Shown here piece by piece: positions 1 through 64,000 of a stretch of 64,000 nt of DNA (position 1 is its first letter; each line of letters opens with the position of its first letter). Source of the DNA: Bolinopsis microptera (lineage: Eukaryota; Ctenophora; Tentaculata; Lobata; Bolinopsidae); assembly GCF_026151205.1 (NCBI RefSeq), contig NC_087079.1:1514028-1578027 (forward strand), read 5' to 3'. The notes below the pieces were generated by a model. The model was not told the origin of the DNA. It ran no database searches and saw nothing but the letters and a program-made list of their open reading frames with translations. The position numbers and the translations under genes were made by a program.

Positions 1-3000
1 AGCTGCTAATCTCCTTCCAGCTGTCACGCTGACTCACTGACTGTGAAGATGTTCTTTGTAATTGCAGAGTGGAAGTGTTACTATCACCCTTCACAATTGG
101 GGTACGTCTTGTTTAACACGATTAAAAGATGTAAAATTTTGTTGAATTATTAAGACTGGTCTACTTCAGGTAATAAATTTGTAAAATACAGATGGTTGAT
201 GGCAATAAGAAAAAGAAGGAGCATTTCTCCTAATTGCACTTCCTCGCTACTATTAATATAAAATTCACATTTTAAATATTTTCAGACGAAGAGAAGGGTG
301 TTACTGGGGTGTTGGAACTTGGAATTGGCTCCATTTTGTCGATTACATCACATTACTTTATTCCAACGTTTAGAGATTCCAGCTAGATCTCATCGCAGTT
401 TTAGCCCTTGAGTAGGTATGATGTGGAACATCGGCATTTAGCCATTGTTATTGAGGGTGGAAATAAAATCTGAAATGAAAGTGATTAATATAATTTGATA
501 CTTCAATGAACCATTTCTTTTTCTAGGATCTTGAAAAATAGGATGGACTCATATAAAACGTACATTCCTGAACGTTTCTTTTTCCTCGGTATTACTCAAT
601 CATCATTACTTTAGCAACTGCGTTGTACTGGTACAAACGCAAGTACTTTCTTTATTTTATAACTTAAACTAATTAAAAAATAGGTAAGTTAGTCGGTTTT
701 CAATAAGTACGTACACAGACACAACAATTGATTGACGATGTTGCATTCGTTCAAGTGTCTTTTTTACCAAAGTTTGTAATTTGACGATATTACTTAACGA
801 TGCATTCAAATTAGTTCTCGATCATGCTATCAGAGCGGAGCGCTTATTTCCCTGGGAAATTTTTTACGGCAGTTGCAACGCTGAATGAGAGCAAATTTCA
901 CGATGAAATCGATATAATGTGATGCTATCCGAGAGCAACATCTTACTTTGAGTAGATTAATATTCATCATCCGGCACTGCAGAGAAAATACTCTCATAAA
1001 CAGAGATGTTAACTTTTTTAATTTTATTTTTCTTCTCCACTTTATGATCACAATGAAGTGAATAACGATTTTACCACATGTTGTATGTTAATGCAGTTTA
1101 ACGACTCACCGAGACTTATCGAAGCCGGATTTACCACTAGGAATCCACTTTCATTTCTACAACATTCATTGCCGCTGAGAGAAGACTCACGTGCCAGACT
1201 TATTTATGTCGTCACTGTCTTAGTGGTATGATAGCGCAATTTTTATTGTTTAGGAATCTTTTTAATTTCCAGTTATAACTTGATATCTTCATTTCTCTCC
1301 AATTCGTAAAGGAATGTATCAAAAACAAAAGCCCATTAAAATTGCTTAATGTTATCGCTGTGACACTCCTGTAACTATTCCGCCATTGTACTTGTTACCT
1401 TTCATTATTGTACAGCAGGAAGAAGCTTTGAATAATAAGTTTGAGACATTACATTAAGTTTGCTGTTGTACCGTGGGTCCCACAGTCCGTGGTATGGTTT
1501 ATAAGCTTGGGATGAATTTTGGGCTTGAGATGTCCTATAACATAGGAGCTATTCCTTTTCGTGCAGCGCTGCTGTTTGGCAGTCACACCTTGGCAGCCAC
1601 ACCATTTTATTCTGATGTTTAAATACTCTTGGAATCAGTACTCATATTGATCGTATTCTTTTCAATTATTTCACAGCAGCTGCTTTATTGAAGATGAGAG
1701 TATAACTGGTTTGTTCCCGCCAAGTTCTTGTTAACCGGTAACCATGACAACTAACCTTGTAAAGCTTGACGAATCCTAACATCTCCCCTAAAGAGTAAGG
1801 ACAACCTAGCCTTTGCCATGAGCCGTGCTACTGCTAGGAAAAATACATACTAACTTCAATAATCATTATAAAGATATTAATATGAAGTATAAACATAAAT
1901 CAAGTGCTGTAAGAATTTTATAAAACAATTTCTCAACATGTCTTTCAAATATTTATCAGAGGATGCGTCAAATGGTCGGAAGAAAGTTTATTGGTCAACA
2001 AAGAAAGAGCGGCCAAGTTTTAAAATAAACTGTACCAGCTCGTTACTTATACTTAATAAGTTAATTGTAAGGCACCTGGTACCTCTTAAATTAGTTGTTA
2101 GTTATATTCTGTTTGATTGAATGTTGTATTTTAACTGATGGAAACGAAGGAGCGGGTCGTTTATAAATTTTTAATGATAAATTAATTCGTCTCCGCAACT
2201 AAATGTAAATAACTAAATATATTTTTGACGAGTTGTTTTATTCCGTTCCACATGGCATAGTTGGTTGCTAAACTGGAAAAAACGTGGTTGTAAAGTGTAA
2301 ACGTAATCGTTAAGTATGATACTGATCGTGTCCTTGTACCAAGATCTCCACTTTACAACTATGATCAGCCCTGATCGTTTATAGATCGTATGTGTATTGG
2401 CGTTTCGCGAGGTCTTTCTTACCTTTCTGATTTATGTTCCTGTTAGACTAATGCAGGTGAGAGCTGAATAAGTTCCAGGCTATGCAGCACAGGAATGCGA
2501 GGCGGCGAGGATTAGGTTGTACAATTGTGTTGCTCACCAAGGTATGTCAAAGGAATTACTTTGCCGCGGCGGGGCGATGAATCGGAATGTTTATTCTTAA
2601 ATTAAAAGGGAACTTGAATGTGTGTAAATAAGCGAGGGGTAAATAAATGAGGGTATAGTTATAGCTCTATAGGAAGGCGGTAAAACTCTAGCTCATAAAT
2701 TGGGAAATTATCGGCGTGGCAGTATAAAGCAGTGCAGGCCGCCAACATGCAACGATACGCCACTGGCCGCGTAAGCCACATCGATAGTAGAAGTTATCTG
2801 TTAAGGCAGAGAATTGAAAATTTAATAATCCCAAAACGATGATATTTTACAATGCTTATTGCTAATACTAGTTGTAATAGTAGTTAATAACAACACCGAA
2901 GGTTGAAATTAAAATGATGAACAATACCAAATGGCTAACGGGAATTACACATGTACTTTCAGTAGTACTAATACATTTGCAAATAGTATGTTATCTATTA

Positions 3001-4057
3001 GCGTTAATCTTATTAAACAGTGTATCTCTTTAATTTCTTGGAATAATTAATGTAATTGTTTTATTATCCATAGTATGCTGTTTTAATTGATGTTATATTA
3101 CATTTATCACTATCAAGGGTTAGCCGAAGGCAACAAAATATGCTTTGAAAATGAGCAGTTTACACATATTATGTTTGTTCTGTTGACCTTTGTTTTAAGA
3201 ATTTTGTCCTTTAATATACTCTATGTTGTTCTTTTAATCAGCCTCGCCGTTAATATTGCCATCCTTAGGTTATATCTTCACAAACTTTTGAAATTTAAAG
3301 AATATAACATCACAAATAGTATCACAAATAAAGGCTTTCAAAGTCAAAATAAACTGCAACTATTCGAATTTATCAATATTCTAGGATTTTAGTTGGTGAT
3401 GATATCACGAGTAGGGGTTTCCTACACCCCTGATCACGAGTCTATCACAATTGCTGCTGCCACTTTGTTTTGCTTTTTGAACTCCATCTGAAGTTAAGAA
3501 AAATAACAGCATGAAATTTTCTGATAAACATACTTATTTTGAACACATAATATATTTACTGATAAACGTTTTGCGTTCAAAATATTAACTAATAAGGACC
3601 TCAAAAGAGATATGCGTACCTGAAGTCTGATTCTGTGTATGTAATTCTGTGTAATTCTTAACTGCTATCAACTGATTTTAATAAAGTTTCAAGACGTTTT
3701 CTATCAGTTATTTTTTCAAGTGCTTTTTTTTACCTTCCTGAACGTTTTGTGAAATTCAACAGTCCATAGAATCAGCAGTCAGCACTATAATATGGAGTCG
3801 AGTGTTTACCCAAACTATGGTTCTAATAACATATTTTCTTTGCGTTTTTCTGGAGCCTTATAATTGCGAACGTATATGTTATTTTGTTCAGACTCTGACT
3901 ATATTCACGTTTCTCCTCTTATCTAACGTAGTCCTAATCCTACGAATAACGGTATCTTAATGAATTCTCGACTAAATTTTCCCTGATTATTAACTAAACC
4001 CTGATTATTAATCGCTATTTACTGATTTTGTTAGGTGTTTAAAATAGCAGATCAACC
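1..4057. other. No gene supported
   Basis: AT-rich sequence in which I see no convincing coding exon or known RNA gene. A 35-base segment at 67-101 sits between an AG and a GTACGT and stays open in one frame, so it could be a micro-exon, but nothing links to it. An open frame at 3090-3392 would encode a very hydrophobic peptide. It has no recognisable motif and its base composition matches the surrounding AT-rich DNA, so I do not call it. Confidence 0.5.
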
Positions 4058-4075
4058 GTGCGTACAGACGAGAGA

Positions 4076-6788
4076 ATGAAACCAATTTTGTGTTTGCTCA
4101 CCATCATGTCCTGTGGAATGCCAGTTAGAAGTACAAGCGCCCATTCTAAAGTGAAACATGTTGGTGCTCATAGTAAAAGTAGCACTAAACCGCTACTTTT
4201 CAAGAAAAATGATGAATGTTTTGTGAAGGTGAGAAATGTTCAAAACTCACAGTTGGAAAAGCGATCTGCGACCGATTATTCGCTCGGTATCATTTTGCGT
4301 TTAAGTCCGGGAACGGTAATCAAAATTAATATCATTTTCTTTTGTTTGGAAAAAAGAGAAACTGGCGACGTTCCAACCTACCCAATTTTGGGTTTTGGTC
4401 AACAAAAGTAAAAACTGTTTTCTTAGAGATATTGGTTTATATTTGGTATTTGGTAATGCAGATAGCAGACTGATATATATTTGCTCATATTATTCAGGGC
4501 GTGATGCCGGAAAAAGTACTAACGGCTCATGAGATAGAAGAGGAAATAGGAGCTTTGAACAAGCAAAGAAACTGGAATGGACGGGTAGGTGAGAGGGAGT
4601 GGCTATATTACTGATAATTTACTTTTCAATCTAAAAAATTGAAACAGAATTAATTAATTACTAATTGGCGTTCAAAATCCTAGGCTCATTATTTTGCGTC
4701 CGTATCAAATTAACAGCACCCTTAATAGTAGATGCTTAGTTGTCTGTACATTTAAAATTGTATAATGATTAATGTATACCTCTTCAGAAAGTGTTTTACA
4801 AGATTGACAACTTTCCGAGATGCACTGAGATAAGTCAAACCACTATCAAGAAGCTAATTGATGAAGCAGCTCAAACTTGGAATAAAGTCCCGAATGCCAA
4901 TATTTTGTAAGAGTATGCTTCGAAAGATTCAGAAAATTTATGTTTCATATGGTTTTTGAGATTCGATAGCTATTAAGCATATATTTTTCATAACTTTCAC
5001 CCGTATTTTCAATCTAATTGATAATTATTAAATTATAAGTCACCCTCTATAGGCTTGTAAACGTTGATGATTTGGAGAAAACAAACGAAGTGGATTACAA
5101 CATGAACACCGAAGAAGAATTCAGCAATGAAATCAAAGATGTAATGGACGAACTCGTTCAAGTCAGAGAACTGGATAATGATGGTATCGACATAATGGTT
5201 AGCTTTGAACCGTGCAGCCACTTCAAGCACCGTGGCAAGACTCCTAATCCTATTGAGGAGGATTTCGGGGAGGAATGTGATGCTGTCTACGCTCACGCTC
5301 ATTTTTTTGGTATGTTTTATCTTAACGGGCGATATTCGTAAAATATGTAATTGTATTCGTTTCAAATACCGTCGACGAGTTCAACTCGGTGCACGTCTTG
5401 GTAGGTTCTAAACCAGGTTTAGTAAACCTACAAATTTTGTCTTGTTGCATTATAAGACTCGATAGAGGTATTGAAAATAGATTGCAATACTTTATACTAT
5501 CTTCCTTTATTACAAATTGCATGAACCGACATAAATTCTCCGTTTCATGCCAAATAAATTCCAAGTGTTGAACAATTTCACTTACTTCTTTTAAATGATG
5601 ATAAATAATGGACATCTCAGGTAATGTTCATTTCAACGAGTTGATGACGTGGGCGGAGAGGAGCTACCAAGATGAAGAATTGAAGGAGGGAGATGTTTTG
5701 AAACCTAATCTGTATTCTATTGCCTTGCACGAGTTCGGCCATTCCTTGGGATTGAGGTAGGTCACACAAACGATATATTTGTTAAAACTTGAATATAATA
5801 GAGGAGTTAAATAAACTTACAATTATAATTCAAGTGATTCTTATCACAAACAAATTGTATTTTTTTAATGAGATTTGAGAAATGACGATTTTTATCAGTC
5901 ACACGAACAAAAAAGAGGATGCGATGTTTTGGGATTTTAGTGGGAGAAGGATGCACGACCGTCTGGAATTAGGAAGTGATGATATCAGTAAACTGCAGAA
6001 TCTTTATAAGCCTGGTATGATTGGACATTTGTTATCTTAGAGACCCATCACAGATTGTTCTTGCCATTAAAAATTTTAACACACTTACTGACTGATTTAA
6101 AATTTAAATCTGTTTTATTTTGAGCTGTTTTATTTCAGGCATGAAGAATTGTAAAGATAATCACGCAATTTGTAAAAGAAATCCAGAAAAGTACTGCCAA
6201 CTCGACGAATTTAAACCACACTGTTTAAAAACTTGTGGCCATTGTGGTTAGTCACAAATTCTCTATTGTTTTATGAGTACTCAAGCTATTTCAGTATTTC
6301 TCGACGAGATTCAAATAAATTTAATATATAGCATGATATAGATTGAATCAATTGTAATTAATTTCAACTGTAGATCCTTGTGAAGATGACATTCAAGACG
6401 GGTACATTAAGTGTGATGAGAACATTTGCAAAGACTTGAAGGATCCAATGAGACCATTCTGCTGGAAGACTTGCAAACTTTGTGAACTAGAACCTGTTGG
6501 TAAGTTATTATAATAATTCAACTATACAATATACACAAGCTAGTATGATCTCACCAGTAAAAAATTACTGCTCGAAATTTTCGTTGAAACAAGATGAAAT
6601 AACTGATGTAATCACCGCCAGATGTGTCGGACTGTGAAGACGGAACCACGTTCGATTGCACAAGTTTGGATAGAATCAAGAAGAAATATAAGAAGAAGAG
6701 GAAATGCAGAAGGAAGGATTGGAGAAAGGCATGTCCACGGACCTGCGGAGTGTGCAGTGAGAACAACTCTACAGAAAATGTATTTTAG
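4076..6788 (+). CDS. Secreted matrix-metalloproteinase-like protease with three ShKT domains
   Basis: Nine exons keep frame: 4076-4228, 4498-4584, 4788-4906, 5053-5309, 5621-5756, 5899-6014, 6139-6246, 6374-6499, 6622-6788. The ATG at 4076 opens a signal-peptide-like start (MKPILCLLTIMSCG). The zinc site HEFGHSLGLSH is completed across the intron 5756/5899 and is followed by a Met-turn-like DAMFW. Upstream, FYKIDNFPRC and a DIMVSF strand match the M10 metallopeptidase fold. Three six-cysteine ShKT modules follow, one each in exons 7, 8 and 9. I see no PRCGxPD cysteine switch and no hemopexin repeats, so latency control must differ from classical MMPs. The likely role is extracellular matrix or secreted-protein cleavage. 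An alternative exon 1 donor at 4316 also keeps phase. The enzyme class is well supported, the substrate is unknown. Confidence 0.85.
5322..5433 (+). mobile_element. Copy of the ~100-bp TTAACGGG...AACCTACAA element
   Basis: Lies in the fourth intron of the metalloproteinase gene. It starts TTAACGGGCGATATTCG and ends in a hairpin-like segment finishing AAACCTACAA. The flanks GTTTTATC (5314-5321) and ATTTTGTC (5434-5441) agree at 6 of 8 positions, consistent with an old 8-bp target-site duplication. Younger copies lie at 17765, 18212, 18691 and 19715. Confidence 0.7.
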
Positions 6789-7532
6789 ATTGGTTACTCA
6801 ACAAATTACTTATGACGATCGAGATCTTAACCCATATTCTTCCACGGTACTTTTAAAAGTACGGTTCATAAACAGTGACCTAACTTGTCTCATGACAAAT
6901 ATTTTTTGATACAGTTTTTTGCATTAGGTTAGAAAAAGTCTGCTGATGATTTTAACACCCTAACCAGATGGTTAAAAAAAGCAAGAAATTTATAGGATGT
7001 TGGCAAAGGTGGTCAAAAATGGTACTTTGAAAAAAGGTAAATTCTCGGTACCACCAGCCAATTCTCCAACTTTGATGGATCCCAAATTTGGTTTTTTAAT
7101 ATTGCCTAAACGATTGTGCAATAAATAGGCAATAATGTGGGGCGAGATAAAAATCATAAATTGTCTCTAATTGAGATGTAAATTGGGTGTACTTTTAAAA
7201 GTACATCATTCTAGACAATGATGTACTTTCAAAAGTACGTACTTTTAAAAGTACATTATCTTCGAATGATGTACTTTTAAAAGGACAGGTTTCAAGAAAA
7301 ATGTACTTTTCAAAGTACAGGTTTATATAGACAACACAATGTGTGCTGGTATGATTAATGTCGGTAAGACTGTAATGGTAGGTAAATTGTTCTGAATCAG
7401 AACGGAAGTCACAACAAAAACTTGTTGTTGTTACTTCTGGGATTTAGTCGATCTTGAAGGATCCACGTTTTCACTCGGTTATTCCACGTCTTCCAGAGCG
7501 GCCTTCAATATACTCTTTCTTAATGAGTTAAT
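6789..7532. repeat. First cluster of GTACTTTTAAAAGTAC palindromes
   Basis: The 16-base palindrome GTACTTTTAAAAGTAC occurs intact at 6847-6862, 7189-7204 and 7239-7254. Near-perfect versions lie at 7223-7238, 7271-7286 and 7303-7318. Each can form a hairpin or a dyad protein-binding site. No gene is seen here. A second cluster in opposite orientation lies at 9702-9832, so the two bracket the MITE and minisatellite. Confidence 0.75.
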
Positions 7533-8125
7533 GCGGGGGTGGGGGGATCATAAGGTCAGAATCGTACGTGACGTTGGGGGGGGGGGGGGGGTGGGTCATA
7601 TTTTCTTCCAAACACAGTTAGTACATTTGTACTAAGTGGTGGGTCTGCTGCTCATTTCCCAGAAAATCAGTTAGTACAAGGTACTAAGGGGGTGTCCAAC
7701 CCCAAAATATCCATTTTACCTCAAATTTCAATATTGGGAATGGTTTGTTTTTGGTTTTGAGGTTTTTTTTCCTTTTTTTTGGGTTTTTTTATTTTGTTTC
7801 CTTTTTTTGTAACTTTTTATTTAATTCGACTGCATTGAAAACAAAACCCCTACTAAATAGTGGGTATAATTTGCCCATTTCCCAATGTTTAATGAACTGT
7901 TTAAAGCAATTTATGGGTGGGTATCTTATTTTATATACCAAGACACAGTCAGTACCGTGATTTCTCAACAGTTAGTACCGCAAAAGGGGTGGGTGTCCTA
8001 AATATTATCCGAAAAAAAAACAGTTAGTACCGCGAAGGGGGTGGGTGGGTCTTTTTTGTAAATTCCAAAGTTGCACTTAGTCGACGTCACGTACGGCACT
8101 TGGTACCTGATCCCCCCTCCCCCGC
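7533..8125. mobile_element. 593-bp MITE with G-rich terminal inverted repeats
   Basis: The left end GCGGGGGTGGGGGGATCA and the inverse of the right end GCGGGGGAGGGGGGATCA match. Similarity continues for about 45 bp through a shared CGTACGTGACGT. Flanks are TTAAT at 7528-7532 and at 8126-8130, a direct target-site duplication. The interior contains repeated CAGTTAGTAC blocks followed by GGGGGTGGGTG and a run of 12 or more G. There is no transposase frame, so it is non-autonomous. The TTAA within the duplication suggests piggyBac-type target choice, but a 5-bp duplication is not typical of that family. Confidence 0.8.
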
Positions 8126-8210
8126 TTAATGTTTACAATCCTAGATCTTGTAACTGGTTTCCTAATCCCGATGTATATTTACTATCAAATACTGACATGA
8201 TTGTGTGCCA

Positions 8211-9392
8211 TCAGCAATCTGCTGGTCCAACATAAGATTCCTTTCCTTGTAGTCTATGCATTTCCTCAGCTGAGTTGTTCTGCTCCTCTAGAATTGTCTC
8301 AGCCTCTGCTACTCTCTTCTGTTCCTCTAGAATTGTCTCAGCTTCTGCTACTCTCTTCTGTTCCTCTAGAACTCTCAAAGCTTCTGCTACTCTCTTCTGT
8401 TCCTCTAGAATACGCTCAGCTTCTGCTACTCTCTCCTGCTCCTCTAGAACTTTCTCAGCTTCTGCTACTCTCTCTTGCTCCTCTAGAACTTTCTCAGCTT
8501 CTGCTACTCTCTTCTGTTCCTCTAGAACTCTCTCAGCTTCTGCTACTCTCTTCTGTTCCTCTAGAATACGCTCAGCTTCTGCTACTCTCTTCTGTTCCTC
8601 TAGAATACGCTTAGCTTCTGCTACTCTCTTCTGCTCCTCTAGAACTCTCTCCACCTCTGCTACTCTCTTCTGTTCCTCTAGAATACGCTCAGCTTCTGCT
8701 ACCTTCTTCTGCTCCTCTAGAACTCTCTCAGCTTCTGCTACTCTCTTCTGTTCCTCTAGAACTCTCTCAGCTTCTGCTACTCTCTTCTGTTCCTCTAGAA
8801 CTCTCTCAGCTTCTGCTACTCTCTTCTGTTCCTCTAGAACTCTCTCAGCTTCTGCTACTCTCTTCTGTTTCTCTAGAACTCTCTCAGCTTCTACTACTAT
8901 CTTCTGCTCCTCTAGAACTCTCTCCACCTCTGCTACTCTCTTCTGTTCCTCTAGAATACGCTCAGCTTCTGCTACCTTCTTCTGCTCCTCTAGAACTCTC
9001 TCAGCTTCTGCTACTCTCTTTTGCTCCTCTAGAACTCTCTCAGCTTCTGCTACTATCTTCTGCTCCTCTAGAACTCTCTCAGCTTCTCCTACTCTCTTCT
9101 GCTCCTCTAGAACTCTCTCAGCTTCTGCTTCTCTCTTCTGTTCCTCTAGAACTCTCTCAGCTTCTGCTACTCTCTTCTGTTCCTCTAGAACTCTCTCAGC
9201 TTCTACTACTCTCTTATGCTCCTCTAGAACTCTCTCAGCTTCTGCTACTCTCTTCTGCTCCTCTAGAATACGCTCAGCTTCTGCTACTCTCTTCTGCTCC
9301 TCTAGAACTCCCTCAGCTTCTGCTACTCTCTTCTGTTTGAGTTCCTCTAGAACTTTCTCAGCTTCTGCTACTCTCTTCTCATTCTCACCATT
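8211..9392 (-). CDS. Possible 13-residue-repeat helical protein (partial)
   Basis: The minus strand is open for 394 codons, from just below a TAA at 9393-9395 down to a TGA at 8211. It encodes about 28 copies of a 13-residue unit close to ERVLEEQKRVAEA, strongly predicted to be helical, and then a non-repetitive tail ending GPADC. The unit matches no family I recognise. No ATG precedes the array in frame, so an upstream exon would be needed. The upstream sequence offers only weak AG acceptors. Substitutions between units often keep charge (E/K/R) or aliphatic character (V/I), and the only large insertion is in frame. This mildly favours selection on the minus-strand protein, but non-coding satellite DNA is a real alternative. 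Confidence 0.3.
   Translation of the reverse strand, partial: NGENEKRVAEAEKVLEELKQKRVAEAEGVLEEQKRVAEAERILEEQKRVAEAERVLEEHKRVVEAERVLEEQKRVAEAERVLEEQKREAEAERVLEEQKRVGEAERVLEEQKIVAEAERVLEEQKRVAEAERVLEEQKKVAEAERILEEQKRVAEVERVLEEQKIVVEAERVLEKQKRVAEAERVLEEQKRVAEAERVLEEQKRVAEAERVLEEQKRVAEAERVLEEQKKVAEAERILEEQKRVAEVERVLEEQKRVAEAKRILEEQKRVAEAERILEEQKRVAEAERVLEEQKRVAEAEKVLEEQERVAEAEKVLEEQERVAEAERILEEQKRVAEALRVLEEQKRVAEAETILEEQKRVAEAETILEEQNNSAEEMHRLQGKESYVGPADC
8275..9380. repeat. 39-bp minisatellite (about 28 units), open on both strands
   Basis: Tandem 39-base units built around GCTCCTCTAGAACTCTCTCA followed by GCTTCTGCTACTCTCTTCT. Variants swap AACTCTCTC for AATACGCTC or AACTTTCTC. The period is a multiple of three, so the plus frame (Ser/Cys/Arg rich) and the minus frame (Glu/Ala/Arg/Leu rich) are both open throughout. 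One unit near 9335 carries a 6-base in-frame insertion. The low stop content is explained by the repeat itself, so an open frame here is weak evidence for a gene. Confidence 0.95.
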
Positions 9393-9399
9393 TTAGGTA

Positions 9400-12300
9400 T
9401 TCTTTAAGTTGTGAAAAGCGTCTGGCTTTGTTTTAAGCCTTATCATCAGTTAGAGTAAAAAGCACAAAACCTGACAATTTTCGTAAAATTCTAGTAAATT
9501 GGTAAATGGAATTATGATAGTAGTTTATAAGTATAGCTGTTCCCACCATCATGATTTGTTTAGTGTACCACTTAAATTTTGTATGGTATTGTTTAAATTT
9601 TATTCAGCCATTCTGACAAGGGCTTTTAGTTTTATTATCTGACCCAGAGTTTCTGTTTAATTAAGTAACATACCTCCAGAAGTACACTATTCATTAAACC
9701 CGTACTTTTAAAAGTACATTATTTATTAAACCCGTGCTTTTAAAAGTACATCATTCAAATATGATGTACTTTTAAAAGTACGATGCAATGTTCCAAAAAC
9801 GCAAGCTCCAACAATGAACTTTTAAAAGTACGGGTCGAAAAAGCTATAAAAAATATAAATTTTTTCAAAATAATTATTGCACCGTCGGAGTTGGTACCTC
9901 AGTGCTTAGGAAACAAAATTTCATCAAAAAATTCGAACGTTTAGAGTTGTTGGTATTATATGGGTTAATGAGAGGTTCAAAATGCGTAGATTTGTGGAGA
10001 TCTAGAAGTCCTACATACATAATGATTCAACATACATATTTACATAATGATGCTGCATTAATTAGTCTGGTTCACCTTCTATTAAATAATAATCTTTACC
10101 AGACTTGGACTGGGTAAAAACAATTAATACTTATGGATGTATGTTGTATTCTTGATTTTTCATTGCGATGAATACTCTTAATTAATTATTAACTGTTAAC
10201 GTAACAATGTATTTATTGATAAATTATTACATTTTGCATATTTTGCATATCGAATGCAATTATTTGTGATAAAATGTGACTTGTTTTTTGGGACTATTAG
10301 GAAAAACTTCTTACGGTGATGTAGATTTTCCTACCATATAATTTCCTTTTTCGTTTTCGAGTGGCAATTTATCCGGAATATCATCTTATACGCTTATCAG
10401 AAATAAAAACGCAGTTGAAATAATATCAGTAGGCTACTAGGACAGTCAATACTTCAACAAAAAACGTGTGAAAATGTTATGCTCGTAGTGCAGTTCTGGC
10501 CCAAGCTTATTTCAGCTTCTTCAAGCATCAGCGATTAGATCATGATTAAAATATTCGGAATGTGCCTGCAGAAAGCTTTCTGTTTTTTGATTTGAGTATA
10601 ATTTAGATTTATTCGACATATTAAGCTTATTTAGATGCTAATTATAGTTAAATTCCATCGAGACTAGAATTAAATTACGGTTGGCATTGTTGAGCGTGTT
10701 TTTTCAATGCATTATTTGACATTATAGATCGGTATATCGTTATAGACAAAATATGAAACTTAGGAGCATATTTTGACATTGTTCTTGCTTGATGATCTTT
10801 AACCAGCATCAATTAAATTTCCTTTATCGTCTAGTCTATCATTAATACGCAGACATGTCTTGGTCACTGATTTTAATTTCATTCAACAATACTCTATTGT
10901 ATTTCTATTTGCGTCAAACAATATTTGACATTAATTTATTTTATTCTATTTGATCTTCGTTTCAGACTTGAAAAGTTTCGACAATTTGTCTCAGTTTAAA
11001 AACACTATTCTTATCGAAAAATGATTCAGTGGCACATTTTTATCAGCCACAAAGATGAAAAACCATAAGATCGTATAACCATTTTATAGCAATCAAATCT
11101 CGAGCATGCCTCACATCAAATCTAACCCGCGAGCGAGCCACCTTGAGCTACTACGTAAAATGAGGAACGTTTCATTAGATTTGAAGCTACCGTTACCCTA
11201 GCAACCTAAGAAATATACCTTTAGCAGTAATTGTATCGTGTATTCAACATTAAGTAGCCTGTTGTGCGGTACAGGACAATGTCACCACCGCTATCTCTCT
11301 CGCTCACTCAGCAGTGCAGCTTTTAAAACGTTATCATGTGGAGTTTTGTCGCTATTTCATTGTTTGTTAAGTATCGGCCATTGAAGTATTAGACTTCAAG
11401 TATCGGCGCTATTAAACAATCGTTTTTAGCGTTTTTAATTTGTTCTGCAGCTTTAAAATAATATCGACAAGATCAAATGAAAATAATCCGGCAAATAAAT
11501 AGAAGATTTAAAAGTTCCCTCGGCGTCATTGCTCATGCTTTAATATGAACGTGAATTGCCATGAAATTTGTGCAGACTGGTGTTATTCCTCGCAAGTTCA
11601 CCAGTTTAGTATTGCATATTAACGCAATGTTGGGATCAAATTTCTATGGCTACCTGAGCAGGTACACTAGTCCCTGCAGGCTATCAGGTTATATGAGGAA
11701 CTTTTCTTATCGTTTGTGATGGTTCATGGTATCTGATTTTGTCAATTAGTCTAAATTGTTTAAAAGCTTTTGTTCGAGTTTTTCTGACAAATAAGAGGAA
11801 TTTGGCATTTGCTAATTTTAAAATGTTGCCTTTGTCTTGCTTTGCATAACATATTTTGCATTCCGTAGCACTTAAAGACGCAATAAAATATCAAAAAGTG
11901 AGCTGATGGTTCAGGTTCTACCTTTGTACCGTCAGAGGAAGGTTCAGCTTCCACCCCGAGCTAAAACCCCCTCCTCCTTCACTAGTAATAGGACGCACAT
12001 CAGACAAGTTTTTTTGCAGGTTAGTTCTGTTGTTTTGGTTTGTCCTGTCAATGGTTCTTCTTGATATTTGAGATCTGTGAAGGAAGGCAAACTTTTAAAT
12101 CGGCACGAAAATATCCAGCGTGGAATTTAGATTTCAGTATTACTACAGGGTGGGCCAAAAGTCAGTGGGCATGCGTTGGCCTTAATAGCTCTGCCGTGTT
12201 TTATATATGAGAGCTGTTGCTTTGCAGATAGCATACTGTAACTTCTGGTTCGAGGATTCCGTCGTCAAATTTGAAAATTCGAATATTTTAGACCACGCCC

Positions 12301-12950
12301 ATTCAAAATTAAAACACCTATATTGTTCTCTCTGAAAGTGAACATGCTGGACGCCTGATTAAATAGGACTCACATCAGACAAGTTTTTGTGCAGCTTAGT
12401 TTTGTTTTATTGGTTTAACCTATCAATGGTACTAATGTACCATTTAGGCTCTGGCATAGATCAAAGTTGAAGAAAACTCAACGTTAATTATGATATTTTA
12501 TAATTCACAAAACAATTGATTAGATCTCACGTATGACGTACGTGCTCTTTTTTATTTCAAAATTTATTTTCAAGTTTTACTGCGAGGATGACATTTGATT
12601 CCCTCCCAGAATGAATAAAACACCTTTTCTCATAACAATAAACAATCAAACAGGACACGCACGAGAGGTTGGGAAAGGACCCAATATCGGACCTGTACTG
12701 GGAGAGTTGTGACAGAGACAAGAGACTGTCCGAGAGAAAAGATCTTTTCGAGCGACTCTCTCAACCTAGGTTCTATCAATGTTATTTGTATCCCGCTCTT
12801 ACATATCGACCTTATTGTCTAACTTGTTAACCATCTTGTCTTTACACAGACATTAAATAATATTACCTTGCTTAACGCAGTCGTTAGTCCATTCAAGATT
12901 CAGTCTCAAGCAAGTTCTGACAAAATATGGTTCATTATTGCAAGTAATAT
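9400..12950. other. Non-coding stretch with second palindrome cluster
   Basis: GTACTTTTAAAAGTAC palindromes recur at 9702-9717 and 9766-9781, with one-mismatch versions at 9734 and about 9817. A segment of about 75 bases at 11985-12060 recurs at 12361-12440 (CACATCAGACAAGTTTTT core), an imperfect direct duplication. Other open frames here are short and have no recognisable features. Confidence 0.5.
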
Positions 12951-13054
12951 CAACTTTGGAAACTTTCTTCTAAATTTCTGAAGTAATTGAACATAAATGT
13001 TCCACAAAAATAATTCGATAAATCATTAAATTTAAAGTGTTATTTTTCTCAAAC

Positions 13055-13690
13055 CTGTAGGAAATGCCTTGACTTCCCTCATGTGAATCAACATCATGTC
13101 GTACAGCCAGTTTCACTACATTTCCACACTTCTGATTACATGGTATCCTGTACGTCTTTCCAATAACCGTCACATCGTCGGTCACTTGGAGAATCCCACA
13201 GAGACTTCCAGTCCCAGTCTCAGTGTTTATTATAAACACTTGCATACGATATCTACTTTCACCGGTGTGAGACTGGACAATCTCTACCTCGGAGAAGCAG
13301 TGGATCGTATCAAACTCCAGTTTGTACCAGATATCAGTGTCCCATGCACATTCCGTGTGGGAGAAGGTTTTCATATCGTTATCATTTGCCAGATCTGCTG
13401 AACCTTTGCCGTTTGTGCTGCTCTGAGACACTGTTGAAGGCTCTACTTTGGAGATTACTGAAAACATGGTCGAGTGAACCCTTCCCTAATATCTATTAGA
13501 ATAGCCGTTAAATGTTTGACTATAATTGCGATACTTTTTAAGTTCAGCATTTTATCATCAATATTTTAACCTAGAGTATCAAGCTAGAAATAGGGGTTTT
13601 TTCATACAAATATGTACCTGTATCTGCGTTAACGACACATATTGTCATCATTAGGAGAATCAGAAGTCGAGAAAACATCCTTTTAATCAT
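13055..13690 (-). CDS. Secreted fucolectin-type (F5/8C-like) lectin, 3' end unresolved
   Basis: Minus-strand exon 1 (13690-13618) starts with ATG and encodes a signal peptide (FSRLLILLMMTICVVNA). It joins in phase 1 to exon 2 (13457-13055). Exon 2 has the fucolectin/tachylectin-4/pentraxin-1 pattern: SQSSTNGKGSADLANDND, then TFSHTECAWDTDIWYKLEF, then FSEVEIVQSH, with several cysteines. Proteins of this type bind carbohydrate, often fucose, and act outside the cell in recognition or defence. Exon 2 probably ends at CAG|GTTTGA. A further exon-like segment at 12954-12867 reads VDITCNNEPYFVRTC and ends at a good donor, but its phase does not match cleanly, so the C-terminus is open. The gene is divergently oriented to the CARD gene starting 393 bases away. 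Confidence 0.75.
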
Positions 13691-14082
13691 AATGATGTCA
13701 AGTTTACGAATGTGCATTATTCAAATCAGCAATTTCTCTTGGAGTATTAGAGCAAACGGATTATTGAACGGTTAAACTGAGCTGCTGGAAATCAAATAAC
13801 CATGGCTGAGGCCTGAGTCTCCCACATTCGGGCGCATTTATTTTAAACCCGCATTAGTCAAATAGGCAGAATTATACCCTCACATACTGGACTTATTATC
13901 TGGGTAATCTGAGTCAAACACAAGACACCGACTACATAAATGGTGACTCAGCTACCATGGAATCTGGTGATATTAATATGAACGATCACACGATTGTCTT
14001 TGAACTTTCTAGGGAGTTGATTTAAATTGCTGACTGAGTTCAATTAATCTAAAGTTTTGTTAGTTTGTAATAGATGTTATAA
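13691..14082. promoter_or_regulatory. Presumed shared upstream region of divergent genes
   Basis: Nearly 400 bases separate the start codons of the lectin (minus) and the CARD protein (plus). No exon is seen. By position it must contain at least the 5' untranslated and core promoter sequence of one of them, and probably both. I do not see a convincing specific factor site. Confidence 0.35.
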
Positions 14083-16732
14083 ATGTTCAGATCAACCCCG
14101 CCGGAGGTGAAGTATGACAGACTCCACCTCTCTGAGTCCCAACGTGCATTTCGGCGAGCGGAGTTTGGGAAACACTACGAGACATCCCGGCCCGGGACAG
14201 CCAAGTCTTCAAGACCCGGGACAGCAACAACGAGTGGAGAAGGCAAGGACACCGGGAGACGAGGAGAGAGGGAGAAAAGACTCAAGGGTGGAAATCATCT
14301 GAATACAGAGGTCACCAGAGCAAAGGTAAGATTAATGGTAATAATTCATCTTTATAACTTATTTTTGATCACATAAATCAAATACTCAATTGTCTGTTGT
14401 TTTGTTGATTTTCATTAATAACGGATTCTGAAGGAGAGCAAACCACAAACGAACATTATTTTATTGGGGCAATGTGTGGGGCACTAGATAAAGATACATA
14501 TTTCGGACCATGGGAATGTACATATAATACTACTTTCAGAGATTTCCTGAAAGATGTAGAAGTGCACCAATAACCACCAAATCCTCTGGTAGGCCGAAAA
14601 GTGCTTTCCACTCGAGATGTGTTGAGACTATCTGCAACTTTCACTCCAGGGTAAGTTCGTTAAAATGCAACCAGAAGTTTCTGTGAAATAGACCTGAAGG
14701 AATTGTATCTAATATTTTAGCCTTTTATAGGACACAGTCACAATTAACGGCTGCCCCTGTTCTAGATAAGATGAACTGGTGTGTAAGTGTAACTTACGTT
14801 TTCCAAACAATTTAGTTATTATTAACCTAACTACGTGATATTGCAGGCGTACGCAAGACAACCCTACATTCAAACCAAAGAGGAGGCATCAAACATTATC
14901 AAAAACAAAATAAAGCAACATAAAGAAGTTCTTGTGGCGGTGTTGGACTGTAGTTCAGTTGTACCGGAGCTTTTTCAGAGAAATCTGCTCACTCAGGTTA
15001 TCTATTGATAAACACGAAACCCATTATTTAAACAACGTTAGATTTACATTACCATTACCAACGTGCAATAATAATGGTTTCTGAAATATCATGAAATGAG
15101 GTGCAGTCATCTAACGACTAATTTTAATAGAACGTTTTCTGATAGAATAATTATCGAAGCTATATCATACTAATCATTTCAGGAGGAGGTTAAGAAAATA
15201 TTAGCGTATGAAACAAAACAAGACCAAAACAGAAGAGTGTTGAGCATGATTGTTCACAAAGATCCTCGAACATCGTACAATATTTTAGGTATATTACGGC
15301 TTTTAAAACGTTAAAATCCGCCAATATTCTAAGAATTTCTTCGAGGTGTACAGCAACAACCAAAACCTAACTCCGGAGGTCTGCATTATTCTAAATAATG
15401 AACCTTATAGTCTTTTACTTCCAATCGTTTTTGGCAGAGGTGATAAGGAGCAGACAAATGATATTCAAGGATATGTTGGAGGTCCCCGGACTGCAACAGT
15501 TCATATCGAGATGTGAGACTGAGGAGTGGGGCAAGGAACTCCAGAGGACTCTTAAACTCCTCAAAATGGACCCTAACGCAGGTTTTATTAAAACTAACGC
15601 AGGTTTTATTAAAACTAACGCGAGTTTTATTAAAACTAACGCAGGTTTTATTTATAAAACTAACGCAGGTTCTGTCAAAACTTTATTTCTAACAACCCTA
15701 GCGCAGGTTCTGTAAAAACTTTATTACACAGGTTGTATTAAAACTTTATTTCTAACGCAGGTTTTAATAAAACTTTATTTCTAATAATTCTATTGCGACA
15801 GTCACTGTACACTGTAGGAACCGACCGATCAAAGGTTTTAGCTACCGGACCGGAAACGACCGGATATCAATATATTTTCCGGTTTCCCGGATTTTGCCGG
15901 ACTGGAACCGGGTAATAAGAAGAAGAAATTTGAGGCTGCCGGAAATTGTCGCAAAAATATTAAACGGGTACACATTCATAGTAAAACATAACAATTAATT
16001 AAACTTTTAAACACTTTCATGACATTTTCATTTACAAATATATCGCCACAGTAACGAAGCGGTGTCCAATCTGCAAAACATGTGACAAAAAGAAGAAAAG
16101 GTCTCACTCTGCTAAATTAGTATCTCAAGTTGGAAGAGACTTCTCAAACATTACCTTACCTACGAACAAGATGCCAAGACCAGAACCAATACCTCTCACC
16201 AAGTAGGTCCTTCTGTATTTCCCGCTCTAGTATTGGTAAATACATCGACACCCGAATTATAAACGCAGCGTTAGTTGCACTTCTTAGAAATTACACGTTT
16301 TAAAACTAATTTGTGAATTTTGAGCACTGCAGTTTCAAGCACACAGTGCATGGTGACCCAGGTCTTATATTGCCAATAGTTTTTAATTAATTTTCATGGC
16401 AAATCGTCGAAATGATTCAATAAGAAGTCTGTATAAAATATTTTTTCCCATCTATTATATACCAGTATTTCACAATTTAACGCACCACTGCATCATCATA
16501 CATTATGTATTTGCGGAGTTTACATCAATAGAGAATTTCGTTAAAACTAGGACACCAAATTCAATATGGTAAATCCTGATATCACTACAGTCAAGAGAAA
16601 AGGAGGCTGTTGGATAACTTAGAAACGATATCCGAAGTTTCAACGACCTTCTGTGAAGACGAGAACGCCGCCTGGATAAGAGTCCTTCAGGCAGAACCGG
16701 AGATAATAGAACGCATTTATAGAGAAACATGA
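14083..16732 (+). CDS. CARD-domain protein with Cys-pair C-terminal region
   Basis: Seven exons join in frame: 14083-14325, 14540-14650, 14847-14996, 15183-15288, 15438-15581, 16052-16202, 16591-16732, about 350 residues. The N-terminal 118 residues are Arg/Ser/Gly-rich and probably disordered. Exons 3-4 encode a helical bundle with the caspase-recruitment pattern: LVAVLDCSSVVPELFQRNLL, then TQEEVKKILAYETKQDQNRR, then VLSMIV. Known CARDs mediate homotypic assembly in apoptosis or innate immune signalling. Exon 6 contains CPICKTC followed by a lysine run, a possible metal-binding pair or nuclear signal. Exon 5 donor use is ambiguous because the exon end is tandemly repeated downstream. The frame stops at TGA 16730-16732, but good coding potential resumes one frame over. 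The CARD call rests on pattern and not on a search. Confidence 0.7.
15571..15780 (+). repeat. 21-bp tandem repeat containing splice-site-like sequence
   Basis: Units of AACGCAGGTTTTATTAAAACT, first regular and then degenerate with TTTCTA or CTTTATT inserts, about eight copies. The first unit spans the exon 5 / intron 5 border of the CARD gene (GCAG|GTTTTA). Each regular unit also contains ACTAAC, which resembles a branch-point sequence, and a CAG directly followed by GT. Confidence 0.8.
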
Positions 16733-17100
16733 GGAGATACGTGGTCCAGTTGTTTGAGAACTTCGATCAAGACAAATCTATGTTAGTTCTAGTTTCTTTT
16801 CAGAATTTTGTCCCTTTACTTTTGTCAAATCCAGGTCCTTAAAGTCAATGCCATGGACGGAGATTCCGAATCAGCGTCCAAGAACACATCTAATCAACTG
16901 TGGACTGTAGTTTATGAAATCACTCAGATAAGAGCAAAGACTAAGAGTCCTTCGGACAGCGCAGAACCAAAATATTATTATTAGAACAACTGTATTATTT
17001 TATATATATATAAAGAAACATGAGGAGATAACTTTTCGACCCGTAATGCGTGCTGCGTGGTCCAACTAGTTGTTTGAGAACTTGCAGTATTCTCAATTCT
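16733..17100 (+). repeat. Imperfect duplication of the CARD gene last-exon region
   Basis: The end of the last exon (TAAGAGTCCTTCAGGCAGAACC ... AGAAACATGAGGAGATACG, 16677-16742) is echoed at 16945-17040. The following CGTGGTCCAGTTGTTTGAGAACTT (from 16740) recurs at 17055-17080 with insertions. Both copies preserve AGAAACATGAGGAGATA. An open segment 16834-16983 behind an AG acceptor may be an alternative 3' exon. Confidence 0.55.
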
Positions 17101-17287
17101 CCAACCCTTTATTTCATTTTAACCAACCTTCTGCCTTCCATTTATTAATTAAAACAAATGTCCATTCACCATTGTCCAGGCCATGTCAAATGAAAATTTT
17201 CTCAAGAAAATTATGTATAATTTATTGCAATAAATTATTTATTCCCCTTTTTGGATTTGCATTGTTTTATTTTATTAAATGTTAAAG

Positions 17288-17400
17288 CTTAACGGATGAT
17301 ACTCGTTTAAATTGTTTCGAAGTAGCGCGCGCCGCTTTTTAATTCACGAAGCTTTGAAGTTAAGTAGCGCGCGCCGGTCAGTCAAACTATATTACATATT
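17288..17400 (+). repeat. Divergent TTAACGGATGATACTCG-type repeat
   Basis: Begins TTAACGGATGATACTCG like the small mobile element, but continues TTTAAATTGTTTCGAAGTAG and two GCGCGCGCC blocks. The same longer version forms the arms of the inverted repeat at 45527-46068, so this is probably a solo arm or relative of that element. Confidence 0.55.
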
Positions 17401-17764
17401 AAAGCTCAAACAATCCGAAAATTATCAGTTATTATAATATTGTTAGCTATTATAATCCATACATTATAAAATAGCTCTCACTTGCATGTTTGGCAGTTAA
17501 CGTCAACCGGTCACTGCAGTGATGCACCATGCACTGTACCCAGTCCCAATCATAAATCAATAAAGAGATCGATCAGAGTAGATGCTACCCGGAAATTTAA
17601 TTCGATTTAGTACGATTTAATTTTGTCAGGATATTAAATTATCAATTATGTTTCCAGCATGCAAAGCTTTTTGCGTCCATGAGATTATCAAATGAAGGCT
17701 TACCTGGGGACCTCAGGCTATTATGTTCATTAACATAATAATATAGATTCAGCGGAATGACAGG

Positions 17765-17862
17765 TTAACCATTAACGGGTGATACTCGTAAAATATCTGT
17801 TCCATATATTGGAGTCCAACTCGGCGCGCGTCCTCGTAGGTTGTATGTAGTAAACCTACAAA
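17765..17862 (+). mobile_element. 98-bp mobile element with perfect 8-bp target duplication
   Basis: Starts TTAACCATTAACGGGTGATACTCG-like sequence and ends AAACCTACAA. It is flanked by ATGACAGG at 17757-17764 and 17863-17870. The uninterrupted pre-insertion sequence is present elsewhere in the window: on the minus strand at about 48738-48815, ATGACAGG occurs once between the same left and right flanks. This is direct evidence of insertion. Confidence 0.88.
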
Positions 17863-18211
17863 ATGACAGGCTGAGCGCGGCCCAGTAAATGAAGGCACAT
17901 TCTTTTAAAATTATTTGGTCATAGTTTGTAATTAAAATTACAAAATTAAATAGGCTTTGGCTTTTTATGTACAAATTAACAAAAATGAAGTTGCTATTTT
18001 TAATAATTATATTATAAATGCACGTTCGTTTGCGCGTAATTTTCGTTTTACATAATTAACATTTTAACTTTCTGCTTTCAATGAAACAAATTTTTTTTTC
18101 AATGAAACAATTAAAAATTTAATTTTAGCACATCTTACAGAATAAAAAGATTTAAAACAATCCATAAAATATAATATAATGCCCTTGATACATGTTGCGT
18201 ATCCCAATTAT

Positions 18212-18310
18212 TTAATGGGTGATACTCGTAAAATATCTGTTCCATATATTGGACCGTCGACGAGTCCAACTCGGCGCGCGTCCGCGTCCTGGTAGGTTGT
18301 AAACCTACAA
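18212..18310 (+). mobile_element. 99-bp copy of the same element
   Basis: TTAATGGGTGATACTCG to AAACCTACAA, containing the hairpin CGAGTCCAACTCG and the second hairpin GTAGGTTGTAAACCTAC. Flanks CCAATTAT and CCAAATAT differ by one base. The plus-strand sequence at about 48889-48925 (ATACATGTTTCGTATCC, then AATATATCAG) looks like the empty version of this site. Confidence 0.82.
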
Positions 18311-18323
18311 CCAAATATCAGCG

Positions 18324-18356
18324 CGCGAAAAGTGGCATGCAACGTATGTCAATAAT
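18324..18356 (+). repeat. Dispersed repeat GCGCGCGAAAAGTGGCATGC
   Basis: The segment GCGCGCGAAAAGTGGCATGC followed by AACGTATGTCAA occurs here and again at about 50218-50250, where it follows a GC-rich palindrome. It is part of a host repeat that also contains the empty-site sequences near 48.8 kb. Confidence 0.6.
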
Positions 18357-18649
18357 GCCCAAGATACTTAAACTCCAAACAATTTTAAGTTGCAGTAATT
18401 TAATCTAATTGCAGCGGCACATAATTTAAACTATTGCTATCATTATATTGTACTATAGACTGAAAATCTCTCAGATCGATTTTGGCCGGCGTTTTTAACC
18501 ATTTATATCAATATAAGCTTTATCAAATTGCTTTAAATAAAAATTACAAACCAGACATCCATAAATGATAAATTTGCTTTATTTTTTTTGCGAAAAAACA
18601 TTATTTGATGCGCGGCGCGGCCCAATAGTGCATCGCAATACAATGCACA

Positions 18650-18990
18650 GGAGGACTATAGTGCAAAGAAACTGCTGAGCAGCAGTGAGCTTGTAGTTTT
18701 ACAACCAGATAGCGCCAATATATGGAACAGATATTTTACTGTTTACGAGTATCACCCGTTAACAGTGAGCAGCATTTTGCAGCAGTTTGCAGCAGTTTTT
18801 AGCAGTTGCGCGCGGCGTGCGTAGCAGCAGTGAGCAGCAGTTAGTAGCAGTGATCGCAGCAGCAGTGAGCAGTAGTGAGCAGCAGTGAGCAGCAGTGAGC
18901 AGCAGTGAGCAGCAGTTTCTTTGCACTATGCCCCTCCTGTGAGCAGTGAGCAGCAGTTAGCAGCAGTTTCTTTGTACTATAGAGAGTCGA
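18650..18990 (+). repeat. CAGCAGTGAG minisatellite with a conserved tail
   Basis: Tandem CAGCAGTGAG/CAGCAGTTAG units in several blocks, each ending TTTCTTTGCACTAT then variants of AGTCCTCCTGTG. An inverted tail (CACAGGAGGACTATAGTGCA) starts the region near 18648. The same array plus tail recurs at 50880-50970. The array is itself interrupted by a copy of the small mobile element. Confidence 0.8.
18691..18762 (-). mobile_element. 72-bp reverse-oriented copy inserted in the minisatellite
   Basis: Reads TTGTAGTTTTACAACC ... ACGAGTATCACCCGTTAA on the plus strand. It is flanked by perfect CAGTGAGC copies (18683-18690 and 18763-18770), i.e. an 8-bp duplication of the surrounding minisatellite unit. 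It lacks the central CGAGT hairpin, so it is an internally deleted or shorter version. Confidence 0.82.
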
Positions 18991-19132
18991 ATTTCTTTGG
19001 GGACAAAATGATGCTCTCCAGGATTTATCCAACTAGAAAGATCATGAAATAAAGACTCTGCAAACATCTCAGAGAAATATTACCACCATAAAGAATAAAG
19101 AGGCTTATATCCTGGACCCCGAAATCCACCAT

Positions 19133-20173
19133 TTTTCTGTACTTTCAGAGGTACCAATGTGGCAGGAAACCAGGGCTCATGCTGCCGCTGAGCTAAAGCA
19201 GTAGAGGGGATGGCGGCTTCTCTAGGATCTAACACGTCCTGAAGCAGACCAACACTATGTCCCAACGCAATGGTGTTGGGATGTCTGCCCCCGGTGCCTG
19301 TCGGGGTCAATAAAGCAGTCAAGCATCATGTATGTTATGTTGAGCATTCTCAACCAACAAATGTGGGAACTCCCACGAAAGACCAAAACAGATCTAAAGA
19401 GACACTTAACAACATTGGAAAAATAGACTTCAATTTGTTTATATAATTTATAAAGCGTATATTATTGCCCACGTTAAGGGGCCTGTTAATAATTTATTAA
19501 ATTATTAGCTATTTTAGATTTAATAATAATAATGTACTATAGTCCTCCTGTGAATGGGCCACGCCGACTTGTGAAAGATTGTCATCGCGTCGTCAATCAA
19601 CTATAATATGAACTAATTTTGTTATTTTTTCATTGTAGGAGGCGAGGTAACTGTTGCCAATTTTGAAGCAAATTTGTTTTATGTGAAACTGTAAATTGTG
19701 GAACTGTTTGTGTTTTAACGTGTGATACTCGTTAAATATTGTCAAATATTATATTTGTCCCGTCGACGATTGTCTAACTCGCAACTCGGCGTGCGTTTTG
19801 GTAGGTTATAAACCTACAATTTGTGTTAAACTGTAAATTATTTAAAAAATACAGTGTTATACTATGCAATAGTGAAGTCCCGCTAATTGTCTCTTTAGAT
19901 CTGTTTGATCGGTCTTCTATTGTGGGAGTTCTCACATTTGTTGCTTGAGAATGCTCAACATAACATACGTCATGATGCTTTTACTGCTTTATTGACCCAG
20001 GGCAACACTATGTCCCAACACCAGTGCATCGGGACATAGTGCTGGGCTGCTTCAGGATGTGTTAGATCCCAGAGAAGCCGCCATCCCCTCTAGTCTACTG
20101 CTGTAACTCAGGTCTCAGCGGCAACATGAGCCGTGGTTTCCTGCCACATTGGTACCATTGAAAGTACAGGAAA
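19133..20173. repeat. Large inverted repeat, arms ~275 bp
   Basis: The left arm (19133-19405) and the inverted right arm (19888-20173) share GTGGCAGGAAACCA, the segment around TGTCCCAACGCAATGG, CTCCCAC and GATCTAAAGAGAC. Between them lie about 480 bases, including the element copy at 19715. A third, disrupted copy in the left-arm orientation lies at about 20250-20350 and 20690-20765, split by unrelated sequence. No coding is supported. Confidence 0.75.
19715..19819 (+). mobile_element. 105-bp copy with TTTGTGTT target duplication
   Basis: TTAACGTGTGATACTCG to GGTTATAAACCTACAA, flanked by TTTGTGTT at 19707-19714 and 19820-19827. This is the third perfect 8-bp duplication for this family in the window. 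Confidence 0.87.
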
Positions 20174-20782
20174 GTGGCGGATTTCGGAGTCCATTCGAAA
20201 TCTTCAAGAGCCTCTCAGGCCTGGCCTCCTTGTATCTAAGATGGGAGTGAGCTAAACCAGTAAAGGGGATGGTGGCTTCTCTGGGATCTAACTCATCCTG
20301 AAGCAGCCCAACACTATGTCCCGATGCAATATTCTGGTGTTTAAATGTCCACCCCCGGTATTATAAGTAACTGCACGGGTCAAAATCGGAGTCTTAGAAT
20401 TACGCGGGAAATTACGCGGGAGTAATTGGAGTTTGGGCCAGTTCGTTTTATGACGTATCGACTACGTTTGCTTAGTATACTTTATTCCTACCGTTTTATT
20501 ACATTTTTTACTTTATCTACCTATCACTATACAGTATACATATTTAATCTTAAATTATCATTTTAGTGGAACTATGTAAAAGGGGATCGTTGCTAGCGTT
20601 AAAACTGTTTTAACCCTGCCATAGTCAGTTGAAAGTCTGATAGCATATGTTCCGTTTGATTTGACCAAACTAATGCCTTTCATTGCTTTATAGCAGTCAC
20701 ACGTCATGTATGTTTAGCGCTCTCAACCAAAACATGTGGAAACTCCCACAATGAAAGACCTCAAATTGATCAAGACAATTAA

Positions 20783-21499
20783 GGGGGCAGGGGGGGGTCT
20801 TTATGAAATTTCTCTCGACATTGATTTTATAGTTGTTTCTGATAGAGGGGAGTGATATCTACCAGATGTTTTTAGTCCCATGGAAAAATTTTGTTCCCAG
20901 CCGAAATTATTGCCGGTCAAAGGTCAGCGCTCATGTGTAATTGTATTGCGCGAGCAATTTTCAATCCCGCGCCCTGAAAATCGAGTTTTAAAATCTATCT
21001 TCTCCTACACTTTTTGAGCAATCACCTTGAAACTTTCAGGATATGTTCTGAGGACCATTTAGAAACTTCTGGTCTCTCAGAATTTTAAGATAGGCCTTAG
21101 AAAAGTTTTTATTCGATTTTGAAAATCTTGGACCTCGTTTTTTGACGATTTTTTCAGGACTAAGATTTTCAAAATCGAATAAAAACTTTTCTAAGGCCTA
21201 TCTTAAAATTCTGAGGGACAAGAAGTTTCTAAATGGTCCTTAGAACATATCCTGAAAGTTTCAAGGTGGTTGCTCAAAAAATGTAGGAGAAGATAGATTT
21301 TTAGACTCGATTTTCAGGGTGCGTGATTGAAAATTGCTCGCGCAATACAATTACACACAAGCGCTGACCTTTTACCGGCGATAATTTCGGCTAGGAACAA
21401 TATTTTTCTATCGGATTAAAAGCATCTAATAGAAATTCCCCCCTCTATTAGAAACAACTAAAAAGTCGATTTTTAGAAAATTTCCATGAAAACCCCCCG
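20783..21499. mobile_element. 720-bp foldback (palindromic) MITE
   Basis: An almost complete palindrome centred near 21145. Each arm is about 340 bp, starting GGGGGCAGGGGGGGGTCTT on the left and ending CCCCCC on the right. TTAA precedes the left end and GTTAC follows the right end. A shorter sibling with the same termini at 27301-27742 has clean TTAA on both sides. There is no coding capacity. TTAA target choice and G-rich ends suggest a piggyBac-mobilised element. Confidence 0.85.
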
Positions 21500-21666
21500 T
21501 TACACTCATTTTGTGACTCGTTTATCGGTTATAGTCTATTCTCGTTGAATTATCTACTTTCTCCTCTTATTCTCCTCTTAATCATTAACTAATTGACGCA
21601 ATTCTCAGAATATCATAATTTGTATTTAACTAATTTTAATTTTCCGTAGAAAATAAATTCACAAAG

Positions 21667-22072
21667 ATGCCGTAAGTATTTCAATTTAATGTATCCGTAA
21701 AATTTTGAAAAGCTTGCAAAATAATGATTCCATGATTTTATGTTCAGAATAACGCTTTCTCCATCATGAAACTATTATAAATATTATATTTCCTAATATT
21801 GCAGGGGTATTTGTGCACTGGTTGGAGGACTAGGCTCCATTGGGGCAGGTATCGCTACTAGCATACCGTTCTTGGCGGGCTTTACATCTTCTGGTATAGC
21901 AGCAGGGTCAGCAGCGGCAGCCGCACAGGCTGCAGTTGGAAACGTGGCTGCAGGGGGTGTTTTCGCTTTCATGCAGAGTGTTGCTGCCACAACAGTAATT
22001 GGAACTGTTGCAGCTCCTATTGCAGGAACTGCTGCAGTTGTAGGCGGTGTCGCTCTCTTTATCATCTGTTAA
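21667..22072 (+). CDS. IFI6/IFI27 (ISG12)-like small hydrophobic protein
   Basis: Two coding exons, 21667-21671 (ATGCC only, then GTAAGT) and 21805-22072, give 90 residues with TAA at 22070-22072. The protein is Gly/Ala-rich and almost wholly hydrophobic. It has the hallmark GFTSSGIAAGSAAAAAQ followed by NVAAGGVFAFMQSVAA of the Ifi-6-16 family. Vertebrate members are interferon-induced proteins of mitochondria or other membranes that modulate apoptosis and antiviral responses. The family also occurs in animals without interferon, where its role is unclear. Two or three membrane helices are likely. The pattern makes the family assignment strong, the function inferred only. It sits immediately upstream of the EF-hand/WD40 gene. 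Confidence 0.85.
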
Positions 22073-22493
22073 AAAGTACCTGTTGGGAGGAGTGATTTTG
22101 AGAGGACTTTTTATGCAAAACATTAATTTATTGCGAACAAAACTCTTATCTAGACGTGTTAGATTTAGTAAGATAATTTTACTCCACGTTGTTAAATTCA
22201 TGATCAATGAATAAGAATCATGTTTTTATGTTATTGTTTTTTTTTTCTAAATTAGAAGAATACATTTTTGCGCAAATTTTCTTGCGGCAACTTGCTCGTT
22301 TTTATTAATTTCATTACACATAATCTTGAGTATCTTTTATTGATGTTTTTGTAGCACTATCTTGTTATTAAAATTTTAGAATGATTTAAACAGACATGAA
22401 TTTGTCTATGTAATTTTATAAATGTATATTATTGCCCACTTGAAGGGGGTGGTTAATAATTAGTTAAAATAAAATTACAGTCATAGAAATTAA

Positions 22494-25400
22494 ATGAGTA
22501 AAGAACTACTGATATCACCTGGAGAGATACTCGATGTTACCAGCCCACCAAATGACAGTGATTTTAAAGAATCTGACAGGTAAACAATTCGACTACTTTG
22601 TAATAATTGTGATTTGGTGATGATATTGAAGTCTGATAATTATATGGCTCAGGATTGATGCAATATCTGTAACTCAATGTCATTATTTTGCCAGTCATTA
22701 AAAATGGTTAATGATCTAAATACTTTAGATCATCGCCAAAGAAGCAGTCAAAAGAACCATCTAAAGGAGATGGAAATTCAAAAAATAGATCAAAATTAGA
22801 AGATTCAATCAATCTGTCTCATTTAGAAAAACTGAAACAAAAGTTCAAGGTAAGACTATGCTTCAGCTCACATATTAGTAAAAAACAGTGCATTGATCAC
22901 TGCACTGCATCAATACAATACCCTGCTAAAACAAAGGTATCCAGTGCTATGTCATACCATCTTTCAATTTGAATGTATCTATCATCTTCATATGTAAAAT
23001 ATTCAAATCCATCCATGTGATAATTTGAAAACATTTTATTTTCTTCTATCCAGGAACATGACCAAGATGACAGTAATGGTTTAGACATTGATGAATTCGA
23101 GCAAGCTTTTCGAGCCATTTTGACTCAAAACAATAGTCTCAGTGAAGAAGAAATGAAGGTCATGTTCATGAAAATTGACACTAATTGTGATGGTTTGTAC
23201 AGATTTTATTATGTGACAAAATATTTAATTTCTCATCAAATGACCCTCTATTTGCAGTAATCACCACACCGGACAATACAATGTGGACTGCAACCCTTGC
23301 CCTAAGTTTTAAAAGTGCAATAGTAAAAATGGATCATTGATAAATGTTTCAAATAACTATGTCATCAGGGACAGTAGACTGGGATGAATTTTGCACATAC
23401 ATGCTACTGGAGTACAAAGAGCGACAGGATATGAACTACGTCAACGAGACTCCCTTTCCTAACCCCTTCAGATTCGTGTCAAACCCTCATCGAGACACCA
23501 TCATGGGTAAGATTTAGAACGTTCCACTACATTTGATAACTACGATTTTAGTTAGATTTAAATGCTCATATTATTTCATTTCGATTCAGATGCTCCTTTG
23601 CGTTGTTTTTATTAGGGCCAGGCTCTGAAATTATTGAAATCTAAAAGTTTCTCACGGTCATTTATTTTTTAGATTTACCCACTTTTATAACAGCAATAGG
23701 ATCTCAAAATGTTGTATCGTTTAACATTCTATAGGTATAGGATTCATGCAAGCACTAAACAGACAAAGAGCTGACGAGGATGGACCTGTAACTTACAGTA
23801 ATACCAACGGAAGATTCGTAACAGTAGACATTAGCGGTACTATGGGCCTTTGGAACACGGATATGCAGCTGCAGAAATCAGTGTTGGTGAGTCCTCTTTT
23901 GTGTGTGCACAGTGCATACTGTATGCACAGTGCATTGCAAAACTTTGCTGATCATAATATTATAGATCAGTTTTCGTCTGTTAAAAAGTTTCTGATTAGC
24001 TAATTGATCTGACCATTTGATGTAAGAATTCTAACCTAAACTCAGTCACCTCGTTTTTTGGATTAATTTTTATCGATTCTGAAATTCCAATTATAGCTAG
24101 ATGAAGTGAAGAGTGGTAGAGGAAAGAAAGGAAAGTGGATACTAGCTCTGGAATGTATGTCAAACACATCTAAAATTGTAGTTTCCACCACGAACAGAGA
24201 GCTATGTAAGTTAACACTAAACAGACTGAACACGATTAACACTTGTATTTAAAAGCTTTTGTTACCAATAAGATAACTTTTATCATTTATGCTTCAAAAA
24301 TTCTCGGACAGGCTGAAAATAAGTTTATTCCACTGCAAATACGAGTCTCGAGGTGTAGAAATGAGTCTTTACTGTTTCCCTTCAGGTTTCTACGACTTAT
24401 CAGCGGGGAACTACGACCTCTGTTTTGTGGTTCCAGGATTTGAGAACGCTATTACAAGTTTACACTACTGGTTTAACCCACAGAACCACAATGAGGCTGT
24501 GCTGGTGTTCGGCGATTCTCACGGTCAGTTAGTCAGTTGTTCACATGGAACATCTTAGAATTATTTACTTACTTAAAACTTACTTACATCTTAGAATTAG
24601 CTGAGCTGTGCCACTTTCGTGAGTTGTGTACTAAAACTGATATTTATGAATTATGGATATATTGGTTAATTGGTATAATTGATATGACTGCGAAAATCTA
24701 TAATTTCCTTTTTCTGCAGGTCAAATAGGGCGGCTGATTTTCTCGTCACTTCAACAAGGATTGTTCGGGGCGGACACTATAAAAAAGTCTAATATCACCA
24801 GGAGGATTCTTATGCACGATATATACATGGGGAGGATTGACGGTTAGTTCAATATTGAAGCATAGTGTTTGGACTCTATTAATGAGTTAATGAGTTAATG
24901 GTACCAACATTATATTTATCAGTTACATATTATATTGGTTTGCTCAATATTAATTTATCCAGCAACTTGTGACTGTATTTACCATGTTACCTATACTCAG
25001 GTGTTAAACTAAATGTCCAGAGCATACACAAAGATTGGGCTAAGAAAGTTATGTTTGTCCCCAACTACGACGCCTTCATTTCATGTTCCATGGACCAGGA
25101 AACTTCACTTTATTTCGGTAATTGTCAGTAATTTTGGACTAGAATATAGTGATCTTCGTATAATTTCCTTGGAAATTCCTGTAGATTCTTTGCACAGCTA
25201 ACAACTTATGTCTCCTTTTCCAACAGGTAACATCAACCATGTCGGAGAAAGAAAGGCTGGATCAGTGTTTTCTGTTTACAAAGGTGTAAACGCTTTTGAC
25301 TTTTCCAAAGATTACATAGTCTCTGGTGGTCTGGATACTGTAATAAGAGTCTGGCATTACTCCATGATCAACAAACCCACCGCTATGATGAAGGTGAAAT

Positions 25401-28400
25401 CAGTCTTCATAATGAAAAATAGGCGTTTAAATTTATATGAAAATATCTTCATAACCTGCAATGACGCCTCATATTTTTCTCAATTAAGTGATTTACATAA
25501 TATATGTATATAAATATAATACTCCAACATGCCAGATTTTAGAATTGAAATGAATATGTGCAGGTTTTTATCTCGTATCTGCTTGTTTTTAATTAAAATA
25601 ATTCCTTACACATTTTTCCTGAGCAGGGTCACTCAGCAGCAGTGGAGCACGTGATAGTATCCGAGCTAACAAACTCCATCATCTCCGTCTCCAAGGACAC
25701 AGTGATAAAAGTGTGGGATCTCAAGGATCACGTGTGTCTACAGACGCTGAGTAAGCTCACATTCGGTGTTCACCCTGTCACATCAGCTTACTTCCACTCA
25801 GTTCACCACACGCTTGTTATAGGGTCTAAGAATGTATGTCATTAATACTTCAATTCATATCATTTGATCTTAGATAGTTATTGTACCGTAGCTTATAGCT
25901 GCAGATCTATCTCTTTTCACCCTTTAGGGAAAATGGTAAATTATACTTTAATTTCGGAGTTATCAATCAGGATAGGAGATTTGTAATGATTATTAAAAAG
26001 TACATTAAAATGAAATGATAGTTAATTTCTTTATTTTCTCACGTGACTTTATCATTCTTTAGTTTAATTTGGGAGTATTGGAGAGGACAATAAAGTCGCT
26101 AGTACACAACGTGAATATAAAGAGTCACCAGAAATCTGTCAGAGCTGCCCTCTACAATCACAACTTTAACCAGGTAACACTATATAGAAAGTTTTTTTGG
26201 ATTTAATTTTCACTGGGGTTTTTCCCTGAAAGTAATGATTTTGAGGTGAAATCTTATTTTTTTGAATCGTAAGTTTAATTTTCTAAGCCGCGTAAGATTT
26301 CACGTTCCGTTCTCGTGATCATGGAACAATAAGCTAACTAGACTGCAGTTTAAGATGGATTATATTAAGTAATAACACATAATACTTGTCAGGTGGTCAG
26401 TACCTCGTACGACTCAATGGTTTGTGTGTGGGACCTGGAGACTGGGGAGAAGGTTATACAGGTAAACACTAAATCTTTACTAATACCCACAGGTACAATA
26501 CTAATAAATGTAAACACTAAATCAATACTTTACTAGTACTACTTTTGGGGTCACATATAATTATTACATAATAACTTTTGGCCAATTTCTGACATTCTAA
26601 CCAGAGTTTAATCCCCAGTTTTCACATTGTCATGGCACCAACGAGATTACAGCCATGACCTTTGACCCTACACATAGACGGCTCCTCACTGCTGGTAAAG
26701 ACGGCACCATTAAGATCTGGAACTTAACAATGGAGCCTTGTTGGACGAGTTACAGGTCGGTACAGCTTCACAGTTTAGTGTGCAGTGATCTGAGAAACGA
26801 CTATTGAATGGTAAATGAAGTTACATAAACTCTCTATATGTATATTCTTTTGGAAGTCAGTAACCATTTGTATTAGTAACCATTTGGTAACCATGAACAC
26901 AGAAATACCTCTTAGAACGTTCATCAAGAGGAGATAACAGATATTGTGTGCTGCAAAAACACTTTTGTTACCGGCGGCTGGTCCAAACAAATCGTTGTTT
27001 ATTCGTGAGTATTTGTGTATTCTTTAACATTTCGTAACATTTCGTAACATACAATTAAGCTTTCCTTACCAGAAACCTGATAGTTTTGACTTAATATTTG
27101 ACCAGTGACCAATCATTAGGGTCACAGGTCACTGTGAGTTACACAAATCAACATCAAGGTGCTGGAAATTTTGAAAATGTCCTACCGGTAAGACATTTTC
27201 AGATTTCTGCTTTCCGCGGCCCAGATTTCACTGTTTTGACTGAATTTTTCTTGAATGACCATCTAGCAAGGTCACTGAGGATGGCACAAGACACGATTAA
27301 GGGGGCCGGGGTCTTCATCAAAATTCTCTCGAAATTGATTTCATAGTTGTTTCTGATAGAGGGGAGTGATATATATCAGCTGCTTTTGGTCCCATGGAAA
27401 AATATTGTTCCTAGCCGAAAATATCGCTGGTCAAAGGATTTTCAATCGCGCGTCCTGAAAATCGAGTCTAAAAATCTATCTTCTCCTACATTTTTTGAGC
27501 AATCACCCTGAAACTTTCAGGATATGTTCTAGGAATCATTTAGGAGAGAAGTATCCGATTGAAAATCGCTCGCGCAATACAATTACACATGAGCGCTGAC
27601 CTTTGACCAGCGATATTTTCGGCTAGGAACAATATTTTTCCATGGGACCAAAAGCAGCTAATAGATATCACTCCCCTCTATCAGAAACAACTATAAAATC
27701 AATTTCGAGAGAATTTTGATGAAGACCCCCCCCCCGGCCCCCTTAAGGTGCTGTTCACTGCTGAAAGTTTTATTCCCAAAGAAATGTTTGATAAACAGAA
27801 ATAAAACATCAGAATAGAAAAAGATATTTTGGAAGATTTTTGAAGAGAAGCTTTTCTGCCGTCTTCTTGACCGAAAATCGCGGTTTTGGCTGAATTTTTT
27901 ATCAGTGACCATTCAGTGAGGTCGGTGAGAGTGACACAAGTCACCATCGAAGTATTTTTAGCTGAATATTCGGAGAGAACTTGTATCTATTAAGCCTTAA
28001 CTTTAGTTTTAGGTTAGTACTTGTGATTCAAAAGAATAAGTAGATAAAGCAACAAGACAGTTTCTCAATATAAATAATAATTTCAGGGATACCAGAGGTG
28101 ATGAGGAACCGGAGGAGAATCCACCCAGAGTATTCTCTGATAATCATCATACAGAAGACATTCTATCTGTATCTGCCTACAGGTACAATAAACAACATAC
28201 CTAGATCTGTAAATATCCTCAATATAATATTTAGGTCACGTGACAGGAGCTGATAGTAACATTTCCTCAGGACCGACACTATTGCATACTCGATGTACGA
28301 CGGTTCAATAATAGTGAGGAATGCAGGATGTGATATCATTCTCTGCAGACTCACCGCTGCTAAATGTACCCCTGAAGGTCAGACTCTAGTCTCTACGACA

Positions 28401-31400
28401 CGTCATTAAATTATGTATTTATTTTCCTGTTTTCCTGAATGGTGTTAAAATTAAGTTTTAATGTTTTGAATACTTAGTAAATACTATAAGGTTTTTTCTT
28501 AAAATTCAAATAACTTCCCTGCAAGTAAATAATTACAAATAACCACAGGAGACGGACACTGTTCAGTGTACTATTCCCCCATGGCTAACACTTTTCCTGC
28601 TAACAACACTTCTCTAGAAGAACTGAAGGACTCTGTTCCTACCCTTCCTTCTATCAATATGTCTTCCAGGAGAATCAGCCACATCAAACAGAAGAGGTAT
28701 TCTTCTTCTTGTCTTCCCTAGATTCGTATCTAAAAGTATCTAGATTCGTATCTGTTCGAGTTTAATTGCTATCATCTGGATTTGCACGGTAATAGGTGAC
28801 TCTTGTAGCCCGATTGCTAACCTCACATTATAACCAATCGAAAGGTTGTGACTGGTGGTTTGCTTATTATATCTGGGTTGGGTCTCATAGTTACTATTCC
28901 CACAACGTGATGGTTAACACTTGACCAGGCGGTGCTCCAGTATAAACGCGGGTGTAAAAGCATTGCGAGTAAACCTCTCTGACGATGGCACACAGCACTT
29001 TAGTAAACAAAGTTTTGAGAAGAAACAGTTCGACTGCTCTGTCGACAAACTCTGCTTCTTAGATGTGAGTTTTTTATCAGTGTTGTATCGGGCGTTTTGT
29101 TTGGAGAGTATTTCTGTATTTATTTTGAAGTGTCCATGATATAAATAAAAGAACAAATTTTGACATAAATTATAATCAGCAGTGAGTACTTATTTATTTA
29201 TTAAACAAAAGTTAAATCTATATCATTATTTTTTATACGCAATCAAAAATTATATTTCGAGTTTTGTTTATGTTGCTAAAATCTCCTGGTGCATCAACTT
29301 CTTCTCTTAGTAACATATCATTATTCAATCATTAAATTACAATCATAATTAACATTAATTAATTAACAAGTTACAATAATAATTAACATAATTAAACAAT
29401 CATTAATCCCCTCAGGCACGCCCAACATCCTACAACACTGCTACATTGATATCAGCCCACAGTTACGGTATCATTAGAGCCTGGTCCTGCCGAGGCGGCG
29501 GTAAGTTTACTGTTTTGTTAATTACAATAATAATATTAATTACAATAACAAGTCATCAAATAATATCATTCTTGAAAAAAACTACCTGTTTGAAAAAAAA
29601 AGAAAACTTCAAATTGTTCTTGAATTGGCCACAACTTTCTTTCCACGACTAGATAAAACAAATAGATAAATAATTTGTTTCTTCGTTATGCATATTACAT
29701 ATAATATTGCACATATGTTCAGTTCCGATCTACCAATCTCGATTGTACTATTTCTGATGTTTTCAATATAACCTAGTCAGCACGACGTTGAATCATTCTT
29801 CTCCGTATTAGTGAGAACTGTAGTTGCAACTGTTTTCCCTGTTCTGTATTTCTTTAACCTCTCCCTGAAGTCCCCCGACCTCACCAACATGATCAGAGGA
29901 TTAAGAGCTGACAAGGCACAGTTAGATAAAGGAAACTGTACGAACTCTAGATAATGTCTGACCACCACATCATGAACAGTCCAACTGACCGTCAGTGAGA
30001 TAACAGAGATAAGGAACTGAGTCACAACCAGGAAGTTTATCAGACAAACAGTGAAACAAGCTGGACACTCTCCTCCTGGAGGGAGGTTGTTCTTTTCCCG
30101 CTCTTTGTGGTGACGACGTAGCCCTCTCATACTGGCACAAGCGCTGGTTACTGACACACAGACAGTGAGGACGTAGGTGAGGAGGACGAGGAAGAGAGTG
30201 GGAGTGAGGGTGTGGAAGTTCAGTACTTGTTGGGTGTAGATACACCAGGCTTTTGTTGGGTCGTAGATCACGTGCAGGACTATTGCTCCCGTCGTGATGA
30301 AAGCTGGGAGTTTGGTTGTTATTGTTATAAACGTATGTATTTTGGAATTTTGGATTGTGAACCGCTTACTATAAACGGTAAACCTGAGAATGGTATATTC
30401 TATTATTAAAAAAAGCGCCATGGATTGTAATATATAAAAATAAAACTGTACCTCCAGCTGCTAATATGGGCAGGACAGTCACATTCCTAAGTTTTAAGAA
30501 AGGTCTCAGAATAACACAAGATCTGACGACTCCGAACACGGCACCAATCAGAATACTCCACTGGAATAAGCTAGCTCGTATCACCGTGTACCAGATCTAG
30601 GGGGGAAATGTTTCAAATCGGAAAACTAATTTTAGTAATGTTAATGATCGGTTGGTAATTCTATAATTGCTCAAAAATGTAGGATGAAAGTTTTTGAATC
30701 CCATATTTTCCCTTTATCATGGATATATTACCTGCCAAGAATGCACATCGTAATCTAGACTCTCCAGATCCTGTACTAACAGCAAGTACAAAACATACGG
30801 GACTCCAACTAAACAAGTACAGAAATCATTAACCGTCAGGATCTGGAACAGAACCGCTGACACATTCTGCTTTTCTCTTCTGTAGTGGAAGAAGACGTAG
30901 GGGTTACAGAAGAATGACAGAAGGAAGAACAGGAGGAAGAACAGAGCGAAGAAGTAGTTTGCGAAGATGTCGCCGGGTGTGGCAGCGTGGAGTAGTTCTC
31001 CTGTTGTTTGGTTGTATATGTTGCCGAATATAGCCATCCTTTTGTAATAGGGAGTTGGGGTTATGTTGAATTTAACGTATTTACTTAGCTGCTTTAGCTA
31101 ATATTTTATGTTTATATTTATTTAAGTGCATCTTTCTCACAGATTTCTTAAAGAGATACTCACAAACCTAGAGAAAACTCAACAATAAACAGACACGGGT
31201 TTGAAATAAAAATTTGATCTTCAGTCCTCTATAAGAAGGCGACATGAGACTTTGAAACATTTCAAGTAATGAAATGATGTGGATCCAAGAAACAATATAT
31301 CCTAATTGTCACGAGCAACGACCAGCCACATAAAGTGTGAAGGTGTAGTTGTTAATGCAATCACACGGAACTATACGCTACCGTCAGGTACCGCATTGAA

Positions 31401-34400
31401 TCATGGAAAATATAATTGAATCTTTTAGATAAGATAGCCGCAGAAATAACAATCAGACTTCAGAAACTAGTGATAATGAAAGTGGTGTCTGTAAAATCTT
31501 GTGTTAGGACCAGACGTCCTAACACAAGATTTTACAATTTTAGTCACAAAATTCTACACGTGTTTGGTACTAACTGAATTATTGCACACAACTGATCAGA
31601 TAAACAGAAAAGTCTCAAGATCTTTCTCTGTTCACAATTTACAGCTGTTCAGTAATCAGATGATGAGGACCATTAATAGTTTTATCTAGTTTCGTCTTCG
31701 CGAGGATGAAATACGGGGCTAATTAGTGTTTTCGAATAAAGTTTGCTGGATCAAGGAAAACGAGAAATATGTATCAGACGAGAATTGCTAAATTATTTGT
31801 CTCACTTAAACTTGCCCTCCGTACATGACCAATGACCATTTGCACATTTGTAAAGTTGCAATGTACATGGCAGATTTCATATGACATAAATTTTGAAAAA
31901 GCAGCTGATAAAATAATTGAAAGAAAATTATGTTTATATAACAGTTTTTAATTAGCAACATAGAGTTTCACTCTCTGCCTCATACCTCAAGGTATCTCAA
32001 CCGTTGATAGAGTTGAGACTAATTAATTACTAATTTACTAATACTTGGCAAACCGAAACACAGCTCCTTTGCTCCCAACATTAAACTAGAACAGTCACCG
32101 GGTATGAGAAGTTCACAAATAATAAAAATGTGACCGAATGACCCGTTTAATGACCTGTTTTGATGAATTGTATTGATTGTTCTGTATTTATCACGGGTAT
32201 GAAAGAACAGTGTGGATTACCCGGTTTAAATAATCATTGATAAAGAACAGATTTATAGCGTGAAGAGTGAAGGCACTGCAAGGTTTCCATATTATAATGA
32301 TTTATCATTAAAGTGAGAAATCCGAGACTAAGAATGTGAGCACCTGTGCCATTGCACAGAGCTTTGTTTGTCATCACAAGCCACATAATTTAATCAAGTC
32401 ACCGTTTGTTTACTTTTAAATTGGAGATATATAATAAATAATGGAACCCCTGGCGTGTCCCTTCGCTTCGGCTGAGAAGGAGTTAACTATTTATCAGCCT
32501 TGAACGAACGTGTAGCATGGACGTTACCTGTATTCATAGAACTCACTGATATATTATGAGAAATTAATTTTGCAACTGGAGTAATTAGCAAGCGAGTGGG
32601 AGGACAACTTCTCACTCGCTCAAAAAAGTTTTTTCAACGTAACGATAAAACTTACAAAGTGATACCTAGACGTTGACCTAGAACTAAAATAAGATTAACA
32701 TACATAGTTCTATTATGGTCATGTTAGAGATTGATGGGTCCCTTTTTTACTTTTTTCTAATAAATCATCCTGTGTTAGTGGAGCTATACTGTGACATTTG
32801 GATACATAGCTTAGGTAGCGAAAAATCACATCCTCCTCATAAAAAAGAAAAGAAATTAAAAGCTCAACCTGGAGCGAAACTATAGCCATTCTAATCAGGT
32901 GGAGCAAATTGGGTGGAGCAGGGCTTTGGTAAAAAAACTAAAATCCCTCAGGCAGTGCCAGTTATATCACGGAATTCTTGAGAAATTTCCAGTTCAATGA
33001 TGCGGTTTTTAAATTCAAATATGTCTCAACCTGGTGGAGCCATCAAATTTAGACCTTAAAGCTGTCTCAACCCGGGGTTAGAATTGTCACTGGATTTCCA
33101 TTCTTGTTTATTTGTAAGCTCCTGAATCTCAAGCATGTCACAGGATTAAGGTTTTATCCCATACCTAGTTCAACCAAGGTGGAGCAACAGGTTGGTTCAG
33201 TTAAACTACAAGTGTTGAAAATGCATTTTTTGAAAATTTGACAGTGTAAATATAAACTTGATATAAAAATATGTTAACAACCTCTATGGTGTTTAAAACT
33301 TCGTCCCTTCCATCGATAAGTGTCATGGTATGTGATATGAGTGTAAATAATTAGTAAATTAGCTCAACCCGGTGGAGCAACACCATGTTATACCATACCA
33401 ACACCATGTTAAGATTTAAAAGTGCTCCACCTGACTGAGACATGCTGTTTGATGCCTGTCAGTTGTATTTAAAGAGAGTTGTGATAACTGAGCACCTGTT
33501 CTGATAATTAAAACTCTCAAATTATGATCAACCATGGTGGAGCAGTAAATAGAAAATCACTAGTTTACGTCTCTAATTTATGGTTTTGATGCAGATTGAA
33601 CAGTAGAAATATATCAAAAACTGAGGCTCCACCACAGCTGATACAAACCCAAAATGGCCCTAAAACTGCATTAACTACAATCACAATTGTCATATCTTAA
33701 TATCTAGCACGGCTAAAGGACCAGGGTTGCTCAACCTGGTGGAGCAAACGTCAACTTAGCGTCTAAAAACTTAGCGTCTAAAAATGTGTTTAAAGTGTTC
33801 CACCAGGTTGATACAGACATTTTCAACCCAATCAATGATTCCATCAGAAAGATATGATAATTGTTAACTCATTTTAATGATCAAACATTCCCAATTATGA
33901 TCAACTATGGTGGAGCAGTAAATAGAAAATCACTAGTTTACGTCTCTAATTTATAAACTCTCAAACTCAGCTCTATTTTAATCTATTACGTATTACAAAA
34001 GTTCTCACGCAACACTCTGTAATATAGATTTAGCTCCCAGTGCTCCACCAGGTTGATCTAACTGGTCAATATAATTATTATATACCACTGTACTAGGATT
34101 GCTAGCTGAGGGGACAAGATATGAGAGGGATATTTAAGTCCACGGATTTCTTCCTAAATACAGTAACTGAAGACCCAATTCTGCTCCACCAGGTTGATCC
34201 CAGGGTAATCACTACTTTATAAATCACTTAGGGGTGAACTATTAAACATATTAGAAAGCTATAAGTTCGATTAGTTCTAATTTTAGTACTCTTAAAAGAT
34301 GGTTTTAAACGTCCAAAATTTAGGCTTTTAAATACGAGCTCCACCTTTGTTGAGCAGTTTTTGGCAGTCTTAATCACCATAGTATTATGATAATTAGCGT

Positions 34401-37400
34401 CTGGAATAATATTCACAGATCATTAACCACCTAATCCCTGTCCGAGACAAGTTTAATGGAAAAATGACTGATTTTAAACAAGTCAAGTTTTAGAATGAGT
34501 CTGCTCCACTTGAGTTGGGACCTTATGGGACCTCCTAACAAAACAAATGGTATTAAAAAATATGTGCCATTGAGTTTACAATGAAGTTTTAGTAGAAATT
34601 ATAATAATATGATCATTTTTTCACTTGGTATAAGTTGACCTATTTTACACTGGCCGCTCCACCTAGGTTGTACACCAAAAGTGTCTCAACCGAAACAATA
34701 CGTGTTCCCATATGCCTTCTCCACCTGTAGACATTGATAAATACAGATATGCCACATCCACCTTCCCACAAGTGGAGCACTTTAATTGTGTTTTTTTGAT
34801 GGTCACTGGCTCCACCAAAGTTGATATTTGGATTTTCTGATGACATGAATATGTAGAGAAGTGTCATAGGAATACTGTGGTGAAATATTTTCTGCAAGCA
34901 AGCTATAGTTTGGATTTTATGAAGTCATAACTGATTGACAGTGAAAAGTAGGTAATTAGTAGGGAAAAAAAGGGACCCATCAATCTCTAACATGACCTTA
35001 TAGGTTAAAAACAAAAAGAACTTAACAATAAAAACTGTTGTGTTAAAAATAAAGGGTTTATTTGAATTTGCACAACAACTCGAATATAACCAAAGGCCTA
35101 CATGTAACCTTACAAGTGCAACCATCTGCCGTGCAATACAATCGTGATATATGTGACTTACTCAAGAGACTCATTCAGGAGATGTTTGTAAAGATATCTG
35201 ATATATTGCACTCTATTGTTCTAAGTCGCGAGATAAGATGGTATAATACCTATCAGTATCCGTCAGACACGAAAGTTGCATTGTTAGATCAGTGATAAAT
35301 ATGGGTTAAAGCATATTCTAAACAAAATTTAAAACAATGCAACACATATAATAATGGTATGATGTCTCCAGTGGCCACACCAATCGCAATGATCAGTGCA
35401 TTTTTGATCCAATGAATATATCTAACAGATACACTTTATATCTATACTCCAAAACATTTGGAAAATAGTGGATTATGAATTGCTCAGTAACCCTCCTTTA
35501 AATGACGCACGGTGCGACTTAATAGCTCCTGGTATCACGACTAACTACTGGTTATTACCAGGCTCAGGAGCACGTGGAATCGTAAGGCTACTTCTAAACG
35601 GTGAGATAATATGGCTGCTATAATCACTGGGAGCTCACTAGTTACCCTCTGTATTTATACTTATAGCACCGGTCATGGCTGTAAATCTAAGATAAAAGGA
35701 TAAACTGATTAAAACTAAGACAATTATTATACAACCGAGGAAGATGTGACGTCACAAGTTGTGGGTACAAACAGAGCGTTAGTTTATGGGAACGTGACTG
35801 TAATTACTACTGAATTTATTCATTAAAATTATTGTCATCCAACTTAATTCGTCATGATGAGTCAACGTAATGGGCGCGGGAACGTTTCATATGGATATAT
35901 CCTGAGCCCAGTTGTAGGATTACGAGAGTTTTAATGAATAAATTCAGTTGGGGAGCTGGAGTCAATCTCCTACTCGATAATTTATATCATCATATTCATG
36001 CTGAACTCAACAAATTCATTCAATGCACAAATCTTACTAATATATAAAAGGAGAGTCCTAAGGCCCCGCCCTCTAGTTTACATATTATCATGAATGTTTA
36101 TATAATATCACTGTCGACTGACCAGGTTCGATACAAAAACTGCGAGAAGTTAGATTAAGTGCAAAACAGACCGACCTATACTCACTGCTTTGTAAGTTGT
36201 AACCTATTTAAATGTCGCCATTATAAACAATTTAACATTTAAGTTTAACGCCAAATGAACTATACTGACTTACTGAGAAATTCGAGTTTTGTAGAGTAAC
36301 TCACTTTTTATGCCGCATCTTAAACATAATATGTTTTAAAACTGGCTGGCAATAAAAGTGGCGAGGAAATATATGGGTTGTGACATTAGAAAAATGTGAT
36401 GGAGGCTTCCATTGATTGGTCACGTTTCGGTATTGAGACAGGGTTCAGTCGGTGGTGGCAATCGAGCTGTGTTACCAGTGATAAACAGTGAAGAACTCAA
36501 TTGTAAAGCTGTCATCATGCACTGAGACTGTCTTACTGGGAAATTGGAGGTATTGGAGGTCGTATAACTTTTGGAATCAACAACAGCATTTGAGAAAACA
36601 TAGCGGTTGAAATTGAGTCGTTGATAATTGTTTGTTTGCGAAAATCAAGTGAGCGGTATGCCCATCAGCTGTAAGTGGAAAGGTGATTTACACTTCTTTG
36701 TAAAGTATTAGTAATCTTGTATTACGCAAATACTGCACATTTTCATTTTAAGTTCAAGTTCATTCCTCATAACTTTACTTTAACTTTACCTGGCTCCATT
36801 GTCATTTATTTCAATGATTTATGAAGTCCCGCATATTTCGGATTGATTAATTTCAAGGTTTTATCTTTGTTCAAAATATGTTAGTCTCACGTCCCCTCAA
36901 ACGAGAACCGCTCTCTTAAGCACGGGTTCCCCGGTTTCCATCCCTTATTGTGATTCTCTAGTTGAGCAGAGAGCAGACCTGCATCATGATATGTGATTCT
37001 TAAATTCAAAGTTTGTCTGAACCAAAGTTCTAAAGTTCTAAGTACATCGACTCAAATCATCTTAATTTCAATGATGGCCACCTAATCAATTCAAAAGTCA
37101 CTGATTAATTGGTGTCCGGTGATCTTGGGATAACTGGTCGTCTGTACACACAGATCTAAATAATTTCAGGAATGTTAGGACAGTTCCCTGTGATTCAGGG
37201 AGGGACAGCTAACGACAGCATCCACGCTATAACAACAGACTCTAGAACAGTGTACTGATTGTGGGAGATACTACTGGCTGGGTCTCGGTCAGTCTTCCTC
37301 GTTACAACTTTATAATTGTGAAAAACACGTTCAGTATTCCATTCGCTTGATTCCGCCGATATACTATACCGTATACAAGTAAAGCTACTTTTGGTTCTCA

Positions 37401-40400
37401 CATTCCTACTTCCTACAATTTTCTACCTCCCAGGTGTACGACATATCAAAATGGTGTGTAGCCGTGCCACGTGCAAAGCGGTACACAACAAACGCCATGC
37501 ACAGACAGCCTGCTGTGTTCTTCAGCGAGCCTCCCAAATCTGCTAAATTCCACTGTCATCTCAGTACGATAACAAATGTGGAGCTGGTGCCTGTAAAGAA
37601 CCTCATTATTACCAGTAGTACTGACTGTTCTATTAGAGTCTGGACTCTTAATGGTACTTATATCGGTTAGTGGGAATCTGAATATTCTTTAATTATGTTA
37701 ATGTTTTTACTATCACGGCCGGAGAAAAAGTAAGATATTCGGATTAAAGTGGGATTAAGAATACTAAAATGGCTTGATCTCCAACCCGACATTTAACCCG
37801 ACATAAATTACCAAGTGGCGTCATAAAAGTATTTAAATGTCAGCTGGTAAAGTGGCCTAGAATTTACTGTAATCACCTAGAATATATTAGGTGCAAGAAG
37901 AGTTTTCTAGAATTCACTATGCACCATAATAATGATAATGTACTAGAATCTAAGGATCATTCAGGAACGTTTGGGCAAAGCAAGGAGTGGAAGCTAAGAC
38001 CTACGAGCGCTGACCCCTTTATTTTACCTGACGATGTTAGGTCTCTGCTTACAGAAGATCAGATCAACAAGTTTAAGAGGAGAAAAAGAAAGTTCAACCC
38101 TTGGAAGTGAGTGAAAGTAGATCTCTTCAAATTCCACCAAAACAGTTGATCATTTACACTTTTATTCGCGCCGTGTATCTTTTCAACGTGGTACTTCAGT
38201 AGGTTACTTGTCAATTTAATTGGCTTTCAATTATTTTACCAGCGCTGAATTTGTTATTTTTGCAGGAGTGTGAAAGCCATCATGGCATTCACGAAAAATG
38301 CTTATCACCCGTAAGTTTTAAAGACGCTTTATTCGGATGATCATCGGTTACCTTTAATTTATTCTTTTAACTTTGAACTCTGATTAAATTTTCTGTTTAC
38401 TCTTTTTACCATTATTACGTCCAGTAACGACAATATCGACCGACAACTTGAAGAAGATGAGGCTTTCAAAATAGCAAAGGACTGTGATAAAAGTTACATT
38501 CTTGGTAAAGCTTACCATAGGACAACGAGACCTAGGCAACCTATGGTAGGAACTTAATTAATAGCATTCTTGACAATTATGGGCAGGTTTGTTATGGCAC
38601 GTGGCAGCGATTCATTAAATAATCCTGATAATACGATCTTGACGACTCTTTCTTCGTGTCCGTGTAGCTGTTGATGCTGTGTTCAGCTAGCTGACATTTT
38701 ATGGCTACATAAGCGCGCAGATAACGGGGCGCGCGTCCGACTATCGAGACATTTTAATTAAAAGTTCGTTCAAGTTGTTAGCATTTACTATGACAGAAAT
38801 GAAAAAAAAAGCGATATAAATTCATTAACCATAGCGATCTATTCAGTTTAACCGCTATTTATATACAATGTACTGGCCAATGGCTTAGATGTTATTGAAA
38901 ATAGTGACCAGCAATCAGTAATATATCTTCATGACAAGATTTCCGAAACTTTTTTACTCCTGCTTGAATCCATCTCTGCGGAAGCGTACTTAAATCTCAA
39001 ATCTGTGATAACTTTAAACTGACATAACATTTTCAGAGAACAGTTTCGGTGGGCCAAGAGTGTGGTAGTATCCTGGCTTACTCCCAATTAGACAACAAGC
39101 ACATGACACGTGACCCGGTTATACCCTACCCACCCAATCATATGAAGGTCATGGGCAAAGAAGGACTGCCCAGATTTAACGCCCAATCCCTCGGTGAGTG
39201 GTTTGAGAGTTCATGTTATATTTTCTGACACATCGATCAATCTGTTGAAAAATGTAAGGTATTTATGAACATGCAATTATCCTTATCTTCTTGATGTTCG
39301 CACGGTCGACGTTTTGTAGCCTAATTGATATCTAACCCCGTCACTGGATCTCCAGAAGCCCATGAACTATAACTGGGCATGGGCGTGCAGTATTGGACTA
39401 TATAAGTTAAGACATTACATAACCATGTTATGGTTACTGAATATACCGCTCTTTTTCCAGAGTTGATAGCGGAAGAGCAACAGAGGCTAGCTAACAAATA
39501 TCTGCGTAAAGATGACGAGAGTGAAGCAGATAGAGATGTGGATGAGTTCATTCCCAGAAGTAAGAAGTTTAACGAGAAGAACCTCCTTCCTCACGTGTTA
39601 GTCAAATTATCATTTTTATCAAGAACTTTATCTGAAGTCCTCCTTTTTGTGGCCATTTTTGTTTCAATGTTTTTATGATAAGAGTATTCTCATACATACA
39701 TGTTACATGGCGAGATCTCCATCCAAAAGGATTAGTCTGCGTCGACTGCGTCATTACTTTGTATTATACAACTTCGGCGGGTAATATTTCTCCATCCGTT
39801 TCGGTCTGCAGCTAATCTTCTCATACAATCAATCGTGAGTCCATTACGATCCAATCTCTGCTCAGCATCCTCAATGAATACATCATTTAAGCTCTTCCTA
39901 GGCCTGCCTCTTGATCTCTTCCCATGCTTGGGTTTCCATTCAAGTAAATAGTTGGGTAACCGATCTTCAGGCATTCTACTGACATGTCCAAACCAACGCA
40001 GCCGTTTTGTTGTTATTATGTCAGCAAGGGCAGTTATTGATGCCCTTCTTAAAACATCCTCATTACTTACTCGATGGAACCACCTCACTCTCAGGATTCT
40101 TCTTAAGCAGTACTGATGGAAAGACTCCAATCTTCTTGTCTGCACTTGAGTCGTGTTCCATATCTCACATCCATAGGTCAGAATGGTAAGAACAGCTGCA
40201 ATGTAGATTCGCACTTTGTTGTTAATGCTTATGTTCTTATTCTTCCAAATGTTGTTGAGTTGGTTAAAAGCTCCGGTTGCTTTTCCAATCCTGACACTTA
40301 TTTCTTTATCAATCTTGCCATCTGATGTAATTTTGGCACCTAAATAAGTGAATTGAGTGACCTGCTTTGCAGAGTTTCCATCGACAGTTATATCTATGGT

Positions 40401-43400
40401 CCTATTCTCTGGGAGTGGGTGCTGCGATGTATCTTTCCCAATGACCATGATCTCTGTTTTCTTTGCGTTCATCTTTAAACCCCCAAGCCCACAATATTTC
40501 GCAATATTGTCCGTAGTTTCTTGCAGTCCTTCAACAGTGTCATCCATTCCTGCGATGTCATCAGCATAGTCAAGATCAATGACACATTTTTCCGGTTGTC
40601 TGGAACTTTGTCTGTACTGAAGTGTAAAACCACGGGATATATTCTTAAACTTCTCTGCAAGTTCTAATCCCCAGTTAAGTACAAGATTAAAAATGGGGGG
40701 CCCTTGCACATCACCTTGTCCAGTCCCCGAATCGACATCAAACCATCTTGTCAATTCTCCATTGACACGAACTGCACTTTCAGTTGCTCTAAAGAACGCT
40801 TTGAAAACATTGATATATTTTGTCGGAAGACCATAATGTTCAAAAGCTTTCCAAATAAAGTCACGATTGATTGAATCAAAAGCAGCTTTAAAATCAATAA
40901 AGTTTATGTACAAAGGGACGTTGAATTCTATACAATTGTGTATTATACAATGAAGTGAGTACAGCTGATCTATACAAGAACGGTTTCTCCTGAAACCACA
41001 CTGATTCTCTCTGAGTAATTTTTCAAGCCCATTACTCAGTCTTTTTAACAACACAATTTGGAATAACTTTGATATAGTTGAGCGTAAAGTTATACCTCTG
41101 TTATTGTTGCAATATGTGAGGTCCCCTTTCTTTGGGATGATGGTGATTATTCCTTTTCTCCAATCATTGGGAATATCCTCACTTTTCCACACATTTTCAA
41201 AAAGATCCTTTAACCAAGGCAGAAGTCCAGGAGAACCGTACTTTAACTGCTCATTTGAAATTTCATCAATTCCAGCACTCTTGTAGTTCTTCAACTTCTT
41301 GATAGCTTCCTCAATTTCAAACAAGGACGGTGGTTCATCATCATTACTAAGGTATTCAAAAGAAAGTAACTGTTCATCCTGATCCAATATAGAGAAATCC
41401 ACCGCATTTGCTGCTGGCGTCAAGAGTTCTTCAAAATATTCGGCCCAGCGATGTGATTGAGCTTCGGGATCTGATATAAGCGTCCCATTCTTATCCCGCA
41501 CTGCCGCAGATCTGTTAACTCTCTTGTTTGTAAGGGATTTTATTTTCTGCCAAACATCTCTTTGTTGACCCTGCTTGGCAGCATCTTCTAATTCCTTGCA
41601 GCTATTCTAACAGCCCAAGCATTATCATCTCTTTTACAGTTCTGCCTAACAAGACCGTTAATCCGCGAGTACTTAGCACGGTTCTCAGCAGTGCTGGGTT
41701 TCTTTTTAATCTCCCCTCTTTCTTTTAGGAGATTCTTAGTATCCCTTGAGAGATGTTCTGTTCTCTTTTTCCGGCCCCTTTCACCCAGAACTTCAAATGA
41801 AACATCAGTTATTATATCTCTCAAATTTTTCCACTTTTCTTCTAAAGGAGAGTTTCCATGCTCCTGATCGTTGTTATAGTACTCTTCAGCTATTCTGTTA
41901 CTATATTCCTGGCTCTTAGATCTATCACGCAGGTGCTCTAAAGCAGGCTGTCTTACACGCTTCTTTCTTTTCTGAGGACACTTAAGTTTAATAGATACAT
42001 ATCCTCTAACCAGATAGTGAGTAGTATTTATATCTGCTCCTCTCATGCTCCTGACATCAAGCAATGAATGGCTCCATCTCGTCGAAATACACATATGGTC
42101 AATTTGAGTGACGGTGTTACCATTTGGGGATCTCCATGTTGTCTTGTGGATATCCTTGTGTTCAAAGAGTGTGCCTCCAATCGTCAGCTGGTGCATTGTA
42201 CAGAAATCTAGCATCCGTTTTCCGTTATCATTTGATTCTGTGTGATATGAGTGTTTTCCTATAACACCAGGGTGAGCATCAGTATCCCTTCCAACACGAG
42301 CATTAAAATCTCCTAAAACTATTTTTATATCATGAGCAGGTAGTCCCGATTGAACATCATTCAATTCCTTGTAGAATGAGTCTTTTAAACTGATTTCAGC
42401 ATCCTCAGTTGGAGCATACACAACTGTAACACTAATGTTGATGTGTTTGCTATGTAAACGGGCAGTCATAACCCGTCCTGATACAGGGGTGTATGATATG
42501 AGAGTATTCTTCATCTTTTTGGAAAGAACAACACCAACTCCTTCTCTCCGTACTCCATCGCTCCTGCCAGAATAAACCAAAACAGCCCCATTGCTCAAAG
42601 TCTGAGTTCCTGATCCAGCCATATGTGTTTCAGTTACCCCAAGGAGCTCTAGTCCATAATCATCAACACCTTTTCCTAATTGATACATCTTACTGGAATT
42701 ACTGACAAGAGAAGTAACATTCCATGTACTGATACAGAGAGGATTCTTTACAATATTTACAGGATTAGACATACTTGACTGTCTGTTTACAAATGACAAA
42801 TCTGATGAAGGAATTCTGTATTTACAGTGTTTACGTCGGCTCTTACGGGAGTTGCAAACAGACATCAAGCTACTAGGGTCCTTTCGGCTTTGCCTAGTCG
42901 CCGTCATCACTCCACCTGCGCCTCCACGTATAATACTATTGAATGACACTGTAGACGTTTCTGTAGCGGTTTGATTTAAGGTGGATGGTTTGCCGGACCT
43001 TCGCACCCGATCCAGAGGCAGCACCGACATCAAGAAGTTAGCGCTCCGTCCAGACACCAGCAAGCTGGTGGTTAGGTTCGATACGTAAAGTTAAAGCATG
43101 AAGAGCTTCTGAAGCCCATAGGGAATCAAAATTAAACCGTAAGTGATCATGTCAGAGACAAGATCACCAAGCAAATGCTCGATTACACAGGGCAACCAAG
43201 ACTTGGACAAAATGGTGAACCGTGAGTGACACACAGATGACCCTGCCACAAGACAGCATCACCGAGCACCACCCAGCAATTGCATCCTCTCGCCACCACA
43301 GCAACCGACCCCCCAGTGATATAGCACTGACAGGCAATTAACGGTTTCATGGTGTTACCACTCCCAGGTGATCTGTGCTAACAGACTCGGACCAGATGCA

Positions 43401-43677
43401 AATGGGGAGCATGTATTCTCATGAGAGTGGATTTATTCATGATATTACCTTTACTCTTAGTATTACTGTAAAACCAGTTATTTTTGCGGTCAATTATTTC
43501 CGCGGATTTAATTTGAACACTTAACCGGGGCATATTTTCAGGTCGATGAATCTATTACGTCGGGCAGCTTCTGAACAAGCAACCGCAGACATGCTCCTTC
43601 GTAACATACTGACTGTCAAGAAAGTAGCCAAGAAGTTCACAAAACGGAACGCTGCTCTTCACTCTGGGAATGAATAA
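22494..43677 (+). CDS. EF-hand and WD40-repeat protein, WDR49/WDY-like (frame broken once)
   Basis: Twenty-eight exons, nearly all phase-matched, about 1,185 residues: 22494-22579, 22729-22849, 23054-23192, 23369-23506, 23735-23886, 24097-24205, 24386-24523, 24720-24842, 25001-25117, 25227-25393, 25627-25833, 26063-26173, 26393-26461, 26619-26759, 26916-27004, 28087-28182, 28271-28377, 28549-28696, 28929-29064, 29416-29500, 37170-37287, 37434-37665, 37965-38106, 38266-38310, 38425-38545, 39037-39193, 39461-39559, 43568-43677. Exons 3-4 hold two EF-hand loops (DQDDSNGLDIDEF; DTNCDGTVDWDEF). WD repeats follow (e.g. SGGLDTVIRVW, AGKDGTIKIW, STDCSIRVW). The C-terminal WTLNGTYIGTFGQ segment is typical of the WDR49/WDY group, thought to be calcium-responsive ciliary or sperm proteins. 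Exon 21 has two extra bases (see findings). The last exon boundary is uncertain. Confidence 0.82.
27095..27960. repeat. Imperfect direct repeats around the TTAA MITE
   Basis: Segments resembling GTTTTGACTGAATTTTTC then GTGACCAT and AGTGAGGTC occur at about 27230-27300 and 27880-27955, with a third partial match at 27100-27165. They form a diverged tandem array into which the MITE inserted. No coding is supported. Confidence 0.5.
27301..27742. mobile_element. 442-bp foldback MITE with TTAA target site
   Basis: Termini GGGGGCCGGGG and CCGGCCCCC, with TTAA at 27297-27300 and 27743-27746. The arms match the outer parts of the 720-bp element at 20783-21499 (e.g. GTTGTTTCTGATAGAGGGGAG). The middle is deleted, so this is a shorter relative. 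It lies inside an intron of the WD40 gene. Confidence 0.88.
29501..29776. other. Intronic, no feature
   Basis: Start of the 7.7-kb intron of the WD40 gene, before the 3' end of the nested receptor gene. AT-rich. I see nothing beyond simple sequence. Confidence 0.5.
29777..31037 (-). CDS. Rhodopsin-like GPCR nested in the WD40 intron (frame broken once)
   Basis: Exon 1 (31037-30732) starts ATG, with an N-glycosylation site (NQT) and two membrane helices. It joins in phase 0 to exon 2 (30596-29777), which carries helices 3-7. Helix 3 ends RSCVILRPF in place of the DRY region, and helix 7 reads LSALNPLIML, a variant of NPxxY. A final NTEKNDSTSC tail ends the protein. The reading frame shifts at an A7 run (30408-30414 on plus): removing one base joins VLFLYITIHGAF to LIIEYTILRF without another change. 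An intron does not explain it, because the available splice sites do not match phase. The receptor class is well supported, the ligand unknown. Such receptors are often lineage-expanded. Confidence 0.78.
31490..31536. other. Perfect 21-bp stem, 5-base loop hairpin
   Basis: Arms at 31490-31510 and 31516-31536 are exact inverse complements around CAGAC. It lies 450 bases upstream of the receptor start, in the WD40 intron. No repeat copies are seen in the window. Candidate explanations are a template-switch inversion or a small hairpin RNA. Confidence 0.6.
32717..34997. mobile_element. 2.3-kb TIR element packed with a CTCCACC...GGTTGA motif
   Basis: Perfect 32-bp terminal inverted repeats (GGTCATGTTAGAGATTGATG ...) at 32717-32748 and 34966-34997, with TTAT on each side (32713-32716; 34998-35001). 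The interior has about twenty copies of a motif near TCAACC(T/A)GGTGGAGCA. The left half is mainly in that orientation and the right half mainly inverted. A block of about 60 bases (ATGATCAACCATGGTGGAGC onward) is duplicated at 33520 and 33893. No transposase frame is seen. It is probably a non-autonomous DNA transposon whose internal motifs bind a transposase. Confidence 0.82.
35002..37169. other. Intronic, no gene
   Basis: Remainder of the long intron. I see no exon-like segment in either strand and no element with recognisable ends. Confidence 0.45.
39732..41501 (-). CDS. LINE reverse transcriptase domain (3' part of ORF2)
   Basis: Contains the reverse transcriptase blocks: GIITIIPKKGD, CGFRRNRSC, FIDFKAAFDSI (catalytic Asp), GTGQGDVQGPP, LDYADDIAG (catalytic pair), then a thumb region and a C-terminal RLRWFGHVSRMPEDRLP. 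It ends at TAA 39732-39734. It probably formed one polypeptide with the endonuclease before a single-base loss around 41590. All key residues are present, so the copy is recent or the indel is an assembly error. Confidence 0.88.
   Translation of the reverse strand: MRDKNGTLISDPEAQSHRWAEYFEELLTPAANAVDFSILDQDEQLLSFEYLSNDDEPPSLFEIEEAIKKLKNYKSAGIDEISNEQLKYGSPGLLPWLKDLFENVWKSEDIPNDWRKGIITIIPKKGDLTYCNNNRGITLRSTISKLFQIVLLKRLSNGLEKLLRENQCGFRRNRSCIDQLYSLHCIIHNCIEFNVPLYINFIDFKAAFDSINRDFIWKAFEHYGLPTKYINVFKAFFRATESAVRVNGELTRWFDVDSGTGQGDVQGPPIFNLVLNWGLELAEKFKNISRGFTLQYRQSSRQPEKCVIDLDYADDIAGMDDTVEGLQETTDNIAKYCGLGGLKMNAKKTEIMVIGKDTSQHPLPENRTIDITVDGNSAKQVTQFTYLGAKITSDGKIDKEISVRIGKATGAFNQLNNIWKNKNISINNKVRIYIAAVLTILTYGCEIWNTTQVQTRRLESFHQYCLRRILRVRWFHRVSNEDVLRRASITALADIITTKRLRWFGHVSRMPEDRLPNYLLEWKPKHGKRSRGRPRKSLNDVFIEDAEQRLDRNGLTIDCMRRLAADRNGWRNITRRSCIIQSNDAVDAD
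41588..43063 (-). CDS. LINE endonuclease domain (5' part of ORF2)
   Basis: A non-repetitive N-terminal segment is followed by an endonuclease/exonuclease/phosphatase fold: LCISTWNVTSL, GVTETHM, VVYAPTEDAE, VLGDFNARVGRD, then TWRSPNGNTVTQIDHM. These are the usual metal-binding and catalytic blocks of LINE endonucleases, which nick the target DNA. No ATG is seen in frame at the start, and the open frame extends slightly upstream of 43063. It ends at an early TAG near 41588. One missing base there would continue AAKELEDAAKQGQQ into the reverse transcriptase frame. Confidence 0.85.
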   Translation of the reverse strand: MLVSGRSANFLMSVLPLDRVRRSGKPSTLNQTATETSTVSFNSIIRGGAGGVMTATRQSRKDPSSLMSVCNSRKSRRKHCKYRIPSSDLSFVNRQSSMSNPVNIVKNPLCISTWNVTSLVSNSSKMYQLGKGVDDYGLELLGVTETHMAGSGTQTLSNGAVLVYSGRSDGVRREGVGVVLSKKMKNTLISYTPVSGRVMTARLHSKHINISVTVVYAPTEDAEISLKDSFYKELNDVQSGLPAHDIKIVLGDFNARVGRDTDAHPGVIGKHSYHTESNDNGKRMLDFCTMHQLTIGGTLFEHKDIHKTTWRSPNGNTVTQIDHMCISTRWSHSLLDVRSMRGADINTTHYLVRGYVSIKLKCPQKRKKRVRQPALEHLRDRSKSQEYSNRIAEEYYNNDQEHGNSPLEEKWKNLRDIITDVSFEVLGERGRKKRTEHLSRDTKNLLKERGEIKKKPSTAENRAKYSRINGLVRQNCKRDDNAWAVRIAARN

Positions 43678-43709
43678 TTAGACCCACTCTGCAGTGCACT
43701 GGTTGCAAG

Positions 43710-44068
43710 CAAAGTATGAAATGAAATGAAATGAAATAATATAATGTGCTTATATCCCGCCCATATGGTTAGCAGCCGACACAAGTGCCAGCTACTAACC
43801 ATGTCAGAGCATGGTTTGCCTTCTGTTTCATTTCCAATACCAGCAGATGGTGTTTGGTTTGCTCCTCAGGTGACCGATCCGGAGAAATGAAAACTTTTTT
43901 GTGGTGCTGACTCAGTTTCAGTTTATTCGATTTCAATAATATCTCGTGGACATTGTTGGTATTTGAGACCGATATTTTGACAGGTCTGGTCTTGTCGGCT
44001 AATCTCCTTCCAATCCTGACAGCTTCATAGCGTGGTTTTACTTCGATTTGTTCAAACAGTTCGTACAA
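43710..44068 (-). mobile_element. LINE ORF1-like fragment with ATTTC-repeat tail
   Basis: A minus-strand frame of 99 codons (44068-43769) reads FEQIEVKPRYEAVRIGRRLA, then RPVKISVSN, then KVFISPDRSPEEQTKHH. This resembles the RNA-binding ORF1 proteins that precede endonuclease/RT in several invertebrate LINEs. It runs straight into a 3' end, GGGCGGGATATAAGCAC, then a (ATTTC)n tail (plus-strand ATGAA repeats at 43714-43736). ORF2 is missing, so it is an internally deleted copy. Confidence 0.65.
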
Positions 44069-44300
44069 AAATTAATAGACAATAAGCTTAACTAATACTG
44101 TTAGCATCGTATATTATAAGAGTGGTGGGAGAACCCGAGAACCGCTTGCTAGTGCTACAGACACAGTATATGGGTTTTACTTACACTTTTAGCGCGAGCT
44201 GAAATTGTCAATAATAAAGCTCCATAATTTCGTGAACCTGTCTTCTATTGAAATACAATTTTCTTTTCATTTACAACTAACGCGCATGAAAATTCAGATA
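44069..44300. other. No feature
   Basis: Short AT-rich spacer between the LINE fragment and the pogo-type element, with nothing recognisable. Confidence 0.4.
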
Positions 44301-44628
44301 CAGTCGAACCTCTAAAATAATATACCTCTAGATACCAAGATACCGTGCCTCTCTATGCCGGATACCGAGCCTTTTTGTTATTTAGTTTGTTTTTGTGCAA
44401 GAAATATAATTTATTAAAGCTCATATCGCATTTGGTGTTGATTGAAGTACATGTCTAGCTGTATTGCATTAAAATACGACACAATACATGCATATAAGGC
44501 CATAATAGTACTTATACCGGGGATTGCAATAATACAAACCTCTATTTACCGGACAGTTGATACCGATTTTTTCAATACCATGCACTTTTCGTTTCCCCTG
44601 AGAGGCCTGGTATAGAGAGGTTTGACTG
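44301..44628. mobile_element. Pogo/Tigger-type MITE
   Basis: The left end CAGTCGAACCTCTAAAATAA follows TA. The right end inverts to CAGTCAAACCTCTCTATACC and is followed shortly by TA. Both match the well-known CAGTCRAACCTCT start of pogo/Tigger elements of the Tc1/mariner superfamily. The interior has internal inverted segments (GATACCG) and no transposase. Confidence 0.75.
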
Positions 44629-45526
44629 TTACTGTAATACTTTAACTCTTTTTAGTTTCAAGTTAAATATTAAATATCATATGGAGTTAATGCAATGAGA
44701 TGATAATTTTAAATTATAATATTTGTGTTTTCCTGTTTGATGATTGTTTGATGTAGAGATCATTTACCATCGTTTGCAATTTATGTAATTTTCAATGAGT
44801 ACTAGAGTCTAAAAATAATTGTTGATTTTATATTTTCATTTATAAAGTTTTTGAGTTTTAATTTGATGTCATTTATAATTTACTGCTCGGTGCATGCACG
44901 AACACTCCGAAATACGTAAAAGGCAAAATATATAACATATAACATTTGCAATGTTGACTGTTCACGGAATAGTACATGGAATAAATACTTATAAAATAAA
45001 GAAGTGATACCAGTTGGAAGCGCAAGTATTCAGTATTAGTACTTTAGTACGGGAAAAAATTTTGAAACTTGGAGTGATTAAGTCAAAAATAAATCTTCAG
45101 AGTCTCCATCCCAGATATAATTCAAAATGACCCGGAACATGAACAATGAGCATGATCATGAGTGCAATATATCGCCGGCTTGTGCTACTCTCTATTGAGT
45201 ATTGAATCGTATAATTATAAAGAGAGTCAAATCGAGGACAGTGAAATTCGAAACACACCAAAATTTACAAATTAGAGACTGTTTGAAATCAGCATAAACT
45301 TACTTTAGGTACTTTAGGTTGGTTTGGCAGGGATTGCTTCTGGACAACAGTAACTAGTACGTCCTCCAATCATTCATGGTTCAAATCTTTCTGTAGATTC
45401 CATTCCAAGAGTGAGTTGTTGGTGATGGCGGTGTATCCTTTGGTTGGCGGGGTATCGGGAAACATCTCCAAAAAACGAGCAAGTGATATACTTGAATGAA
45501 TGATGAAGGGTTCTAGAGCAGTTAGG
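44629..45526. other. No feature
   Basis: AT-rich intergenic sequence. I see no exon, RNA gene or element boundary. Confidence 0.4.
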
Positions 45527-46068
45527 TTGACCATTGTTAATGGTCTGGCCCGGCGCGTGCTACTTCATAGCACTTGCCGTCGGGCCATAACATTTCGAGA
45601 AGAAAGCGGGGCGCGCTACTTCGAAGAAATTTTATAGACGAGTAACATCCATCAAGCAGTTAGGCTGTTGATCACTTGCTGTGGTAGCAGGTTCCATAGT
45701 CTCGCTGCATTCACTCCAAAGCACAAAGGAATTCTCGTAATGAGTAATGAGTGGCCACTGATCGTTGCAATTTGTTGTTCAGTGGTGGGACTATGGCTTT
45801 TATGCCATTTCGAGCGTTTTCCTTGAATATCATCTTATGATGTCATTTAAAGCAGACAATAAAGTTTCAAATATTAGGAAGGATCTCTGGCAACAAGGAC
45901 AAAAGAAAATTGCGATAATTTAGGCCAAACATCGTGGCTCCGCGTTGACGGATGTTACTCGTTTAAATTTCTTCGAAGTAGCGCGCGCCGCTTTCTTCTC
46001 GAAATGTTGGCCCGATGGCAAGTGCTACGAAGTAGCGCGCGCCGGGCCAGATCATTAACAATGGTCAA
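45527..46068. repeat. Inverted repeat element, ~120-bp GC-rich arms
   Basis: Left arm 45527-45650 and right arm 45950-46068 are inverse copies containing TTGACCATTGTTAA, GGCCCGGCGCG, ATTTCGAGAAGAAAGCGG and ACGAGTAACATCC. The right arm begins TTGACGGATGTTACTCG, related to the start of the 100-bp mobile element family. The spacer encodes, on the minus strand, a peptide ending ARLWNLLPQQVINSLTA then stop (about 45720-45660). This resembles the extreme C-terminus of LINE reverse transcriptases, so a LINE end appears to be captured between the arms. Confidence 0.7.
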
Positions 46069-46141
46069 GGCTCCGCGACATGCCAAACTAGACCAAGCAA
46101 AATCGCGTCAAAAATCGCGACGTAAGATAATGCATTTGCAG

Positions 46142-46768
46142 CAGGCCTCCCAGCCAACCTCGAAAACCTTGAATTCTGCTATTTTAAATCAAAAACCTTG
46201 AAAACCTTGAATTTTCACAAAAACGCTTGAAAACCTTGAATTACAAGTACAACTAAAAATTTACAAAAATTTCGCCTTCGGCAGTTGTCTTACTTAAAAT
46301 CACAGTCTTGCCCCCCCCCCCAGTCACCTCATTTTGATTTATGTTTTTAACAATCCCAATGGACTGGAGATATCCGAAATAACTTTGAACTTAAAATTCG
46401 TGCCATCTTTAATGGCACTAAATTTGTTCAATGTTTTGAAATCAAAATATTACTAATAACCAAGTGTGTTATCAACTGCTGTGAACCTTCTGTATTGATA
46501 TCCTATTGGTTTAGCATATAATTCAGTTACAAAATTTTTTATAATCCAAGTACATGTTTTTAAAACACGTTTTACAAGTTTTAAATTAATCTGTCTTTTA
46601 TAAGTTTTGAGAAAAAAGATAAAATTAACAAGTTTTCGTACTGCAAACATACATATTCGTTTTGAAAACCTTGAAAACGGCAATCTGAAAACCTTGAAAA
46701 GGGTTTGAAAACCAAAAAAACAACCTTGAAAACCTCGAATTTTAGGGAATTTTAGAGTGGGAGGCATG
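46142..46768. mobile_element. 627-bp hAT-like MITE
   Basis: Perfect 8-bp flanking repeats ATTTGCAG at 46134-46141 and 46769-46776. Short terminal inverted repeats: CAGGCCTCCCA on the left and CATGCCTCCCA on the right inverse. The subterminal regions carry many AAAACCTTGAA units (46160-46250 and 46650-46745). An 8-bp duplication, CA-ends and subterminal repeats are typical of hAT elements. A C11 run lies at 46312. There is no transposase. Confidence 0.87.
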
Positions 46769-47297
46769 ATTTGCAGAGTAAAGTTAGATGTCATATATTC
46801 GTCAACTAGCTCGTTAGTCTACTTATATTAGCTATAAATACTGAGCAGAGCTTACTTTTAGATCAGCCCTTCCAGCCGATCTCGAAGGTTCCTCCCAGTC
46901 CCAGCTCGCCAGACCTCGCCAGAACGAAACTCGATGTTCCACTTCGAATCTGTACTCGATCATATACATAATATTATTAGTTAACTTGTGTTAATACTTT
47001 AAACGTATATTTATAATCAAGCAAATAAACCCTGTTTACAATGAGATAAAATCACGTGATCAAATCACGTGTTTTGATAACAAAGCTGGAGACTAAGAGT
47101 AAGGAGTAAAGAACACACTGCTTTTCATGTGTTTTATACACTGTGTTATAGACTGTGTTATAGACTGACCATGAGTTCCTTTTCACAAATTGTACTACTA
47201 GTCTTAACTATAATTCTAAAAATTATCTTTTGTGGGGACCGAGTGCTGAAGGGCTCATCGTCTGAGTATAAAGCAGACACTTCTGACAAAATCCATA

Positions 47298-48367
47298 TTA
47301 TTGTCCAGTGCTCTTGTACCAGCAGCTAGATTTGTCAGCAGTGTTTAGAGCTGGTACAGTTGGAGGTGAGTAATCCTGGTAGTAGAAGTTATACTTATAG
47401 GGATGACCTTGCTCAGGTAGGAACCAGGTCCGGTTATATTTCCACATCCTGAACAAGTAGAATACAGGGTTAGCGGTAGCGTTGAAGGAGGTCAGAAACA
47501 GATGAGATTTTAGAAGTCCGTACCAGCTGTCATGTAGGTGCCGTAGTCAGTTGTTCCGGTTCGGTAGATAATGTTACACCTCGTTTGAAGGACAAGAAGA
47601 GGAAGGTTGCAGAGGAGAAATACAGCCGTGAAGAGGGTGATCGATATAGACACTTCCGAGAAATTCCTTTCGTTTGCATTTTGGGTGGCAAGGCGTGCTC
47701 TGGCGGCAATGGCTCGCAGGCTGAGGATGAAGCTTGCGAAGACCACCAGTGACCCTAGCAGTAACCAGAGCATGATGATGTAGACGATAAAGTTAAAAAT
47801 CCAGATTGGAGCGCCCTGACCAGGGATCATGCCGCATATTAGTACTCCTGGGGCATAGTGTATCATCTGCAGGCTTCCGGTCCCTAGAACAATCGCATCA
47901 AGTAAAATCCAGAATAGCTCAAAAACAAAACAGGCTGCAATCACCCCTCTCCTTTTTATTTCGTAAAAAGGTCGAAAGATTGCTATGGTTCGTGTTGCAC
48001 TTATCATGATAACCATGAACATGGTGAAGCGTTGCAGGTGGCTGAAGGGCACACCCCAGGCACCACATGACGTTAACAGGACTGGAAGCCTTTTGTTGAA
48101 CACAGAGGGGATGGTGCCGATGGCCACGGTGGATGTACACAAGTCAGTTATGACGATGATGGTGTCATGTAAACGAGATCTGGGAGAGTTTGTTTTAGTT
48201 TTTTTCCAGAAGTATATCGTTGCTGATGTGTTACCTAGGATCCCGACCAGCACGACGAGGATCAGGAGGAATCCGATGAAGGTGTCTGCGAGTACACTGG
48301 CTTTGACTCCGTTTTCTTGAGCCTCGAAATAGATGGTGTGACTGTCCTCTAATATTTTCGCTGACAT
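47298..48367 (-). CDS. Rhodopsin-like GPCR (frame broken once before helix 7)
   Basis: ATG at 48367 (MSAKILEDSHTIYF). Helix 1 contains the GN motif (GILGNTSATIYFW). Helix 3 ends SATRTIAIFRPF, helix 5 is VYIIMLWLLLGSLVVF, and helix 6 is ITLFTAVFLLCNLP. The first frame stops just after DYGTYMTAG (47510). A different frame then reads WYGLLKSHLFLTSFNATANP and VFY, a clear helix 7 with NPxFY, and a tail ending YKSTGQ at TAA 47298-47300. One missing base near 47522 restores a single receptor. An AG directly before the start suggests an untranslated 5' exon. It is a different subfamily from the nested receptor. Ligand unknown. Confidence 0.8.
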
Positions 48368-48384
48368 GTTCACTGAAATTATGT

Positions 48385-48500
48385 TAGCTGATATGTTAGC
48401 TGATATGTTAGCTGATATGTTAGCTGATATGTTAGCTGATATGTTAGCTGATATGTTAGCTGATATATTATATTAGCTGATATGTTAGCTGATATGTTCA
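48385..48500. repeat. 12-bp tandem repeat GCTGATATGTTA
   Basis: About ten near-perfect copies directly upstream of the minus-strand receptor start, within the presumed 5' untranslated or promoter region, followed by a TATATA tract at 48556-48590. Confidence 0.9.
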
Positions 48501-48737
48501 GCATATCAGTTAACAAAATCGCCATATTCAGGTGCCTTAAAAACCATGTTAAAATATATATATATATAATATATGTATATATTGTTTTACGATGTTCTCG
48601 TACAAATTGGAAACACGATATAACTATGAGGTATCACTCTTGAAAGTAGAATACTAATTATAAAAGTAACATAGAAGATAACAGAACTGCTCGAACATCA
48701 CGTCCTAAATAATTCTAAAACGGCACTTATACTTACT

Positions 48738-48930
48738 GGGCCGCGCTCAGCCTGTCATTCCGCCTAATCTCTATTATGTTTATGAACATGATAGCCTGAG
48801 GTCCCCAGGTAACACTTATAGTTATACATGGAATGACACGTGACGAGTGATTCATGACCATGAGACATGAAACTACTTGATACATGTTTCGTATCCAATA
48901 TATCAGAGATGTTAAAGACTGCTGTTGATA
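48738..48930. repeat. Host repeat carrying two empty insertion sites
   Basis: Minus-strand 48815-48738 matches 17697-17895 without the 98-bp insertion. Plus-strand 48885-48930 resembles 18187-18330 without the 99-bp insertion. This repeat therefore preserves the pre-insertion state of two element copies. Confidence 0.7.
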
Positions 48931-51900
48931 TAAAATGACTCCGGGTTCGAGCTAACCTCATCAATACGCTAGGGAGGGAGCCGTACTAGGATAATTGATA
49001 CGATGCTCATACGTAGTGCGATTATTAATGCTCACGTCTAGATACTTTAGTGATTAAGATTTACTTAGGACTGTAACCTTGAGATTAGTATTTGTGACAT
49101 CATTTAATTACTTATACTTGATTCTAAGCCATGAGCCAAACGGCCATTCCTAATGCTAAGGGTTACAAAATAAAGACACTTAAATTGTTGGTTAAAGTAA
49201 CACATAGAATAAATACGGTAGACACTCTTAGTTACAGAGAGAGTGGACTACAATGAATAGCATATATCAATATCTTTCCTAACTAATAACTAACTTATAA
49301 TGAACTTCCTAACTTATAACTTACTTTCCTAACTTAACTAATTTATCTACTAAGGGTTAAGACAGTCACTCATATGAGAGCTGGCAATACACATCGGGAT
49401 TGTGGTGCTGAACTCTGCCATATTCTTTGCATCAAAAGATATATATAGTCGCGTGGGTGATCATGTGACCCACGTGCTTGAATGATCATGTGACAATGAT
49501 TTCATGTACTTGAAGCGACTGACAAGGTACGTGATAAATTGATAGTGGTAATATCTTGCCGCTCTCCGCGTCGAAGAGACTGCTCGATCGCCTGTACCAG
49601 GGCTGTCAATGTCCGTGAGGTAGTTGAGCCGCTTCAGTTGTGATTAGAAGATAAGGATAAGATTCGATTTTGATAGTTACTTAGTAACAGCCGTTACCAG
49701 CTGTCACACAATGGTAGAACTATAGGGTGCATTTATAGGGTGCATTTGTAGGGGCTATAGTGAGCGAGAAGCTATACATGTGTGAGGTGATAACCAATTT
49801 CAATAAGTATGGTTGAGTGCACTAATGTTCACTTGTCACGCCGTGTTGCATTTTAAAGAGCTTGACGGGCCGCCCCATTGGAAGAGCTCCTATGCGGGCA
49901 AGAGATAATGCCTAGATGACACATTGACTATCTTGCGGGTGACCTGACAACTATGGATGAATCCGTGTGGCATGTCATGTAATGTTGATACCGTAATCTT
50001 TCAGCAGAGTTCACCAACGTACCCAAGATAAAAGTTAAACTTAGTTATGGTAAATAAGGAATATAAATGAAGGTCCTTAAATCGCCTCGACTCAGGGAAT
50101 ATCATCCATACCATTACACTACAACTGGTGAATAAGAACTAAATGAAATCCACCATGTTCGCCTTGACACAGCGAAACCCATCTATAACAAGAGATATTA
50201 TCGGCGGCGCGCGCTTCGCGCGCGAAAAGTGGCATGCAACGTATGTCAAGAAACTACTATCTAAATGGTTGTGAAGTCGTGGTGAAGTGAACACGTGACA
50301 ATGACAAGTGATAAGTGTTCTCCAAGGTGAAATTAAATGTGCTGACTTTGTGCATATGAAGTGAATTCTTGCTGAAAGTAGATTGTGAGTGCTTGTTTAT
50401 GTTATTTGAAATTGATGTGAGAATAATGTGCAGTGGAGCATGATGTGATGTGATTTGTGACTATGAATACCTATAAAACATCTAAAACAAATAACACTGA
50501 TTATAATTATAACAATAAAATATACTCTTTAAAAGGAAACACAACATATAATATGTATTTATTGCCTAACCTATCGCATACAAAAAGCTCAGAAACTGTC
50601 GCAATATTATGAAAGTTGTGTAAGAATGATTTAGTGTGTACTGAGTAGTGTTAAGATCTAAACAGACTCTTCTTCATGATGCTTACGATTGAAATATTGT
50701 AATATTGTCAATGCTTAGCTTCTAGCAACCTCTACGGCTACCCAACACGACACGCTCCACATTGAAACCCGTGCAGATCAGAACCCTTCCCCTCTAAATC
50801 AGCAAACGCAAATGTTTTATCGCGCGCAACTCTCAATTATAATATATTTCACCCCCTTGGCCTTCCACACAGGGAGAATATTTGCAGCAGTCAGCAGCAG
50901 TTAGCAGCAGTTAGCGACAGGTAGCAGCAGTTAGCAGCAGTTTCTTTGCACTTTAGTCTCCCTATGTGTCCATGAGTGGCGTAACGTTACCTGTTTGCTG
51001 TTGCCCACCCAATAGCGTGACTACTTGACTAGTTTTTGTAGAGGTTCCTCAAAAGCTCAAAAGTAATTTTAAACGATTCCCAGTTCCACAGTTCAGTTAC
51101 AATTTGGTTGAAACACTAAAACTCAGTGCAGAATTGAGCAAGTTTAAAGTTATAAAGATATTTTATACGTATCAAATTAAATAAGTGCTTTATTTTTAGC
51201 TGTGGAGATATAGCTGATGTGTGATAGCGCGCGCCTTAAAAATAAAATAACAAATAAATGCTACGGCTTCCACTTCAAGCGTCCAATTAATGTCCGTTCA
51301 AATTAAGTCTGCGTCCGGTAAGGTAATTTAAAAGATGCATTAAAGTTAAACCTTGCTATGGTGAAAATTGATTTACTCAAAATTGTGCTCAACGTTGAAC
51401 GTGCAGCTCGTGCAGTGGAAAATAACAATGACATGACAATCAACAATGATATTGATTATATTTATATATTATATTATACATGTTATAAATATAAGAGAGC
51501 GGCGCGCTGTGTTGTAATTTTTGTTAATTAACTTTAAGCATCAAACTTTTTCTTTTTGTTAATATTCTAACTTGTGCACGTTTATAACTTGAGTCCCAGT
51601 CCCGTAACTTGAATCGAATCCTATGACTAACGTAACTTCAATCACGCGGTTCTATAAGCTTCTCTCGAAGAAAATAACAATAGCATTAATCATTATACAT
51701 TTTCTAATGTAATTACTACAAATAAAAACAGCGGCACTAAAAGTTATCTGGCACCATGCTATTAGTATTATGTTCATATTAAACATAAAGATTCAGCGAA
51801 ATGACAAGCTGAGACGCCCATGAGTAAAAAAAAGTTATAATTATATTTCGCGTCGATTATGTGTTCAATTTGGGCAAATTGTATACTAAATACTTATGCT

Positions 51901-52556
51901 TATACATTATAGCAACTTGGCAGTTGTAATACTGAATACTAATTGCACTAATGCAACATGTACGTAGGTGCGCGATAATATTTTGAAAATAGTGCAATTT
52001 TGCACCTCACACCTGTTTAAACTAAAACACTAAAACGTTTTATGTGTGGTACTGGTAATTTGGAGAAAATGTAACATTTCAATAAGCTGAACAATTCGCC
52101 AAATTTGAGGCCTTTAGTTACTTTCAGGTTAGATTAATGATAGCAGGAACCCGTCTAACCCTAAATGTAGGTACTTATACTATTAAAGTATTAATAAAAA
52201 GTAAACATATCAATCTGTACCTCACCTCCCCACGAGAATCCACATCTATACTTATAGTACGTACGTTGGGTTGAAACCAGCCATACCATTACCACTGGCA
52301 CCATGCACCATTATTTCAAATTATCCTCCCGGTTTCTAACTATCAATCAAATTAAGACAGGTTTTTGAGATTTAATTTTAAGAAAATTAACGATATTCAT
52401 AGTGATAGACTAAGGCCTGAGCTGTAGGAGGTTGTGCTCGACAAAATACCGGTGGAAATAATTTCATAATCTTAAAATTACTCTTCCAGAATCCAGATCC
52501 AGTCTTAACCTTCAAATTCAATTAAACATAACTCACTAGCTGAAGTAGCTCTAATA
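48931..52556. other. Intergenic repeats, no gene
   Basis: Contains a second CAGCAGTTAG array with TTTCTTTGCACT tail (50880-50970), a GC palindrome GCGCGCGCTTCGCGCGCG near 50205, and a relative of the 17.7/48.8-kb host repeat near 51790. A segment at 52420-52460 (GCTCGACAAAATACCGGTGG) recurs in diverged form at 53758-53785. No coding exon is supported. Confidence 0.5.
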
Positions 52557-52567
52557 CGTTCGATTAG

Positions 52568-53349
52568 ACTACTACTACTACTACTATGTCGGAGCTAAGT
52601 CCGATCTACGCCAGAAAACCCCCTCCATATATCCCTGTCCCGCATCAGGGTTCGCAGTTCCTCTTTAGAGTTTGTCCCAACTTCCTTCAGTAACATAGAC
52701 AAGTAGCTTTGTCTTGGTCGGCCTTGCTGTGCTCTACCGTGCGTAGGTTCCCATAAGACTAAATCACTGGCAAGTAGCTCAGGATGTCGGATGCAGTGTC
52801 CCGCCATTTTTAATCTCCTGCTTCGTAACTTGTTTGACAGCCTTGGGAGGCTACCATACAAAGTTATATTGCTGACCTTGTCCTTCCATGAGATACCCAG
52901 CACCATACGCAACATCTTTGTGTATGTCCCGTCCAAACTTTTCTCTTGAGCCTTTGTCAGTGTCCAGGTTTCTGATCCGTAGAGCAGTACTGATTCACAA
53001 GCCGCTATGAACAATCTAATCTTTAGGCTCTTTGAGAGTTTGGATTTCCAGATATCCTTCAGTCTATGTAGGGCACCCCACGCTTTTCCCTTTCTAACCC
53101 TTATCTCCCTATCTGTGCTCTCAATCCAGGAGCCTAAGTAGATGAAATCATCTACATTTTCTATGGCTTCCCCGGATCGACTTTGTAGGTCGCTAGATCG
53201 ATCCTCCATATTCAGTGTCATGACCTTGGTCTTGCCTTCGTTTATGTGTAGTCCCACGCTTGCTGCCGCCGATTCTACTCTGAGCAGGAACTCGTTAGCC
53301 TTGTCCATGTCCTCAGATATAAGTGCTATATCATCTGCAAAGTCCACAT
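52568..53349 (-). mobile_element. 5'-truncated LINE with perfect 11-bp target duplication
   Basis: CGTTCGATTAG flanks both sides (52557-52567 and 53350-53360). The minus strand begins inside reverse transcriptase at MDFADDIALISEDM (catalytic Asp pair) and runs through YLGSWIES and ETWTLTKAQE to a stop at 52595. A short 3' end with a (TAG)n tail follows (plus-strand ACT repeats 52568-52588). Truncation at the RT core plus an intact frame indicates a recent, dead-on-arrival insertion. It is a different LINE family from 39694-43412. Confidence 0.93.
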
Positions 53350-53481
53350 CGTTCGATTAGAAGTAGAACATGTAACTTAGTGTAAGACTTAGTGTTAGAC
53401 TAAGAGTAAGACTGCAGCATCCAGCTCGCCATTTTTGAAATTCAAGCAAATCGAGGACGTTCAAACATCAATTGTCAAAGG

Positions 53482-53572
53482 TTGTAGGTTTATAACCTAC
53501 CAAGACGCGCGCCGAGTACAGTTGGACTCGTCGACGGTCTTGAAACAAATATATTTTACGAGTATCACCCGC
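53482..53572 (-). mobile_element. Diverged reverse copy of the ~100-bp element
   Basis: TTGTAGGTTTATAACCTACC at one end and ACGAGTATCACCCG at the other, with the CGACGAGTCCAACT-type centre between. I do not find a target-site duplication here. Confidence 0.65.
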
Positions 53573-53645
53573 TAGAAATATTGCCAAATTGTTATTATTC
53601 TAGAGGGTAAAAAAGAAAATTTTGATAACGTAATCAACGACCAAA

Positions 53646-53666
53646 CCCCCCCCCCCCCCCCCCCCC
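53646..53666. repeat. Poly-C tract
   Basis: About 21 consecutive C, a likely site of length polymorphism or assembly error. Confidence 0.9.
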
Positions 53667-55143
53667 GTAATCGACCGTAAGCATTTGGAAACCCCCCTCC
53701 GCTGATTATGTAATATAATATGTGAACGACCCTTTAATTCAAAGGGTGCAGGATGTTCAGCTCGACAAAATAACAGTGGAAGATATTTCGTAGGCCCTAA
53801 AATGACATTGAGGCCTGCGTTCTGAGCCCTGTCCTGACATGATGCGTTTTAGGAGGAAGCAATTTAAAGTGAACCTTTTATTCAATGACAATTTCATTCA
53901 TAATTTAATTACAATGAGCGGATTCGATTTTATTTTAGGATACTCCAATACTTTTGAATCATCGTGTCAAGCACAGATTTACTTGAGTTGCTTTCAATCA
54001 CAGACTGGACTGATAGTTCATAGTTACAGTTGCAGCCGATTAGACGATTAAAAAAGACGGTTATTGAGCGAAGCCGGGGTAAATCTGCCGACATAATGGT
54101 TACAACAGTAAACAGAACAGTAACTTCTTTCAAACATCGTGAATCGAATTAAATCTTTTGCATTGTATTCAGAATCAATGTAAACACTTAAAATCAATAA
54201 TTTTCAAAGAGAATAACACACTCAAAAACGCTACTGTCTTAATTTTCCCTTTTTATTAAGATGCCTCGACAGTGATCTTAAACGAAAGACCACGTACACA
54301 ACAAATACAATATAATCACGTCCGTTACGTTGAGTTAAGTTAATTGAATTACAATGAAACTACGTTCACAAAACCAGTTTAAGTCCTTTAATTTAACAAA
54401 TTCCTTCTAATATATAAGATTTTAAGTCTTTTTAAAAGTTTCATATTCAAAAAATCTGAAGGTAAAACAGCAATCCGTTGTATTTCACTGAAAAAGCCGA
54501 CTGAAGAGAGGTGAGCATGTCGCGGGGAAGTTGCTAGGACAAGCCGTATTTTGCTTCTCTGATTCTGTATTACACACAAACGCGTTTTCCCTGAAACAAT
54601 GTTTAATATTAAAATTTTTTCATACATATTAAACGGTACTCCGTTAAAAATGAGGTCAATTAACTTAATATTTAAGCGAGCGATCATAGATTTAACGGCA
54701 AGATTCAACTCGGTCGATGTATCCAATTTATGAGGGTACAACTTTTATTTGACCAATCTAACAGTATAAGTAAAATGAGCTAAAAGATTTTATAGCCTGA
54801 TTAGCAGCCCGCTTGAGCATAAAAGCCTGGCACGGTCACAGCTAGCAGACAAACCTCTAAATCCTTGACTGTATCGGTAAAATCGATATGTTCTTTGTCG
54901 TCATCTACTGTCCAAAGCTACTATGCAGCCGAGGACTCGAGCACTCTTCATTTTCCCTGTGAAACGTTTTGAAATGACTACGTTAAAAAATATTTTAATT
55001 GTATTATATAATACAATTACAATATTTTTTAGTATATACTATGATAGCATGACCCCTGATGTGCATGAAACATCAGCCGCTGAAAAATTTTGAAAATGAA
55101 TCATCCGAATTCCAAATTAAATAAATATTCAACTTTATCATAG
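53667..55143. other. No gene supported
   Basis: AT-rich sequence. A 117-codon minus-strand frame (54741-54388) has no recognisable motif and no supporting exon neighbours, so it is left uncalled. Confidence 0.4.
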
Positions 55144-55396
55144 AACACCTGCTAAAACACATTGCTCCTTTCTCAATAATCCACGCTTCATTGTCGAAGA
55201 AGGGCACTCGCTCTCTTATACCAGAAGAGATCTACAAGAGAAGCATCAAATCTGGGCAGATCTATGGAATGAACCGGAACTTCGGAACCCTGGCCTTGTT
55301 GTGGAGAAGTGCATCAAAAAGTCTGTAGCGGCATTCAAGCAGTGGAGAACCCTAGCATCTGACGCGTATTCTCAGTGCAGTAAACGGATCTATTGA
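55144..55396 (+). CDS. Unrecognised terminal exon
   Basis: Follows a pyrimidine-poor AG acceptor (TATCATAG) and is open for 84 codons to TGA at 55394-55396. The peptide is rich in charged and aromatic residues (RRDLQEKHQIWADLW, VEKCIKKSVAAFKQW) and much more protein-like than the surrounding AT-rich sequence. No ATG lies in frame, so an upstream exon is required. I could not find one. No family recognised. Confidence 0.4.
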
Positions 55397-55699
55397 GAAC
55401 TTCAAAAGAAAATTTTGTATAATACCAGAAAACAAAAAATACTCCTGAAGCTTTATAGATATTATGAGAGTATGTTGGATTTAATAAAATAAAATAGTTT
55501 CATTAAATTGTTGTAATAATTGTATTATGATACCCTGACCACTGACGGCTGACTAACAAACAGGAGAGAGAGGTCTAATTTATTAGAATGGAAGAAGATA
55601 ATTGTACATTGTATTTAACGCTCTGCCGAACACTATTGTCACGGACATTATTTTCACGCTAAGGTTTCCTACCTAAATTTCAGGAGAGAGAGAGAAGTG

Positions 55700-56533
55700 G
55701 ACATTTATCGATTATATATATTCACTTATATTCAGAATATGAAAGGAATTGTGTCAGGGGTGCTTTTTTACGTGGGAGTAAGCACGGTGAAGAAAACCAA
55801 GAATGGGCATCAGTATAGACAGGTATATAATCTATCAAAAACAACATCATCGATCGAAGAAGGAGGGGAGGTACAGATTTATCGGTGGTGGACGGTGGAA
55901 CTCTCAGCCAACCCCAAACCTAGAGGTAATGCTTACTTATGCTGATATCAATAGTTTTAAAAGTTTAGGTAAACTTAATTATACTTATAGATAATTAAAT
56001 CGACCTGAAATTGAAGTGATGCGTCGCTTTAATCACTCATGTTTCATAATTCTCAGCTCAACTCCCTCTACCGTGCGGTAGTAGTCGAAAGGGATAATTT
56101 TGTGGAGCTATCAGGGTTAATCGCTGCGAACCCCAAGACCCGTCAACCAGCCCCCACCTCCAAACCAAAAACTCCACCTTTCAAAAAAAGAGCGAGAACA
56201 CCTGCACCCGTGAGTTACAGTTTTTTTTTTTCAGATAAAAATCGTCAACACTAACAGAAAAATCGCCGTCCTAAAGCTGGTACATCCTCAAAGAACCATG
56301 TCCCCTGGGAAATATTTTCGTTTACAAAGCTATAAACACAGCAAGATTTGTTAAAAAATGATTTTATCAAGATAGCTGGTAGAGTTCCTGTAGGTAAGTT
56401 TTATACATGATCAGACTTGAGTTTATCAATTTATGGTAACACTCAAATTTTTCAGTTCGATCTCGCAGCCTTACCCTCACCTCCCCATCCAGATGATCTT
56501 CTTGGTATTGTACCGTATCATCGCCCAGTTTGA
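55700..56533 (+). CDS. Unrecognised multi-exon gene piece
   Basis: Two exons fit well in phase 0: 56057-56209 (LNSLYRAVVVERDNFVELSG, then a Pro/Lys-rich segment ending RARTPAP before GTGAGT) and 56456-56533 (FDLAALPSPPHPDDLLGIVP, TGA at 56531). A possible preceding exon ends at 55822 (KKTKNGHQYRQ before GTATAT), also phase 0. Alternatively translation starts at the ATG at 56039. The protein looks short, basic and disordered in the middle. No family recognised. Confidence 0.45.
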
Positions 56534-57269
56534 CCTGGACTATTTAAAACATCAATTGTTTAGCAGGCAGGATAGCACATCAAGTTTAGAACAGCTTAGA
56601 ACTGAGTGGCAGAGAATAGTTTAAGTCGTCTGGCAATTGAAAAAAAGCAAACGAACACAAAAGGGCGCGGATCGAATGTAAGTGGAGAAATTAACCGAGA
56701 AAATACAATTATCAGTTTAGAAATATCAGTTAGATTTCATAATGAATATATCAGAGGAAACGGAGGATTGCCGATCGAAGTTTTCTAAATACGGTAATGG
56801 CATTTCTAGAATGAAGGTTAAAATTTACAAGTGGGCCGTACGAGTGCTTTCAATTCCGTCCTTTCTGGGCAGATAAACTGTTAAAAACCTTGCTTAATAA
56901 CAGCCTTAGTAGAGGTGTTGGCCCAATACTGTTGGGGACCTAGAGCATGATAAGATAGTTAATGAAATAGGTGGATTATTAAACTATCTTATTTGCTTTA
57001 TTAAAACTATCGAATAATATAAAGATAGTAGCTTGAAAAGCTGTGTCCTGCATGCTATATTATATTATTGCTCGAGTTCGCGTGATATTATACGTTAAGT
57101 AACTAAAATAAGTAAGTATAATACATATATTGAATATTTAACTTACTATATTTTATTATGTATTATCATTAAGTGATTAGTTGTAATGAAACAAAAAGGG
57201 ATTTGTTTCATTCCGACTAATTCGCTACATTGAACTTAGAATATAACTTCATATCAACATTGAATCACA

Positions 57270-57353
57270 AACATTGTTTGTTTGTTTGTTTGTTTGTTTG
57301 TTTGTTTGTTTGTTTGTTTGTTTGTTTGTTTGTTTGTTTGTTTGTTTGTTTGT
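57270..57353. repeat. (TTTG)n microsatellite
   Basis: About 20 uninterrupted TTTG units just upstream of the single-helix membrane protein gene. Confidence 0.95.
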
Positions 57354-57381
57354 AGAGAGAATGTAACTTACGTTTTATTCA

Positions 57382-57867
57382 ATGATATACTCTCCAGTCA
57401 GCCGGGAAAATTACGCTAGAATAGAGGTATCACTTTCCAAAACCATGGCTACATTGGACACGTCGGCATTCCTCTCCATTCCTCATATCGGCACGGAGGC
57501 TATTGCAAGGCTGTTTGAGAATCAGCAGAGCCGTTTAAATAAACTCGAGCTCAAGTTAGAAACTTCCTCTAAAAAGAATGCTCCGGATCCTTTTAATTTT
57601 GAGCTACCACTTTGGTTCAAGGTGGTCTTTTGGGGTGTGGTAGGAATTGTAGTTTTCATTATCTTGAAATACCTTTATACTCGAAATTGTGTTAGCCAAT
57701 GCCAACCTATTCGCTATAATCCACCCAGAAATATCAGGCCAACAAACGCAATTCCTTTGTATGAACCAGTTGCTACTCAGGTGCCGAGTGCACCACCAAC
57801 AGCTCCAGACCACTGTACAAATCATTTGTATCATCACACCATAAGAATTCAAGACACTATAAAGTAG
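57382..57867 (+). CDS. Single-pass membrane protein of unknown family
   Basis: A single open exon of 161 codons from ATG 57382. The second ATG at 57445 (MATLDTSAFLS) is an equally good start. Residues about 45-62 look like a short coiled coil (FENQQSRLNKLELKLETSS). A strong membrane helix follows (VVFWGVVGIVVFIILKYLY), then a Cys pair and a Pro-rich tail (VATQVPSAPPTAPD). No signal peptide is seen, so it is probably a tail-exposed or type II/III protein. No family recognised. No intron is evident, and it lies between repeats and a decayed retroelement, so an origin from a mobile element is possible. Confidence 0.5.
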   Translation: MIYSPVSRENYARIEVSLSKTMATLDTSAFLSIPHIGTEAIARLFENQQSRLNKLELKLETSSKKNAPDPFNFELPLWFKVVFWGVVGIVVFIILKYLYTRNCVSQCQPIRYNPPRNIRPTNAIPLYEPVATQVPSAPPTAPDHCTNHLYHHTIRIQDTIK

Positions 57868-57949
57868 CCGCTAGAGCAGATATATGTTTGGTCTGATTAA
57901 TGTTTGGATATTTACCTGGCCGGTTTGATATATTATTTAATTTTTGACT

Positions 57950-59080
57950 ACAGTATTTTATTATTTGAATAAACTGAATAAAAGAAGGACGGAAAGAGAG
58001 CCGGGGGAGTTTTAAATATTAATCCGGAACAGGGTCCTGAACTTGCAAAATTTGCTATTTGGGGCCCTGGAAAGGAGAAATGGCAAACGATTGCAAAACA
58101 ATGGTAATAGAAAGCTGGAAAAGCAGCGATATAACTTGAACGCATTTTGCGGACCAATATTTGATTTTTTCATATTCATGTTTCAATCCTAAAATATGTT
58201 AATTGATCAGTAGAATCTATATAGTTCATATTTTGTTTATTTTAAGATTGTATATCATCACTTTTCACACCTGACTCAAATTTGTCCATTTGAATCCACA
58301 GTTTGGCACCTCAAATCGTATAAGTTCCAGTTTCTCAGCATTTAGTTTCATACCTTTCATTAAGTTCTGTAGACGCATTTCACTTTACCCAATAAGCTTC
58401 ACTCAATAAATCAGTCCACCAATTAGACCTAGTTCCATGCATCACGATTTACTGCTTTAGTTCACCTTGTTGAAAGAGTTATTCACCATTAGTCTGCTTA
58501 CTCCTAAACTCATTTCACTTTCATGTCACATGACCATTCCTCACAATTTTTAGTTTCACGAAATTGAAGACGATAGGAGACCACCTCTGGACACCAGCTC
58601 ACATGATGAAGGACAAATTAATATAAGAAGATCCCACTAAACCCAGCCTTGTTGGGAAACGAATTTGATTCGTACGAATTCGATCGGGGTGATATTGGTG
58701 ATGGTGGCAAAATGTAATGGATCGAACAGAAACGGACTAAGGAGAGGAGGGGAAAAAACAAAAGGGAGATAGATCAAAAAACAGAGGAACAAGAGAAGAC
58801 CGGGACAAAGAAAAATAGAAGTATGTGGGGAGATATATAAGAAGAGACGGAGAGAGAAAGGGAAGAAAGGGAAGAAGCAGAGAAGAAGAAAGACATAGAT
58901 GAAGCGGCGAAAGAGTGGGATAGGTTGGACAAAGAAGAGAAAGATCGGGTAGCGAGAATGGAAAAGGAGCAGAGGAGGATGCAGAATACGATGTGTTTTC
59001 GATGTAACCGCAGGGGTCATAGGGCTATGGAGTGTACGAGGGATAAAAGATGTTATAATTGTGACGGGAGTAGTATATGA
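57950..59080 (+). pseudogene. Decayed Gag-like zinc-knuckle retroelement
   Basis: An open segment 58841-59080 encodes a Glu/Lys-rich helical stretch (EEAEKKKDIDEAAKEWDRL) and then CFRCNRRGHRAMEC, a perfect CX2CX4HX4C zinc knuckle. A second knuckle starts (CYNC) but is cut by TGA. An upstream in-frame fragment at about 58009-58110 reads NPEQGPELAKFAIWGPGKE, then stop. Zinc knuckles of this form bind nucleic acid in retrotransposon Gag proteins. Stops and missing pol make this a relic. The 151-codon minus-strand frame over it is a shadow of its base composition. Confidence 0.6.
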
Positions 59081-59183
59081 TGCATTTTTCAATAGCCATT
59101 TTGGGAAAAAAGTGGGTACAAGCGCTTGAAGTAAGCATATTACGTAATGTTACCGGCGGCGACCTTGTAATTAGTGTGATATC

Positions 59184-59503
59184 AAAAGGCTAAAATTTTG
59201 ACTCTATCCAGCGCAAATACACCCATTTTTCAGTGCTTTAATCTATTTTTAGTAACACTATTATAGATGTCTACTCAAGTTACGACATGAACTCAGTGCT
59301 TTAACACCTAATAACATCCGCGGTAATTTCTTAACTTACAGCACAAGAATTCTTAGTTGCAAACGTATTTGAAACAGGTGTGCAGTTTGCACTGAGTTCA
59401 TGTCGCAACTTGAGTAGACATCTATAATAGTGTTACTAAAATAGATTAAAGCACTGAAAAATGGGTGTATTTGCGCTAAATAGAGTCAAAATTTTAGCCT
59501 TTT
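59184..59503. mobile_element. Foldback element, ~115-bp arms
   Basis: Arms 59184-59299 and 59389-59503 are near-perfect inverse copies (AAAAGGCTAAAATTTTGACTC ... CATGAACTCAGTGC) around a spacer of about 90 bp. No coding. It may be a MITE; clear flanking duplications are not visible. Confidence 0.75.
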
Positions 59504-59559
59504 GAAGGGCGCACGTTCAAAAACATAACTGGTATAAGTATTGAAACACCACAGCAGAC

Positions 59560-60050
59560 CCCCCTCAACACACAGGGCCCCTCTCAACAAACTTTAGAGC
59601 AGGAGCAGGGTAAACGAAAGAAGGTGAATTTTTAAAGATTTTGAATCAAAGTTAGAATTTGCTAATCAACTTAATTTAAAAATGTATATGAGTGGGTGTA
59701 ATTTCAATGTATAAAATCTTATATATCTGTAAACGAGTTCAGTAATCAATATGTATGTAACTAACAACTCTGAAATTTGTCAAGCTATCAATAATTATTT
59801 ATATTTCCAGATGAGTACGAAGAGACCGGCGCCAAAGCTCGTAAGTCTTTTAAACTTACCTAACTGATTCTATCTAATTAATCGTAAAAACCAAGCTTGT
59901 AATGTTTAACCTTGTAAAGGTTATTCGTGTATTACTTTAACATTAGAGAAGGAAGTTTAAAACTAAGCAGTGTTCTAAAAAACGACGGCTGTATTGTAAA
60001 TAACGTATTCAAATTCTACAGAAGCCGAGCGGTTAGCAGAAGTCAGGTGG
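59560..60050 (+). other. Possible chain of very small exons
   Basis: Three short segments bounded by AG and GT keep one phase: about 59570-59612 (SQQTLEQEQ), 59812-59840 (DEYEETGAKA, before GTAAGT) and about 60021-60049 (AERLAEVRW, before GTAAGC). They could be part of a charged protein, but each is too short to be convincing alone. Confidence 0.22.
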
Positions 60051-60232
60051 TAAGCAGATGCTAGCCATCCCCGATCTCGTAGATTGGGCAGAGTTACTGA
60101 ATGTAAGTAACTGAAACCCTAACTGTTCTGTTAAGTAACATTAATTACCTAGCTATAAAATTACTTGATGAAATAGAGTTATTAAAATTAAAAAAAAACA
60201 ATTCATAGAATATTTATTAAACTGATTTTCAC

Positions 60233-60303
60233 CACAGGCACATGTCAAAATGTATGTCAGAGGACATGTCAAAACACATGTCAAAATGTATGTCAAAAGT
60301 AAC
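60233..60303. repeat. Short tandem repeat CATGTCAAAA(TGTATGTCAAAA)
   Basis: Degenerate repeats of ACATGTCAAAATGTATGTCA. Nothing else is supported in this interval. Confidence 0.7.
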
Positions 60304-61100
60304 TCACAAAACGGTGGGTCAGCGGTACTATTATACACACTACTTTCAGTACCCGCTAACTTTACGAAACAAAACCACTTGAGAACACATCTTAAAAATA
60401 TATATATTTAATTTCAACTGTCGTTTATCTTTATTAAACGTTTATTGTAAAAATCATTAACAGATATTTTCTTTTTCTTGTCTTTACATTTTTTCTTTTC
60501 TTTTGACTAGGATTTGTATTATTGCTTAACCCTGATTCACTTTAAGCAGACTACACACGAAATATATCAGCTACACAGGAATGAGTGCATGATAGCACAG
60601 TAGGGGAGGATAAACACGAAACAGTTGCTGAGTAATAATCATCTGTATACTCATGATCTGCATCTGGTTGAAATCTTAAAAATATTACAATTCCATAGTT
60701 ATAAGGTTATATAAATTGACTACTTCACCTCCAAATATGGTAGCTCATGAAGCCGAGGACAACCCAATGATAACCCTGGCCCTATGGCCCAGCAAGGCGG
60801 GAGGAGGAAGTACTCTAAATGTCCTTTTCTTTTATTATTTTTACAGGGTTTAATATCTCAGAATGATCAAACTTGTAAACTGCAACTTTGATTCAATTAA
60901 AGCATTAAGGCTCGAACAGAAGCAAAGAGGTTTATAAGAAACTATCTTTTAATTGTATTATATATTTTCCGTGTGGTATTTTGTATACGTTTATAATACT
61001 GTTAATTTTATAGCAAGTTTTAAGGATAATCATTACATTAATGTGGTGTATCTGGACACCATACATACACGGAAATAGAGTTAAACTGAAATCTGTAACT
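60304..61100. other. No gene supported
   Basis: AT-rich. A segment near 60735-60800 is GC-richer and briefly open, but has no splice context that I trust. Confidence 0.35.
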
Positions 61101-63036
61101 GGACGTGTTCAAACCTGGTTGGTGGTTTTGTTACATTTTTCCCACTCTTTACTTCTGGGCCCCCAGATTGAAATCTGTAACATTTTAAGAAAAACTGAAA
61201 CTACTGACAAAAACTAGACCCTTTGACTGAGGGCACCCTTGAATCAGAATTTTTGTAACATATTCAGGTCCTGAGATATAGCAGTTTAGTTGGGGGCCCT
61301 GGATATTGAATTTTGTAACACATTTCTATGTTACACTTTTTCAATGAGTTTTTAGAAAAGCTTCTTGATAGTTTTTCAAGTTCAGACCAGTTTTTCTAGG
61401 TCACAAAGGGTTCCATCAACCATATTCTTGACCAAATTTTGTACTTGGGCCCAAAACATTGAATTCTGTAACATATTTATGTTTTCACTGCCAGGGTCAG
61501 AATAAAACAAAAAATAGAACAAAAAACAAATATTCAGAATAAAGTCTGGGTCATATCTGGAATATTCAATATATTTTTGTATTGGTAACATGGTTTTTAG
61601 ATTCTCATACAAAATTCTGAAGCAATCCTTATTCATATAATTTGATAAAATGGCTGCGGAACTTGAATTATGTAACATTAGAAAGTAAGTGTATAGGGTA
61701 TGTACCCTAGTGTGAGGGGTGTTAGGTAAGCTTTATTATAGTTTTTGAAGTTCAGACCAGTTTTTCCAGGTCACAAAGGGTTCTATCAACCATATTCTTG
61801 ACCAAATTTTGTACTTGGGCCCAAAACATTGAATTTTGTAACATATTTATGTTTTGACTACAAAGCTCATATCTGGAATGTTCAATATATTCTTGTACTG
61901 GTAACATGGTTTTTAGATTCTCATACAGAATTGTAAAGCAATCCTTATTCGTATAATTTGATAAAATGGCTGCGGAACTTGAATAATGTAACATTAGAAA
62001 GTAAAATTTATAGAGTATAGTATATATAGTATGTATCCTAGTGTGAGGGGTGTTAGGCAAGCTATATTATAGTTTTTGAAGTTCAGACCAGTTTGCCTAG
62101 GTCATAAAGGGTTCCATCAACCATATTATTGACCATACTTTGTACTTGGGCCCAAAACATTGAATTTTGTAACGTTTTAATGTTCCGGTCAAGCATTGAC
62201 CTGACATTTTATTGTTACAAATTTCAATATATAGGGCCCAATTTCTATTTTCTATACAATTTGATATATAAATTAAACGTTTTTAAATATCCAACCTTTA
62301 ATCTAATTAGCTATATTCATTTGATTAAATTTACCGCGTTCTGTCGTAAATTTAAATTACATTACATTTAAATTGTTACAAAATTCAATAATTTGGTCCC
62401 AATTATCATTTTTTTAAATTTGTTAAGTTGTTTCATGTCTTTATTATAATGCATCAACCAACTTAAAATCAATACTAGATCAAACAACTCTGTATAACAT
62501 ACTCATTTGTAACCATGTTACGTTATTCAAAGAAATGGGCCTTTTATTGATTATGAACCATATACCAATATTGTGGTAATGCATTTATACAAGAATTGCT
62601 GCACTAATAACCTGGTTTTAGAGTTAAATACATATCCTACACTAGCTGTGGTTGTAACAAACTATAAAGATATCATGAAAACAAGATGTTACAAAATGTC
62701 CATTTTGGGCCTTTTTATGAACTCAAAAGTGGGCCTTTTTTCATTCCACAGCTAAGCAAATACCTAAAGTACATTTTTGTGAAGCAAGAATCTTTAGAAT
62801 TTAATAATTGGCTGAGCCAGTGAAAAGTGTAACCAAATGTTACATTTTTCAATATAACTGGGCCATTTTACAATATTATTCATAGCCGATGACCTGAGAC
62901 TATTTGTTATGACAATTATAATCATATCTGAAAGTTTCAAGACCATCGAGTAATTATTAATGGAGTTATTGTAAAAATGAGAAAATCGCCCATTTTGGCA
63001 GTGTAACAAAACCACCAACCAGGTTTGAACATGTCC
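61101..63036. mobile_element. 1.9-kb TIR element with internal tandem repeats
   Basis: Terminal inverted repeats of 35 bp with one mismatch (GGACGTGTTCAAACCTGG ... at 61101-61135, inverse at 63002-63036). AACT lies on each outer side. The interior has three tandem copies of a 330-370-bp unit (starts at about 61375, 61741 and 62069) that share GTTCAGACCAG, TAGGTCACAAAGGG and CCAAAACATTGAATT. The motif TTTTGTAAC recurs throughout. An 18-base direct repeat (ATAGAGTTAAACTGAAAT) lies outside at 61075-61092 and 63226-63243. No transposase frame. Confidence 0.75.
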
Positions 63037-63724
63037 AACTTCAGTATAAAAGACTGCAGTGGAGATGAAAAAAATTAAGGAAGGTGGGTAGCGGTTTGTG
63101 CTAACCTTTGTCGAATGGATATGAGGAAACAAAAGATATCTCACTGTGAATGTACATTTTTCTGGTGCAGAATTCATAAACCTCAGGATGATAAGAGTCT
63201 GGAGCTTTTGTTGTACTTGACCGACATAGAGTTAAACTGAAATTTACTAATTTTTCCAAAAAACATTATTAATTAAATTGGCGTAGCACTACATCAGTTG
63301 AAAACCAGTTATAATACTTAATAGTATCACCTGAATAAATATTTCAGGTGATCAAGAGATGACTCCATGGGGCGTCATGCAAGTAAGAAATACCGGAAAT
63401 CATAAAAGCAACAAGAACTTTTGTTGTACCATGGGATGTATTGAAATTATCTTCGTTAATATTAGCATATTTTGATATTAACATATTCTTTTGATTAAAC
63501 GAAAGAAAGAAAAAAATACTCACAAAGTCTCTAAATGCATTGAATTTAGAGAGTTGCATAAAATAGCAGTAGATTTACTACAGTACACAGTGAATACAAT
63601 TACCAATAAGTCCCAGTTACAGATAGTTTTAAAATAGCACCTTTCAATAATTTGTTTCCAGAGGATCTAAATAAAGTCTGATTCAAGTTTGAATAAAAGT
63701 TTAAGTCTGATGACGAATATTGTT

Positions 63725-63909
63725 ACAATTCTAGGTTAGAGTTGTTATCAAGAGTTGGAAGCACTGTCGGGAGATTACGAGATTATTGGATTTGTCACAG
63801 ATCCAACAATCCACAGACCTGTCATCTGTGTCACCAGTCACGAGGACACTTCCTGAGTTCAACTCAATAAACTTAGACCAACTCAGGCTGAGTTGGTCTA
63901 AGTTTATTG
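63725..63909 (+). other. Exon-like segment ending in a perfect palindrome
   Basis: After AATTCTAG an open frame reads VRVVIKSWKHCREITRLLDL, then SQIQQSTDLSSVSPVTRT, LPEF. Protein-like composition suggests a real exon. Its end overlaps a perfect 45-base palindrome (63865-63909), arms of 22 around a single G. No family recognised, and the gene would continue beyond the window. Confidence 0.4.
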
Positions 63910-64000
63910 GTTTGTAATGCTGACTAATTCCATTTCCTACAGTATGATAAAAAATGAAAGTTCCAGAAATGACAGAGCTAAAAGATTAGGGAAAGACAGA

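Follow-up and report, generated by a model that had tools for sequence, protein, structure and literature searches.

A window of 64,000 nucleotides from the genome of the ctenophore Bolinopsis microptera (C8:1514028-1578027) carries scattered copies of a repeat of about 100 bp, which raises the question of what so short a sequence is and how it moves. The genome comprises 264.65 Mb in 232 contigs, 13 of them chromosome-sized, with the largest at 26.2 Mb. We argue that the repeat, here called F1 (consensus length 93 bp), is a non-autonomous cut-and-paste transposon. It would be one family in a group of nine or more, marked out mainly by the structure of their ends, be moved by a transposase supplied in trans, and be a miniature that arose by internal deletion. 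We give this joint reading a probability of roughly 0.82.

Six F1 copies lie in the window, three with exact flanking duplications, two with imperfect ones and one with none. The original prediction had counted seven related copies; the seventh, at 17289, is a relative rather than a copy. The features are, in window positions:

5322 to 5433, plus strand: F1 copy, 112 bp, with degraded flanks (about 6/8 matching)
17289 to 17400, plus strand: relative, with an F2-like left end (TTAACGGATGATACTCG), a different interior and an ill-defined right end
17756 to 17764: target-site duplication AATGACAGG, left of the F1 copy at 17765, 9 bp, exact
17765 to 17861, plus strand: F1 copy, a 7-bp TTAACCA prefix plus a 90-bp core (17772-17861), with an internal 10-bp deletion and a 7-bp insertion in the loop of the right hairpin
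17862 to 17870: target-site duplication AATGACAGG, right of the F1 copy at 17765, 9 bp, exact
18212 to 18310, plus strand: F1 copy, 99 bp, close to the full consensus, flanked by CCAATTAT / CCAAATAT (7/8 matching)
18214 to 18230, plus strand: left dyad of the copy at 18212, arms of 7 bp, 3-nt loop GAT
18292 to 18308, plus strand: right hairpin GTAGGTT-GTA-AACCTAC of the copy at 18212, followed by the terminal AA
18691 to 18762, minus strand: F1 copy, 72 bp, with a large internal deletion and an exact 8-bp duplication CAGTGAGC (minus strand GCTCACTG)
19715 to 19819, plus strand: older F1 copy, 105 bp, with an exact 8-bp duplication TTTGTGTT
53482 to 53575, minus strand: F1 copy, 94 bp, with no duplication left

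The 8-bp flank first described as ATGACAGG is the last eight bases of the 9-bp AATGACAGG. F1 has the left end TT[AACGGGT GAT ACTCGTA] and the right end [GTAGGTT GTA AACCTAC]AA. Of the two hairpins initially proposed, the right one is perfect, and the left one is imperfect, with five Watson-Crick pairs plus G.T; in the copy at 18212 a T replaces a C in the left dyad. The 7-bp TTAACCA prefix lies inside the duplication in some F1 copies (window 17765-17771 and L026; L-numbers denote genome loci examined besides the window), so the outer cut can move over to a further TTAAC 7 bp away.

The window also holds, on the minus strand, a LINE-type element (39732-43090) with two large ORFs that read as endonuclease-like and reverse-transcriptase-like, and a long coiled-coil-like ORF (8211-9392) with near-identical 13-residue repeats (RVAEAERVLEEQK). 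ORFs at 29777-31097 and 47510-48472 read like putative seven-transmembrane receptors.

Two of the F1 insertions are nested within other short elements. These hosts and other elements of related families in the window are:

17700 to 17888, plus strand: F5 element, host of the F1 copy at 17765, ends TTACCTGGGGACCTCAGGC...GCTGAGCGCGGCCCAGTAA
18185 to 18352, plus strand: F6 element, host of the F1 copy at 18212, with its own 8-bp duplication TAATGCCC
45527 to 45655, minus strand: F2 element of 129 bp, flanked by the exact 9-bp duplication CCTAACTGC
45945 to 46068, plus strand: F2 element of 124 bp, flanked by the exact 9-bp duplication GGCTCCGCG
48733 to 48812, minus strand: uninterrupted F5 element, the empty-site paralogue of 17700-17888
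48877 to 50249, plus strand: long F6-ended unit of 1,373 bp, flanked by the exact 8-bp duplication GAAACTAC

The F5 host has an 8-bp duplication of its own, ATGAAGGC, at 17692-17699 and 17889-17896. When the F1 copy at 17765 and one AATGACAGG are taken out, an intact 83-bp F5 element results, like that at 48733-48812. Removal of the copy at 18212 likewise leaves a 61-bp F6 element with its duplication TAATGCCC, like the F6 element in L040. The claim of empty sites for two insertions is thus upheld, and both nested insertions bear out the precise ends. Because the hosts are F5 and F6, the host repeats noticed at first reading are themselves members of the F1 group. The 1,373-bp unit is another long form, with F6 ends; it is non-coding, with no ORF longer than 60 aa.

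F1 is present in thousands of copies, where hundreds had been predicted. Its left-end 17-mer (TTAACGGGTGATACTCG) has 2,327 exact matches across the 264.65 Mb of the genome and its right end (GTAGGTTGTAAACCTACAA) has 1,386, while the reversed pattern of each has 0. Exact end matches number 1,493 for F2 and 2,269 for F5. In a set of 65 F1 copies, flank matching is complete (8/8) directly at the end in 25 and one base further out in 11, compared with 0-1 at all other offsets, and per-base matching is about 0.6 before it drops to background past eight positions. The one-base-shifted cases are exact 9-bp duplications, so the 8-bp to 9-bp ratio in F1 is 25:11. Across 118 exact-flanked elements of all families, the duplication is 8 bp in 68, 9 bp in 49 and 10 bp in 1. 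Its length varies by family: F3 duplications are 8 bp in 14/14, and those of F8 are 9 bp in every exact copy. The duplication is therefore 8 or 9 bp rather than the fixed 8 bp first proposed. A 50-bp F8 element on the minus strand of L086, with an exact 9-bp duplication (AGGCACAGT), may be one of the shortest transposons whose ends are intact.

F1 is not alone: its group comprises at least nine tiny families, related to one another by the geometry of their ends. We searched 338 kb, made up of the window and loci around F1 and F2 copies, without regard to sequence, for TT followed by a 7-bp arm, a 3-nt loop and a 7-bp arm, with the mirror image ending in AA and an exact 8-bp flanking repeat. 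Since the loci were chosen around F1 and F2 copies, the mix of families is biased; the geometry controls were run on the same sequence. The search returned 84 matches, and with the flank displaced it returned 1, 1 and 0. The 7-3-7 geometry at an offset of 2, with a length of at most 260 bp, yields 73 unique elements. Ten alternative geometries yield 0-1 elements each: loop sizes of 1, 2, 4, 5 and 6 give 0 each, and offsets of 0, 1, 3, 4 and 5 give 0, 0, 1, 0 and 0. None of the 15 other outer dinucleotides yields any. The elements recovered sort into seven families, F1-F7.

Because this search selected palindromes, it was rerun without the hairpin filter, on repeated sequences adjoining 8-11-bp direct repeats. 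The top groups were again F1-F7, plus two extra families. F8 has the ends TT[CACAT AGCC ATGTG]...[GCTCT GGTT AGAGC]AA, that is, 5-4-5 dyads, with 9-bp duplications. F9 has a 7-3-7 dyad at its left end and none at its right end. Not all ends are thus 7-3-7, the exceptions being F8 and the right end of F9, and all nine families (9/9) start with TT and end with AA.

Pairing between the arms is kept while their sequence changes. Across the 18 ends of the nine families, 90/126 positions of the 7-3-7 arms form Watson-Crick pairs, against a mean of 44.8 and a maximum of 68 in 20,000 trials with reshuffled arms. Within one element, the left arm agrees with the right arm at 3.2/7 positions, compared with 2.5 between families. 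We find no classical inverted repeats: the two ends of each element bear different hairpins. The simplest reading of the kept pairing is that a hairpin, cruciform or dyad would be recognised. The ends also have sequence in common (TTG....YGWTR....C, with a directional GWT loop), so recognition need not be by structure alone.

Such ends bring to mind movers that use a hairpin-recognising single-strand (HUH) enzyme, as do bacterial REPINs and IS200 or algal and plant Replitrons. End hairpins that vary in sequence and keep their pairing, the directional loop GWT and the lack of inverted repeats all point in that direction. However, insertion of IS200 or REPINs leaves no duplication, and the precision of the 8-9-bp duplications across 118 elements speaks for a staggered cut through both strands. 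Replitrons are able to leave 2-8-bp duplications, but they have 5-11-bp direct terminal repeats, which are absent from the F consensus sequences, and they are reported only from green algae and non-seed plants (PMC10741241). We therefore regard an HUH mover as improbable.

Long F1 elements exist with the same ends. Pairing of left and right F1 ends on chromosome C1 yielded an 8,505-bp element (C1:2524532-2533036) with the exact 8-bp duplication TGTTATGT on both sides. Another copy of its left interior, with an exact right end 9.5 kb away, turned out to be a second long element of 9,490 bp (C1:9269584-9279073), with the exact 8-bp duplication AGTTTGAG. Their left interiors are 96% identical. 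As their exact duplications differ, the two are independent insertions of about 9 kb with the same ends. Other candidates fared less well. The stretches C1:3335769-3338016 and C1:660491-661399 are bounded by F1 ends, but their two flanks do not match, and they were rejected as long copies; two F2-ended units with duplications, L063 (1,413 bp) and L087 (717 bp), contain nested repeats and hold no transposase-sized ORF.

The 93-bp F1 is an internal-deletion derivative of the 8.5-9.5-kb form. It consists of the first ~40 bp and the last ~54 bp of the 8,505-bp element, and intermediate forms occur: a 250-bp copy in L047 retains 124 bp of the long right interior (98%), and at C1:3256820 about 137 bp of the long left interior adjoin an F1 left end. 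In 35 copies, 34/62 indel events fall at F1 positions 34-56, the meeting point of the long element's left and right parts; as the element's middle was missing from the first query, the sampling carries some bias. The right hairpin is a second cluster of insertions. F1 copies that are free of substitutions and have intact duplications differ in their small deletions and templated-looking insertions. These junctions would fit a history in which gap repair following excision was interrupted time and again, each time deleting internal sequence.

Inside the 8,505-bp element, a unique left part is followed by ~930-bp tandem repeats. These are 93-98% alike and occupy its right half (L106, L107 and L108, within C1:2524550-2530500). 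The left interior of the long form occurs in about 15-20 copies genome-wide. Copies cluster near contig ends (C8:66614, C10:18199307, C11:103029, C6:274338-337365, C2:22474844, C7:19816830, C3:5541 and C9:17353221), several of them covering positions 1-348 of the left-interior query. This suggests a subtelomeric repeat derived from, or common to, the long F1 element.

The long forms also bear on whether F1 could be a SINE-like set of retroposed copies of a small structured RNA. Its short size, its dispersed copies and a predicted folding better than that of shuffled sequence are what such an origin would give. Nevertheless, nearly every copy has a duplication of 8-9 bp instead of one of variable length, a 3' tail is absent and both ends are precise, and 8.5- and 9.5-kb copies have the same ends. 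The fixed duplications and long copies together strongly disfavour a SINE-like origin, which we consider extremely improbable, in agreement with the original prediction. A hammerhead, other ribozyme or known RNA was also considered and rejected: the window stretch matches no Rfam family, and the only match in the long element is Ocean-VII, at 24.8 bits against a gathering score of 53.5. Cut-and-paste transposition, of which a short duplication, precise ends and a longer parent with both ends are the marks in F1, is well supported.

Which transposase moves F1 is a separate matter. The expectation of an autonomous element with the same ends was borne out as to longer relatives; none that encodes a transposase turned up in the small part of the genome that was read. 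The portion of the 8,505-bp element covered, ~70% or ~6 kb, has no ORF longer than 74 aa and no credible Pfam domain. Thus, the 8.5-kb copy is probably non-autonomous too. Of 368 hAT candidates, 150 were scored, and none of these lies in C1:2524532-2533036 or C1:9269584-9279073. The P RNaseH-N domain was not detected genome-wide, in a search run without a positive control. The Merlin and MULE transposase domains have 58 and 88 matches in the genome, respectively, many of them intact, multi-copy ORFs; none lies inside the two long F1 elements. Loci L091-L097 carry Merlin transposases with intact ORFs of 318-337 aa, in several young multi-copy families whose right ends and duplications are poorly defined. 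In the draft genome of the related Mnemiopsis, only remnants of Merlin are reported (PMC8101967).

The ends of F1 do not match those of the families first proposed. The hAT elements have CA/TA ends, with terminal inverted repeats that begin with YARNG, and their duplications are of 8 bp only; here all ends start with TT, left and right arms differ, and 49/118 elements have exactly 9 bp. P elements have CA... terminal inverted repeats and an 8-bp duplication, and the F families have neither such ends nor duplications of 8 bp only. MULE/Mutator duplications are 8-10 bp and usually 9, a size that the F families share. Merlin elements typically have 8-9-bp duplications and 5'-GG terminal inverted repeats (PMC8101967); the F families agree with them in duplication size and lack the 5'-GG repeats. 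The assignment to a hAT, P or Merlin type therefore fails, given ends of TT...AA and no common terminal inverted repeats, and we file F1 under none of the three.

The shared duplication size leaves the suggestion that the F families are nothing more than MITEs from an established superfamily, MULE/Mutator or Merlin, with terminal inverted repeats that have decayed or are very short. The many intact MULE and Merlin ORFs in the genome favour this suggestion. On the other hand, Merlin ends in GG and all F families in TT/AA, and no Merlin or MULE match falls within the long F1 elements. One Merlin family, of which two copies were compared, has the left end GGCAGTTTAC, which starts with GG and has no TT dyad. 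Merlin was rejected as a carrier at seven loci lacking a TT dyad pair, other Merlin families extending past the sequence stretches taken. One 4.6-kb MULE locus was read; it has no matching end pair, and MULE was rejected as a carrier there. Furthermore, decay of inverted repeats does not account for dyads that are conserved although their arms differ from one end to the other. We consider this suggestion unlikely.

F1 nonetheless resembles MITEs of the hAT, P, Merlin and MULE superfamilies in several respects. Both are short and non-autonomous, with thousands of copies and 8-9-bp duplications, and both are internal-deletion derivatives of a longer element; like MITEs, F1 would be moved in trans. 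Unlike MITEs, which have CA, GG or G termini, F elements are unusually short (50-135 bp), run from TT to AA, have no terminal inverted repeats and bear a different dyad at each end. Their ends are also tied to no hAT, P, Merlin or MULE transposase in the loci examined. REPINs, served in trans by RAYT, are likewise ~100-bp non-autonomous units with two inverted bounding hairpins, but they are prokaryotic, leave no 8-9-bp duplication and use a Y1 HUH enzyme. ATon elements of Aedes aegypti, a precedent for a large group of unresolved class that lacks a known autonomous source, also form many tiny non-autonomous families, with subterminal stem-loops in one family; unlike F elements, they carry terminal inverted repeats, and their insertion at AT produces no 8-9-bp duplication (PMC3422177). 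Introner elements, too, are non-autonomous DNA transposons of very small size, and short duplications occur in some of their families, such as the 8 bp in Aureococcus (PMC9860276). F1 departs from introners in that its ends differ and its copies are seen largely in or beside other repeats. A search of a limited body of literature for hairpin-ended elements with 8-9-bp duplications returned no match.

F1 would behave as a MITE does, its transposase acting in trans and making staggered cuts. Each end presents the outer TT (AA opposite) and then a short dyad, usually with a 3-nt loop between 7-bp arms. The enzyme, encoded elsewhere, would recognise the two different end dyads and cut the element out, then cut the target with an 8- or 9-bp stagger and join the element there, producing the 8- or 9-bp duplications. 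We infer a DDE-type enzyme, the DDE chemistry from duplication size alone. Continuing deletion and repair around the centre would give each F1 copy its own junction.

Transposon ends are usually classed by inverted-repeat sequence and duplication size. It is possible, and we propose it tentatively, that the F families represent a superfamily of DNA transposons in animals that has so far gone unrecognised, with ends read as a hairpin or dyad (TT + 7-3-7) rather than as an inverted-repeat sequence, so that one system moves many unlike-looking families. A structural rule without sequence picks out transposons here with almost no false matches, and is thus a search tool for families missed by inverted-repeat software. 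With more than 5,000 exact end matches from three families alone, these elements form a large component of a ctenophore genome. The long and short forms of F1 show miniature elements arising by internal deletion, and the dyads allow a direct test of whether a eukaryotic transposase reads DNA structure.
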